A DNA stretch of 35,845 nt from a virus. The stretch's first letter is position 1, and the number at the start of each line of letters is the position of its first letter. The stretch is taken from IMG/VR virus record IMGVR_UViG_3300028590_000709, positions 1 through 35,845 of that record; one strand, 5' to 3'. The notes under the pieces were generated by a model, which saw nothing but the letters and a program-made list of their open reading frames with translations, made no database searches and was not told the origin of the DNA. Made by a program: the position numbers and the translations under genes. Positions 1 through 35,845 of the stretch are shown here, piece after piece.

Positions 1-38
1 GCCTTGATGATCGGCGGTGGCTGGTAGCGGGACGTCAT
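1..38 (-). CDS. 5' end of a probable bAvd-type DGR accessory gene (truncated by window edge)
   Basis: An ATG at 38 opens a frame that runs off the left edge after about 13 codons, reading MTSRYQPPPIIKA. The pattern of a short start followed by Y-x-P-P-I-x-K-A resembles the beginning of bAvd/four-helix-bundle accessory proteins, which help the DGR reverse transcriptase and usually lie directly after a variable-protein gene. Here it begins 26 bp after the stop of a DUF1566 variable gene, exactly where the accessory gene would be expected. No strong ribosome site is visible. Thirteen residues are too few for certainty; it could be another small phage gene. Confidence 0.4.
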   Translation of the reverse strand, partial: MTSRYQPPPIIK

Positions 39-74
39 CGGTCAGATCAGGTCAAAGGGGCCAATTACTGACCG
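39..74. repeat. Inverted repeat at the 3' end of VR1
   Basis: CGGTCAG at 39-45 and CTGACCG at 68-74 form a perfect 7-bp inverted repeat (8 bp counting the flanking T-A pair) with a 22-nt loop, straddling the stop codon of the VR1 gene. The same pair occurs at VR3. In the Bordetella phage DGR a hairpin just past the variable repeat helps target recognition, so a similar role is possible. The loop here is much longer. Confidence 0.5.
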
Positions 75-490
75 ACGCGGCGCACGGCCAACGCGAACCC
101 GTCGTTGCCGCGGCGGCCGTCGCCGACGCCGCCGAGGCCGAAGGAGACGAACCACGCGGACGCCGAGGACCAGGCGGCCGGCGTCTTGCTCCAGTACCAG
201 TCGTTCTGGATGTCGCGGAAGAACGCGGTGTCGATGGCCGGGTTGTAGCGCTCCCGATCGACCAGCAGCTGCAGTTCGTCGATGGTGGGCAGGTCCCAAT
301 CGGTCGCGCCGAGCAGGTCCAGCGCCACGGCCTGCGCTTGCAGAGACTCCTGGTCGGTCTCTTCCTCGTTGATCTGGGTGGCGGTGAAGATCAGGCCGTG
401 CTCGGGCAGCTTCACGGCGACCCATTCGGTCGCATCGGCGGGCAGTTCCTGGCCATCGGCGGCCAGCTTGATCATGGTGGGCTTTTTCAT
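65..490 (-). CDS. DUF1566/Lcl-domain variable protein 1 (DGR target, VR1)
   Basis: This 141-residue protein has the DUF1566 signature: LPTIDEL near residues 68-74, a PAID motif at 84-87, and WYWS at 98-101. Its last 36 residues (106-141) are a DGR variable repeat, with conserved AWSSASAW, a variable block, and the invariant end GFALAVRRVGQ. Proteins of this type have a C-type-lectin-like fold that displays variable residues for ligand binding. I start it at ATG 490 because AGGAG lies 8 bases upstream; an upstream in-frame start at 526 lacks this. It is the last variable gene before the putative accessory gene. There is no signal peptide or fused tail-fibre domain, so the location of the protein is unknown. 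The variable block here is Gly-rich, unlike the Tyr-rich blocks of the other two copies. Confidence 0.88.
   Translation of the reverse strand: MKKPTMIKLAADGQELPADATEWVAVKLPEHGLIFTATQINEEETDQESLQAQAVALDLLGATDWDLPTIDELQLLVDRERYNPAIDTAFFRDIQNDWYWSKTPAAWSSASAWFVSFGLGGVGDGRRGNDGFALAVRRVGQ
68..175 (-). repeat. DGR variable repeat VR1
   Basis: This 108-bp C-terminal coding repeat comprises 24 constant bp (GCC TGG TCC TCG and so on), 17 codons that all end in C, and 33 constant bp ending GTC GGT CAG. Compared with VR2 and VR3, 12 of the 17 middle codons differ, always at codon positions 1 or 2. That is the signature of templated AAC codons being randomised at adenines. Confidence 0.88.
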
Positions 491-526
491 GGTGTGTGCT
501 CCTGGATGGAAGGGCAAAGGGGCCAA

Positions 527-1135
527 CTACTGACCGACGCGGCGCACGGCCAACGCGAACCCGTCGCCGTAGCGGGGGTCGCTGGAGACGTAGCCGTAGT
601 AGAAGCTGACGACCCACGCGGACGCCGAGGACCAGGCGCAGGGGGTGCTGGTCCAATGCCAGCGCGGCTTCACGCGCGGGAAGAGGTTGGTGTCGATGGC
701 AGGCTCGTGGCGGGTGTCATCGATCAGGCCAGCGAGTTCGCCGCGGGTGGGCAAGCGCCAGTCGTCGTAATTCAGCAGGCGCAGCTCGCGGCACCTGGTC
801 GCGCAGTTCTCCTGGGAGATGCCGTCGTCCGAGTCGGAGCGTGCGCCCAGCGACTCGACGGACCACATCAGGCCGGTGTGGTGATCGATCACCGCGACGT
901 GGCTGTCGCGCGGATCTTCGGCGGATACTTCTGTGCCGTCGGCGAGGACCTTGCTGAAGCGCGTGCCGGTGGCCTGCGCCTTGGCTTGGGTCACCGCCTC
1001 GTTTACGAGTTCAGCGACGGCGTTGCGGTCGATGTTTACCCTCAGCGGGGCCACGACCGTGCGGCCGGCGTTGGCTTCGGGCTGCGGGTGCAGGTTGAGC
1101 GTCACGTGCTCGGCGTGAATGGTGATGTTGTCCAT
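527..1135 (-). CDS. DUF1566/Lcl-domain variable protein 2 (DGR target, VR2)
   Basis: This 202-residue protein is the largest of the three DGR targets. The N-terminal 75 residues are not shared with the others. The DUF1566 part follows with AVIDHHTGLMW near 81-91, DWRLPTRGEL at 125-134, PAID at 145-148, and WHWTS at 159-163. Residues 167-202 are the variable repeat, rich in Tyr, Ser and Asp. The start at ATG 1135 has GAGGT 8 bases upstream. A longer open frame extends to 1348, but it runs through the neighbouring gene in another frame. Two cysteines near 111-115 and one at 166 could matter for folding. Variable lectin-fold proteins of this kind bind diverse ligands; the ligand is unknown here. 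Confidence 0.88.
   Translation of the reverse strand: MDNITIHAEHVTLNLHPQPEANAGRTVVAPLRVNIDRNAVAELVNEAVTQAKAQATGTRFSKVLADGTEVSAEDPRDSHVAVIDHHTGLMWSVESLGARSDSDDGISQENCATRCRELRLLNYDDWRLPTRGELAGLIDDTRHEPAIDTNLFPRVKPRWHWTSTPCAWSSASAWVVSFYYGYVSSDPRYGDGFALAVRRVGQ
530..637 (-). repeat. DGR variable repeat VR2
   Basis: This 108-bp repeat is aligned without gaps to VR1 and VR3. Its constant flanks are identical to theirs. All 17 middle codons end in C, including TAC, AGC, GAC, CCC, TCC and GGC. The shared sequence continues weakly about 17 bp past the stop codon, but those positions differ without an adenine bias, which marks the end of the mutagenised zone. Confidence 0.88.
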
Positions 1136-1145
1136 GGCGTAGACC

Positions 1146-1373
1146 TCAGTGGCGCCGATCGGTCGGCGTGATGGCGTGCTGGGGCATGGCGCGATCCGGG
1201 ATCGGCTTGCCCTGGTCGGCGAGCTGCGTCTCCAACACCTCGATGTACTGCTGGTCGGCACGCCACTGCTTTTCAAGGCGCTCGAAGTGGTTGGCGTCGA
1301 TGGGCAGGCCTTTGCCTTCGGCGGCGTTCGCAAGCGCGCCGAGGGCATCGGGTCCGGTCAGTTCTTTGGGCAT
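1146..1373 (-). CDS. Small phage protein, unknown function
   Basis: This is a 75-residue acidic/amphipathic protein with no recognised domain. Residues 28-55 (HFERLEKQWRADQQYIEVLE) look like a short helix or coiled coil. The ATG at 1373 has a GGAG 8 bases upstream. The gene lies between the VR2 gene (10-bp gap) and the next upstream gene, with which it overlaps by 16 bp, so it belongs to the leftward operon. No function can be assigned from sequence. Confidence 0.7.
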   Translation of the reverse strand: MPKELTGPDALGALANAAEGKGLPIDANHFERLEKQWRADQQYIEVLETQLADQGKPIPDRAMPQHAITPTDRRH

Positions 1374-1546
1374 TCGGCTTCTCCAGGCGGTGGTTGGTCC
1401 TTCGCCAGGTGCAGCTGGATGCGTTCCAGCAGCAGGCGAGGGCAGTGGTGGTCGGGTAGGTCGTGGAAGACGCGCTCGGCGTCTCGCAGCAGCTGGTTGG
1501 CACGCCTCAGTTGCTTGCCCAGGCGCGGGGCGGATGGCGTGGTCAT
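1358..1546 (-). CDS. Small phage protein, unknown function
   Basis: This is a 62-residue protein beginning MTTPSAPRLGKQLRRANQ, basic at its N-terminus and mostly helical. The start at ATG 1546 forms an ATGA overlap with the stop of the upstream gene, the usual coupling in this operon. A longer frame upstream to 1801 is the shadow of the neighbour. No family is recognised, and the coupling suggests its level follows that of its neighbours. Confidence 0.65.
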   Translation of the reverse strand: MTTPSAPRLGKQLRRANQLLRDAERVFHDLPDHHCPRLLLERIQLHLAKDQPPPGEAECPKN

Positions 1547-1782
1547 TCCTCTTCGTCGGACAGCCGCCGTCGCTTGCGTTCGAGGTTCTGCCGCTTGATC
1601 AGCAGCAACTTGGCGCGCTCGATGGCCTTCATCGATTTGCCCTCGCGGATGGGCGTGTTGCCGAGCACCTCGATGGTGTTGCCCTTCTTCTTGAGAAAGC
1701 GCTGTAGATCGCCGGCGATCGCGTCGCTCTCGGCCTGTTTCTGGCGGCTGCGGGGCGGCAGGATCACGGCCGCCTCCCGCAT
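1543..1782 (-). CDS. Small basic phage protein, unknown function
   Basis: This 79-residue protein is rich in Lys and Arg, with a central segment DLQRFLKKKGNTIEVL and a charged helical C-terminus ending SDEEE. The start is uncertain. ATG 1782 is preferred over a TTG at 1848, although neither has a clear ribosome site, so translation may be coupled to the upstream gene, which overlaps it by 19 bp. Its basic character would suit nucleic-acid binding, but no motif supports that directly. Confidence 0.6.
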   Translation of the reverse strand: MREAAVILPPRSRQKQAESDAIAGDLQRFLKKKGNTIEVLGNTPIREGKSMKAIERAKLLLIKRQNLERKRRRLSDEEE

Positions 1783-2012
1783 AAGTGTCGACCCGTGGCA
1801 TCTAGCCGTGGTGTGATGCCGCCCATTGCGGTCGAGAGGTATTGGCAACCCGTTGCCTGATCGACGTGCAGCCCAAGTCCGGATCGCTCGCGTGCGTCAT
1901 GGTTGTCGGTTTCGTCGAAGCCGATTCGCAACCACGAAAACAGCGCGCTGAGCAGGAAGTAGACAGCTACGCACCAGAAGAGGTCGCGCTTGAGCTCCTG
2001 ATACGCGCTCAC
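1764..2012 (-). CDS. Membrane-anchored DUF6440-like protein
   Basis: This 82-residue protein has one membrane segment at about residues 10-26 (LFWCVAVYFLLSALFSWL). It is followed by a soluble part with LHVDQATGCQYL and GGITPRLDATG, a pattern I recognise from DUF6440-type proteins (V-D-x-x-T-G-x-x-Y-L, then G-G-x-T-P-x-L-D). It starts at GTG 2012, with GAGGTG upstream and a GTGA overlap with the preceding stop. The role is unknown. The DUF assignment rests on motif memory only. Confidence 0.65.
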   Translation of the reverse strand: MSAYQELKRDLFWCVAVYFLLSALFSWLRIGFDETDNHDARERSGLGLHVDQATGCQYLSTAMGGITPRLDATGRHLCGRRP

Positions 2013-2569
2013 GGTGACACCTCGCTTGCGCTTCGCTGGGGGCACTCCGGGTACGCGCACGGCGCCCCGTCGCTCTGCGTGCAGCCCGGGTGAGAACAGG
2101 CGCCGCGGTCGAGGAGGTCGATGACACTCAGTCCACCGCAGATGTCGAGCAGCATCATCGCCATGTTGGCCACGTCAGCGGCGTACTCGCGAATGCCGGG
2201 ACCGTTGTCGTCACGGACAGCCTTCTGGAGCTTGGCCAAGTGGTAGTAGATTTCGAGAAGCGCGAACTCGGGAGACATCGTCAGCCACCCTTGGCGGTCG
2301 CCTTTCCCCGCGTTCGCATGCAGCTCGCTCTCCATGGCTCGGAGGAAGGGTCGAAGCACATCGGCGTACTTTCCTGTCAGCGGTCCCGGGGTCGCGGTGG
2401 CAACCAGTGCGCGCAGCTCGACGCCACGCAGGCGCATGAAGTCCAAGAGCTCAACGCCGAACTGCGTGGCGGCCTGCTCGTCGTACTGCTCCTTCTGAAA
2501 CAACAAGCGGCCCTGGGCTGCGAGCAGGTGATCCAACTGCTGAAGGATTTCGCTGGCACCGGCGATCAC
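2009..2569 (-). CDS. MazG-like nucleotide pyrophosphohydrolase-type phage protein
   Basis: This 186-residue protein has a C-terminal half containing an all-alpha NTP-pyrophosphatase-like pattern: FALLEIYYHLAKLQKAV, then REYAADVANMAMMLLDICG, with the E/D-A-D-x-A-N-x-A-M-M arrangement common in phage MazG-like proteins. These hydrolyse (d)NTPs to monophosphates and may adjust nucleotide pools or blunt stress signalling. The last 35 residues hold four cysteines (CSHPGC, CAYPEC), a possible metal site. The GTG start at 2569 overlaps the previous stop as GTGA. Only part of the metal-binding set is visible, so enzymatic activity is not certain. Confidence 0.65.
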   Translation of the reverse strand: MIAGASEILQQLDHLLAAQGRLLFQKEQYDEQAATQFGVELLDFMRLRGVELRALVATATPGPLTGKYADVLRPFLRAMESELHANAGKGDRQGWLTMSPEFALLEIYYHLAKLQKAVRDDNGPGIREYAADVANMAMMLLDICGGLSVIDLLDRGACSHPGCTQSDGAPCAYPECPQRSASEVSP

Positions 2570-2847
2570 TTCGCACCCGCCTGTTCCAGCTCCTGCGCAC
2601 TCCGCACGCCGGCCTCGGTCAGCGTGATGCGAGTGGGAAATTCGGGTTCGTCGAACGTGACCAGGCCGGCATCGAGCAGGCGGTTGACCGTGCGGCGGGT
2701 GAAGGCTTGGAACAGCTTGGGGCCGCTGTGGCGCACGGTGGACGTGCCCAGGGCGACGTAGCCGCCGCAGGCGCGCTGCAGCGTGTGGCTGGGGGTGGCG
2801 ATGGCTGCGAGCAGGGCGTCGCGCATCTTGGGCTGCAACTCGGGCAT
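2566..2847 (-). CDS. Possible winged-helix protein of the leftward operon
   Basis: This is a 93-residue protein. The stretch TRRTVNRLLDAGLVTFDEPE followed by ITLTEAGVRSAQELE looks like the recognition helix, turn and wing of a small winged-helix fold (L-L-D-x-G-L-V then L-T-x-A-G). DNA binding is therefore possible but unproven. It starts at ATG 2847, 1 bp from the upstream gene's stop. Its position in the operon gives no further hint of a target. Confidence 0.65.
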   Translation of the reverse strand: MPELQPKMRDALLAAIATPSHTLQRACGGYVALGTSTVRHSGPKLFQAFTRRTVNRLLDAGLVTFDEPEFPTRITLTEAGVRSAQELEQAGAK

Positions 2848-2848
2848 G

Positions 2849-3016
2849 TCAGCTCCAGCGGCCGCCGGCGGCGGCCAGGGTGAGGACGATCAGGGTGGCC
2901 AGCAGCAGCCACCCGATGACGCCGGCCGCGCGCAGGCGCATGCGGGTGGGCGGGGTGAAGTCGGGCGTGGTGTGCTGGATGCTCTCCAGTGCGCCCAGGA
3001 ACGGCGTGCGCTTCAT
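2849..3016 (-). CDS. Small single-pass membrane protein
   Basis: This is a 55-residue protein with a basic N-terminal half and one hydrophobic segment near residues 31-49 (AGVIGWLLLATLIVLTLAA). It starts at ATG 3016, which overlaps the upstream stop as ATGA. It is one of several tiny membrane proteins in this operon (see 1764-2012, 3013-3312 and 3500-3586). It could act at the envelope during infection, but no family is recognised. Confidence 0.65.
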   Translation of the reverse strand: MKRTPFLGALESIQHTTPDFTPPTRMRLRAAGVIGWLLLATLIVLTLAAAGGRWS

Positions 3017-3312
3017 GCGACACCTGCCTGCAGGGCGGCGTGCACATCCTGAATCTCGGCGTCGCAGGCGTCGCGCACGCTCAGCCACAGGCGCTTGCGG
3101 TCTTCGTCGCGCACCAGGCGCAAGCGCTTGAGGTTGTCGAGCGATGCCTGGTGGGCGATGGCTACGGCGTCGGCGCGCTGCTGCAGGGTGATGCTGTGGT
3201 CGTCGGCGCGGGCCTCGGCGTCGGTCAGCTCGCGATCGTGGCGGCGGGTCACCAATACGACGAGCAGGAGGTGCAGCGCGACGACGGTCGCGGCAAGGAT
3301 GACGGTGGTCAT
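3013..3312 (-). CDS. Signal-anchored coiled-coil protein
   Basis: This 99-residue protein begins with a hydrophobic anchor (MTTVILAATVVALHLLLVVLV) and continues as a charged helix likely to form a coiled coil (residues about 25-90). The topology resembles inner-membrane spanins, but a spanin pair is already present at 18926-19665, and no lipoprotein partner is embedded here. ATG 3312 overlaps the upstream stop as ATGA. Function unknown. Confidence 0.65.
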   Translation of the reverse strand: MTTVILAATVVALHLLLVVLVTRRHDRELTDAEARADDHSITLQQRADAVAIAHQASLDNLKRLRLVRDEDRKRLWLSVRDACDAEIQDVHAALQAGVA

Positions 3313-3503
3313 GCGTGACTCCTGGGTGCGAGGGCCCACCAGCTGCTGGGCTCGATGTCGCGGTTGCCTTTGACGATGCGCACGCCGATGCAGGCCGAGC
3401 ACGGGTGGTGGTCGCAGGCGCTGTGGTCCTGCAGATGCAGGAAGGGCGGCAGGGCGGCGTTGGGCACGTCGCGGCGGCGGTCGAAGGCGGGGGCTTCGTT
3501 CAT
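3309..3503 (-). CDS. Small Cys/His-containing protein
   Basis: This is a 64-residue protein with HSACDHHPCSACIG near its middle, a cluster of three Cys and three His that could bind a metal. It starts at ATG 3503 and ends in an ATGA overlap with the next gene. No full domain is recognised. Many short phage proteins with such clusters are zinc-binding inhibitors or adaptors, but that is only an analogy. Confidence 0.6.
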   Translation of the reverse strand: MNEAPAFDRRRDVPNAALPPFLHLQDHSACDHHPCSACIGVRIVKGNRDIEPSSWWALAPRSHA

Positions 3504-3586
3504 GCGCGCGGCCGCCGTGTGAGGCAGGCTTCGGCGATCAGCAGGCCGATCACCAGCAGCATGCAGAGCAGTGTCGGCGCGCTCAC
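3500..3586 (-). CDS. 28-residue membrane microprotein
   Basis: This frame of 28 codons starts at GTG 3586 (GTGA overlap with the upstream stop) and ends in an ATGA overlap with the downstream start. Almost the whole chain is hydrophobic (LLCMLLVIGLLIAEACL), followed by TRRPRA. The tight coupling at both ends is the main support for it being real. It would be a single-pass membrane peptide with a basic C-terminus. Confidence 0.5.
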   Translation of the reverse strand: MSAPTLLCMLLVIGLLIAEACLTRRPRA

Positions 3587-3816
3587 TGGATGCCTCCCAG
3601 CGCTTGGCGCATGCAGGCCATGTCGGCGTTCGTGGCCATGTCGGTGCATGAGGAAGCCACGAAGAACCCGCGTTCCTCCAACCGCCTGGCGGCTGCGACG
3701 AGATCGGCCACCGCTTTTGCGGCACTCGCCAGCGCCCATGCCTGCGAACCTTCCGGCGCGGCCGCATCAGCGCCGGCACGCTCCAGGACCGCTGCGATAT
3801 CGACGCGCGTCATCAC
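3583..3816 (-). CDS. Small alanine-rich protein, unknown function
   Basis: This is a 77-residue helical protein with an Ala-rich middle (ALASAAKAVADLVAAARRLE) and a Cys- and Met-containing end. The GTG start at 3816 overlaps the preceding stop as GTGA; an ATG follows at 3813. It is similar in size to neighbours in this operon, and no family is recognised. Confidence 0.6.
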   Translation of the reverse strand: MMTRVDIAAVLERAGADAAAPEGSQAWALASAAKAVADLVAAARRLEERGFFVASSCTDMATNADMACMRQALGGIQ

Positions 3817-4013
3817 TTGGCCACCCCACGCGATTCCTTCATGGCCGCGATCCAGCGGTAAGCGGTCGCGCGCGACATGCCAAAGTGGTCACGCAGCTGC
3901 GCGACGGACGGGATGGCACTGGGGAACGCGGCTGAGATCCGAAAGGCCATCTGCGCAGTCCGATGGGCACTGCTATGAGCGCTCGGCTGGTGGTTTCGAT
4001 AGTCGGTCCTCAT
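3813..4013 (-). CDS. Small helix-turn-helix protein
   Basis: This is a 66-residue protein. Its C-terminal half contains a helix-turn-helix, VAQLRDHFGMSRATAYRWIAA, with the typical alternation Q-L-x-x-x-F-G-M-S-R-A-T-A-Y-R-W. This pattern is found in small excisionase- or MarR/GntR-like DNA-binding phage proteins. It starts at ATG 4013, and its end overlaps the next gene as GTGA. Its target is unknown; it may regulate the leftward operon. Confidence 0.65.
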   Translation of the reverse strand: MRTDYRNHQPSAHSSAHRTAQMAFRISAAFPSAIPSVAQLRDHFGMSRATAYRWIAAMKESRGVAK

Positions 4014-4210
4014 GCCGCACCGCCTTGTGCCCGCTCGGCCTGCCTGCGCAGCAGTCGGATGTGGCTGGCCACGTAGTTGCCTGTGCGGCCGTGCTGGTTC
4101 TCGGAGATCACCAGGCGCGTGGCGTCGCGGCGCAGGTTGGGCAGGCCAGCGCGGTCCAGCTCGCTGTGGGCGCGGCGCACGGCTTCCAGGTCGATCGCGA
4201 AGGCAGCCAT
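4010..4210 (-). CDS. Small phage protein, unknown function
   Basis: This is a 66-residue basic protein with no recognised motif, apart from two predicted helices (LEAVRRAHSELDRAG and VASHIRLLRRQAERA). ATG 4210 overlaps the stop of the upstream gene as ATGA, and its own stop overlaps the next start. It is part of the leftward operon. Confidence 0.6.
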   Translation of the reverse strand: MAAFAIDLEAVRRAHSELDRAGLPNLRRDATRLVISENQHGRTGNYVASHIRLLRRQAERAQGGAA

Positions 4211-4428
4211 CAGCGTGCCTCCCTGGCCAGTTCGCGAGCGCGGACTTCTTCGCGCTCGCTGCGGACGTGCAGGCGCGGCACGTGCCGGCGGTTGTGGCCC
4301 GCGCGCAGCTGTTCGGCGTGTGCGTGGTCGTGGTTGCTGCAGCTGCGCAGGCAGCGCGCAGCGGCGTGCGGAAGCGGGACCAGCGTGTCGGTTTGCTGGT
4401 CGTCGGACGGCGTATGGGCGTCGAACAT
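4210..4428 (-). CDS. Small His/Cys-rich protein, unknown function
   Basis: This is a 72-residue protein with nine His and two Cys spread through the chain, and a charged, Arg-rich C-terminus. It starts at ATG 4428, with a GGAG 8 bases upstream that lies just beside the VR3 inverted repeat. A longer frame to 4578 is the shadow of the VR3 gene. It is the second gene of the leftward operon. No family is recognised. Confidence 0.6.
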   Translation of the reverse strand: MFDAHTPSDDQQTDTLVPLPHAAARCLRSCSNHDHAHAEQLRAGHNRRHVPRLHVRSEREEVRARELAREAR

Positions 4429-4439
4429 GGCAGCGTCTC

Positions 4440-4473
4440 CGGTCAGGTAGGCAAAGAGGCCGATTACTGACCG
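4440..4473. repeat. Inverted repeat at the 3' end of VR3
   Basis: CGGTCAG (4440-4446) and CTGACCG (4467-4473) form a perfect inverted repeat with a 20-nt loop, placed exactly like the one at VR1. It includes the last codons of the VR3 gene, its stop, and part of the leader of the next gene. VR2 lacks the outer arm. Confidence 0.5.
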
Positions 4474-4868
4474 ACGCGGCGCACGGCCAACGCGAACCCG
4501 TGGTAGTCGCGGCGGCCGTAGTTGACGTAGCCGTAGTTGAAGTCGACGTACCACGCGGACGCCGAGGACCAGGCGCACAGGTCGCTGGTCCAGAACCAGC
4601 CGCCCTTGATGTCGGGGAAGGTGTGGGTGTCGATGGCCGGGTCGAACTTGGTGATGTCGACCAGCGTCAGCAGCTCGGCGCTGGTAGGCAGGCGGAAGCC
4701 ACCGCCGTCGTGCTCGACTGCGGCGCAGGCGTCGATGGCCTGCTGGTGTTCATAGCGGCCGGCCAGCGGCGTGCGCAGCCACTCCAGGCCGGTGGTCGTG
4801 TCGACGACGGTCAGGCTGGTGGCGGCGTCGCCGGTGGGGTAGGTGAAGCGGGCTTCGGCATTGGACAT
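4464..4868 (-). CDS. DUF1566/Lcl-domain variable protein 3 (DGR target, VR3)
   Basis: This 134-residue protein is almost entirely a DUF1566 domain: VVDTTTGLEWL at 21-31, GFRLPTSAELLTLVD at 57-71, PAID at 77-80, and WFWTS at 91-95. Its variable repeat (residues 99-134) is the most Tyr/Asn-rich and therefore probably closest to the unmutated template. It is the first gene after the strong leftward promoter, with GGAGA 6 bases before ATG 4868. It stands 3.3 kb from the other two targets, so it would be a remote target of the same DGR. No signal peptide or tail-fibre fusion is visible. Confidence 0.88.
   Translation of the reverse strand: MSNAEARFTYPTGDAATSLTVVDTTTGLEWLRTPLAGRYEHQQAIDACAAVEHDGGGFRLPTSAELLTLVDITKFDPAIDTHTFPDIKGGWFWTSDLCAWSSASAWYVDFNYGYVNYGRRDYHGFALAVRRVGQ
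4467..4574 (-). repeat. DGR variable repeat VR3
   Basis: The 108-bp repeat has constant ends identical to VR1 and VR2. The variable codons include three AAC or CAC and several TAC and GAC, all ending in C. It keeps more adenines than VR1 and so may have undergone fewer rounds of retrohoming. Confidence 0.88.
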
Positions 4869-4924
4869 GGCGCTCTCCGGATGAAGGGAGGGCGCCGGCG
4901 GGTCAGTGCTGGGGCCGAGGGGTG

Positions 4925-5000
4925 CGGCCTTTCAGCGGCCGGAAGGGGGTCCGGCAGGGTGGCGACCCGCCGGTCGCCCGCCAGCTGGTGGGCTGGCGGG
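4925..5000 (-). promoter_or_regulatory. Structured leader of the PL transcript (two abutting hairpins plus a third)
   Basis: The predicted PL transcript begins near 4998 and immediately contains a 9-bp hairpin (CCCGCCAGC 4977-4985 with GCTGGCGGG 4992-5000). The next is a 7-bp hairpin (GGCGACC 4961-4967 with GGTCGCC 4972-4978), and further on a 5-bp hairpin (4925-4941). None is followed by a U-run, so they are not ordinary terminators. Two abutting stem-loops at the very 5' end recall the put antitermination RNAs of phage HK022. Confidence 0.4.
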
Positions 5001-5004
5001 ACGG

Positions 5005-5034
5005 ACGATAAGACGCCTTAGCGTTACATGTCAA
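5005..5034 (-). promoter_or_regulatory. Leftward early promoter PL
   Basis: On the minus strand a perfect TTGACA (5029-5034) is followed after 18 bp by TATCGT (5005-5010), which matches four of six consensus -10 bases. It points at the VR3 gene and the whole leftward operon. Two operators overlap it. Confidence 0.65.
5009..5022. promoter_or_regulatory. Operator OL1
   Basis: TAAGACGCCTTAGC lies between the -35 and -10 of PL. It matches 13 of 14 bases of the operator at 5945-5958. It fits the consensus nAAG-4N-CTT, so it is probably bound by the repressor dimer. Confidence 0.6.
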
Positions 5035-5045
5035 GAGGGCTTAGC
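5032..5045. promoter_or_regulatory. Operator OL2
   Basis: CAAGAGGGCTTAGC overlaps the PL -35 element. It matches 11 of 14 bases with the site at 5923-5936 and lies 23 bp centre-to-centre from OL1, about two helical turns. Confidence 0.55.
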
Positions 5046-5057
5046 ATTTGCCCGCAG

Positions 5058-5417
5058 TTAGCGCGCGGCGGGCGTATCCGGCGGGTCGCATCCCTCCTGG
5101 ACGCACTGCTCCAAAGTGACAAAGTGGTCGTGCAAACGCTCGACCAGCTCGTCGTCGAGCGAGGAGATGCTGGCCGCGTCGTGGTTGTCCAGGAATCGCT
5201 GGATTTCCCGCGTCCAGCCGTACCAGATCGCAATGCGATTGACATTGCGAACTCGTCGAGCGCGCGGAGAGGTGTCGTGATCGGGGAGCGGGTCGTTCTC
5301 CGCGAACGCCTGGTAGCGGCGCCAAGCATCCGTCTCTTCAACAGAAGGCGCCACGGTGGTTTGAGGCACGGCTTCGCTCAGCAGTTGCCGAAGGCGACTG
5401 ACCTTCTCACGCGACAT
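5058..5417 (-). CDS. Protein encoded downstream of the repressor, unknown function
   Basis: This is a 119-residue, acidic, mostly helical protein without a recognised domain. It starts at ATG 5417, with a purine-rich GGGGA about 6 bases upstream, 21 bp after the repressor stop. It is therefore likely co-expressed with the repressor in the lysogen. Such lysogen-expressed partners can be superinfection-exclusion or defence proteins, but nothing in the sequence shows that here. No terminator separates it from PL. Confidence 0.7.
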   Translation of the reverse strand: MSREKVSRLRQLLSEAVPQTTVAPSVEETDAWRRYQAFAENDPLPDHDTSPRARRVRNVNRIAIWYGWTREIQRFLDNHDAASISSLDDELVERLHDHFVTLEQCVQEGCDPPDTPAAR

Positions 5418-5438
5418 GGACTTCCCCTTTGGTGGCGC

Positions 5439-5894
5439 TTACGCCGCCGCTGCTTGGACGAAGCGCAGCACCTTCGCCCGTTGCATTCCCTCGATGAGCA
5501 GATCGTGTGCGAGAAGCGTGACTTCTGCTCGTTTTGCGGGTGGCAACTGCAGTCCTCGCTCGTCAAGGACTTCCGCTACCAGCTGGAAAGCGACTGTCCA
5601 TTCTTCGAGTTGCACCGGTTGAGATTGATATGACGCCTGCGGCTCGGCGATCGACCTGGCGTCCGCAGTCCATGGTTCGGGCTGGCCGGTAAGCAACTGA
5701 TGACCGCTTAGGTCCACGGCGTTAGCGATCGCGAACAACTGCGCTGCCTTGACGTGATCCGGCAGAACGCGGTCGTGCATGTAGTTCCCGACCGTCTCGG
5801 GGGAAGTTCCCGCCCTGCGGGCCAGTTCGGCCTGAATGAGACCCTTCCGCTCCATGGCGGACCTCAGGCGGCTTCCTATGGTGGGCTTCGTCAT
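5439..5894 (-). CDS. Prophage repressor (HTH, CI-like)
   Basis: This is a 151-residue protein with an N-terminal XRE-type helix-turn-helix: IGSRLRSAMERKGLIQAELA at 6-25, then RAGTSPETVGNYM at 27-39. The C-terminal half is helical and lacks the Ser/Lys dyad of S24 self-cleaving repressors, so induction must use another route, such as an antirepressor. It is divergent from the Cro-like gene, with three operators between the two starts, and two more lie at the leftward promoter. The site at 5898-5911 lies directly against its own start, suggesting autoregulation. Confidence 0.85.
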   Translation of the reverse strand: MTKPTIGSRLRSAMERKGLIQAELARRAGTSPETVGNYMHDRVLPDHVKAAQLFAIANAVDLSGHQLLTGQPEPWTADARSIAEPQASYQSQPVQLEEWTVAFQLVAEVLDERGLQLPPAKRAEVTLLAHDLLIEGMQRAKVLRFVQAAAA

Positions 5895-5897
5895 AGT

Positions 5898-5911
5898 AAA
5901 GCCAGCTTAGC
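5898..5911. promoter_or_regulatory. Operator OR3
   Basis: AAAGCCAGCTTAGC fits the nAAG-4N-CTTAGC pattern and ends four bases from the repressor start codon, a position suited to autorepression. Confidence 0.5.
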
Positions 5912-5922
5912 GACTGCCGTGC

Positions 5923-5936
5923 CAAGCGGGCTTGAC
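5923..5936. promoter_or_regulatory. Operator OR2
   Basis: CAAGCGGGCTTGAC contains a perfect inverted repeat (CAAGC-GG-GCTTG) and overlaps the -35 of the rightward promoter. It is similar to OL2. Confidence 0.55.
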
Positions 5937-5960
5937 GTTGAAGCTAAGACGACTTAGCCT
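5932..5960 (+). promoter_or_regulatory. Rightward early promoter PR
   Basis: TTGACG (5932-5937), a 17-bp spacer, and TAGCCT (5955-5960) form a plausible promoter. The start point would be near 5967, only a few bases before the Cro-like start codon at 5970, so the first gene may be read from an almost leaderless message. Confidence 0.5.
5945..5958. promoter_or_regulatory. Operator OR1
   Basis: TAAGACGACTTAGC is the core of the perfect palindrome GCTAAG-ACGA-CTTAGC (5943-5958). It sits over the -10 region of the rightward promoter and matches OL1 at 13 of 14 bases. Confidence 0.6.
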
Positions 5961-5969
5961 CCACGTCCC

Positions 5970-6176
5970 ATGAGCCAGCTGACAAAGAAATTCGTTCGCG
6001 AACGCCTGGGCCTGGAGAGCGACGCTGCCCTGGCCAGGATGTTCAACGTGTCCCGGGCAGCGGTGGCGCAGTGGGGCGAGGACGACCCACTGCCTGAGCC
6101 AAGGCGGACGTGGCTGCACCTCCACATGGCAGACAAATTTCCGCTGGGGCAGACCGCCGAACGGGAGGCCCGCTGA
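5970..6176 (+). CDS. Cro-like HTH regulator
   Basis: This is a 68-residue protein with a helix-turn-helix near residues 17-36 (ESDAALARMFNVSRAAVAQW), of the Cro/YdaS type. It is the first gene of the rightward operon, divergent from the repressor, which is the classical Cro position. It should compete for the same operators and favour lytic growth. No ribosome site precedes the ATG, which fits translation from a leaderless transcript. The assignment rests on motif and position. Confidence 0.8.
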   Translation: MSQLTKKFVRERLGLESDAALARMFNVSRAAVAQWGEDDPLPEPRRTWLHLHMADKFPLGQTAEREAR

Positions 6177-6177
6177 C

Positions 6178-6522
6178 ATGCCGCGTGCCCGTCGCAATCT
6201 CTCGCAATCCGAAATTCTCTCCATGGTCCTGAGCACCAGCGACGCCCAGCGCCTACGCGGTGAGTGGCCGGAAGACCGGCGGCGGGATTCAGTCTCGTCC
6301 ACGGCGATGTTCCTGTGGTTGGCCCTTGCCCTGACCCTGCTGGCCTTGGCCGGTACGTTTGTGTGGGAGGCCGTGCGCTGGGCCGAACAGGACTGCGATG
6401 ACGGCGCCGGGTCCGGTGCGCGTGTGGAATGCGCGCAACGCGGTAAACACGAAGCGCGTGGGGAAGGGAAGGATGTTGGGCATGGCGCGAAGTCTGCTGT
6501 GCCTGCTGGGGGTAGCGCATGA
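6178..6522 (+). CDS. Small early membrane protein, unknown function
   Basis: This is a 114-residue protein with one membrane segment near residues 43-64 (AMFLWLALALTLLALAGTFVWE), a basic N-terminus on the likely cytoplasmic side, and a long hydrophilic tail. Its start is 1 bp after the Cro-like stop, and its end overlaps the next gene as ATGA. Early rightward genes in this position often encode CII-like or host-takeover proteins, but no DNA-binding motif is seen. Confidence 0.65.
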   Translation: MPRARRNLSQSEILSMVLSTSDAQRLRGEWPEDRRRDSVSSTAMFLWLALALTLLALAGTFVWEAVRWAEQDCDDGAGSGARVECAQRGKHEARGEGKDVGHGAKSAVPAGGSA

Positions 6523-7085
6523 AGCCCGCGCGTCAGTTCCTGCCCCCGCGCCAGTCCGTTGTCTACGGACATACGCGTCGCATGCTCGACCAGACCGCGA
6601 CCAACTATCAGTCCTTCGCCATGGCGTTGGCTGACAGCTATCTGAGCAGCGTGGCGCCGGACGTGCGCGGCGTGCCATTCCGCCTTGGCGATGACCCGTC
6701 CGCCGACATGAAGCACAACGCGCAGATCCTGCGCCGCTATCTCGATGGCACGGTCAAAGCGCTGCCGGCAGACCTGGAAGACGCGTGGGTGATGGCATTG
6801 CCGGAGCCCTATCGCGGTGAGTGCGAACGGGACCTGTCGCGGCGACGTGGCCTGTTGGTCGTGCATCAACTTCAGACCGACGAGGCGGGGGAGGCGGTGG
6901 GGCTTGCGCGGCTGCTGTTGGAGTTCGGGCAGTTCGTCGAGGCCCTTGGCCCCGCGCTCGCAGATGGCCGTATCAGTGAAGCCGACGCGCAGTTCGCGCG
7001 CCGCATCCTCAACGAATCCGACGACCTGATCAGCGCCGTGCTGAGCGTGCGGCGACAGGTGCAGAACATCCTTCCGGGGGCATAG
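6519..7085 (+). CDS. Early phage protein, unknown function
   Basis: This is a 188-residue helical protein without a recognised domain. It includes LEDAWVMALPEPYRGECERDL in the middle and a regular acidic helix near the C-terminus. ATG 6519 overlaps the previous stop, so it is translationally coupled. Conserved-looking early genes of this size lie before the primase in many temperate phages. DNA-binding or regulatory roles are common but cannot be shown here. Confidence 0.7.
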   Translation: MKPARQFLPPRQSVVYGHTRRMLDQTATNYQSFAMALADSYLSSVAPDVRGVPFRLGDDPSADMKHNAQILRRYLDGTVKALPADLEDAWVMALPEPYRGECERDLSRRRGLLVVHQLQTDEAGEAVGLARLLLEFGQFVEALGPALADGRISEADAQFARRILNESDDLISAVLSVRRQVQNILPGA

Positions 7086-7089
7086 ACGC

Positions 7090-7302
7090 ATGGACAGGGG
7101 GAGTCACTACCGCCCGCTTCTGCCGGGCTTGCCGAATGCACGCCGCTGTGCGCCTGGACTGCTGGCTGCGATGGCGGCGCTGTATGACGACGCCCATGCA
7201 CTGACCCACGAGCAAGCCATCGCCGAGTACGACCGCATTGCGATGGAGGACGACGCGCGTCGATCGGTGCAGCGGGCGCTGCCGCTGCGGGGTGGTGAGT
7301 GA
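7090..7302 (+). CDS. Small early protein, unknown function
   Basis: This 70-residue protein contains LLAAMAALYDDAHALTHEQAIAEYDRIA-type helices (residues 24-51). It starts at ATG 7090, 4 bp after the preceding stop. It is the last clear gene before the 195-bp structured region ahead of the primase. No family is recognised. Confidence 0.6.
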   Translation: MDRGSHYRPLLPGLPNARRCAPGLLAAMAALYDDAHALTHEQAIAEYDRIAMEDDARRSVQRALPLRGGE

Positions 7303-7372
7303 CGTTGCATTGCCCGTCGATTCCCCGGCCCCCTCGGCGTGAGAGCGGAATGCGCGCGTCGACGCACGGCAA

Positions 7373-7497
7373 TTCAGTAACCCTTGACGCGCGGTCGAAC
7401 CTGAACGGGTCCGGGCATGGGTCCTCCCTGGAGGGTGCCCACGCGGGTTATCGGACGCGCGATATCGGGGTAGTTAGCGGGGTCGTCGGTTACTGAA
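7373..7497 (+). promoter_or_regulatory. Candidate structured RNA leader of the primase gene
   Basis: TTCAGTAACC (7373-7382) is a perfect inverted copy of GGTTACTGAA (7488-7497), which ends directly before the primase ATG. The pairing is extended by GACG (7386-7389) with CGTC (7484-7487). An inner hairpin (GGGCA 7413-7417 with TGCCC 7436-7440, and CCTCC with GGAGG inside it) lies between them. The closing stem would cover the translation-initiation region, which lacks a strong ribosome site. A frame at 7299-7496 spans this segment but is not convincing as a gene. Confidence 0.45.
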
Positions 7498-9903
7498 ATG
7501 GCAGTCAACTACGACGACGTCCTCGAGCAACTGCGCGGCTTCGGCCTGCTGATCGACCACCTGGATACCAGCGGGCGCATGATCCGCGTGCGCACCGAAG
7601 GCGGCGGTCGCGAGAAGCGTGGCTGGTACACGCTCCACGAATTCGCACCGCCGGGCGGCGACGTGCTGATCGTCGGTACGTACGGCATCTGGCACGCGAA
7701 CGACAACGGCGCGCAGAAGGTGGAGCTGCGGAAGCGCGATCGCGAGTTCACCGATGAGCAGCGCGCCGCCCTGACGAAGCGTCTTCGCGAGGATCGCGAG
7801 CGCGCCCGGGCTGAAGAGCGCCGCCGGCACGAAGCCGCCGCCCGCCACGCCCGCACAATGTGGTCGCGCCTGGTCGTCGACGGCGAGGCCGAGTACCTGA
7901 AACGCAAGGGCGTGCGTGGCCACGGCCTGCGCTACTCGCCGAAGGGTGCGGCCGTGGTGCCGGTGCTCGATGCCGGCGGCGGCATGCACGGCCTGCAACT
8001 GCTGCGCACGAAGCAGGAAGCCGCCGAGCAGCAGAAGCCCGAGAAGGAATTCTGGCCGGCCGGCCTGGCGAAGAAGGGCCACTTCCACCTGATCGGCTCG
8101 CCCGACTGGCTGATCCTGGTGGCCGAGGGTTACGCCACCGGCGCCACCCTGTACGAGGCCACCACCTATCCCGTCGCCGTCGTATTCGACGCCGGCAACA
8201 TCGACGGGGTCTGCGCCGCGCTGCGCAAGCAGTACCCACGCGCGCGGCTGCTGATCTGCGCCGACGACGACATCCTGGCGCGGCACAAGAAGTGCGGCAC
8301 GCGCTTCATCCTGGACGATCACCCGGCCACCTGCCCGGAGTGTGGCGAGGAGCATCGGCTCACCAACGCCGGCGTGGCCGCCGCGTCGGCCGCGGCGCTG
8401 GCGCACAATGGCGCTTGGCTTCTGCCCAGGTTCGAGGACGAAGCTGCGCGCCGCGACAAGTTCCTCGAGCGTGGCCACAAGGTCAACGACTTCAACGACC
8501 TCTACCAAGCCGAAGGCTTGCACGTGGTCCGTACGCAGGTCGAAGCCCGCCTCACGGATCTAGCGTGGGGCCGGCCCCAGGCGCCGCGCGTCTCCATCAC
8601 CACCGGGGGCGCGGGGGACGCGCCGTTGCGCCCGGTCGAATCGAGTCAGGAACTTCTGTCGCGGTTCTCGCTGGTGGCCGGGCAGGGCGGCACGGTGTTC
8701 GACCGCCAGGAGCATTGCCTGATGTCGCTGTCGGACATGCGCGACATGTGCCTGCGGAAAGACGTGCACCGCGACTGGCAGGAATCGCCCAGGCGCCGCA
8801 TCGTGCGCGTGCGCGAAGTCGGCTTCGACCCGGCCGGCGACGACCCCAACATCACCTGCAACCTCTGGGCTGGCTGGCCCACCACGCCCCGACCAGGCAA
8901 CTGCGAAAAACTGCTGCAGCTGCTGTGGCACATGTGCAGCGCCGATCGCAACGCGACGGAGCTATACCACTGGGTGCTGAAGTGGGTGGCCTATCCAGTC
9001 CAGCACCCAGGCGCCAAGATGAAAACCACTCTGGTGCTACATGGTCCGCAGGGCACTGGCAAGAACATGTTCTTCGAGGCGCTGATGGGGATCTATGGCC
9101 AGTACGGCCGGATCATCGACCAGTCCGCAATCGAGGACCGCTTCAACGACTGGGCCAGCCGCAAGCTGTTCCTGATCGCCGACGAGGTGATCGCGCGCTC
9201 GGATCTGTACCACGTCAAGAACAAGCTCAAGGCCTTCATTACGGGCGAGTGGATCCGCATCAACCCGAAGAACATGGCGGCGTACGACGAGCGGAATCAC
9301 GTGAACATCGTGTTCCTCTCGAACGAGGCAATGCCGGTCGTGCTTGAGGAGGATGATCGCCGGCACGCCGTGATTTGGACGCCGGAAAAGCTGTCGGCCG
9401 AGTTCTACCGCGCCGTGCTGCAGGAGCTGGCCGACGGCGGCGTGGCCGCGCTGCACAACCACCTCCTGTCACTGGACCTGGGCGACTTCGGGCCCGGCAC
9501 GCTGCCGCCGCACACCGAGGCGCGCGACGAGCTGATCAGCCTGGGACTGGATACGCCGCTGCGGTTCTTCGACGAGCTGTACGGGCAGGAGATCCACAGC
9601 ATCAAGCCAAGACCCGGCCTGACCGAGGACTGGTACGAGGTCTACAAGGTCTGGTGCCACCGCGCCGGCACGCGCGCCGCGCCGTCATCGAAGTTCGTCA
9701 ATGCGCTAGTGCGCAAGCGAGGAGTGGCCCCACCGAAGAGCAACCGCAAGCGCTACTACGTCAACCAGGAGCAGCGCGGCCCCCATTCGTTCCTGATGCT
9801 GGGACTGACGGCGCCGGAGGATGGCAGCAGCGAGCCCATCTGGTTCGGCGAGCAGGCGGTGCAGGTCCGCGCGGACCTCAACGCCTATAAGGGGGCCGCA
9901 TGA
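7498..9903 (+). CDS. Primase-helicase (toprim plus SF3/D5-like ATPase)
   Basis: This 801-residue replication protein has an N-terminal part with a toprim domain: LILVAEGYATGATL near 204-217, and LLICADDD near 250-258. Next is a zinc-knuckle-like CG...CPECG segment near 265-283, then a C-terminal helicase of the D5/VirE-like type. The Walker A motif is GPQGTGKN (about 514-521) and the Walker B-like motif is LFLIADEV (about 557-564), followed by an FLSNE sensor. It would synthesise primers and unwind DNA for phage replication. It starts right after a long inverted repeat that may control translation. An iteron array, perhaps its origin, follows at once. Confidence 0.9.
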   Translation: MAVNYDDVLEQLRGFGLLIDHLDTSGRMIRVRTEGGGREKRGWYTLHEFAPPGGDVLIVGTYGIWHANDNGAQKVELRKRDREFTDEQRAALTKRLREDRERARAEERRRHEAAARHARTMWSRLVVDGEAEYLKRKGVRGHGLRYSPKGAAVVPVLDAGGGMHGLQLLRTKQEAAEQQKPEKEFWPAGLAKKGHFHLIGSPDWLILVAEGYATGATLYEATTYPVAVVFDAGNIDGVCAALRKQYPRARLLICADDDILARHKKCGTRFILDDHPATCPECGEEHRLTNAGVAAASAAALAHNGAWLLPRFEDEAARRDKFLERGHKVNDFNDLYQAEGLHVVRTQVEARLTDLAWGRPQAPRVSITTGGAGDAPLRPVESSQELLSRFSLVAGQGGTVFDRQEHCLMSLSDMRDMCLRKDVHRDWQESPRRRIVRVREVGFDPAGDDPNITCNLWAGWPTTPRPGNCEKLLQLLWHMCSADRNATELYHWVLKWVAYPVQHPGAKMKTTLVLHGPQGTGKNMFFEALMGIYGQYGRIIDQSAIEDRFNDWASRKLFLIADEVIARSDLYHVKNKLKAFITGEWIRINPKNMAAYDERNHVNIVFLSNEAMPVVLEEDDRRHAVIWTPEKLSAEFYRAVLQELADGGVAALHNHLLSLDLGDFGPGTLPPHTEARDELISLGLDTPLRFFDELYGQEIHSIKPRPGLTEDWYEVYKVWCHRAGTRAAPSSKFVNALVRKRGVAPPKSNRKRYYVNQEQRGPHSFLMLGLTAPEDGSSEPIWFGEQAVQVRADLNAYKGAA

Positions 9904-10244
9904 CCGGGGGTGTGCAGGGTGTGCAGCCACGCGTGCAGGGTAGAGCCTCGACCGAAAGCCATACGGCGCACGGCTTGTGCAGAGTGTGCAGGGTGTGCAG
10001 GCCCTATATAGGCGCGTGCGTGCGTGAGCGCCACTCGCTTCGGAGAACGCGCAGTGCTGCGCTCACGCGTATATACCCCCCTGCACACCCTGCACACCCT
10101 GCACACGCCGCGTCACCGCTGCGTTTCGTCATTTCGTCACCCTGCACACCTCCCTGCACACCCCGCACAGGGGGTCGCGCGCGCGCGCGGATGACTCTCC
10201 TGCTTGCGCTGAAAGGAAGGGAAGAGGGAGGCAGCAGGGCATGA
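9900..10244 (+). CDS. Doubtful ORF across the iteron palindrome
   Basis: This is a 114-codon frame that overlaps the primase stop by ATGA at one end and the terminase start by ATGA at the other, as real genes do in this phage. Its sequence is dominated by the repeat array (VQGVQ, CRVCRVC, HPAHPAH), and both strands are open because the region is palindromic. I think the DNA repeats are the functional part, and a protein is less likely. Confidence 0.25.
   Translation: MTGGVQGVQPRVQGRASTESHTAHGLCRVCRVCRPYIGACVRERHSLRRTRSAALTRIYPPAHPAHPAHAASPLRFVISSPCTPPCTPRTGGRARARMTLLLALKGREEGGSRA
9911..10170. repeat. Inverted TGTGCAG iteron array: candidate replication origin or packaging site
   Basis: The left arm has TGTGCAG at 9911, 9920, 9976, 9985 and 9994, at a 9-bp period within clusters. 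The right arm has the inverse CTGCACA at 10081, 10090, 10099, 10142 and 10154. Between them are TATATA on both sides and the inverted pair CGTGAGCG/CGCTCACG (10023-10030 and 10060-10067). The whole forms a long imperfect palindrome around 10045. A (CG)n tract follows near 10176-10189. It sits between the primase-helicase and the small terminase gene, so binding by either protein is plausible. Confidence 0.65.
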
Positions 10245-10837
10245 GCGGCGCGAACGAGGTCACCGCCAAGCAGCTGGCCCACATCCTGGGCGTGGGCCCT
10301 TCCTACATCACCCAGCTCAAGGGAGAGGGGCGGCTAGTGCGCACGACCGATGGCAAGCGCTACCTGCTGGCAGAGAGCCGCAGGCTGCTGGCCGAGACCG
10401 CCGACCCGGCCAAGGCGGGTGTGGCGGCGCGCCACGCGGCCGCACGTGGCGCTGCCGTCGCCCTGGAAACGTCGTCGACGGCGAGCGAGCCGGATGACGC
10501 GGAGGCGCCGCTGGCGCCTGCCCAGGACGACCCTTTGGCCAAGCGCCGCGCGCTCGCCCAGGCACAGGCCGAAGAGGCGAGGGCACGCAAACTGCTGCGC
10601 GACGAGGCGGTCGAGCTGGGTCAGCTTCTGCCGGTCGACGAGGTGCGCTCCGCGATCGCCGATGCCGTCACCGCCATGCGTGCCGACCTGGACAACCTGC
10701 CGGCGATCCTGGCGCCGCAACTGGCGGCTGAGCAGGACGAGGACCGCGTTCGCGTGATCCTGCGCGACGCCATCGAACACATCGAGCGCGAGTTCGCGCG
10801 CAAGGCCGCTGCCATCGCGAAGGAAGAGACGCGATGA
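10241..10837 (+). CDS. Terminase small subunit (Nu1-like)
   Basis: This is a 198-residue protein with an N-terminal winged-helix DNA-binding part: VTAKQLAHILGVGPSYITQL at residues 7-26, then GRLVRT. A long helical middle and C-terminus (about 90-198) should oligomerise and hold the large subunit. Nu1-type proteins recognise the packaging site and direct the large terminase. A strong purine-rich ribosome site precedes ATG 10241. Its stop overlaps the large terminase start by ATGA. It is slightly longer than lambda Nu1 (181 residues). Confidence 0.88.
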   Translation: MSGANEVTAKQLAHILGVGPSYITQLKGEGRLVRTTDGKRYLLAESRRLLAETADPAKAGVAARHAAARGAAVALETSSTASEPDDAEAPLAPAQDDPLAKRRALAQAQAEEARARKLLRDEAVELGQLLPVDEVRSAIADAVTAMRADLDNLPAILAPQLAAEQDEDRVRVILRDAIEHIEREFARKAAAIAKEETR

Positions 10838-12813
10838 ACGCCAACCCACGCTCCGTGATCTTCACTGCCGTAGCGCGTGCGATCGCGCCTCGCATTCCGA
10901 CACGCGTAAGCGAGTTCGCGGAACGCAACCGGATCCTCTCCGGCAAAGGAAGTCAGATGGCGGGGCAATGGCGGAACGACCGCAACCCGCTGCAGATCGA
11001 AATCATGGACTGCATGTCGGCGCGCAGTCCTGTGCATGAAGCCGTCGCGCTCTTGCCCATCCAATTCGGTAAGTCGGAGATCGAGACGAACATCCTGATG
11101 TACGCCATGTGCGAGGACCCCGGTCCGATCATGGTTGTCTTGCCCGGCGAAGTGTCGATGAACAAGTGGATCGACCAGAAGCTCAATCCGCTGATCGATA
11201 GCTGCCCTGCGGTACAACGTGTGCTCACGAGCTTGGCCAGTCGCGAATCCAGCAACCGGCGAGCCTTCAAGGATTTCGAGGGTGGCCAGCTCTACATCGA
11301 GCACGCGGGCAATCCCACGCGCCTCAAGTCGACCAGCGTCAAGCGATTGCTGGTCGACGAGTTCTCCAGCTTCGCCGCGGCGCTCAAGACCGGCGATGAT
11401 CCCGATGAGATGCTCAACGGCCGCAACTCGGCCTTCCCCAGCACCTACAAGCGGCTCAAGGTGGGCACGCCGGATACCGTCGGCACCTGCCGCCTGACCG
11501 CGCTGTGGGAGAAGTCGGACCAGCGTCTGTTCCACGTGGCGTGCCCCGACTGCGATGCGAAACAGCCGTTGGAGTGGAGTGGCTTGCAGTGGACACCGGA
11601 GGCGGCGCGCTGCTGGTACGCCTGCCGCGAGTGCGGCGTGGTGATCGAGGAGTACCAGAAGACCGCGATGATCGCGCAGGCGCACGCGCGCCAGCAAACC
11701 GGCGAGCTGGGCATCGGCTGGGTGCCCACGCATCCGGAGCGCAAGATCCGCGGCTACCGCGCCAACTGCCTGTACTACCCGCTGGGCCTCGGGCCACGCT
11801 GGCTGGACCTGGTGCACATGTGGCTGGACGCTCAGGGCGATCCGGCCAAACTGAAGACCTTCGTCAACGACCGGCTGGCAGAGGCTTGGGAAGACCCGGC
11901 CATGCGCGCGGTCAAGCAGAACCTGGTCGCTGAGCGCGCGGAGGCGAGGGGTCTGCGCCCGGTGCCGCACTGGGTGGTCGCCGTGACCGCCGGCGTCGAC
12001 ACGCAGGACAACCGCCTGGCCGTACATCGCATCGGCTGGGGCAGGGCGCCGAAGGGCGGGCTGCGCTGCTGGACCATCGACTACGTGGAGCTGCCGGGCG
12101 ATCCCGCCAGCGACGATGTGTGGGTCGCGCTGACCGAACTGCTCAACGAACCCATCGACCGCGAAGATGGCGCGGCGCTGCGCGTCGACGCCAGCGCGCA
12201 GGACATCCTGGGCCACCGCACCGAGGACGTGAAAGCCTACGTGCGCGATCGCCGCGGCGGCCGTCGGCACATGGCCATCTTCGGCGCCAAGTCCAGCAAC
12301 GCGCCCGCCATCGGCAAGGGCAAGCTGCAGGACATCAACTGGCGCGGCCGTTACGACAAGCGCGGCGTGATGGTCTACCAGGTGGGCACGGTCACCATCA
12401 AGAACATGATGTACGGCTGGCTCGGTGCCGACGAGGACCGGGAGCTGGACGACCGCCGCATGCGCTTCTCCGACCAGCTCTCGCTGGAGTACTTCGGCGG
12501 CCTGACCAGCGAAACGTTCGATCCTCGCAAGAACCGCTATGTGCCGAAGCGCGGGAGCCCGCGGAATGAGCCGCTCGATACGTGGGTGTACGCCTACGCC
12601 GCCACTCTGCACCCAGAGGTGCGCCTGCCGCAGTGGACGCGCGCCCAATGGGAGGCCCGCGCCGCACAGCTGCTGGCCAGCATCGGCAAGCGTGCGGTGG
12701 ATTCCCGTGAAACACCGAGCGCGCCCGATCCTCAACCGAAGCGCGTGGATTCCCGTGAAACACCGCGCGAGGAAGATGACTTCGGCTCGGGCCGGTGGAG
12801 CAGCCGCCTGTGA
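10834..12813 (+). CDS. Terminase large subunit (GpA family)
   Basis: This 659-residue protein, close to lambda gpA (641), is the motor and nuclease that cuts and packages DNA. The ATP-binding loop is PIQFGKSE (75-82), a deviant Walker A typical of GpA. The Walker B-like LLVDEFSSF is near 170-178, and two CxxC pairs (CPDC near 237, CREC near 264) suggest a zinc ribbon. AGVDTQDNR near 387-395 begins the RNase H-like nuclease domain. The C-terminal tail carries a 16-codon direct repeat (VDSRETP twice). Its presence with a Nu1-like subunit implies cos-type packaging. Confidence 0.93.
   Translation: MNANPRSVIFTAVARAIAPRIPTRVSEFAERNRILSGKGSQMAGQWRNDRNPLQIEIMDCMSARSPVHEAVALLPIQFGKSEIETNILMYAMCEDPGPIMVVLPGEVSMNKWIDQKLNPLIDSCPAVQRVLTSLASRESSNRRAFKDFEGGQLYIEHAGNPTRLKSTSVKRLLVDEFSSFAAALKTGDDPDEMLNGRNSAFPSTYKRLKVGTPDTVGTCRLTALWEKSDQRLFHVACPDCDAKQPLEWSGLQWTPEAARCWYACRECGVVIEEYQKTAMIAQAHARQQTGELGIGWVPTHPERKIRGYRANCLYYPLGLGPRWLDLVHMWLDAQGDPAKLKTFVNDRLAEAWEDPAMRAVKQNLVAERAEARGLRPVPHWVVAVTAGVDTQDNRLAVHRIGWGRAPKGGLRCWTIDYVELPGDPASDDVWVALTELLNEPIDREDGAALRVDASAQDILGHRTEDVKAYVRDRRGGRRHMAIFGAKSSNAPAIGKGKLQDINWRGRYDKRGVMVYQVGTVTIKNMMYGWLGADEDRELDDRRMRFSDQLSLEYFGGLTSETFDPRKNRYVPKRGSPRNEPLDTWVYAYAATLHPEVRLPQWTRAQWEARAAQLLASIGKRAVDSRETPSAPDPQPKRVDSRETPREEDDFGSGRWSSRL
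12697..12765 (+). repeat. 48-bp-period direct repeat in the terminase tail
   Basis: A perfect 21-bp sequence starting GTGGATTCCCGTGAAACACC occurs at 12697-12717 and 12745-12765, in frame, encoding VDSRETP twice. It looks like a recent in-frame duplication or a dispersed element inside the gene's disordered end. Confidence 0.75.
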
Positions 12814-13106
12814 GTCGCAACACCGCCCGCGCCAAAGCCAGGATCGATCAGCTGTCCGACGAGCTCGCCATCGGCGCCGCCATCCGTCTGCGGACGGACG
12901 CCGACCAGATCAAGGCCATCGTCGACGCTGTCGTGGCCTACCTCGTTGAGGAGTATCCATCCCAGGATCTCTACATCCCGTCGGCTGTGACGTACCCGGT
13001 GGATGAGATCCGCGCCGACTTCAAGACCATGTCCATGCGGGCGCTGTGCCGCAAGTACCGCATCAGCCGCCAGACCGTCTACCGGCTGCTCGACAGCGAG
13101 GTGTGA
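12810..13106 (+). CDS. Mor-like transcription activator family protein
   Basis: This is a 98-residue protein. Residues from about 55 on read LYIPSAV, then IRADFKTMSMRALCRKYRIS, then RQTVYRLL. This matches the Mor/C family layout of a dimerisation strand, an F-x-G-like turn and a C-terminal helix-turn-helix. Mu Mor activates middle or late genes. The GTG at 12810 overlaps the large terminase stop as GTGA and is preferred over GTG 12795. Its place inside the packaging genes suggests it activates the late operon, but no target site was identified. Confidence 0.7.
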   Translation: MSRNTARAKARIDQLSDELAIGAAIRLRTDADQIKAIVDAVVAYLVEEYPSQDLYIPSAVTYPVDEIRADFKTMSMRALCRKYRISRQTVYRLLDSEV

Positions 13107-13168
13107 TCACGCGGGGTGCGTACGTTTCCCCGAGATTGTGCGCACTCGGGTCGGCAACCTAGCCGCCC

Positions 13169-13393
13169 ATGAGCTTCGCAACCGAACAAGTTGCCCTGTT
13201 GCAGGACGCCTACCGAAAGGTCGTGTCTGGTCAGGCGGTGCGACTGGGCGAGCGCCAGCTGACACGCGCTGACGCGAACTGGATCAGCGCGGAGCTCGAC
13301 AAGTGGATGCGCCGCGCCAACGCGGAGCAGGTCACCTCCGCTGGCGGAACGGCGGGCGTCGCCATCGCCGATTTCAGCGGGTGCCGCCGTTGA
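13169..13393 (+). CDS. gpW-like head-tail joining protein
   Basis: This is a 74-residue protein similar in length and pattern to lambda gpW (68 residues): two helices (VALLQDAYRKVVSG and DANWISAELDKWMRRA) around a short beta hairpin (QAVRLGERQLT). gpW forms a ring at the portal vertex after DNA packaging. It precedes the portal gene, the lambda order (A-W-B). The 62-bp gap before it contains a 6-bp hairpin (CCCGAG/CTCGGG) but no clear promoter. Confidence 0.8.
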   Translation: MSFATEQVALLQDAYRKVVSGQAVRLGERQLTRADANWISAELDKWMRRANAEQVTSAGGTAGVAIADFSGCRR

Positions 13394-13413
13394 GCACGCC
13401 TGTCGCGAGGCGC

Positions 13414-14973
13414 ATGCCACAGCTGTCCCGAATGGCGGCCGCTTTCGACCGCGCACTCTTGCAGTGGGCGCCAGGTTGGGCGGCGTCGCGGGCGCAGCAC
13501 CGCATCCGGGCCGTCGCCTATCGGCAGGCCTATGAAGCGGCCGAAGCGACTCACCTTCGTGGGCAGGCGCGCGAAGCCGGCAGCGGCAATGCGATCGTCT
13601 CCCTGACCGGCACCGCGCTGCGGAACCAGGCGCGTCACCTCGATCGCAACCACGACATTATCAGCGGTGGCCTGTCCACGCTGGTGCAGAACATCATCGG
13701 GCCGAGCGGCATCAACATTGTGCCCACGCCGCGCGATGCCGACGGCAACGTCGTCGAGTCCGTCGTCGACCAGATCATGCCGCTGTACCAGGCATGGGCG
13801 AAGCGGCCCGAAGTCACCTGGATGCACGACTGGGCGAGCGTGCAGCGCCTGCTCGCGCGCACCTGGCTTCGTGACGGGGAAGCCTTCGCGCAGGAGCTGC
13901 GCGGGTTTGTTCCGTTTCTCGAGCACGGTTCCGCCGTCCCGTTCTCCCTTGAGCTGATGGAGCCAGATCTCGTCCCCCTGGACCTGGACGACAGCGCACG
14001 GCGGATCCTCCAGGGCGTGGAGCGCAATGCATGGGGCAGGGCGGTCGCGTTCCATGTGTACAAGCAGCATCCGGGCGACGCAGCCGTGTTCCGTCCGGAG
14101 ACAAAGCGCGTGTCGGCGGACCTGATCCGCCACGTGCGCACCATCGATCGCATCGGCCAGGTGCGTGGCGTGTCCATCCTCGCGTCGACCTTCACGCGTA
14201 TCGAGGACCTGAAGGACTACGAGGAATCCGAGCGCATCGCCGCGAAGATCGCCGCCAGCATGGCGGCGGTGATCATCAAGGGTGACCCGACCCTGTACGA
14301 CACGGAAGGATTCGCGAACGCCGGTAAGCGCAAGATGCGATTCCAGCCCGGCATGGTCTTCGACGACCTCCGGCCGGGTGAGTCGGTCCAGTCGATCGAC
14401 AGCAAGCGGCCGAACCCGAACCTGGAGCCGTACCGAAACGGGCAGCTGCGCGCGATTGCCGCGCCGATGCGCATTTCGTTCTCCTCGCTGTCGAAGAACT
14501 ACAACGGCACCTACAGCGCCCAGCGGCAGGAGCTGGTCGAGCAGTACGGTGCCTACGGCGTGCTCGCTTACGAGTTCGTTTCCCAGATGGTGCGCCCTGT
14601 GTACGAGCGCCTCATCGCCATGGCGGTCGTTTCCGGCGAGCTCGTGCTTCCGCCTGGCGTCACCTTGGCGAGCGCCATCGGCGCGGACTACCTGCCGCCG
14701 CCCATGCCGTGGATCAACCCGGTTCACGAGATGGAAGGCATCACGATGGCTGTGCGTGGCGGCGTGAAGTCCTTGTCTCGCGTCATCGCCGAACGCGGCG
14801 ACCGCATGTACGACACCCTCGAACAGATTGCCCTCGAACGGCGCTGGGCCGAGGACCTGGGAATCGTGCTTGACACGGATCCGCGGCAGGTTTCCGCCGC
14901 TGGCCTGATGCAAGCCCGCGCGCCCGGTCCACGTCTGCCGACGGAAACCATCGAACAGGAAAAAACGCCATGA
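13414..14973 (+). CDS. Portal protein (lambda gpB family)
   Basis: This 519-residue protein is near the size of lambda gpB (533). Typical features are the N-terminal QAYEAA...R motif, RNHDIISGGLSTLVQNIIGP near 80-100, and the clip and stem region with LEPYRNGQLRAIAAPMRISF. SSLSKNYNGTYSAQRQELVEQY is the conserved stretch of this family. It forms the dodecameric channel for DNA packaging and binds terminase. A TTG at 13390 overlapping the gpW stop is an alternative start. The stop overlaps the next gene by ATGA. Confidence 0.92.
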   Translation: MPQLSRMAAAFDRALLQWAPGWAASRAQHRIRAVAYRQAYEAAEATHLRGQAREAGSGNAIVSLTGTALRNQARHLDRNHDIISGGLSTLVQNIIGPSGINIVPTPRDADGNVVESVVDQIMPLYQAWAKRPEVTWMHDWASVQRLLARTWLRDGEAFAQELRGFVPFLEHGSAVPFSLELMEPDLVPLDLDDSARRILQGVERNAWGRAVAFHVYKQHPGDAAVFRPETKRVSADLIRHVRTIDRIGQVRGVSILASTFTRIEDLKDYEESERIAAKIAASMAAVIIKGDPTLYDTEGFANAGKRKMRFQPGMVFDDLRPGESVQSIDSKRPNPNLEPYRNGQLRAIAAPMRISFSSLSKNYNGTYSAQRQELVEQYGAYGVLAYEFVSQMVRPVYERLIAMAVVSGELVLPPGVTLASAIGADYLPPPMPWINPVHEMEGITMAVRGGVKSLSRVIAERGDRMYDTLEQIALERRWAEDLGIVLDTDPRQVSAAGLMQARAPGPRLPTETIEQEKTP

Positions 14974-17252
14974 AGACCTGTGTGCTCGCCACCTGCATCT
15001 TGGGCGCCATCTACGCGCGCGACAACGTCGGCCTCGACCAGATCGCACCCGACGCGCGAGGCCGTTCGGTGCTTGCGCTCAATACGGTCAGCACCACGCA
15101 GGTGGACCTGCTGATCTACGGGCCGATCGGCGACTACTTCTGGGCAGACGGCATCACCGCTGCCAGTATCGTCGAGCAGCTGGGGCAGGTGACGGCCGGC
15201 ACCATCAACGTGCGCATCAACTCGGATGGCGGTGTCGTCAGTGATGGCTTGGCCATCTTCAATGCGCTCGCGGCCCACCCAGCCACCGTAAGCGTGACCA
15301 TCGATGGTGTGGCAGCGTCGATCGCCAGCCTCATCGCACAGGTGGGCACGACCCGCAAGGTTCATCGCAACGCCACCATGATGCTGCACGGCCCGCAAAG
15401 CGGCCGCTGGGGCTATGCGGACGACCTGCGCGATGCCGCAGCGATGCTGGACACCATCACCACCTCGATGCTGAGCGGCTACACCGCCCGGGCAACCACG
15501 CCTGCGGACATCGAAGCTCAGTTGAGGGACCGCCGTGACCACTGGTACACGGCGGAGCAGATGGTCGCCGCGGGTCTCGCCGACGAGATCATCGAGGCCA
15601 ACGTTTCGCCTGCGCCCAGCGACGAGGCGGCTGCGGCGGCCCTGCTGTCCTACGTCCAGGCCATCTCCACTTCCGAGCGCAGCGATGTCACGGCATCGCT
15701 GCGCCAGTACATCCAGACGACAGTCACCGCGTCTGCCTTCGCCGCGCTCAGCGGAGCTCACCAGAGGGCGGTGTTCGCCCACATCGAGGACTCGACCATG
15801 AAGCACCAGTGCAACCTGATCCTCGCGCAGGCCGGCAACCAGCCGTCCTCGCAGGGCAACAATCCCACCCCGGCCCCTGCGGTTGCCGTAGCACCTGCGC
15901 CGGTCCCTACTCCGGCTCCCATCGTCGCTACCGACGATCCGATCGCCCAGCTCGCCGCGCGCAACGAGAGCATCCGTGGCGTATTCGCCGCGTTCCATGA
16001 TGTACCCGGCGTGCGCGAGCTGGAATCCACCTGCCTGGCCGATCCGCGCATGACGGTCGAGCAGGCCCAGGCGCGCCTGCTCCAGCGCCTGCCGAATGGC
16101 GCCACGCCGCTGGCGGCCGCGCCGGCGCGCAGCGGAGAAAGTCGCGTGATCGGCGACGAGAACGAAACGCGCCGTCAGCGTGTGGCGGACGGCATCCTCG
16201 CGCGTGCCGGCATCCTGACGGGTGAGGCCGCCACGGCGGCACGGCAGGACAACCCCGCCGCACACCAACCGCTGTTCGTGCTGGCGGAACAGTCCTTGAT
16301 CACTGCGGGCGTCAACACCCGAACGATGGATCGCGACCAGATCTCGCGTATGGCGCTGGCGCAGAGCACCGGTGACTTTCCGCTGATTCTGGAGAACGTC
16401 TTGCATCGCATGCTGCTGACGGCCTATCGCCTGCAGCAGTTCACCTGGTCCCGCTTCTGCGCGACTGGCTCGCTGACGGACTACCGGCCGCACAACCGTT
16501 ACCACATGGGCTCCTTCTCCGACCTCAAGCCGGTGAACGAGGAGGGCGAGTACGAGAACGGCATCCTGTCCGACGCGGCCAAGGAGACCATCCAGGGCAG
16601 TCGCAAGGGCCGCATCCTGCAGATCACCCCGGAAGTCCTGGTCAACGATGACCTGGGCGCCTTCTCCCGCCCCACCACGTTCCTCGGCCAGGCGGCGGCA
16701 CGCACCATCGAGAAGGACGTGTACGCGCTGCTGGGCCAGAACGCCGGCATGGGTCCTCTGATGAGCGACGGCCTGACGCTCTTCCACGCCGACCACGGCA
16801 ACATCGCGACCTCGGCCGGCGCACCCACCATCGCCCGCATCGATGCCGGCCGGCAGCAGATGGCGCAGCAGAAGGATGTGGGTGGCAATGACTACCTGGA
16901 CATCCTACCCGCGATCTTCCTGGGCCCGTTGTCGCTCGGCAGTACGGCACGCGAGCTCAACGCGCAGGAATACAACGACGAAGCGCAGCGCCAGCAGAAG
17001 AAGCCCAACGTGGTGCGCGGCCTGTTCGCCGACGTGGTCGATTCGCCGCGTCTCAGTGGCCTGGCGTGGCTGATGCTCGCCGATCCGAACGTGGAGCCCG
17101 TCATCGAAGTCGCTTTCCTCAACGGTGTGCAGACCCCGACGCTCGAGCAGGAAGTGAACTTCCGGACCGATGGCGTGAGCTGGAAGGTCGTTCACCGCTA
17201 CGGCGTGGGCGCGGTCGGCTTCCGCGGCGCACATCGCAACGCCGGCGAGTAA
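14970..17252 (+). CDS. ClpP-like prohead protease / major capsid protein fusion
   Basis: This 760-residue polypeptide is built of two parts. Residues 1 to about 225 are a ClpP/S14-like protease with INSDGG (83-88), the nucleophile region DGVAASIAS (Ser117) and HGPQSG (His140). A Pro/Ala-rich linker (about 293-320) follows, and the C-terminal part is a Mu gpT-like major capsid protein. The fused form is known in phages, where the protease part must free the capsid subunit. An internal in-frame ATG at 15798 has GAGG 8 bases upstream and could give a separate scaffold-capsid product of 484 residues. The gene lies in the normal place for protease and capsid genes. Confidence 0.9.
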   Translation: MKTCVLATCILGAIYARDNVGLDQIAPDARGRSVLALNTVSTTQVDLLIYGPIGDYFWADGITAASIVEQLGQVTAGTINVRINSDGGVVSDGLAIFNALAAHPATVSVTIDGVAASIASLIAQVGTTRKVHRNATMMLHGPQSGRWGYADDLRDAAAMLDTITTSMLSGYTARATTPADIEAQLRDRRDHWYTAEQMVAAGLADEIIEANVSPAPSDEAAAAALLSYVQAISTSERSDVTASLRQYIQTTVTASAFAALSGAHQRAVFAHIEDSTMKHQCNLILAQAGNQPSSQGNNPTPAPAVAVAPAPVPTPAPIVATDDPIAQLAARNESIRGVFAAFHDVPGVRELESTCLADPRMTVEQAQARLLQRLPNGATPLAAAPARSGESRVIGDENETRRQRVADGILARAGILTGEAATAARQDNPAAHQPLFVLAEQSLITAGVNTRTMDRDQISRMALAQSTGDFPLILENVLHRMLLTAYRLQQFTWSRFCATGSLTDYRPHNRYHMGSFSDLKPVNEEGEYENGILSDAAKETIQGSRKGRILQITPEVLVNDDLGAFSRPTTFLGQAAARTIEKDVYALLGQNAGMGPLMSDGLTLFHADHGNIATSAGAPTIARIDAGRQQMAQQKDVGGNDYLDILPAIFLGPLSLGSTARELNAQEYNDEAQRQQKKPNVVRGLFADVVDSPRLSGLAWLMLADPNVEPVIEVAFLNGVQTPTLEQEVNFRTDGVSWKVVHRYGVGAVGFRGAHRNAGE

Positions 17253-17312
17253 CCGCCATCCACCTTGCTCGCGCGCAGGCCCGCGCGTGAGCCCTGAATC
17301 GAGGATACGAAC

Positions 17313-17669
17313 ATGGCCAAGAACTACATCAAGCCCGGCGAGCACCTGACGTTCACCGCTGCCGCCGATACCCCCTCCGGTAGCGGTGTGCTGCTCGGCA
17401 CATTGCTCGGCGTGGCGCTCACCACCATCGCCAACGGGAATTCCGGCGAAGCCGGTGTCGAGGGCGTCTGGGAAATGCCGAAGGCAACCGGCGCAGCCAT
17501 CAACGCCTGGTCCAAGCCGATCTGGGACGTTGCCACTGGCGCCTTCATTGCCAGTGGTGCTTCGACCGGCGATCTCGTCGGTGGCGCGATCGCGGTCGAA
17601 ACGGCCGGATCGAGCGCGACGACCGTCAAGGTGAAGCTGCTGCCCGGCGCGGGCAGCCTGCAAGCCTAA
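17313..17669 (+). CDS. Head decoration/cement protein (DUF2190-like)
   Basis: This 118-residue protein has the DUF2190 layout: NYIKPGEHLTFTAAADTPSG at the start, GVLLGTLLGVA, and the glycine-rich GASTGDLVGGAIAVETAG in the second half. Such small beta proteins sit on the capsid surface and stabilise it. It is preceded by GAGGATACGAAC and follows the capsid gene by 60 bp. A long hairpin comes after it, so it is probably expressed at high level and partly insulated from the lysis genes. Confidence 0.85.
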   Translation: MAKNYIKPGEHLTFTAAADTPSGSGVLLGTLLGVALTTIANGNSGEAGVEGVWEMPKATGAAINAWSKPIWDVATGAFIASGASTGDLVGGAIAVETAGSSATTVKVKLLPGAGSLQA

Positions 17670-17676
17670 GCCTGGA

Positions 17677-17725
17677 CCGCCGTCGCGCACAGAAGCCCGG
17701 GTGGCGTGCGCGGCGGCGGGGCCTT
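17677..17725 (+). terminator. Hairpin after the decoration gene, possible weak terminator
   Basis: CCGCCGTCGCGCAC (17677-17690) pairs with GTGCGCGGCGGCGG (17706-17719), 14 bp with one G-U pair, around a 15-nt loop. The tail is only GGCCTTT, so termination would be partial. Confidence 0.4.
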
Positions 17726-17748
17726 TCACCCGACGTCGGACAGGGGCG

Positions 17749-18039
17749 ATGAGCGACAAGAACATGCATCTCGAAGATGCCATGGACAACAAGGTGGCGA
17801 AGGTTGCAGTGCGGATCTTCGTCTTCCTCGCGCCGTTCGCCATCGCGTTCGGTGCGTTCTACATCAGTTCCCAACTGGGCGAGATCAAGCAGCTCCAGGT
17901 CAAGCAGGCGGAAAAGCTGCAGCAGGTCACCGGCGACGTGCAGGTGCTCAACGCAAAGCTAGACAACGGCGTCATCTGGCGCATCACCGAGCTGGAACGC
18001 CGGCTCAATTCCGTCGAACAGGCAACCAAGACCCCATGA
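17749..18039 (+). CDS. Small membrane protein of the lysis region (possible holin or antiholin)
   Basis: This is a 96-residue protein with one membrane segment near residues 21-43 (VRIFVFLAPFAIAFGAFYISS), then a heptad-rich helix (about 45-90) and a basic end. It starts at ATG 17749; an in-frame ATG at 17764 is also possible. Its stop overlaps the endolysin start by ATGA, which suggests a lysis role such as holin, antiholin or regulator. The single span plus coiled coil is unlike classical two- or three-span holins. Confidence 0.7.
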   Translation: MSDKNMHLEDAMDNKVAKVAVRIFVFLAPFAIAFGAFYISSQLGEIKQLQVKQAEKLQQVTGDVQVLNAKLDNGVIWRITELERRLNSVEQATKTP

Positions 18040-18560
18040 CCACCGATCGCTTCCCCGTCTTCATCGATCGCCTGCTCTCGCACGAGGGTGGGTTCACCGA
18101 TGACCGCCGCGATCCGGGCAACTGGACTGGTGGCAAGGTCGGCGTCGGCCTGCTCAAGGGCACGAAGTTCGGCATCGCCGCGAACACGTATCCCACCCTC
18201 GATATCAAGAACCTGACTCGCGGGCAGGCAGTGGCGATCTACCGCCGCGACTTCTGGGAGCGGGCGCGCTGTGATCGCCTGCCGCCGGCCGTGGCGTTCC
18301 AACTGCTCGATGGCGCCGTCAACAGCGGCATCGCCCAGGCCTCGCGCTGGCTGCAGCGCGCCGCCGGTGTTGCGGACGACGGAATGATCGGGCCGACCTC
18401 GCTGGCGGCCATGAAAGTCACCGACCCCAACGACCTGGTGTTCCGCTTCAACGCGGACCGCATCGAGTTCATGACGCGCCTGAAGAACTGGCCCGTCCAC
18501 GGCGCCGGCTGGATGCGGCGCATCGCCCACAACCTCCGCTTCGCCGCCCTGGACAACTGA
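18036..18560 (+). CDS. Endolysin, GH108 family lysozyme
   Basis: This 174-residue muramidase has the GH108 signature HEGGFTDDRRDPGNWTGG near residues 16-33, where Glu17 is the expected catalytic acid. Its C-terminal half (DGAVNSGIAQASRWLQRAAG, then DGMIGPTSLAAM) is the peptidoglycan-binding 3-type part usual in this family. It cuts the glycan chains of the cell wall at lysis. No signal peptide is seen, so export depends on the holin. It is in an operon with holin-like and spanin genes. Confidence 0.93.
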   Translation: MTTDRFPVFIDRLLSHEGGFTDDRRDPGNWTGGKVGVGLLKGTKFGIAANTYPTLDIKNLTRGQAVAIYRRDFWERARCDRLPPAVAFQLLDGAVNSGIAQASRWLQRAAGVADDGMIGPTSLAAMKVTDPNDLVFRFNADRIEFMTRLKNWPVHGAGWMRRIAHNLRFAALDN

Positions 18561-18571
18561 GAGATCCCGAC

Positions 18572-18916
18572 ATGAACCTCTTCTTCACCCTGATCCTTGT
18601 CGCCGTCATCCTGGCGGCGCTCCTGTTCTTCAAGTACTTCACCAAGAACGGCACGGTCGCACTGCCCGTGGCCTGGCGCAGCTTCGTCGTCTGGGCGAGT
18701 GCGTGCGGCGCGGTCCTTGGCCAGTTCATCGTCGAAGGGCTGGCGTGGCTGGCGGGCATCTGGGATCCGTTCCGCGCGCAGTTCGGTGAGTTGCTGTCGT
18801 CCGATTCGGCGGGTCAAGCCCTGCAGATCGTCAGCGCGATCTTCTTCCTGCTGCGCATGAAGGGGCAGGGCTTCCCGTCGTTCCGGCTGCCTCCCGTGCC
18901 GGACAACAAGGGCTGA
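18572..18916 (+). CDS. Holin-like membrane protein
   Basis: This is a 114-residue protein with a strong N-terminal membrane segment (NLFFTLILVAVILAALLFF, residues 2-20) and two further hydrophobic stretches (FVVWASACGAVLGQFIVEGLAW, about 38-59, and ALQIVSAIFFLLRM, about 83-96). It has a short polar tail. The size, membrane spans and position directly after the endolysin suit a holin that forms the lysis hole. No named holin family is evident, so the call is from context. Confidence 0.7.
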   Translation: MNLFFTLILVAVILAALLFFKYFTKNGTVALPVAWRSFVVWASACGAVLGQFIVEGLAWLAGIWDPFRAQFGELLSSDSAGQALQIVSAIFFLLRMKGQGFPSFRLPPVPDNKG

Positions 18917-18925
18917 CCGCCAGCC

Positions 18926-19372
18926 ATGTCGATCCTCGGCACCGCCGCCGTGAAGCCGTTCGCGATCGCACTGGCGATCGCGGGTTCGCTGCTGCTCGCC
19001 AGCAACGGCGGCTGGTGGGCATATGCCGCCACGCTGAAGGCATCGGCCTCTTCTGCGCGGGCTGAGGTCACCACCGTCACGACGGAGCGGGATGCCTGGA
19101 AAGGTCGCGCAGGCGAACTCAAGGCGGCCAATGTCGCGTACGACAGCGCGTTCGCGGATCTGGCTGGCGAGCTGAAAGCGGCGCAGGCCGAGAACCTGCG
19201 CCTGCAGCGTGATGGCGCCGCCGCGATCGCGGCGGCTGAAGCTGCCCAGGCGGATGCGGATCGCACCTTGAGTGCCTTCATGGATCGCTACGCGGCACAG
19301 CTCCGTGCGCCGGACTGCGCCAGCGCCATGGCGTCCGTCGCTCGCTTCTGCCCGGCGTTGGAGGGCTATTGA
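18926..19372 (+). CDS. Inner-membrane spanin (Rz-like)
   Basis: This is a 148-residue protein with an N-terminal membrane anchor (AIALAIAGSLLLASNGGWWAY) and a long Ala/Glu-rich helical periplasmic part (about 35-125). It ends with two Cys (APDCAS, RFCPAL), as in many i-spanins. It should link to the lipoprotein encoded next and fuse the inner and outer membranes at lysis. Its stop overlaps the partner's start region (TGATG). Confidence 0.85.
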   Translation: MSILGTAAVKPFAIALAIAGSLLLASNGGWWAYAATLKASASSARAEVTTVTTERDAWKGRAGELKAANVAYDSAFADLAGELKAAQAENLRLQRDGAAAIAAAEAAQADADRTLSAFMDRYAAQLRAPDCASAMASVARFCPALEGY

Positions 19373-19665
19373 TGCGCGTCCTTCTTTTCCTATTGTCGGT
19401 GTTGCTGCTCACCGGATGGGGCGGCTGCGGCAAGTTGCAGCCCGATCTCCCGCCCGGCAGTGGAGCCGTCCAGCCCAAGGTGATCTACGTGGATCGCCTG
19501 GTCTACGTGCCAGTACCTGCTCACCTGACGCGTCAGGAGCCTGTCCCCGAGGGCTCCATCACGCAGTGCTTCGACGTGGGCGCCAAGCGCCGCGCCGTCA
19601 TCGTCGGCCAGAACGCCCGGCTGAAGGCGATTTCCGAGATCCAGGGCACGGAGGTCAAGCCGTGA
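19372..19665 (+). CDS. Outer-membrane spanin lipoprotein (Rz1-like)
   Basis: This is a 97-residue protein with a lipoprotein signal peptide (MRVLLFLLSVLLLTGWGGCG), in which the Cys of the lipobox becomes the lipidated N-terminus. The mature chain is rich in Pro and begins with QPDLPPGSG. The gene starts at ATG 19372, overlapping the i-spanin stop. It is thus a side-by-side pair and not embedded as in lambda. It ends in a GTGA overlap with a head-tail gene. Confidence 0.85.
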   Translation: MRVLLFLLSVLLLTGWGGCGKLQPDLPPGSGAVQPKVIYVDRLVYVPVPAHLTRQEPVPEGSITQCFDVGAKRRAVIVGQNARLKAISEIQGTEVKP

Positions 19666-19988
19666 GCCAGAAAGCCTTCATGGCTCAATTCGACCAGGGC
19701 GCGCACGCAGCATTTGCTGCCGCGGGCATGGCAGACCACGGCCAATACACACCGAAGGGCGGGACGGCGGTGCCGTGCGATGTCTTCGTCGATCGCAGCG
19801 TGCAGGAGGTCGGTGATCTCGGCCAGGCGCGCAGCTCGCGCACCGAGGTGGTCTACGTGCTGTCTTCCATGACGCCCACGGTTCCTGCCGCCGAGGGCGT
19901 GCTGGTCGTCGACGGCGACACGCTAACCAACGTTTACGAGATCAGCAACGACGGCTCGCTGAGCCGCTGGCTGGTGCGCGGTGGCTGA
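19662..19988 (+). CDS. Head-tail joining protein (gpFII-like)
   Basis: This 108-residue protein has the pattern of lambda FII-type attachment proteins: an N-terminal helix (FDQGAHAAFAAAGMADHGQY), then YTPKGGTAVPCDVFVDRSV, and a beta-rich end with VDGDTLTNVYEI. It would complete the head so that the tail can dock. The GTG 19662 overlaps the spanin stop as GTGA, and its end overlaps the next start by 8 bp. This marks the return to virion genes after the lysis block. Confidence 0.75.
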   Translation: MSQKAFMAQFDQGAHAAFAAAGMADHGQYTPKGGTAVPCDVFVDRSVQEVGDLGQARSSRTEVVYVLSSMTPTVPAAEGVLVVDGDTLTNVYEISNDGSLSRWLVRGG

Positions 19989-20448
19989 GCCGATCTCCTG
20001 GGAGGCGCTGCAGGCCATCAAGGGCCTGCTGGAACAGATCGACGGCACGACCGGTTGGCATACCGCCATTGGGCAGGGCGTGATCCTCACGGACCGCTCG
20101 CGTCTGAAGCTCGAGGGCAACGCCCCGATCACGCTGGTGGTGGCCGGTGAGTTGGGTGTCAGCGCCGCGGCGAGCAGTGGCCGCACGACGGTCAGCGAGA
20201 TGGACCTGACCATCGAGGTCGCCGTGCCCTTCGGCAGCAACAACCCTGAGCTCGTCGCGCATCGCGCGCGCGCCGACATCGTGCGCGCCCTGGGCGTGGA
20301 CCTGCGCGGCCTGGCCGTGCGCTTCAACAAGCTCGACATCACCGGCTCCCGCTTCCTGTCGGACGCGGACGAGGCCGGCACTCCCTTCACCTTGGCTCAG
20401 GTCACCGCGCGGGCGGGCCTGACCGAAACCCACGCGCCCGCCCTGTAA
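19981..20448 (+). CDS. Tail terminator / minor tail protein (gpU-like)
   Basis: This is a 155-residue protein in the position of the tail terminator, between the head-tail joiner and the tail tube gene. Its fold pattern (N-terminal helix EALQAIKGLLEQI, then mixed strands such as TLVVAGELGV, and MDLTIEVAVPFG with a HRARADIVRAL helix) resembles gpU and other tail-completion proteins. It starts at GTG 19981, overlapping the previous gene. Confidence comes mainly from order and size. Confidence 0.65.
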   Translation: MAEPISWEALQAIKGLLEQIDGTTGWHTAIGQGVILTDRSRLKLEGNAPITLVVAGELGVSAAASSGRTTVSEMDLTIEVAVPFGSNNPELVAHRARADIVRALGVDLRGLAVRFNKLDITGSRFLSDADEAGTPFTLAQVTARAGLTETHAPAL

Positions 20449-20462
20449 CTGGAGACACTCCC

Positions 20463-21260
20463 ATGGCACAACCCAAAGTTCGCAAGTTCGCCGGCGACCT
20501 GCGCATCTGGCAGCACGGCACCGGCCCGGAGCGCATCCCGGTGATCCCCGAAGCGGCCGACGCTTTCGGCAACCAGCCGATCGAACAGACCTCGCTCGTC
20601 TTCTCGTACGAAGCCGGCGACACCACCAACGTCACCAGCAAGCGTCGGGATGATCGTTACGGCCAGATCATGCAGTCCGACTCCAACCCAGGCACCACCG
20701 GCATCAGCATCACGCTGTTGGAAGTGCCGCCGCTGATCCTGGCCCGCATGCTGTACGGCAGCGGCCAGTCGGGCGCGGTTACCGCAGGGGCCGTGACCGA
20801 CGTCGCGTACACCGTACTTTCCGCGGATGTGCCGCTGCAGCTGGCGCACCGCTTCCTGCTGGCCAGCCCTACGCCCGTGGTGGAGAAGTCCGGCACGCCG
20901 CTGATCGCCGGTACCGACTACACCATCGACAATCGCCAGGGCCTGCTGATCCCGAAGGCCGGCGGCGCGATCGAGTCGGGCGACGAGCTGACCATCAGCT
21001 ACAGCTACGACGGCTACGTACGGACCGCGATCAACGGAGGTGCGACGCCCAACGAGAAGTTCCTGATCATGGGCGACGTGCAGGACCGCATCAGCGGCGA
21101 GAACGGCCTGCTTCGCATCCCGCAGGTGGACCTGACCGTCGACGGCGATGTCGACTGGTTTAGCGCCGAGCCGATCCAGGTGACGCTGACGGGAAACGTC
21201 GTGTTCCGGTCGGAAGAGTCGGCGCTGTACACGTTCGAAGTCTACGAGCAGGCCGCGTAA
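20463..21260 (+). CDS. Major tail (tube) protein
   Basis: This 265-residue protein is beta-rich, with LVFSYEAGDTTNVTSKRRDD near 42-61 and a C-terminal half reading PQVDLTVDGDVDWFSAEPIQ and VTLTGNVVFR. It has the layout of siphovirus tail tube proteins with an extra Ig-like part (GTDYTIDNRQGLLIPK). It is followed by a strong hairpin with a T-run, as expected for a highly expressed structural gene. GGAGA precedes the ATG. Confidence 0.8.
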   Translation: MAQPKVRKFAGDLRIWQHGTGPERIPVIPEAADAFGNQPIEQTSLVFSYEAGDTTNVTSKRRDDRYGQIMQSDSNPGTTGISITLLEVPPLILARMLYGSGQSGAVTAGAVTDVAYTVLSADVPLQLAHRFLLASPTPVVEKSGTPLIAGTDYTIDNRQGLLIPKAGGAIESGDELTISYSYDGYVRTAINGGATPNEKFLIMGDVQDRISGENGLLRIPQVDLTVDGDVDWFSAEPIQVTLTGNVVFRSEESALYTFEVYEQAA

Positions 21261-21296
21261 CGCATGGTCGAAGCTCGCGCCCTGGTGGGTCCGGGG

Positions 21297-21333
21297 GCGG
21301 TGGCAGCGGAAACGCTGCCGCCGCTTTTCTTCT
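21297..21333 (+). terminator. Rho-independent terminator after the tail tube gene
   Basis: GCGGTGGCAGCG (21297-21308), loop GAAA, and CGCTGCCGCCGC (21313-21324) form a 12-bp stem with one G-U pair, followed by TTTTCTTCT. Since tail genes continue downstream, it likely lowers expression of the later genes relative to the tube protein. Confidence 0.8.
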
Positions 21334-21350
21334 GCGCGGTGGGCTGATCC

Positions 21351-21977
21351 ATGGCCAGCAATCGGCGCAACAGCGCGCTCAAGTTCTACGTCAATGGCCG
21401 TCGCGCCAAAGATCTGCATGGCATCACGGATGTAGCGGGCCGCGTCCTGTCGGCGTACGACACCTCGGTGATCCGCGCGACCGTCAGCACGCAGCGGCGC
21501 GCGGTGGCGATGGCCAACCGGGCCGTCCGTGAGCAGTACGGGGTACAGGCGCGCACGTTGTCCGGCAAGTACCGCGCGGAGATGGGCAGCCGCGGGCGGC
21601 GCGGCGACCGCTCGGACTACATCGGCCTGTGGGCCAGCACGCGCGCCATCCCACTGCTCGCCTTCGGCGGTCGCTGGGGGGGCGCCCGGACGGCAGGTGC
21701 GGTGGCCAGCATCCAGGCCGGGCGTAGCAAAACCTACGACAGCGCCTTCATTGCCACGATCCAAGGGCGCCGCGCGATCCGCGTGCGCTCGTTCGCCAGC
21801 ACCGGCCGTCGCCATGGGCGCGGGCCGGTGCGCATGCTCTACGGCCCTAGCCCGTTCGAGATGATCTCCGGGCTCGATCACCGGGGATCCCGCGCTGCCA
21901 GCGAAGCGCTGCTCGGCACGCTGCGCACGTTCTACCTGGCGGAGCTGAGTCGCCAGTTCAAGTTGGGAGCTGCGTGA
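21351..21977 (+). CDS. Minor tail protein, gpZ-like
   Basis: This is a 208-residue, strongly basic protein resembling lambda gpZ-type minor tail proteins (192 residues). It has an N-terminal helical part (RRAVAMANRAVREQYGVQARTL), IPLLAFGGRWGGARTAGAVA, and MLYGPSPFEMI near the C-terminus. These proteins help complete the tail end that joins the head. It sits between the tube terminator and the tape measure gene. Tail chaperone genes with a frameshift, common in this slot, are not seen. Confidence 0.75.
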   Translation: MASNRRNSALKFYVNGRRAKDLHGITDVAGRVLSAYDTSVIRATVSTQRRAVAMANRAVREQYGVQARTLSGKYRAEMGSRGRRGDRSDYIGLWASTRAIPLLAFGGRWGGARTAGAVASIQAGRSKTYDSAFIATIQGRRAIRVRSFASTGRRHGRGPVRMLYGPSPFEMISGLDHRGSRAASEALLGTLRTFYLAELSRQFKLGAA

Positions 21978-24900
21978 TGGCCGGCGATCGCCTCGAAGAA
22001 GCCATCCGTATCGTCCTGGAGACCGCAGGCACCGAGGGTGTCGAAGCGCTGCGCCGTGCACTCGCCGAAGTGGGCGACGTCTCGGCGGAGACGCTGACGG
22101 ACACCAACAAGCTGCTGGACAGCATTACCGGTCTGAATGAGCAGGCGGCAAAGGCGACCGACCTGCAGCGCATGACCGACGAGCTGCAGCGCACCGAAGA
22201 GGCGCTGGACAGTGCCCAGAAGGCCGCTTATCAGCTCACCCTGCAATTGGCGGCTACTGACAAGCCATCCCGCGAACTGACGCAGGCGCAGAAGGCTGCG
22301 CGCACGGAGGTTGAGCGGCTGGAGAAAGCCTACGCCGGGCAGTGGTCGGCGCTGATCAAGGCGGACGGCGCATTGCAGGCCACCGGCGCCGATACGCGCG
22401 ACCTGGCCGTGCTGCAGGCGCAACTGCGCAACGAGATTGGGCGCACGGCCGTGGCGATCGAGCGCCAGGCACAGTCGGTGCGGGCGGAATCCGCTGCCGT
22501 GGGCCAGCTCAAGCAGCGCATGGCCGACGGCGACGCCGCCTTCCGCAAGCAAGCCGAGAGCAGTCGCGCAGCAGGCGAGAGCCTTCGGCAGTACCGCGAG
22601 CGAGCCGCGGCGGCCGAGCGTGGCACGCGCGAGCTGGCCAGTGCTTCGCAGACCGGCTCGCGCTTCATGGCGCGCTTCGCTGCAGTGGTCGGCGGCCTGA
22701 CCAGTTTCTTCAGCGTGCAGGGCGCATGGAATGCGACGAAGCAAATGCTCGGCCTGGGCGATGCGGCCGAGCTGACGCGCAAGCGGCTCAACCGGCTGTA
22801 TGGTGAAGGTGCGGGCGACCAGGCATTCGACCAGATCCAGCAACTGGCGCGTGGTGCCAGCCTGCAGTTCGACAGCCTGCTGCAGTCGGCGCTCAAGCTG
22901 AAGTCGTTCGGCTTGGAACCGCTCGACGGCACGCTCCAAGGTCTGGTCGACCAGAACGCCCTGCTGGGCGGATCCATGGAATCGCTCGACGGCCTCATCC
23001 TGGCCGTCGGGCAGGCCTGGTCCAAGCAGAAGCTGCAGGGTGAGGAAATCCTGCAGCTGGTCGAGCGTGGCGTGCCGGTGTGGGACCTGCTGGCGCAGGC
23101 CACGGGCAAGAACGTCACCGAGCTGCAGCGGCTGAGCAGCGCCGGCGAGCTGGGCCGCGACGTCATCAAGCAGCTGCTGGATGAGATGGCGCGCTCGGCC
23201 GATGGCGCGGCAGCCGAGAACATCAACACGCTGAGCGGGTTGTGGCGCGGCTTCGTCGACGACGTGCAGGGCTTCGCGCGCGACGTGGCCAACAGCGGCG
23301 CCCTGGACTGGTTCAAGGCGCAGCTGTCGGAGATCCGCGACACCATCGCGCGTATGTCGGCGGACGGCGCGTTGGCGCAGTGGGCGCAGCGCGTGTCAGA
23401 TGCCGTGGTTTCGGTGGCCAATTCGCTGAAGACAGGCACGCAGTTCCTGTACGAACACCGCGGCGCGCTGCTGCTGGCTGCCAAGGCCTATGCCGCGTTC
23501 AAGATCGGCCAAGCGCTGGTCCAGATGAATCAGTGGCGGATCTCGCTCTGGAACGCCACCAACGAGTTGGTGCGCACCAACACGGCGATCAACGCCGCAG
23601 GCAAGTCGGCGCTCAGCTTCGGTGCCCTGCTGCGGGGGCTGCCCGCCAGCATCGCTATCGGCGTGGCGCTGGTTGGCATCGAGCAGGCTTACAAGGCCGG
23701 CGAGCGGCTCGGCAACTGGCTGGCCCGGTACAGCGAGGGCACGGCGCGCCTGCGCGAGGTCGAAGCACAGATCGAAAAGCAGTGGCTGGCCTCCGCGCGG
23801 GCGGCCAGCGAGGCGGCGAAAGGCCTGGAGGCGAATGCGCATCAACAGGTCCTCAGCGCCGAGGCGGCGGCACGTTTGGGCGAAGAGGAGCGCGCCTCGT
23901 ATGCCGCGCGCGTAGGCGGGCTGCGCGACTACCTGGTGGAGCTCGATCGCTACTACCAGGCCATGCAGCGTGCGGGCGCGCTCACGCCCGACCTGGCCAA
24001 GCAATGGGAGGGCGTCAAGGCACGGCTCGAGGAGGTGCGCCAAGGCATCTCCGCACTGGAGCAGGCCTCGCGCACGGCGGGTGACGCCCTGAAGAACGGC
24101 ATCGGCGTCGGCGCGCAGGCGGTGGCCGATGGTCTGCGTGGCATCGACAGCGACGCCAAGGCGGCGCGCGAATCCATCAAGAAGGTCTTTGAGGGTCTCA
24201 ATTTCGCCGACAGCAACAAGCTGGGCGACGTGGGTGTGGCGCTCGCCCAGATTGCAGCCGGTGGTGCGGTAGCTGATCGCAATGTGCGCGAGGGCCTGCT
24301 GGAGACCTTGCGCACATTGTCTGGCGAAGAGCTGCTGCGCTTCCAGACCGCGTCACAGGCGGCATTCGACGTGTGGCAAATCGGTCCTGCGCAGGCCGCC
24401 GCCGTCCTGGAGGCCACACTCGTGGCGGCCATGGAGCGGCTCAACGTCGCCGCCGAGCGGATGGGCACGCAGTTCACCCAGACCGGGCGTGACGCCACCG
24501 CTGCCTTCAGTGCCATCCTCGAGAACGCGAACGCCACCAGCCAACAGATCGAGACCGCGTTCCGGGCCGCTCTGAGCAAGGTGGCCACAGTCGATGAAGT
24601 GCGCGTGCTGGGCGACCTGCTGCGGTCAGCGGGCGAGCAGGGCGCCATCGGCTTCGACCAGACCGCCCGCGCGATGCAGCTGGTGGACGCGCGCATCAGG
24701 TCCATCACCGCGGCCGTCGACCCCCTGGTCGATGAGTTCGCGCTGTTGGGCATCCAATCCCAGGCCTCGCTCAACGCAGCCAAGGACGCGGCCTATGACG
24801 CGTTCGATGCGATCCGCCGCGGAGCCGCCAGCGGCAAGGCCAGCGTCGAGGATGTCCGCCGTGCGTTCGAAGCATACGCGCGCACAGCCCGTGCCACGGT

Positions 24901-25762
24901 CGCCGACAGCGACGCCGCAGCGCGTGACCGGGTCGATTCCGAGCTGGCCGTCATGGATGCGGTCATCAACAGTGGTCGCGCGCTCGAGCGGTTGGCGGAG
25001 CAGGGCGGTGCCGCAGGTGAGGCGGTCAGTGCCGGCGCAAGTGCAGCAGCCGGCGCGCTGGACAATGTCGCAGCATCCGCAGGTGCGGCATCGGACGCGG
25101 TCCAGGCGGTCGGATCTGGAGCCGCGGGCGCCACTGGCCAGCTCGCCCAAGGCGCGCAGGCTGCGCAGGGCATGGCGTTTTCCATTGGACAGGTGGGTGA
25201 GGCGTTCTGGGATACCTGGCGGCAGATGAGCCGGGCCATGCAGCCTGGCAGCAACCCGATTGCCGCGTTGGCCCAGATGCTCAAGACGCTGAACCAGGAG
25301 CGCAGGGAACTGCGCGACTACGCCGAAGAGCTGGACAAGACTGCGCGGTCCTTTGACGCGTTGGCCGAGCGGCGAGAAGAGCTCCAGCGGAAGTACTCCT
25401 TCGTAGGCAAGGATGAGATCGAGGCCATCCTGCAGAAGGAGCAGGCCATCAAGTCGGCGCGCGAGGCGCAAGCCCAGGCGTACCAGCAGGAGCAGGATCA
25501 GCAGCGCCAGCGCGACGAAGCGCGCCTCAAGACGGCGCAGGGCCTGCAACAGGCTGCCGAGCAGGCGGCGGGCCGTAGCGAGACGGTGAAGTCTGGGGAC
25601 GAGGCCATCCGGGTCGAATTCATCACCCCGACCAACACGCAGGTCACCAACCTGCAGAAGATCCTCAACGAACTGGCGGACGTGGTCGTCAAGCTGGCCA
25701 CGCCCAAGATCATCCAGGCCATCTCGCGTGCCCGGGCCAGCAGCAATCGGGGGAACCGATGA
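21977..25762 (+). CDS. Tail tape measure protein
   Basis: This 1261-residue, Ala-rich helical protein, much the longest helical protein here, sets tail length and passes with DNA into the cell. The N-terminal 230 residues are coiled coil. The tape-measure domain follows (LGDAAELTRKRLNRLYGEG, then ALKLKSFGLEPLDGTLQ and GQAWSKQKLQGEEILQLVERG, about 255-365), typical of the tape_meas_nterm family. Hydrophobic segments lie at about 232-248 and 540-560. ATG 21977 in a TGATG overlap is chosen over GTG 21974. Confidence 0.93.
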   Translation: MAGDRLEEAIRIVLETAGTEGVEALRRALAEVGDVSAETLTDTNKLLDSITGLNEQAAKATDLQRMTDELQRTEEALDSAQKAAYQLTLQLAATDKPSRELTQAQKAARTEVERLEKAYAGQWSALIKADGALQATGADTRDLAVLQAQLRNEIGRTAVAIERQAQSVRAESAAVGQLKQRMADGDAAFRKQAESSRAAGESLRQYRERAAAAERGTRELASASQTGSRFMARFAAVVGGLTSFFSVQGAWNATKQMLGLGDAAELTRKRLNRLYGEGAGDQAFDQIQQLARGASLQFDSLLQSALKLKSFGLEPLDGTLQGLVDQNALLGGSMESLDGLILAVGQAWSKQKLQGEEILQLVERGVPVWDLLAQATGKNVTELQRLSSAGELGRDVIKQLLDEMARSADGAAAENINTLSGLWRGFVDDVQGFARDVANSGALDWFKAQLSEIRDTIARMSADGALAQWAQRVSDAVVSVANSLKTGTQFLYEHRGALLLAAKAYAAFKIGQALVQMNQWRISLWNATNELVRTNTAINAAGKSALSFGALLRGLPASIAIGVALVGIEQAYKAGERLGNWLARYSEGTARLREVEAQIEKQWLASARAASEAAKGLEANAHQQVLSAEAAARLGEEERASYAARVGGLRDYLVELDRYYQAMQRAGALTPDLAKQWEGVKARLEEVRQGISALEQASRTAGDALKNGIGVGAQAVADGLRGIDSDAKAARESIKKVFEGLNFADSNKLGDVGVALAQIAAGGAVADRNVREGLLETLRTLSGEELLRFQTASQAAFDVWQIGPAQAAAVLEATLVAAMERLNVAAERMGTQFTQTGRDATAAFSAILENANATSQQIETAFRAALSKVATVDEVRVLGDLLRSAGEQGAIGFDQTARAMQLVDARIRSITAAVDPLVDEFALLGIQSQASLNAAKDAAYDAFDAIRRGAASGKASVEDVRRAFEAYARTARATVADSDAAARDRVDSELAVMDAVINSGRALERLAEQGGAAGEAVSAGASAAAGALDNVAASAGAASDAVQAVGSGAAGATGQLAQGAQAAQGMAFSIGQVGEAFWDTWRQMSRAMQPGSNPIAALAQMLKTLNQERRELRDYAEELDKTARSFDALAERREELQRKYSFVGKDEIEAILQKEQAIKSAREAQAQAYQQEQDQQRQRDEARLKTAQGLQQAAEQAAGRSETVKSGDEAIRVEFITPTNTQVTNLQKILNELADVVVKLATPKIIQAISRARASSNRGNR

Positions 25763-26172
25763 GCGACATCGTGCTGGGTGGCGTCACGCTGCCGGGCGAC
25801 CTTCAATGGACCGACGAGTTCACGGCGTGGAAGGTCGGCCAGAACATCAAGACCTCGCTGACGGGCGCCCGCATCGTGCAGGAAGCGGCCCTGCAGGCCG
25901 GCCGTCCGATCACCTTGGACACCACGCGCGCCGGCACCGCCTATGTCGCTCCCTTGCGCCTGGACGTGCTGCGTGCGCTCCAGGCGTTGGAGGAAGTCCC
26001 GGGCGCCACCTACACGCTGGTCATGCCCGCGCATAACAGCGGTACGCGCAGCTTCAATGTGGCCTTCAACCGGGAAGGCGGGCAGGCGATCACCGCCACG
26101 CCCATCCGCTTCGCCGCGCCAGCACTCGATTCCGACTTCTTCGCCGTCTCGATACGGCTCATGACCGTTTGA
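25759..26172 (+). CDS. Tail protein after the tape measure, unknown role
   Basis: This is a 137-residue beta-rich protein beginning MSDIVLGGVTLPGDLQWTDEF and including YVAPLRLDVLRALQALEEVP. Its position directly after the tape measure, with an ATGA overlap, matches the small distal tail or baseplate protein of many siphophages. It could be a tail-tip hub component. No named family is certain. Confidence 0.7.
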   Translation: MSDIVLGGVTLPGDLQWTDEFTAWKVGQNIKTSLTGARIVQEAALQAGRPITLDTTRAGTAYVAPLRLDVLRALQALEEVPGATYTLVMPAHNSGTRSFNVAFNREGGQAITATPIRFAAPALDSDFFAVSIRLMTV

Positions 26173-26184
26173 CCAGGAACCTCC

Positions 26185-29100
26185 ATGGCCATTTCCGCAG
26201 CCAATATCAAGATCCGCCAGTCCCAGCGCCTGACCGACAACCCGGACGGCGGTGGCCGCATGGTGCAGGCCGAGGTCGTCGACGGCCAGCTCAACAATCT
26301 CTTCCCCAATATCGGCGATGAAGAGCGCACCACGGGCCGCAGCACGCTTCGCAAGGCTTTCGTCCATCTGGACACGCAGAACCGCGACATCCTGACCGAC
26401 GCCATCGGCATCATCCTGCAGCCACCGGAGGATGACGCCATCAGCGTCACCATGTTCAGCACCGGCAGCTACAGCGATGTGCGCGCCGATGCGCGCAATG
26501 TGGTCGAGAGCTACATCACCAAGGGCGTGGAGTCGCGCTACGTGCTGATGGGCAACCACTACGTGGGGCAGCTGGCCATCAGCGTGTACTGCATGCCGGA
26601 CGCGCCCACGCCGGACATCAACGACAACTACTGCCTGTCGACGGTGGCCGCCGGCTACACGGCCAACGAGCAGTACGTGCGCGTGACCGAGGTCCTTCAG
26701 CGCAGCACCGAAGAATTCACCGATGGTGAGGGTACTTTCCGGCGGGACGTCATCATCATGGGCATTGGCTCCGCGCTCCTTTTCCCGTTCTACGGGCAGG
26801 AACCCACCCGCATTACTGCGACGAAACCGCCCACCCGCGTGTTCCGCACCAACATCGTGGAGGCTGCCAGCTTCTACTCGGTCAAGGCGCTGACCGAGCT
26901 GGCGGAGTCCGGCGACCTCAGCGTCAAGGTGGACAGCCCTTACGTGCCGATCGTCCCCTCCACGCTGGCGGAAACGCCGGTCGTGGATGAGCTGGGTGGC
27001 AACGGCGCGGTAGCGTATGTGCAGGCGGGCCCTGCCAACGACCTCACGCTCACGTTCTCCAGCGCGTTCTCTGCGGGCGTCGACGTCACGCGCTTCCTCG
27101 GTGGCCCGCTGGCAAAGGGAAGTGTGTCGGTAGTGGTGGCCAGCGTCACGCTGTCTGACGACGGGGAAGGAAATCTCGTCACGGGCTCCGTGACACCTTG
27201 GGCTGGCACCGTCGACTATGCCAGCGGGGCAATCAGCCTGCGCAACGAAGGCGGGGCAAGCTCAACGTCGGTCAGCGTGACGGCCACGGCCGCGGCCTTG
27301 GTCACGCAGCAGGCGTTCACGCAGCGCAAGACCATCGAGGTGGCCAGTCAGACCTACAACCACGTCTTCACGTTGGCCCCTCTGCCTGCGCCGGGTACGG
27401 TGACCGTCAACTTCCGGGCCCTGGGCAAGTGGATCCAACTGGCCGACAACGGGACCGGCACGCTGCTGGGCAACCCGGGCGAGGGCACGGGTACCGTCAA
27501 CTATGCGACCGGCAGCCTGCTTGTCACTTGCGGCGCATTGCCCGACCTGGACTCGGACATGATCGTGGGCCATGGCACGGGGGTGACGACAGAGCGGCGT
27601 GACGGAGATTCTGAGATCACGCCACCGGAGCTGCACTTCTTCCTCGTCAATGGTGGCGTCAATCCCGGTACGTTCAGCGCCACGCTGACCGTGGGTGGCA
27701 GCCCGGTTGTCGCGTCCGACACGGCGGGCGACGGGGTCTTGCTGATCAGTGGCGTGGACCGCGGCCGTATCGTCTACGCCACAGGCGAGGTGCATATCCG
27801 GCCGGCGACGCTGCCGGACAGTGGCACCGAGATCGCTTGCGAGTACGCGTGGTCTGCACTTGAAAGCGAGATCTTCACGCCCACTCCGGATGGCGGCGGC
27901 ATCGTCGGCTTTTCGCTGCCCGAAGCGCCGGTGCGGGCCGGTAGCGTGGCGCTTGCCTGGATGGTCACCGTGCGCCCTACGGGGAATACGGAACTGGGTG
28001 CGCCAACCGTATCGTTGCGCATACAGGCAAAGGACGACGGCGCCGGCAACCTTGTCGCCACGTTCGCCGGCGGCGCCAAGCTCACGGGCGTATTGGGAAC
28101 CATCAACTACACCACGGGCGCGGTTAGTTTGCAGGTGGGCTCGCTGAATATCGCGAACGTTCCATTCCCGCAATACGCTTTCCAGTCTGGGCGCACGTAC
28201 TGGCGGGTGCAGGACATCGTGCGAGCAGTCGGGACCGGCAACTTCTCTGCCGGCACCCAGATCAATGGCGAGTGGCAGGCGGCCGGCGCAGGCGACACTG
28301 CGGAAGACGAGGCGGTTCCGCTCCCGCCGGTCACGCTGGACCTGACCCCCGGCATCATCGACGCCGTCTTGCCTGGCAGTGTGAGGTTCACCTTCCGCGG
28401 GCACACGTACGTGGACCGCAGCGGATCCCTGTACCGGGACATCGACTCGGTGAGCGGCGCTGGCACTTACGCGGGCGCCATCGACTACGGCACTGGCATC
28501 GCGTCGCTGACCCAGTGGGAGCCTGGCGGCGCCAACGTCGTGACGATCAAGGCGTTGCTCAGTACGGCCTTCGAGGTCGGACTGGATGGCGTGACATTCC
28601 GGACCCTGGGCTCGCCCTTGGCGCCTGGGCAGTTCACTCTGCGCGCGACCACGCTGGAGGGCGATCTGCTCACGGCCACCGCGGATGTGGGCGGCATCGT
28701 GACCGGCACGTTGATCGACGGCACGGTGGACTGGGAAACCGGCGTTGTGCAGGTGCGGTTTGGCGAAATGGTGACCGCTGCGGGCAATGAAGGTGAGCCG
28801 TGGTACGACGAAGCCAATGTGGTCGGCAGTGATGTATGGAAGCCGCACCTCGTGGTGGCGTCCTCCGTGTTCTACAACGCGGTGGTCTACAAATCGCTGC
28901 CGCTGTCATCGGTAGTGGTGGGGCTGGACCCGACGCGCCTTCCGCCGGATGGGCGTGTGCCGTGCTTCAAGGCCGGGCAGACCGTGCTGGTCCACCACAC
29001 CCAACAGACCAGCCTCACTCCCGTGGCCGGTGCGACCACGGACCTGGGCCGCACGAACCTGTCGTACTGCGAGGTCCGCGACAGCGAGGGAACGCCGATC

Positions 29101-29799
29101 GACAGTGCGTGGTACACGATCGACCTGGACGCCGGTACTGTGGCGTGGTCGGACCCGTTGAATCTTGCCGCATACGTGATGCCGGTGATGATCCGCGATC
29201 GCATCGACAACAGGCGGCTATGCAGTGGCGTACAGATCAACGGCCTGATCGAGCTCAACAGCGCACTGTCGAGGGACTTCCCGGCCGGCACGCTGGTCAG
29301 CACCTGCCTGCGCCTCGGTGAAGCGAACGGTTCACTCAATCTGGTGGCGCGGGTGGAAAACCTGTTCGACCAGATGACGTGGAGCAGTTCGAGCATCTGG
29401 TCCGACAGCGTGGTGGGATCGCCGGCGGCGGCCACGTACAACGACATCGATTTCCCCATCCTCGTGGACAACCGCAGTGCGATCACGGAGCGCTGGGCCA
29501 TCGTGTTCACGGGTGCAACGGCTTTCGAGTTGCGGGGTGAGACGGTGGGCACCATCGCTACGGGCAGCACGGGCGTGGACTTCGCGCCGATCAATCCGCG
29601 CACGGGTGAGCCCTACATGGTCATCGACAAGGACGGGTGGGGGCTGGGGTGGGTCACTGGCAATGCACTCCGCTACAACACGATCGGCGGGCTGGCGCCC
29701 GTATGGTTCGTCCGCACGGTGAAGCCCAGCACGCCGGAGACTGCCATCGACCAGTTCCGCTTCGAGGTCATCGGCAACAGCGAGGAAATCGAAGAATGA
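26185..29799 (+). CDS. Large tail protein with repeated beta domains
   Basis: This is a 1204-residue structural protein. The first 330 residues are a unique part, and the rest contains at least six copies of a motif of the type GT(V/I)-(D/N)-Y-x-(T/S)-G-x-(V/I)-x-L. These lie near residues 340, 435, 527, 637, 762 and 845, with a weaker one near 982. Spacing is about 83-125 residues, so it is probably a string of small beta-sandwich domains. Its place after the tape measure suggests a tail-tip or side-fibre component. It ends in an ATGA overlap. No enzymatic motif is seen. Confidence 0.75.
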   Translation: MAISAANIKIRQSQRLTDNPDGGGRMVQAEVVDGQLNNLFPNIGDEERTTGRSTLRKAFVHLDTQNRDILTDAIGIILQPPEDDAISVTMFSTGSYSDVRADARNVVESYITKGVESRYVLMGNHYVGQLAISVYCMPDAPTPDINDNYCLSTVAAGYTANEQYVRVTEVLQRSTEEFTDGEGTFRRDVIIMGIGSALLFPFYGQEPTRITATKPPTRVFRTNIVEAASFYSVKALTELAESGDLSVKVDSPYVPIVPSTLAETPVVDELGGNGAVAYVQAGPANDLTLTFSSAFSAGVDVTRFLGGPLAKGSVSVVVASVTLSDDGEGNLVTGSVTPWAGTVDYASGAISLRNEGGASSTSVSVTATAAALVTQQAFTQRKTIEVASQTYNHVFTLAPLPAPGTVTVNFRALGKWIQLADNGTGTLLGNPGEGTGTVNYATGSLLVTCGALPDLDSDMIVGHGTGVTTERRDGDSEITPPELHFFLVNGGVNPGTFSATLTVGGSPVVASDTAGDGVLLISGVDRGRIVYATGEVHIRPATLPDSGTEIACEYAWSALESEIFTPTPDGGGIVGFSLPEAPVRAGSVALAWMVTVRPTGNTELGAPTVSLRIQAKDDGAGNLVATFAGGAKLTGVLGTINYTTGAVSLQVGSLNIANVPFPQYAFQSGRTYWRVQDIVRAVGTGNFSAGTQINGEWQAAGAGDTAEDEAVPLPPVTLDLTPGIIDAVLPGSVRFTFRGHTYVDRSGSLYRDIDSVSGAGTYAGAIDYGTGIASLTQWEPGGANVVTIKALLSTAFEVGLDGVTFRTLGSPLAPGQFTLRATTLEGDLLTATADVGGIVTGTLIDGTVDWETGVVQVRFGEMVTAAGNEGEPWYDEANVVGSDVWKPHLVVASSVFYNAVVYKSLPLSSVVVGLDPTRLPPDGRVPCFKAGQTVLVHHTQQTSLTPVAGATTDLGRTNLSYCEVRDSEGTPIDSAWYTIDLDAGTVAWSDPLNLAAYVMPVMIRDRIDNRRLCSGVQINGLIELNSALSRDFPAGTLVSTCLRLGEANGSLNLVARVENLFDQMTWSSSSIWSDSVVGSPAAATYNDIDFPILVDNRSAITERWAIVFTGATAFELRGETVGTIATGSTGVDFAPINPRTGEPYMVIDKDGWGLGWVTGNALRYNTIGGLAPVWFVRTVKPSTPETAIDQFRFEVIGNSEEIEE

Positions 29800-30740
29800 G
29801 TCTGTATCCCACGATCTTCACTTCCGACGACCTCGGTGCGCCGAGCATGGCTGGTACTGCAGGCGCGTTGGTAGCGCTGCTGGATGCCATCTTGGTCAAT
29901 GGTTACGGAAGCGGCCCCACAGCGAGGGCCCCGTTGGGTTGGACGATCGAGTACACCGCGTCGAACAAGCGCGTGTATCGCGGAAATCCGACTTCGGGGT
30001 CTGGCTACTATCTGTGGGTCGATGACACCAACGGCCGTTATGGATTGGTGCGCGCCTTCAGTTCGATGAGCGACATCGACAACGGGACCGATATGTTTCC
30101 GCCTCCGGCGACACGACCGAACGGCATGCTATGGGCAAAGTCGAGTCTGGCCAGCGCGACTGCGCGCGCCTGGTGGGCGATCGGCAATGAACGCTGCTTC
30201 TACCTGTTCTTCGATGTTGCCGGCCTTGCGGGTGGACACTCGGAAGGCCCGGTTTTCTTTGCGGGTGACATTATCTCGAACAAGTCGGGCGATGCGCATA
30301 CATTTGCATTGACTCATACGACCATTACCGGTTACGCAGGAACAGGCGAGCTGAGCAACATGTGGAAGACGTGCATCAACATCGCGTCTGATCCTGAAAC
30401 CTCGAATGCCGCGATCTACATCGCTCGCAGCATTGCGGGCTCAGCTGGCGCCGTGTTTGCCAACACCATTACCGTCGCAGGCGTGCAGTCTGTCCCCGTT
30501 GGAAACGGGAGCATGCCTTATCCCATCTACGCTGGCGGGCCCATGGTCTATGAACGCCTCAGCCTCAGCGAGGCCGGACGCGTTCCACGCGGACGCATGC
30601 CAGGCGTTTTCGGCCATTCACATCCTCGCGCCAGCTTCACTGAGCTATCACCAGTTGCGGGCATGCTGACGAAGAACTTCCGGGTGGGCAGTAGTCAGCA
30701 AGGACAGGTGTTCTTCGAAACCGATCAGGAGTGGGTGTGA
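29796..30740 (+). CDS. Tail-associated protein, possible receptor-binding component
   Basis: This 314-residue protein has no recognised family. It is rich in Ser, Thr, Gly and aromatic residues and contains no long helices, as in many tail-tip adhesins. Its DNA has visibly lower GC than its neighbours (33 of 60 bases in 30241-30300), a sign of recent exchange. Swapping of this gene would fit a host-range role. ATG 29796 overlaps the previous stop. The product could equally be a baseplate wedge; nothing proves receptor binding. Confidence 0.65.
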   Translation: MSLYPTIFTSDDLGAPSMAGTAGALVALLDAILVNGYGSGPTARAPLGWTIEYTASNKRVYRGNPTSGSGYYLWVDDTNGRYGLVRAFSSMSDIDNGTDMFPPPATRPNGMLWAKSSLASATARAWWAIGNERCFYLFFDVAGLAGGHSEGPVFFAGDIISNKSGDAHTFALTHTTITGYAGTGELSNMWKTCINIASDPETSNAAIYIARSIAGSAGAVFANTITVAGVQSVPVGNGSMPYPIYAGGPMVYERLSLSEAGRVPRGRMPGVFGHSHPRASFTELSPVAGMLTKNFRVGSSQQGQVFFETDQEWV

Positions 30741-31060
30741 GCATTCTGCGAGATCGCTTCTTGACGGCGCACGTCGCCTATCACGGCAAGGGGTACCTCG
30801 CCGGCGAGGTGCCGCCAGATCCAAATCCGGATGAGCTGGACGGGCGGACGAAGATCCTCAACGTGCCATCCCGTATCCGTGTTGTCGTGCTGGATCGCAG
30901 GTCGCTTTTCTGCGTGGCGAGCACGATCAGCGGTGAGGACGGAACTTGGCGCGCGGAGAATCTGAGCCTGACGCAGCAATTCATGGTGCTGGGCATCAAT
31001 GGCGCGGGCAACGTGAACGCCGCGGTACAGGATTGCGTGACGCCGGTAGCGATGGTGTGA
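30737..31060 (+). CDS. Small tail-region protein
   Basis: This is a 107-residue beta-rich protein with LDGRTKILNVPSRIRVVVLD near the N-terminus, then RSLFCVASTISGEDGTWRAEN and a stretch ending NAAVQDCVTP. The pattern resembles small Ig-like or carboxypeptidase-regulatory-type domains found on tails. GTG 30737 overlaps the previous stop as GTGA; GTG 30731 is the alternative. It may work with its larger neighbours at the tail tip. Confidence 0.65.
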   Translation: MSILRDRFLTAHVAYHGKGYLAGEVPPDPNPDELDGRTKILNVPSRIRVVVLDRRSLFCVASTISGEDGTWRAENLSLTQQFMVLGINGAGNVNAAVQDCVTPVAMV

Positions 31061-31063
31061 GCC

Positions 31064-32866
31064 ATGGCAGCGCCTGGCCAGTACGTCCCCATAAACTTGC
31101 GGCCCCTCTTTGCCGGCCCCGGTTCCCATGTGCCCCTGAACCTGGGCGTCGAGGGAGGGGATTCGGACCCAGAGCCCGGCCTCGTCGGTCCTCAGCGGGG
31201 CATTGCGGTTCCTTGGGGCAGGTCTCCTCAGCGCTCGCGGCAGGTGTCGTCTGGCTGGTCCGCCGCGCCGCGTGCCCGCAAATTGAGTCAAATGCCGTGG
31301 AGCGATGCACAAGTACGGGCTCGTGCGCTCGCGGTTCTTTGGGGCGGTCTCCCGCAGCGTGCCGGGGCAACTCAACTGCGGTGGCGGCAGCGATCGGCGT
31401 GGCAATCAAGGGGGCTGACGCTTCCGTGGTGGTATCTGCCCAGCATGAGGACCAGCACCAGCGCGGCGTGGGCAACGCTCAAAGCAGTCCTCCAGTTCGC
31501 CTGCGTGCCGTGGCGGACGCTGGGCCCGACCGAGCACGGTCGCCAAGTCCCGTTCTCATCGCGCCTCCAGCTCAAGCGCTGGGCGCGCTTGTTGCCTTGG
31601 CTCCACCTCGAGCACCTGGATCGCAACTGGCGGCTCTCGTGGGGCGAAGCTGGTCGTCTCCCCTGGGTGGTGCGGCCGCCCGAGTCGCCCGAACCCCCCG
31701 AGCCGCCGGGGGGATTCCCGCCCGGCAACTACGTGGGCCTCAATCTGGCATGTCAGGTTATCGGCGTGCCGGGCTTCGTGCCTCTCAATCTCGGCGTTAC
31801 GGCCTGCTACGCCGCGCGCCCTCGCCGCAGGACCTACATCGTGATCAATGACATCGAAGTCGTTCGCTTGCCCGACCTTGCGCCCATCGAGGTGGACAGC
31901 ATCAGCATCGCCGGCGACGCCGGCAGCTGGTGCCTGAGCCTGGCCATGTCCGTGCTGAGCCCGGCAGACCTGGATCTGCTCAAGCCTACTGGCGCCGGGC
32001 CGCGCGAGGTGCGCGTGACCATCAACGGTTACGTGCACGTCTTCATCATCGAGGACTTCCAGCGCCAGCGGCAGTTCAACGCCGGTGGCATCAGCGTCAG
32101 CGGCCGATCCTCCACCGCCCTGCTCGGCGAGCCGTTCGCGCCCGCTCGCAGCAAGACCACTACGGAAGCTCGTACGGTCGCACAACTGGTCGACGAGGAA
32201 CTCGCGGGCACCGGGTTTACGGCCGACTACGACAGCGTCGACTGGGAAGTGCCAGCGGGGGCGTGGTTCTATGACGGGCTCACTCCGATCGATGCCATCA
32301 CGCGCCTGGCGCAGGCGAGCGGGGCCGTGGTGCAGTCGCATCCGTCAGACCGCCACCTGATCATCCGTCCGCGGTATCCGGTCAGCCCCTGGGGCTGGCC
32401 CGAGTCCACGCCCGACTTCACGCTGCTGGACGACATCGTCACTGGCGACACGCTGCAGGTGCGCAGTGCGCCGCTGTACGACGCCGTCGTCGTCACCGGC
32501 GAGATCCAGGGCAAGGGGGTGACCGCACGCGTCGGCCGCGCCAGCGAGCCGCGCACCCTCTACGCACCGCAGGCCAGCAGCCCACTGATCAACGTGGACG
32601 CCGCGGCTGCGGAGCGCGGGCGCAATATCCTCAGCGATCGCGGCGAGCAGGCGGCCATCGCCCTCACGCACCCGCTGTTCTCGGAGCCGCTACTGTCCGG
32701 CCAGACTGGCCGCGTGCTGCCCCTGATGCTGGGCGAAGTGCAGGAGGCGGGCGAAACCTGGCACGGCCTGTGTACCGGGTTCCAGCTTGAGGCGCGCGCA
32801 GACGACAAGGCGCTCGTGGTCGAGCAGACCATCACCCTGGAGAGGCACTACACCGATGCGGACTGA
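31064..32866 (+). CDS. Baseplate hub-like tail protein with Trp-rich N-terminal repeats
   Basis: This is a 600-residue protein. The C-terminal 370 residues (from about YIVINDIEV, then VSGRSSTALLGEPFAPAR and AITRLAQASGAVVQ) resemble gp27/gp44-type hub proteins of phage tails. The first 230 residues are unusual: four copies of a V-(P/G)-(I/L)-N-L motif bracket a region with repeated (V/L)PW or LW motifs rich in Trp and Arg. A Pro-rich linker (PESPEPPEPPGG) follows. It overlaps the next gene by 11 bp. The hub function is inferred from fold pattern and position. Confidence 0.75.
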   Translation: MAAPGQYVPINLRPLFAGPGSHVPLNLGVEGGDSDPEPGLVGPQRGIAVPWGRSPQRSRQVSSGWSAAPRARKLSQMPWSDAQVRARALAVLWGGLPQRAGATQLRWRQRSAWQSRGLTLPWWYLPSMRTSTSAAWATLKAVLQFACVPWRTLGPTEHGRQVPFSSRLQLKRWARLLPWLHLEHLDRNWRLSWGEAGRLPWVVRPPESPEPPEPPGGFPPGNYVGLNLACQVIGVPGFVPLNLGVTACYAARPRRRTYIVINDIEVVRLPDLAPIEVDSISIAGDAGSWCLSLAMSVLSPADLDLLKPTGAGPREVRVTINGYVHVFIIEDFQRQRQFNAGGISVSGRSSTALLGEPFAPARSKTTTEARTVAQLVDEELAGTGFTADYDSVDWEVPAGAWFYDGLTPIDAITRLAQASGAVVQSHPSDRHLIIRPRYPVSPWGWPESTPDFTLLDDIVTGDTLQVRSAPLYDAVVVTGEIQGKGVTARVGRASEPRTLYAPQASSPLINVDAAAAERGRNILSDRGEQAAIALTHPLFSEPLLSGQTGRVLPLMLGEVQEAGETWHGLCTGFQLEARADDKALVVEQTITLERHYTDAD

Positions 32867-33089
32867 CCTGTGGGGCCAATTCGGCGACCTCATCGAGGGC
32901 GCACCGCGCCTGCTGGCCACCGTCACCGCCCACAACGGCGACGGCACCAGCAGCGTCACCCTGATCGACGGCAGCACCACCCGCGTGCGCAACCAGCTGG
33001 GCGGCACGATCCCCTACAACGTTTGGGTGCAGGACGGAAAAGCCATCGAGACGGGCCCGAACCTGCCGTTGGTGGATCTGGATATCTGA
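32856..33089 (+). CDS. Small tail-tip protein, last gene of the late operon
   Basis: This is a 77-residue beta-rich protein: ATVTAHNGDGTSSVTLIDGS, then TTRVRNQLGG and VQDGKAIETGPNLP. The alternating strands resemble an OB-fold or small beta-barrel that caps hub proteins. ATG 32856 overlaps the end of the hub gene. The gene ends one base before the stop codon of the convergent gene, so the two transcription units meet with no spacer. Confidence 0.7.
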   Translation: MRTDLWGQFGDLIEGAPRLLATVTAHNGDGTSSVTLIDGSTTRVRNQLGGTIPYNVWVQDGKAIETGPNLPLVDLDI

Positions 33090-33359
33090 TCAGCGAGATT
33101 CGCTGATTGCGACGATCTTTCCGTCGGTGTCGATCGTGAAAACGATGGTCTTGCCATTGCGGAAGTAGGTCCACTTCTCACCACGTTGGGCGCCGTACTC
33201 GTTCTGGATGGGCGTCACCAGGTCCGGCTTGCCGGCGATCTCGACCAGGCGACCGATGCTGTCGCCGCTGGAGACCACGCGGTTGCCGAAGTTGTAGGTG
33301 TTGGCGAACGCAGCGGCGCTGGCCAGAAGCAGGGTGAGGCAGAGAATGGTCTTGCGCAT
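33090..33359 (-). CDS. Secreted DUF2845-like protein (cargo gene)
   Basis: This is an 89-residue protein with a clear signal peptide (MRKTILCLTLLLASAAAFA). The mature part reads FGNRVVSSGDSIGRLVEIAG, then GAQRGEKWTYFRNGKTIVF and FTIDTDGKIVAI, which matches the DUF2845 layout. The family is periplasmic and uncharacterised. A frame extending to 33479 is ignored because the signal peptide and a GGGGAT ribosome site mark ATG 33359. It may be a lysogenic-conversion gene. Confidence 0.8.
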   Translation of the reverse strand: MRKTILCLTLLLASAAAFANTYNFGNRVVSSGDSIGRLVEIAGKPDLVTPIQNEYGAQRGEKWTYFRNGKTIVFTIDTDGKIVAISESR

Positions 33360-33386
33360 GGAGATCCCCTTTCCTTGAGTGGGCTG

Positions 33387-33392
33387 AGTATA
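33387..33392 (-). promoter_or_regulatory. Possible -10 element of the DUF2845-like gene
   Basis: On the minus strand TATACT (five of six consensus) lies 28 bp upstream of the ATG. No convincing -35 is visible, so the site is tentative. A separate promoter would allow expression in the lysogen. Confidence 0.35.
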
Positions 33393-33494
33393 GGTGCTCA
33401 GGCTCGCGCTGGGATGGGAGAAGGGGGCCGGACCGGATCCAGAGACCCGCGCACGTTCCATGTGCCTCGGTCGGAGCAACTCGCCCCGCCCGAC

Positions 33495-33776
33495 TTACTC
33501 GTCGATTGGGGATAGATCATTGATGCGGCGGTCCGGATGCCTCTGGCCGTCCATCAGTATCTCCATCCCGTCAAAAAGCGCGTCGAGCTGCGATTGGATG
33601 CTCGCGGGCAGCCTCGCAGCTTCCGGCCCGCTGATGACCTGCAGGAGCTCTGGGTCGTGTGCCTTGTAGGCGGCCCAGAACTCCCCATACGTGCAATCCC
33701 GCTTGGTTCGCCGGAACTCGATCACCCAAGCTTCCAGGCCTGCGATGCGCTGCGATAGCTCGTCGTTGTTCATCAT
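33495..33776 (-). CDS. Small protein coupled to the SRAP gene
   Basis: This is a 93-residue protein: MMNNDELSQRIAGLEAWVIE, then RDCTYGEFWAAYKAHDPELL and an acidic end. It is mostly helical and no family is recognised. The ATGA overlap with the stop of the SRAP gene indicates joint translation. A longer frame to 33872 is the shadow of that gene. Confidence 0.7.
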   Translation of the reverse strand: MMNNDELSQRIAGLEAWVIEFRRTKRDCTYGEFWAAYKAHDPELLQVISGPEAARLPASIQSQLDALFDGMEILMDGQRHPDRRINDLSPIDE

Positions 33777-34798
33777 GCCGCCTTGGGTATCGTGTGGCCG
33801 TAGAAGGCCTCGGGGCGATTGTCGAGGATGGCCTGCAGCTCTTCCGACGAGCGCCCCTGTGGCGTCAACCACGCCATCAAGTTGTCCATCTGCAGGCGGA
33901 TCGGAATGCGGTCGTGGCCGGCGGCGGCCACCTCGGGTGGCGGATCATCCGTGATGAAGGCGAAGCTGTCGAAGGGATCTTCCTCCGAGCCCTCCCAGTG
34001 ATCCCAGATGCAGGCGATCAGCATCGGCTCGCGCGGCTCTGGCGTGAACTGGATTTCCACGCCCGCATCGGGCTCCCCGGGCGCCAGTGGGCGCCCCTCG
34101 GCTTTGTGCAGCGAGACATTCTCGAAGAAGCTGTCGATCACCAGCACGCCGTGCTTGTGGCCGAACTGGCTCTTCCAGTAGCGGGTGAGGTTGTCGCGCC
34201 TGGCGTTGTAGGTACCGCTCAGCCGTCGCGCGGACTTCTTGCCGCTGGGCAGGGTCTTGCCCTCGATCCAGTCCGCCGATGCCGGCAGGCCCGGCTTGCG
34301 GAGCTGGTAGCGCATGGGCTTTACCACGAGCTGGTCGTCTTCCATGACCATCACCGGTACCCACCACTGCGGGAAGAACCGGAAATCGCGCGGCAGCTGC
34401 TGCACGCGCTCGGCGTCGGTGATCCAGCGCTCGATCTGCGCGATCTTGTTGCTGGCCTTCCGGACCTCCTCGGAGGCTGTCTTCGTCGGCTTGGTCGCCA
34501 GCTTCGCTTCGTTGAAGGCCAAGCGCTCGCGCTGGCCAGCGAGGTCGGTGGCGTGTTCGGCCATCTCCTCTGCACGCGCGTCGCGGATCGCCAAGCCGAT
34601 CTCCTGTCCCAGGCCCTCGCGCTGGGGCCGCAGGAACCAGTCCTCGATCGCCTTGGGCATCCGCCGGCGGGTCGTCCGTTTGCGCTGCCGGTCAGGCGCA
34701 GCCCACACGTTCGCTGCGAAGTCCTCCAAGCTCATGATCGCCCCGTGATGGCGGCAGAACTTGTCGTAGTCGGCCTGGATCATGGCGGAATAACACAT
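33773..34798 (-). CDS. SRAP-domain protein (YedK/HMCES-like)
   Basis: This is a 341-residue protein starting MCYSAMIQADY. Removal of Met exposes Cys2, the residue that forms the covalent bond with abasic sites in single-stranded DNA in SRAP proteins. Further family marks are VLVIDSFFENV (Glu of the active site) near 200-210 and the His in GHDRIPIRL near 310. It is longer than E. coli YedK (222 residues) because of a charged insertion (about 40-150). In a phage it could protect DNA at abasic sites. It heads a two-gene unit; AGGGAG precedes the start. Confidence 0.88.
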   Translation of the reverse strand: MCYSAMIQADYDKFCRHHGAIMSLEDFAANVWAAPDRQRKRTTRRRMPKAIEDWFLRPQREGLGQEIGLAIRDARAEEMAEHATDLAGQRERLAFNEAKLATKPTKTASEEVRKASNKIAQIERWITDAERVQQLPRDFRFFPQWWVPVMVMEDDQLVVKPMRYQLRKPGLPASADWIEGKTLPSGKKSARRLSGTYNARRDNLTRYWKSQFGHKHGVLVIDSFFENVSLHKAEGRPLAPGEPDAGVEIQFTPEPREPMLIACIWDHWEGSEEDPFDSFAFITDDPPPEVAAAGHDRIPIRLQMDNLMAWLTPQGRSSEELQAILDNRPEAFYGHTIPKAA

Positions 34799-34802
34799 CG
34801 GG

Positions 34803-35048
34803 TCAGCGCTCCCTGGTGTATTCGTCCAGCACGTTCCGCGCTTCGAGCTCGGCCATCACCGCCGCCTCGAGCAGTTCGCCGTCCTCTTCCGTCACGCCTT
34901 CGAACAGGGGCGCCTTGGCGATGTCGACGGCGCGCTGGAAGGCCGGCGCCCCTGCAGAGAGGTCGGCGATCGCGATGCCCAACCCTTCAAGGAAGGCCAG
35001 CCACTCGGGCCCGTTCAGGCGCTCGTCCACGATGCTCTGGATGTCCAT
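34803..35048 (-). CDS. Small acidic protein, unknown function
   Basis: This is an 81-residue protein beginning MDIQSIVDERLNGPEWLAFL, acidic and helical throughout, with a glutamate-rich second half (EGVTEEDGELLEAAVMAELE). ATG 35048 is chosen; a TTG at 35087 overlapping the upstream stop is the alternative, and neither has a good ribosome site. It lies 4 bp before the SRAP start, so the two are probably co-transcribed. Confidence 0.65.
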   Translation of the reverse strand: MDIQSIVDERLNGPEWLAFLEGLGIAIADLSAGAPAFQRAVDIAKAPLFEGVTEEDGELLEAAVMAELEARNVLDEYTRER

Positions 35049-35083
35049 GGCGCGGACTATACCGGGGCTCAGTCGGTACGGCG

Positions 35084-35533
35084 TCAAGGCCGCTGCCAGC
35101 CCGCTGCCTTCAGTTCCTTGGCGGCCTGCAGCTGCTGCAGGGAGCGGCGGAGATCTTCTTCCGTCTCCGTGCCCCAGCAGCTCGGAGCGCCTTGGGCCAA
35201 AAGCATCTCCCCGTACCGGTGCAGATCCTCCCAGGTGAGCTGGGCGGCTTCCCGCGCATGCTCAAAGGTCAAGTGCATCACCGCCCGGAAGTCCTGCTGG
35301 AGCTCGGGCCAGAAGGCATCGGCGATGTCGGCGCCCTGGCGGACCCGGTGCGCGGGTGACCCCGGCCGGTTCTCCCCCGTGGCCAACGGGAAGGCCGCGG
35401 CGAGCAGCAGGTAGGCGAGGTCCCGCCTGCTAACGTTAGCGCCCTTGAGCAGCTCGCCGGCGCGCTCGTTCATGACCTGGTGGAGCTCCCGCAGGGTCAT
35501 GTCGCGGTAGGGGTTTGGGGGATCTCGATCCAT
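35084..35533 (-). CDS. Hypothetical protein, first gene of the cargo unit
   Basis: This is a 149-residue helical protein with RDMTLRELHQVMNERAGELL near 12-31 and YLLLAAAFPLATGENRPG near 42-60. No domain is recognised. It starts at ATG 35533, and the frame to 35587 upstream is not needed. With the three genes after it, it forms a minus-strand group next to the tRNA. The group may be prophage cargo or a host remnant. Confidence 0.65.
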   Translation of the reverse strand: MDRDPPNPYRDMTLRELHQVMNERAGELLKGANVSRRDLAYLLLAAAFPLATGENRPGSPAHRVRQGADIADAFWPELQQDFRAVMHLTFEHAREAAQLTWEDLHRYGEMLLAQGAPSCWGTETEEDLRRSLQQLQAAKELKAAGWQRP

Positions 35534-35650
35534 GGCGTCGAACCATACCCGGACTGGGCATGAGCGTGCCCATGCAGGGCACGGCATGTGGTCGAAATTG
35601 GAACGGTGAAGTCGCGAGCCGAAGTGCTTGAAGGCCGATGCAACGAACTA

Positions 35651-35672
35651 ATTTTACGTCCGATTTTACGTC
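35651..35672. repeat. Tandem direct repeat near the tRNA, possible integrase arm sites
   Basis: ATTTTACGTC occurs at 35651-35660 and 35663-35672, a 12-bp period, about 50 bp from the tRNA 3' end. Short direct repeats at this distance from an att core are typical arm-type sites of tyrosine integrases, but no integrase is in view. Confidence 0.5.
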
Positions 35673-35681
35673 GGGCAGCAA

Positions 35682-35703
35682 AAAGGCCGCTTGCGCGGCC
35701 TTT
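35682..35703 (-). terminator. Bidirectional terminator of the tRNA-Asn gene
   Basis: AAAGGCCGC (35682-35690) and GCGGCCTTT (35695-35703) form a 9-bp stem with a GCAA-type tetraloop. On the minus strand the stem is followed by a T-run, 17 bp after the tRNA 3' end. Confidence 0.85.
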
Positions 35704-35719
35704 AAGGCATTGATATTGC

Positions 35720-35760
35720 TGGCGCCCGAAGTTGGACTCGAACCAACGACCCCCTGATTA
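35720..35760. other. Putative prophage attachment site (attR or attL) in the tRNA 3' half
   Basis: This is inferred because prophage-type genes end next to the tRNA 3' half with arm-like repeats beside it. A second copy of this sequence should exist left of the window. The exact core cannot be drawn from one copy. Confidence 0.35.
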
Positions 35761-35796
35761 ACAGTCAAGTGCTCTAACCGGCTGAGCTATTCGGGC
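35720..35796 (-). tRNA. tRNA-Asn (GTT)
   Basis: The 77-base cloverleaf has acceptor arms GCCCGAA and TTCGGGC, and the anticodon loop CTGTTAA with anticodon GTT. It also has a normal T arm (GGTTCGAGTCC) and an encoded CCA end. The 3' part of tRNA genes is a common phage attachment site; the element lies on the 3' side, as expected for integration there. Confidence 0.95.
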
Positions 35797-35845
35797 GGGG
35801 CGCGTATTGTAGCCAGCCGCCGGGGCGGGAACAAGCCTCCCGCGG

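Follow-up and report, generated by a model that had tools for sequence, protein, structure and literature searches.

The window analysed here is the whole 35,845-nucleotide stretch of IMG/VR record IMGVR_UViG_3300028590_000709 (G000), which carries towards its left end three genes, A, B and C, encoding small proteins of the Pfam family PF07603 (Lcl_C, formerly DUF1566), each ending in a 108-bp repeat (VR), as well as a putative regulatory region, with the following features:

1 to 38, minus strand: 5' end of avd (MTSRYQPPPIIK...), an accessory gene of a diversity-generating retroelement (DGR) cut after 12 codons by the record edge, identified by alignment to the beginning of avd in L004, L005 and L009
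65 to 490, minus strand: target gene A, Lcl_C protein of 141 aa (PF07603; ORF 65-526, likely ATG at 490)
68 to 175, minus strand: VR of A, variable core 98-151 (repeat alignment)
527 to 1135, minus strand: target gene B, Lcl_C protein of 202 aa (PF07603; ORF 527-1348, likely ATG at 1135, also from relatives)
530 to 637, minus strand: VR of B, variable core 560-613 (repeat alignment)
1136 to 4463, minus strand: small genes separating B from C, on the same strand and collinear with L004
4464 to 4868, minus strand: target gene C, Lcl_C protein of 134 aa (PF07603; AlphaFold C-type lectin fold)
4467 to 4574, minus strand: VR of C, variable core 4497-4550 (repeat alignment)
4869 to 5000, minus strand: conserved structured leader before C (predicted fold, conservation)
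5005 to 5034, minus strand: promoter-like site before C (TTGACA, 18 nt, TATCGT; consensus match)
5009 to 5020, no strand assigned: probable operator TAAGACGCCTTA within the C promoter-like site (palindrome)
5439 to 5894, minus strand: repressor-like HTH gene (PHROGs and Pfam)
5945 to 5956, no strand assigned: second probable operator copy, upstream of the repressor gene (palindrome)

The three proteins match PF07603 with E-values of 1.7e-18 (A), 5.1e-24 (B) and 7e-23 (C), i.e. 67.4, 85.2 and 81.6 bits against a curated Pfam gathering cut-off of 34.9, and the A protein is 85% identical to its counterpart in L004, the closest relative. As is typical of DGR targets, the VRs sit at the 3' ends of genes for proteins with a C-type lectin fold, which was modelled by AlphaFold for A (pLDDT 93) and C (pLDDT 92). 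The best solved match is the C-terminal domain of Lcl from Legionella (PDB 8q4e), followed by C-type lectins, with a Foldseek E-value of 5.6e-4 for A and, for C, a VIA-align Z of 13.7 and an rmsd of 4.0 over 116 residues. Lcl, an extracellular collagen-like adhesin (PMC11162425), thus belongs to the same Pfam family and provides the closest solved fold, but the identity is about 20% in structural alignment and it is not known to us as a DGR target.

The repeat copies of the three genes agree fully over their first 24 bp and last 33 bp, and the 17 codons in the middle end in C in all 51 instances; 12 of these 17 codons vary between copies, with changes at codon positions 1 and 2 only. In the 43 codons directly before the repeats of the same genes, the third base is altered in 22 of 34 variable codons, and drawing 12 codons free of third-base changes from that pool has a p-value of ~7e-5 (hypergeometric, hand count). 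Because these upstream codons often change their third base, the codon pattern of the VRs is not that of ordinary divergence. The first-pass annotation of this DNA, which had described three aligned 108-bp repeats with 12 variable NNC codons devoid of third-base changes and had considered them hard to explain by ordinary divergence, was exact in the former respect and well founded in the latter.

Neither a template (TR) nor a reverse transcriptase (RT) was found in the window's own 35.8-kb record, the latter stopping ahead of the position where the RT is expected. In L004, the TR starts some 521 bp past the stop codon of A and the window therefore falls ~457 bp short of the expected TR. On the reading of these sequences, TR and RT would be missing only because the record stops before that point. 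Avd is an accessory protein that many but not all DGRs possess; the window carries the first 12 codons of avd only, and the Avd protein of L004 matches bAvd weakly (E 4.3e-5) and does not reach the Pfam cut-off. An exact search in IMG/VR with the left edge of the window retrieved no contig extending leftward; L057, the only near-identical contig, is identical over 11.9 kb, with A and B outside its reach and the same VR in C.

Relatives were sought in overlapping scans, namely by C (3 bacterial and 17 viral loci), by A (25 viral loci) and by the RT (80 loci). The RT was present in 26 of the 28 first-found related records and, in relatives of the same locus, it lies beside the TR; that of L004 exhibits the motifs IGNLSSQ and YVDD, the former fitting the DGR RT signature GxxxSQ (PMC3521204). 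In 55 VRs of relatives, 815 of 818 TR/VR mismatches fall on TR adenines. The deduplicated census comprised 52 systems with TR and RT and 105 usable VRs, where substitutions were A to G (864), A to T (493) and A to C (192); the non-A differences amounted to 93 G to C, corresponding to a fixed mismatch at the repeat end, and 15 others. A separate count over the VR cores gave 2 non-A differences among 2294 sites. The confinement of mismatches to TR adenines that marks a DGR is thus observed in the relatives, the window VRs being tested against a predicted TR. The TR core in relatives consists of 11 AAY codons and one CAC, the second AAY codon being AAT in most TRs. Since the three window VRs all end in C at this codon, AAC is predicted there in the TR of the window phage, and the core so predicted was found exactly in L102. 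The three window VRs depart from it at 19, 15 and 11 of its 23 adenines, all other positions of the 54-nt core being unchanged, and the window codon CGC/CCC/CGC derives from the template CAC. One VR was detected in 8 systems, two in 35, three in 8 and four in 1, these counts being lower bounds as detection is limited by the flanks. The search for a template and an RT suggested at first pass could hence be carried out on relatives, where both are present at the same locus and uphold the DGR reading, the window record itself ending too early. The proposal that all 12 variable codons stem from AAC gives way to 11 AAY and one CAC, the adenine-directed origin being retained, and the view of three targets as exceptional was rejected, considering that 44 of 52 systems show at least two and that a DGR with six VRs is published (see below). 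Besides, a Lysobacteraceae MAG contig (L003:10001-10390) bears a C-type target with no TR in the stretch examined, RT matches being found on other contigs of that genome.

In the census, the TR/VR identity has a sharp onset, 24 nt upstream of the first AAC, and extends to +80. At +81, a fixed mismatch opposes G in the TR to C in 99% of the VRs with a standard core, and the window VRs also carry C. Such an IMH/IMH* difference at the 3' end of VR and TR is a hallmark of DGRs and matches the distinction known from BPP-1 (PMC3240598, PMC4372165). The VR flanks show 0.095 differences per 42 nt from the TR of their own phage vs. 2.75 from the TRs of other phages, and two VRs within one phage are as far apart (14.9 of 23 A sites) as VRs of different phages (14.8); therefore, each target is rewritten separately from the local template.

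The window almost certainly carries the target side of a phage DGR, whose TR and RT would lie immediately outside the record. The RT would make a cDNA from a TR transcript, introducing errors at adenines, and this cDNA would replace approximately the last 105 bp of each of the three separate Lcl_C genes, each being rewritten independently; the TR of the relatives, with AAC at the second AAY, and their RT would be shared by the window phage just past the record edge. The notion that the three lectin genes are paralogs driven apart by ordinary mutation and diversifying selection, their flanks being kept alike by gene conversion with no retroelement at work, is hardly credible: the paralogy of A, B and C is real and codon use in the VRs does show selection, but the changes occur only where the TR of relatives has an A, third-base changes are absent, and RT, avd and TR are located at the same place in relatives. 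At the family level, the TR comparison reads as a refutation of it. As its own record is without TR or RT, we infer, rather than observe, the activity of the window's copy, and a DGR that made these VRs and then died here through loss of RT or TR would leave them as relics. This second scenario, which would accommodate the lack of both elements in the record as well as the identical VR in C of L057, appears improbable in view of VR flanks still identical among the three genes, intact reading frames and an avd start intact at the record edge.

Returning to the DGR reading, the two variable bases of AAY codons in the 52-system census are not independent (chi2 745, 9 df). Cys (10 seen vs. 107 expected), Arg (2 vs. 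46) and Ile (1 vs. 38) are depleted, Leu is enriched (101 vs. 19), with Tyr, Ser and Gly also in excess, and amino-acid use is similar among A, B and C. These statistics most likely reflect selection on a binding surface of the proteins; alternatively, the skew could arise from neighbouring-base effects on the enzyme or from the pooling of codon positions with differing preferences. As the family provides dozens of natural replicates of one template rewriting up to four genes, it lends itself to measuring the selection that acts on the rewritten proteins.

Regarding the target site, a GC-rich hairpin or cruciform after the VR was proposed as a conserved requirement by Guo et al. (PMC3240598) and considered as needed in a subset of DGRs by Schillinger et al. 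(PMC3521204). No hairpin follows the three VRs of the window and, in the 105 VRs, the longest stem is 5 bp, below shuffles. The same script recovered stems of 8 bp in BPP-1, of 7 in VP58.5 and phiARM81mr, and of 8 and 9 in LPPA56, where they are more distant from the VR; it found no post-VR hairpin in Burkholderia phage Magia and Shewanella phage vB_Sb_QDWS. In the hairpin's place, past the stop codon, a conserved non-coding motif is present in the window and its relatives, i.e. ~TAATTGGCCTTTTTGATC in B and C type targets and ~TGATTTGATTTTCTGCTGAG in A type targets. The absence of the hairpin tests the generality of the target-site rule drawn from BPP-1. In addition, all 52 systems (L004:10926-12287 and 51 other loci) have the TR in frame inside the RT ORF, and an ATG precedes the first AAC by 20 to 30 codons. 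Over 17 distinct segments upstream of the TR, one of which is indel-shifted, changes at the first, second and third codon positions number 16, 14 and 43, respectively, and the TR may be translated as the N-terminus of the RT. A class of TRs that overlap the RT ORF has already been published (PMC3521204).

Taken together, the window and L004 give the order C ... B - A - avd - [TR within RT ORF] - small HTH (xis-like) - integrase. The targets and the repressor in the window, then avd, RT and integrase in L004, are on one strand, with primase, terminase and tail genes on the opposite one, and the other systems display the same arrangement wherever these markers were detected. The repressor gene in the window and the integrase in L004 support the initial designation as a prophage. 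Near the right record end, a tRNA-Asn(gtt) (35720-35796, minus strand) could be phage-borne or belong to host DNA at an attachment site.

Only one promoter-like match was found in positions 1-7600, the one before C, vs. 0.8 expected by chance, and TTGACA is located upstream of C in L004 too. The window contains two copies of the palindrome TAAGNCGNCTTA, one 5' of the repressor gene and one inside the C promoter-like site, two chance matches being obtained in 2 of 100 shuffles with one mismatch allowed. Of 21 loci, 8 have a palindrome within 300 bp before C that is encountered again further upstream, vs. 2.4% of control positions; this test used 5-base arms and the window, whose operator arms at C are 4 bases long, lies outside these 8. 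The recurring palindromes of relatives would adjoin the repressor, to judge by spacing alone. The operon is probably inducible, since the promoter-like site of the first target carries the probable operator of the repressor: the phage repressor would probably shut the target operon in the lysogen and release it at induction, and strand and gene order suggest that the transcript from the C promoter extends over B, A, avd and RT. Regulation is the weakest step of the explanation, promoter and operator being consensus matches. If true, prophage induction and the targets of hypermutation would be linked through the repressor-controlled promoter of the first target. Further upstream, the minus-strand ORF 5907-7091 was rejected as a gene, having no PHROGs match and lying opposite conserved plus-strand ORFs.

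The leader of 132 nt between the promoter-like site and C has a strong predicted fold (z -6.3) and its conservation extends to at least 17 further phage sequences. Among them are Stenotrophomonas phage S1 and L158, in which a different gene, and not an Lcl_C gene, comes after it. Some covariation is apparent (changes on both sides in 9 cells vs. 2.6 expected), most of it in the first helix. It has no match in Rfam and a search in plasmids retrieved nothing; our guess is that it is a put-like antitermination leader.

As for function, the rewritten lectin surface would bind varying ligands. A role of the A, B and C proteins as receptor-binding parts of the virion, like Mtd of BPP-1, is plausible, though we lean slightly towards the alternative of an early, non-virion role; the DGR reading is unaffected either way. 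The C-type lectin fold, Foldseek matches including phage tail-fibre and virion proteins, and the fact that receptor-binding proteins are the main DGR targets in phages (PMC10743442) argue for such a role. The targets are nonetheless single small domains with no evident signal peptide or membrane segment in a crude hydropathy test, and they lie between repressor and integrase, opposite in strand to the replication, packaging and tail genes; mtd, by contrast, sits among tail genes. More tentatively, and as a rather unlikely whole, these systems would form a large clade of temperate-phage DGRs with hairpin-free homing, the TR inside its own RT coding sequence and expression switched on by induction, diversifying two to four free-standing early lectins with a role other than tail receptor binding, e.g. 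the intracellular binding of varying proteins from the host or from rival phages.

Multi-target DUF1566 DGRs are already known and the window adds another; considering the open-access literature, the hairpin-free and repressor-linked setting may be a describable subtype. The DGR of Stenotrophomonas sp. SKA14 has two TRs and six VRs, five of the latter in DUF1566 proteins (Yan et al., 2019; PMC6642488). It likewise is a single DGR locus with several separate, mostly DUF1566 targets, in a host genus shared with some relatives here, but, compared by description, it differs from the one TR and three VRs considered here. BPP-1 (mtd, avd, TR, brt) shares the order target - avd - TR - RT, adenine mutagenesis, a C-type lectin target and an IMH-like end mismatch, whereas it has one target among tail genes instead of three near repressor and integrase, a TR annotated outside the RT ORF instead of inside, as in the relatives, and an 8-bp hairpin after the VR, where none is found here. 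Magia and vB_Sb_QDWS also lack the hairpin, have RTs with ~40% identity and exhibit two small targets, then avd, RT and integrase on one strand; their target proteins are different, C having no tblastn match in the phage collection.

Follow-up and report, generated by a model that had tools for sequence, protein, structure and literature searches.

What is the role of a 337-bp stretch, filled with short opposed repeats, that lies between a primase-helicase gene and a small terminase gene of a virus? The DNA in question (hereafter the window) is the IMG/VR virus record IMGVR_UViG_3300028590_000709, 35,845 bases in length and possibly a fragment, whose gene content comprises regulators, a CII-like gene, the primase-helicase (7498-9903), the repeat array, the small and large terminase subunits, and the portal. 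An initial annotation suggested that the array could be the origin used by the adjacent primase-helicase, a cos/cosB-like site bound by a Nu1-like subunit, or both. Elsewhere in the window, the ORFs 65-526, 527-1348, and 4464-4868 (minus strand) share a common WSSASAW...GFALAVRRVGQ ending and by eye form one repeated family, which we take to be possibly DUF1566-like.

The layout described initially was borne out. Ten exact TGTGCAG units form two opposed groups, on the plus strand at 9911, 9920, 9976, 9985, and 9994 and on the minus strand at 10081, 10090, 10099, 10142, and 10154, with six more copies scattered elsewhere in the 35,845-base window. Two degenerate units (9932-9940 and 10161-10169) bring the total to twelve, and the array, spanning 9911-10169, consists of TGTGCAGGG-type units arranged as three outer and three inner iterons on the left (forward) and three inner and three outer iterons on the right (reverse) (Table 1). 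The 9-bp period ascribed to the clusters holds within them, with 12-bp steps in places (9920 to 9932, 10142 to 10154). The paired blocks noted around the centre are TATATA at 10005 and 10070, and CGTGAGCG at 10023 with CGCTCACG at 10060, and the inverted-repeat arms 9971-10001/10080-10110 are 94% complementary. The array exceeds chance: when 198 tiles of 360 nt across the window were scored for arrays, that at 9901 came first (172; second 143, median 57). Three alternating purine-pyrimidine tracts, at 10012-10026 (15 nt, in the centre), 10064-10076 (13 nt), and 10176-10189 (14 nt), are possibly Z-DNA-prone. GC skew is uninformative in the window, with no clear switch where the array lies.

The gap at 9904-10240 had been described as lacking a convincing gene, and we agree. 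The ORF at 9900-10244 that runs through the array matches phrog_13749 (1.8e-6), but was rejected as a coding gene, as it translates the repeats and looks spurious; phage S1 gp2 (2454-2804 in locus L001) and Mcat1 AKI27006.1 likewise lie over an array of this type, and such small ORFs, though annotated or family-listed, are probably not genes. Searched by blastn, the array gave fragment matches only, to six Moraxella phages and four Cutibacterium phage records, the latter looking coincidental. The Cutibacterium match (phages P106I/L/M/C), 33 nt at 97% identity to the right arm of the array, falls in a minor tail gene and is probably a coding repeat.

Table 1. Coordinates of the array and of the neighbouring genes in the window
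Feature	Position	Strand	Evidence or remark
Toprim + SF3 (DUF5906/D5-like) primase-helicase, putative initiator; 801 aa	7498..9903	+	phrog_2249 3.3e-159; Pfam DUF5906 5.1e-23
C-terminal winged-helix domain (about residues 695-775), putative origin-binding	9580..9822	+	AF2 pLDDT 91.8; word covariation
R750 codon; R752 codon	9745-9747; 9751-9753	+	Within winged-helix part of primase gene
Left outer iterons 9911-9919, 9920-9928, 9932-9940 (last degenerate)	9911..9940	+	
Left gap, outer/inner iterons	9941..9975	.	IHF consensus in some relatives, absent here
Left inner iterons 9976-9984, 9985-9993, 9994-10002	9976..10002	+	
Centre, 76 bp	10003..10078	.	TATATA 10005-10010 and 10070-10075; inverted arms 10022-10031/10059-10068
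Right inner iterons 10079-10087, 10088-10096, 10097-10105	10079..10105	-	
Right gap, inner/outer iterons	10106..10139	.	
Right outer iterons 10140-10148, 10152-10160, 10161-10169 (last degenerate)	10140..10169	-	
CG alternating tract, 14 nt	10176..10189	.	Past right arm
Small terminase subunit, neighbour outside the module	10241..10837	+	phrog_57 2e-22; no tracking of word

The same blueprint is found behind the primase in relatives, which were gathered by primase sequence alone and not by the array. Primase hits came from 243 loci; in 238 a hit went past residue 600 and a stop was present, and removal of identical copies and of loci with <300 nt downstream left 165 distinct loci. Absence of the repeats from close relatives had been named beforehand as counting against a role for the array; in all 165 loci the array is present, the 360 nt at the primase stop outscoring all six of their own shuffled versions. 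The score exceeds 99% of 990 shuffles in 157/165 loci, the three lowest being L088, L161, and L168. Two opposed blocks fit 1790 of 1865 sites (96%, versus 75% for random orientation). Steps of 9 and 12 bp dominate, a 9-bp step occurring on both sides in 142/165 loci, and in the typical geometry (e.g. L142) units start at 0, 9, 21, 33, 65, and 74 on the left and at 0, 9, 18, 61, 73, and 82 on the right; variants occur. Six out of six distant annotated phages (Halomonas H4907, Pseudomonas PG1, Turba, pAN, SC_9, and Moraxella Mcat9) carry the same plan after the primase, written in other words. A sample of the order Burkholderiales gave a match at 1e-100 or better in 9 of 399 genomes.

For a held-out set, 116 further loci yielded 33 that were usable and new, 30 under 97% identical, and 19 that passed the register rule. 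In four of the 30, array scores within the 360 nt examined stayed at or below 105: the array is displaced in L362 and L357, L262 contains an N run, and L299 has just a degenerate pair. About 550 nt lies between the primase and an intact array in L362 (about 2370-2930) and L357 (about 4900-5470), and because these arrays lie that much further downstream, strict primase-array adjacency is not essential.

The centre was considered as an AT-rich unwinding element, a reading rejected on an AT fraction of 0.380 versus 0.401 for the left arm over 131 loci. The count of alternating purine-pyrimidine runs drew on the 124 loci whose centre measures 50-110 nt (84 non-redundant): a run of at least 12 nt is present in 76/84 centres, against 0.2% of 924 coding windows, and the median run of 16 nt in the 124 centres compares with a mean of 10.8 nt in their dinucleotide shuffles. 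In Mcat9 the alternating tract is missing. The gaps between inner and outer iterons carry a perfect IHF consensus, which we take to be WATCAANNNNTTR, in 28/108 loci (e.g. L142, L084, and L156; 0.2 expected), in a lineage-restricted manner; the window itself has zero perfect sites. In left gaps the consensus is on the minus strand in 17/98 and on the plus strand in 0, and in right gaps on the plus strand in 10/102 and on the minus strand in 1, a mirror-image placement that fits a bend joining outer to inner iterons.

If geometry is kept while spelling changes, which protein does the spelling follow? The iteron word was analysed in 108 loci, left after requiring at least 600 aa (160 of 165), a passing word-register score (143), and non-redundancy at 97%. 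These 108 loci use 41 different 9-mers, among the words in relatives being TGTGCAGGG, TGTGCGGTA, TGTGCCGGG, TGTGAGGCA, TGTCGAGGG, and TATACCGGG. Word distance correlates with distance over primase residues 695-775 once helicase distance is removed (partial r 0.321; reached in 0/999 permutations), versus a partial r of -0.032 for the helicase given winged-helix distance, and in a scan of the primase with 40-residue windows the word signal peaks at 721-790. Joint regression on 102 of the 108 loci gave 0.411 for the winged helix (0/499 permutations as high), 0.049 for the helicase (160/499), and -0.035 for small terminase residues 1-60 (352/499), which add nothing. Judged by sequence covariation, the spelling of the word changes with the winged-helix domain at the C-terminus of the primase; neither the helicase part nor the small terminase shows this relation. 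A second, smaller word-following bump was seen at primase residues 361-430 (partial r 0.18-0.19).

The winged helix is confidently predicted (AF2 pLDDT 91.8), and the model of helicase plus C-terminal part, which places this domain behind a D5/SF3 helicase as in SaPI/PICI proteins, matches the primase-helicases of phage NrS-1 (Z 26.6) and SaPI5 (Z 17.8); structure alignments covered the window together with 58 of the other 107 non-redundant loci. Taken alone, the winged-helix domain gave zero Foldseek matches at E 0.001 or better, and its best VIA matches reached Z 5.2 or lower, including RFX 1dp7 (Z 4.9) and Cdc6/Orc1 2qby (Z 4.6). A profile search against PDB sequences returned 7ola at E 0.26 amid chance matches, and the P4 alpha origin-binding domain was absent among the fold and sequence matches listed.

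Within the domain, two arginines stand out. Across 650 protein columns and nine word positions, the top two pairs are R752 with position 2 (0.703) and R750 with position 5 (0.695); lower-scoring pairs involve columns beyond this domain, such as H572 and R567 with position 2 (0.52). When position 2 is G, R752 is present in 96/99 loci, and in 0/9 when it is not (counts 96/3/0/9); when position 5 is C, R750 is present in 95/96 loci, and in 3/12 otherwise (counts 95/1/3/9). Replacement of C5 by A pairs with S or P at 750 (the TGTGAGGCA group) and by G with Q (the TGTGGGGTA group). The exceptions are L099, L160, and L239 for position 2 and L006, L034, L038, and L185 for position 5; the words of L062, L099, and L124 were re-registered from their nearest relatives. 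Independent contrasts, few in number, on a tree of the helicase part agree in 7/10 cases for position 5, none opposing (p 0.016), and on average in 4.6/5 for position 2, again with none opposing (p 0.06); the latter miss p 0.05 because they are too few. The held-out loci point in the same direction, with counts of 16/2/0/1 at position 2 (Fisher 0.16) and 13/2/1/3 at position 5 (Fisher 0.037). Outside that count, L357, with its displaced array, has W at 752 and word units TATACCGGG, and likewise L102. Two residues apart on one strand of the modelled wing, R750 and R752 should face the same way, and arginine-guanine contacts would account for arginine loss when a G:C pair is lost. The change of word spelling with a few primase amino acids suggests a readable protein-DNA code.

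Known systems offer a frame for these observations. SaPI Rep helicases recognise the origin directly downstream of their own gene via a C-terminal domain and appear to bind as two hexamers. PMC6092414 describes PICI origins as an AT-rich region between two iteron sets and an EcCICFT073 rep-ori segment that supports plasmid replication. According to PMC6092414 and PMC7581432, the SaPI/PICI rep-ori systems (SaPIbov1, SaPI5, EcCICFT073) share with our loci a D5/SF3 primase-helicase gene with the origin directly on its 3' side (in the window the first iteron lies 8 bp past the stop), two iteron sets around a centre (in the window and in relatives), and a C-terminal DNA-binding domain. Unlike them, the loci here belong to complete tailed phages that encode terminase and portal and are no satellites (in the window, large terminase and portal come after the array), with an alternating purine-pyrimidine tract in the centre instead of an AT-rich one, a palindromic 3-4 + 2-3 plan of about 12 iterons, and IHF sites in some lineages. 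The array may work like a SaPI/PICI origin by analogy; it is not classed as one because the AT-rich centre is missing and the element is a full phage. The form had been called unrecognised among named phage origins, which does not stand insofar as SaPI/PICI origins have the same plan (PMC6092414), and stands insofar as the AT-rich centre is not common to both.

PMC7581432 reports on a related helicase, SCCmec Cch2. Its C-terminal domain, taken by itself, binds direct repeats that lie downstream of the Cch2 gene, but just three 5-nt iterons are described there. Streptococcus thermophilus phage Sfi21 has a 302-bp non-coding element with origin features in its replication module, according to PMC6356513 (citing Foley 1998). 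PMC2647930 deals with plasmid-like islands, and the text of PMC4619438 on the Mcat phages contains neither 'repeat' nor 'primase'. A literature search over titles and abstract openings of open-licence PMC articles returned no report of these phage arrays or of the wing code, which is weak evidence of novelty. Satellite phage P4, with its alpha protein, ori, and crr, likewise has a primase-helicase initiator binding iterons, and uses two separated iteron sites. In SV40 and papillomavirus origins, which work in a similar manner, opposed sites recruit a double hexamer of an SF3 helicase. Those helicases bind via an N-terminal domain (PMC7581432), in contrast to the C-terminal domain here.

Taken together, we put at about 85% the probability that the array is a phage replication origin, with the primase-helicase from the adjoining upstream gene as the protein that recognises it; of the proposals made initially, this one is well supported by comparison across the 165 loci and by covariation of the word with the C-terminal domain. 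Covariation supports binding of the primase-helicase to the iterons, and analogy and position suggest initiation there. The self-loading primase-helicase would dock on the array as two opposed hexamers, the centre, with its TATATA boxes and long alternating purine-pyrimidine tract, would melt or distort, and the enzyme would go on to unwind and prime bidirectionally; IHF probably introduces a bend between the outer and inner iterons of each arm in some lineages.

A regulatory or copy-control site for the primase-helicase (crr- or incompatibility-like), with replication starting elsewhere, is an unlikely alternative that draws on the same covariation, which speaks for binding and not for initiation, and on the precedent of the P4 alpha protein, which uses a second site, crr. 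Against it, the paired-iteron pattern (5 places) is confined to the single array in the window record, itself possibly a fragment, and the position of the array matches that of tested SaPI/PICI origins (PMC6092414). We regard as very improbable the proposal of a cos/cosB-like packaging site, at which the small terminase would bind the iterons and the large subunit would cut nearby. The binding sites of lambda cosB are likewise repeated and spaced. The array directly precedes the small terminase gene here, and by position a linkage to packaging would be conceivable, that gene lying within 1.5 kb in 129/147 loci; the idea that terminase adjacency could decide between cos and origin was dropped, the gene staying nearby in most relatives. 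However, the word follows the primase domain and ignores the small terminase, on which ground, an indirect test of repeat recognition, cosB was rejected as the main role; in the six distant phages the gene next to the array is not a small terminase, with antitermination, hypothetical, holin, or endonuclease genes in the vicinity, and five annotated genes separate array and terminase in Mcat1. Low-complexity or coding repeats without function would agree with the PHROG match of the array-spanning ORF, but are hardly credible given that a change of word shows up in register in every copy with the geometry intact, that arrays score far above shuffles, and that the word covaries with the primase.

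Reading the array as a replication origin places many phages with DUF5906-type primases beside the SaPI/PICI mode of replication start, and gives a simple origin-finding rule for such phages: look behind the primase gene. The chances seem to us even that these loci represent a widespread phage replicon class, in which a fixed, sequence-independent blueprint is combined with a word that has been switched many times with a small wing code, giving mutually exclusive origins. The blueprint in that case would comprise outer iterons, an optional IHF bend, inner iterons, and an alternating purine-pyrimidine melting tract, followed by the mirror image. Pressure to switch words might then come from satellites or from co-resident prophages, which could otherwise make use of the same initiator. 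The many natural word switches make SF3 initiator specificity readable and testable residue by residue, and the matching phage may be countered by cloning the array as a word-specific decoy, a use reported for the Sfi21 origin.
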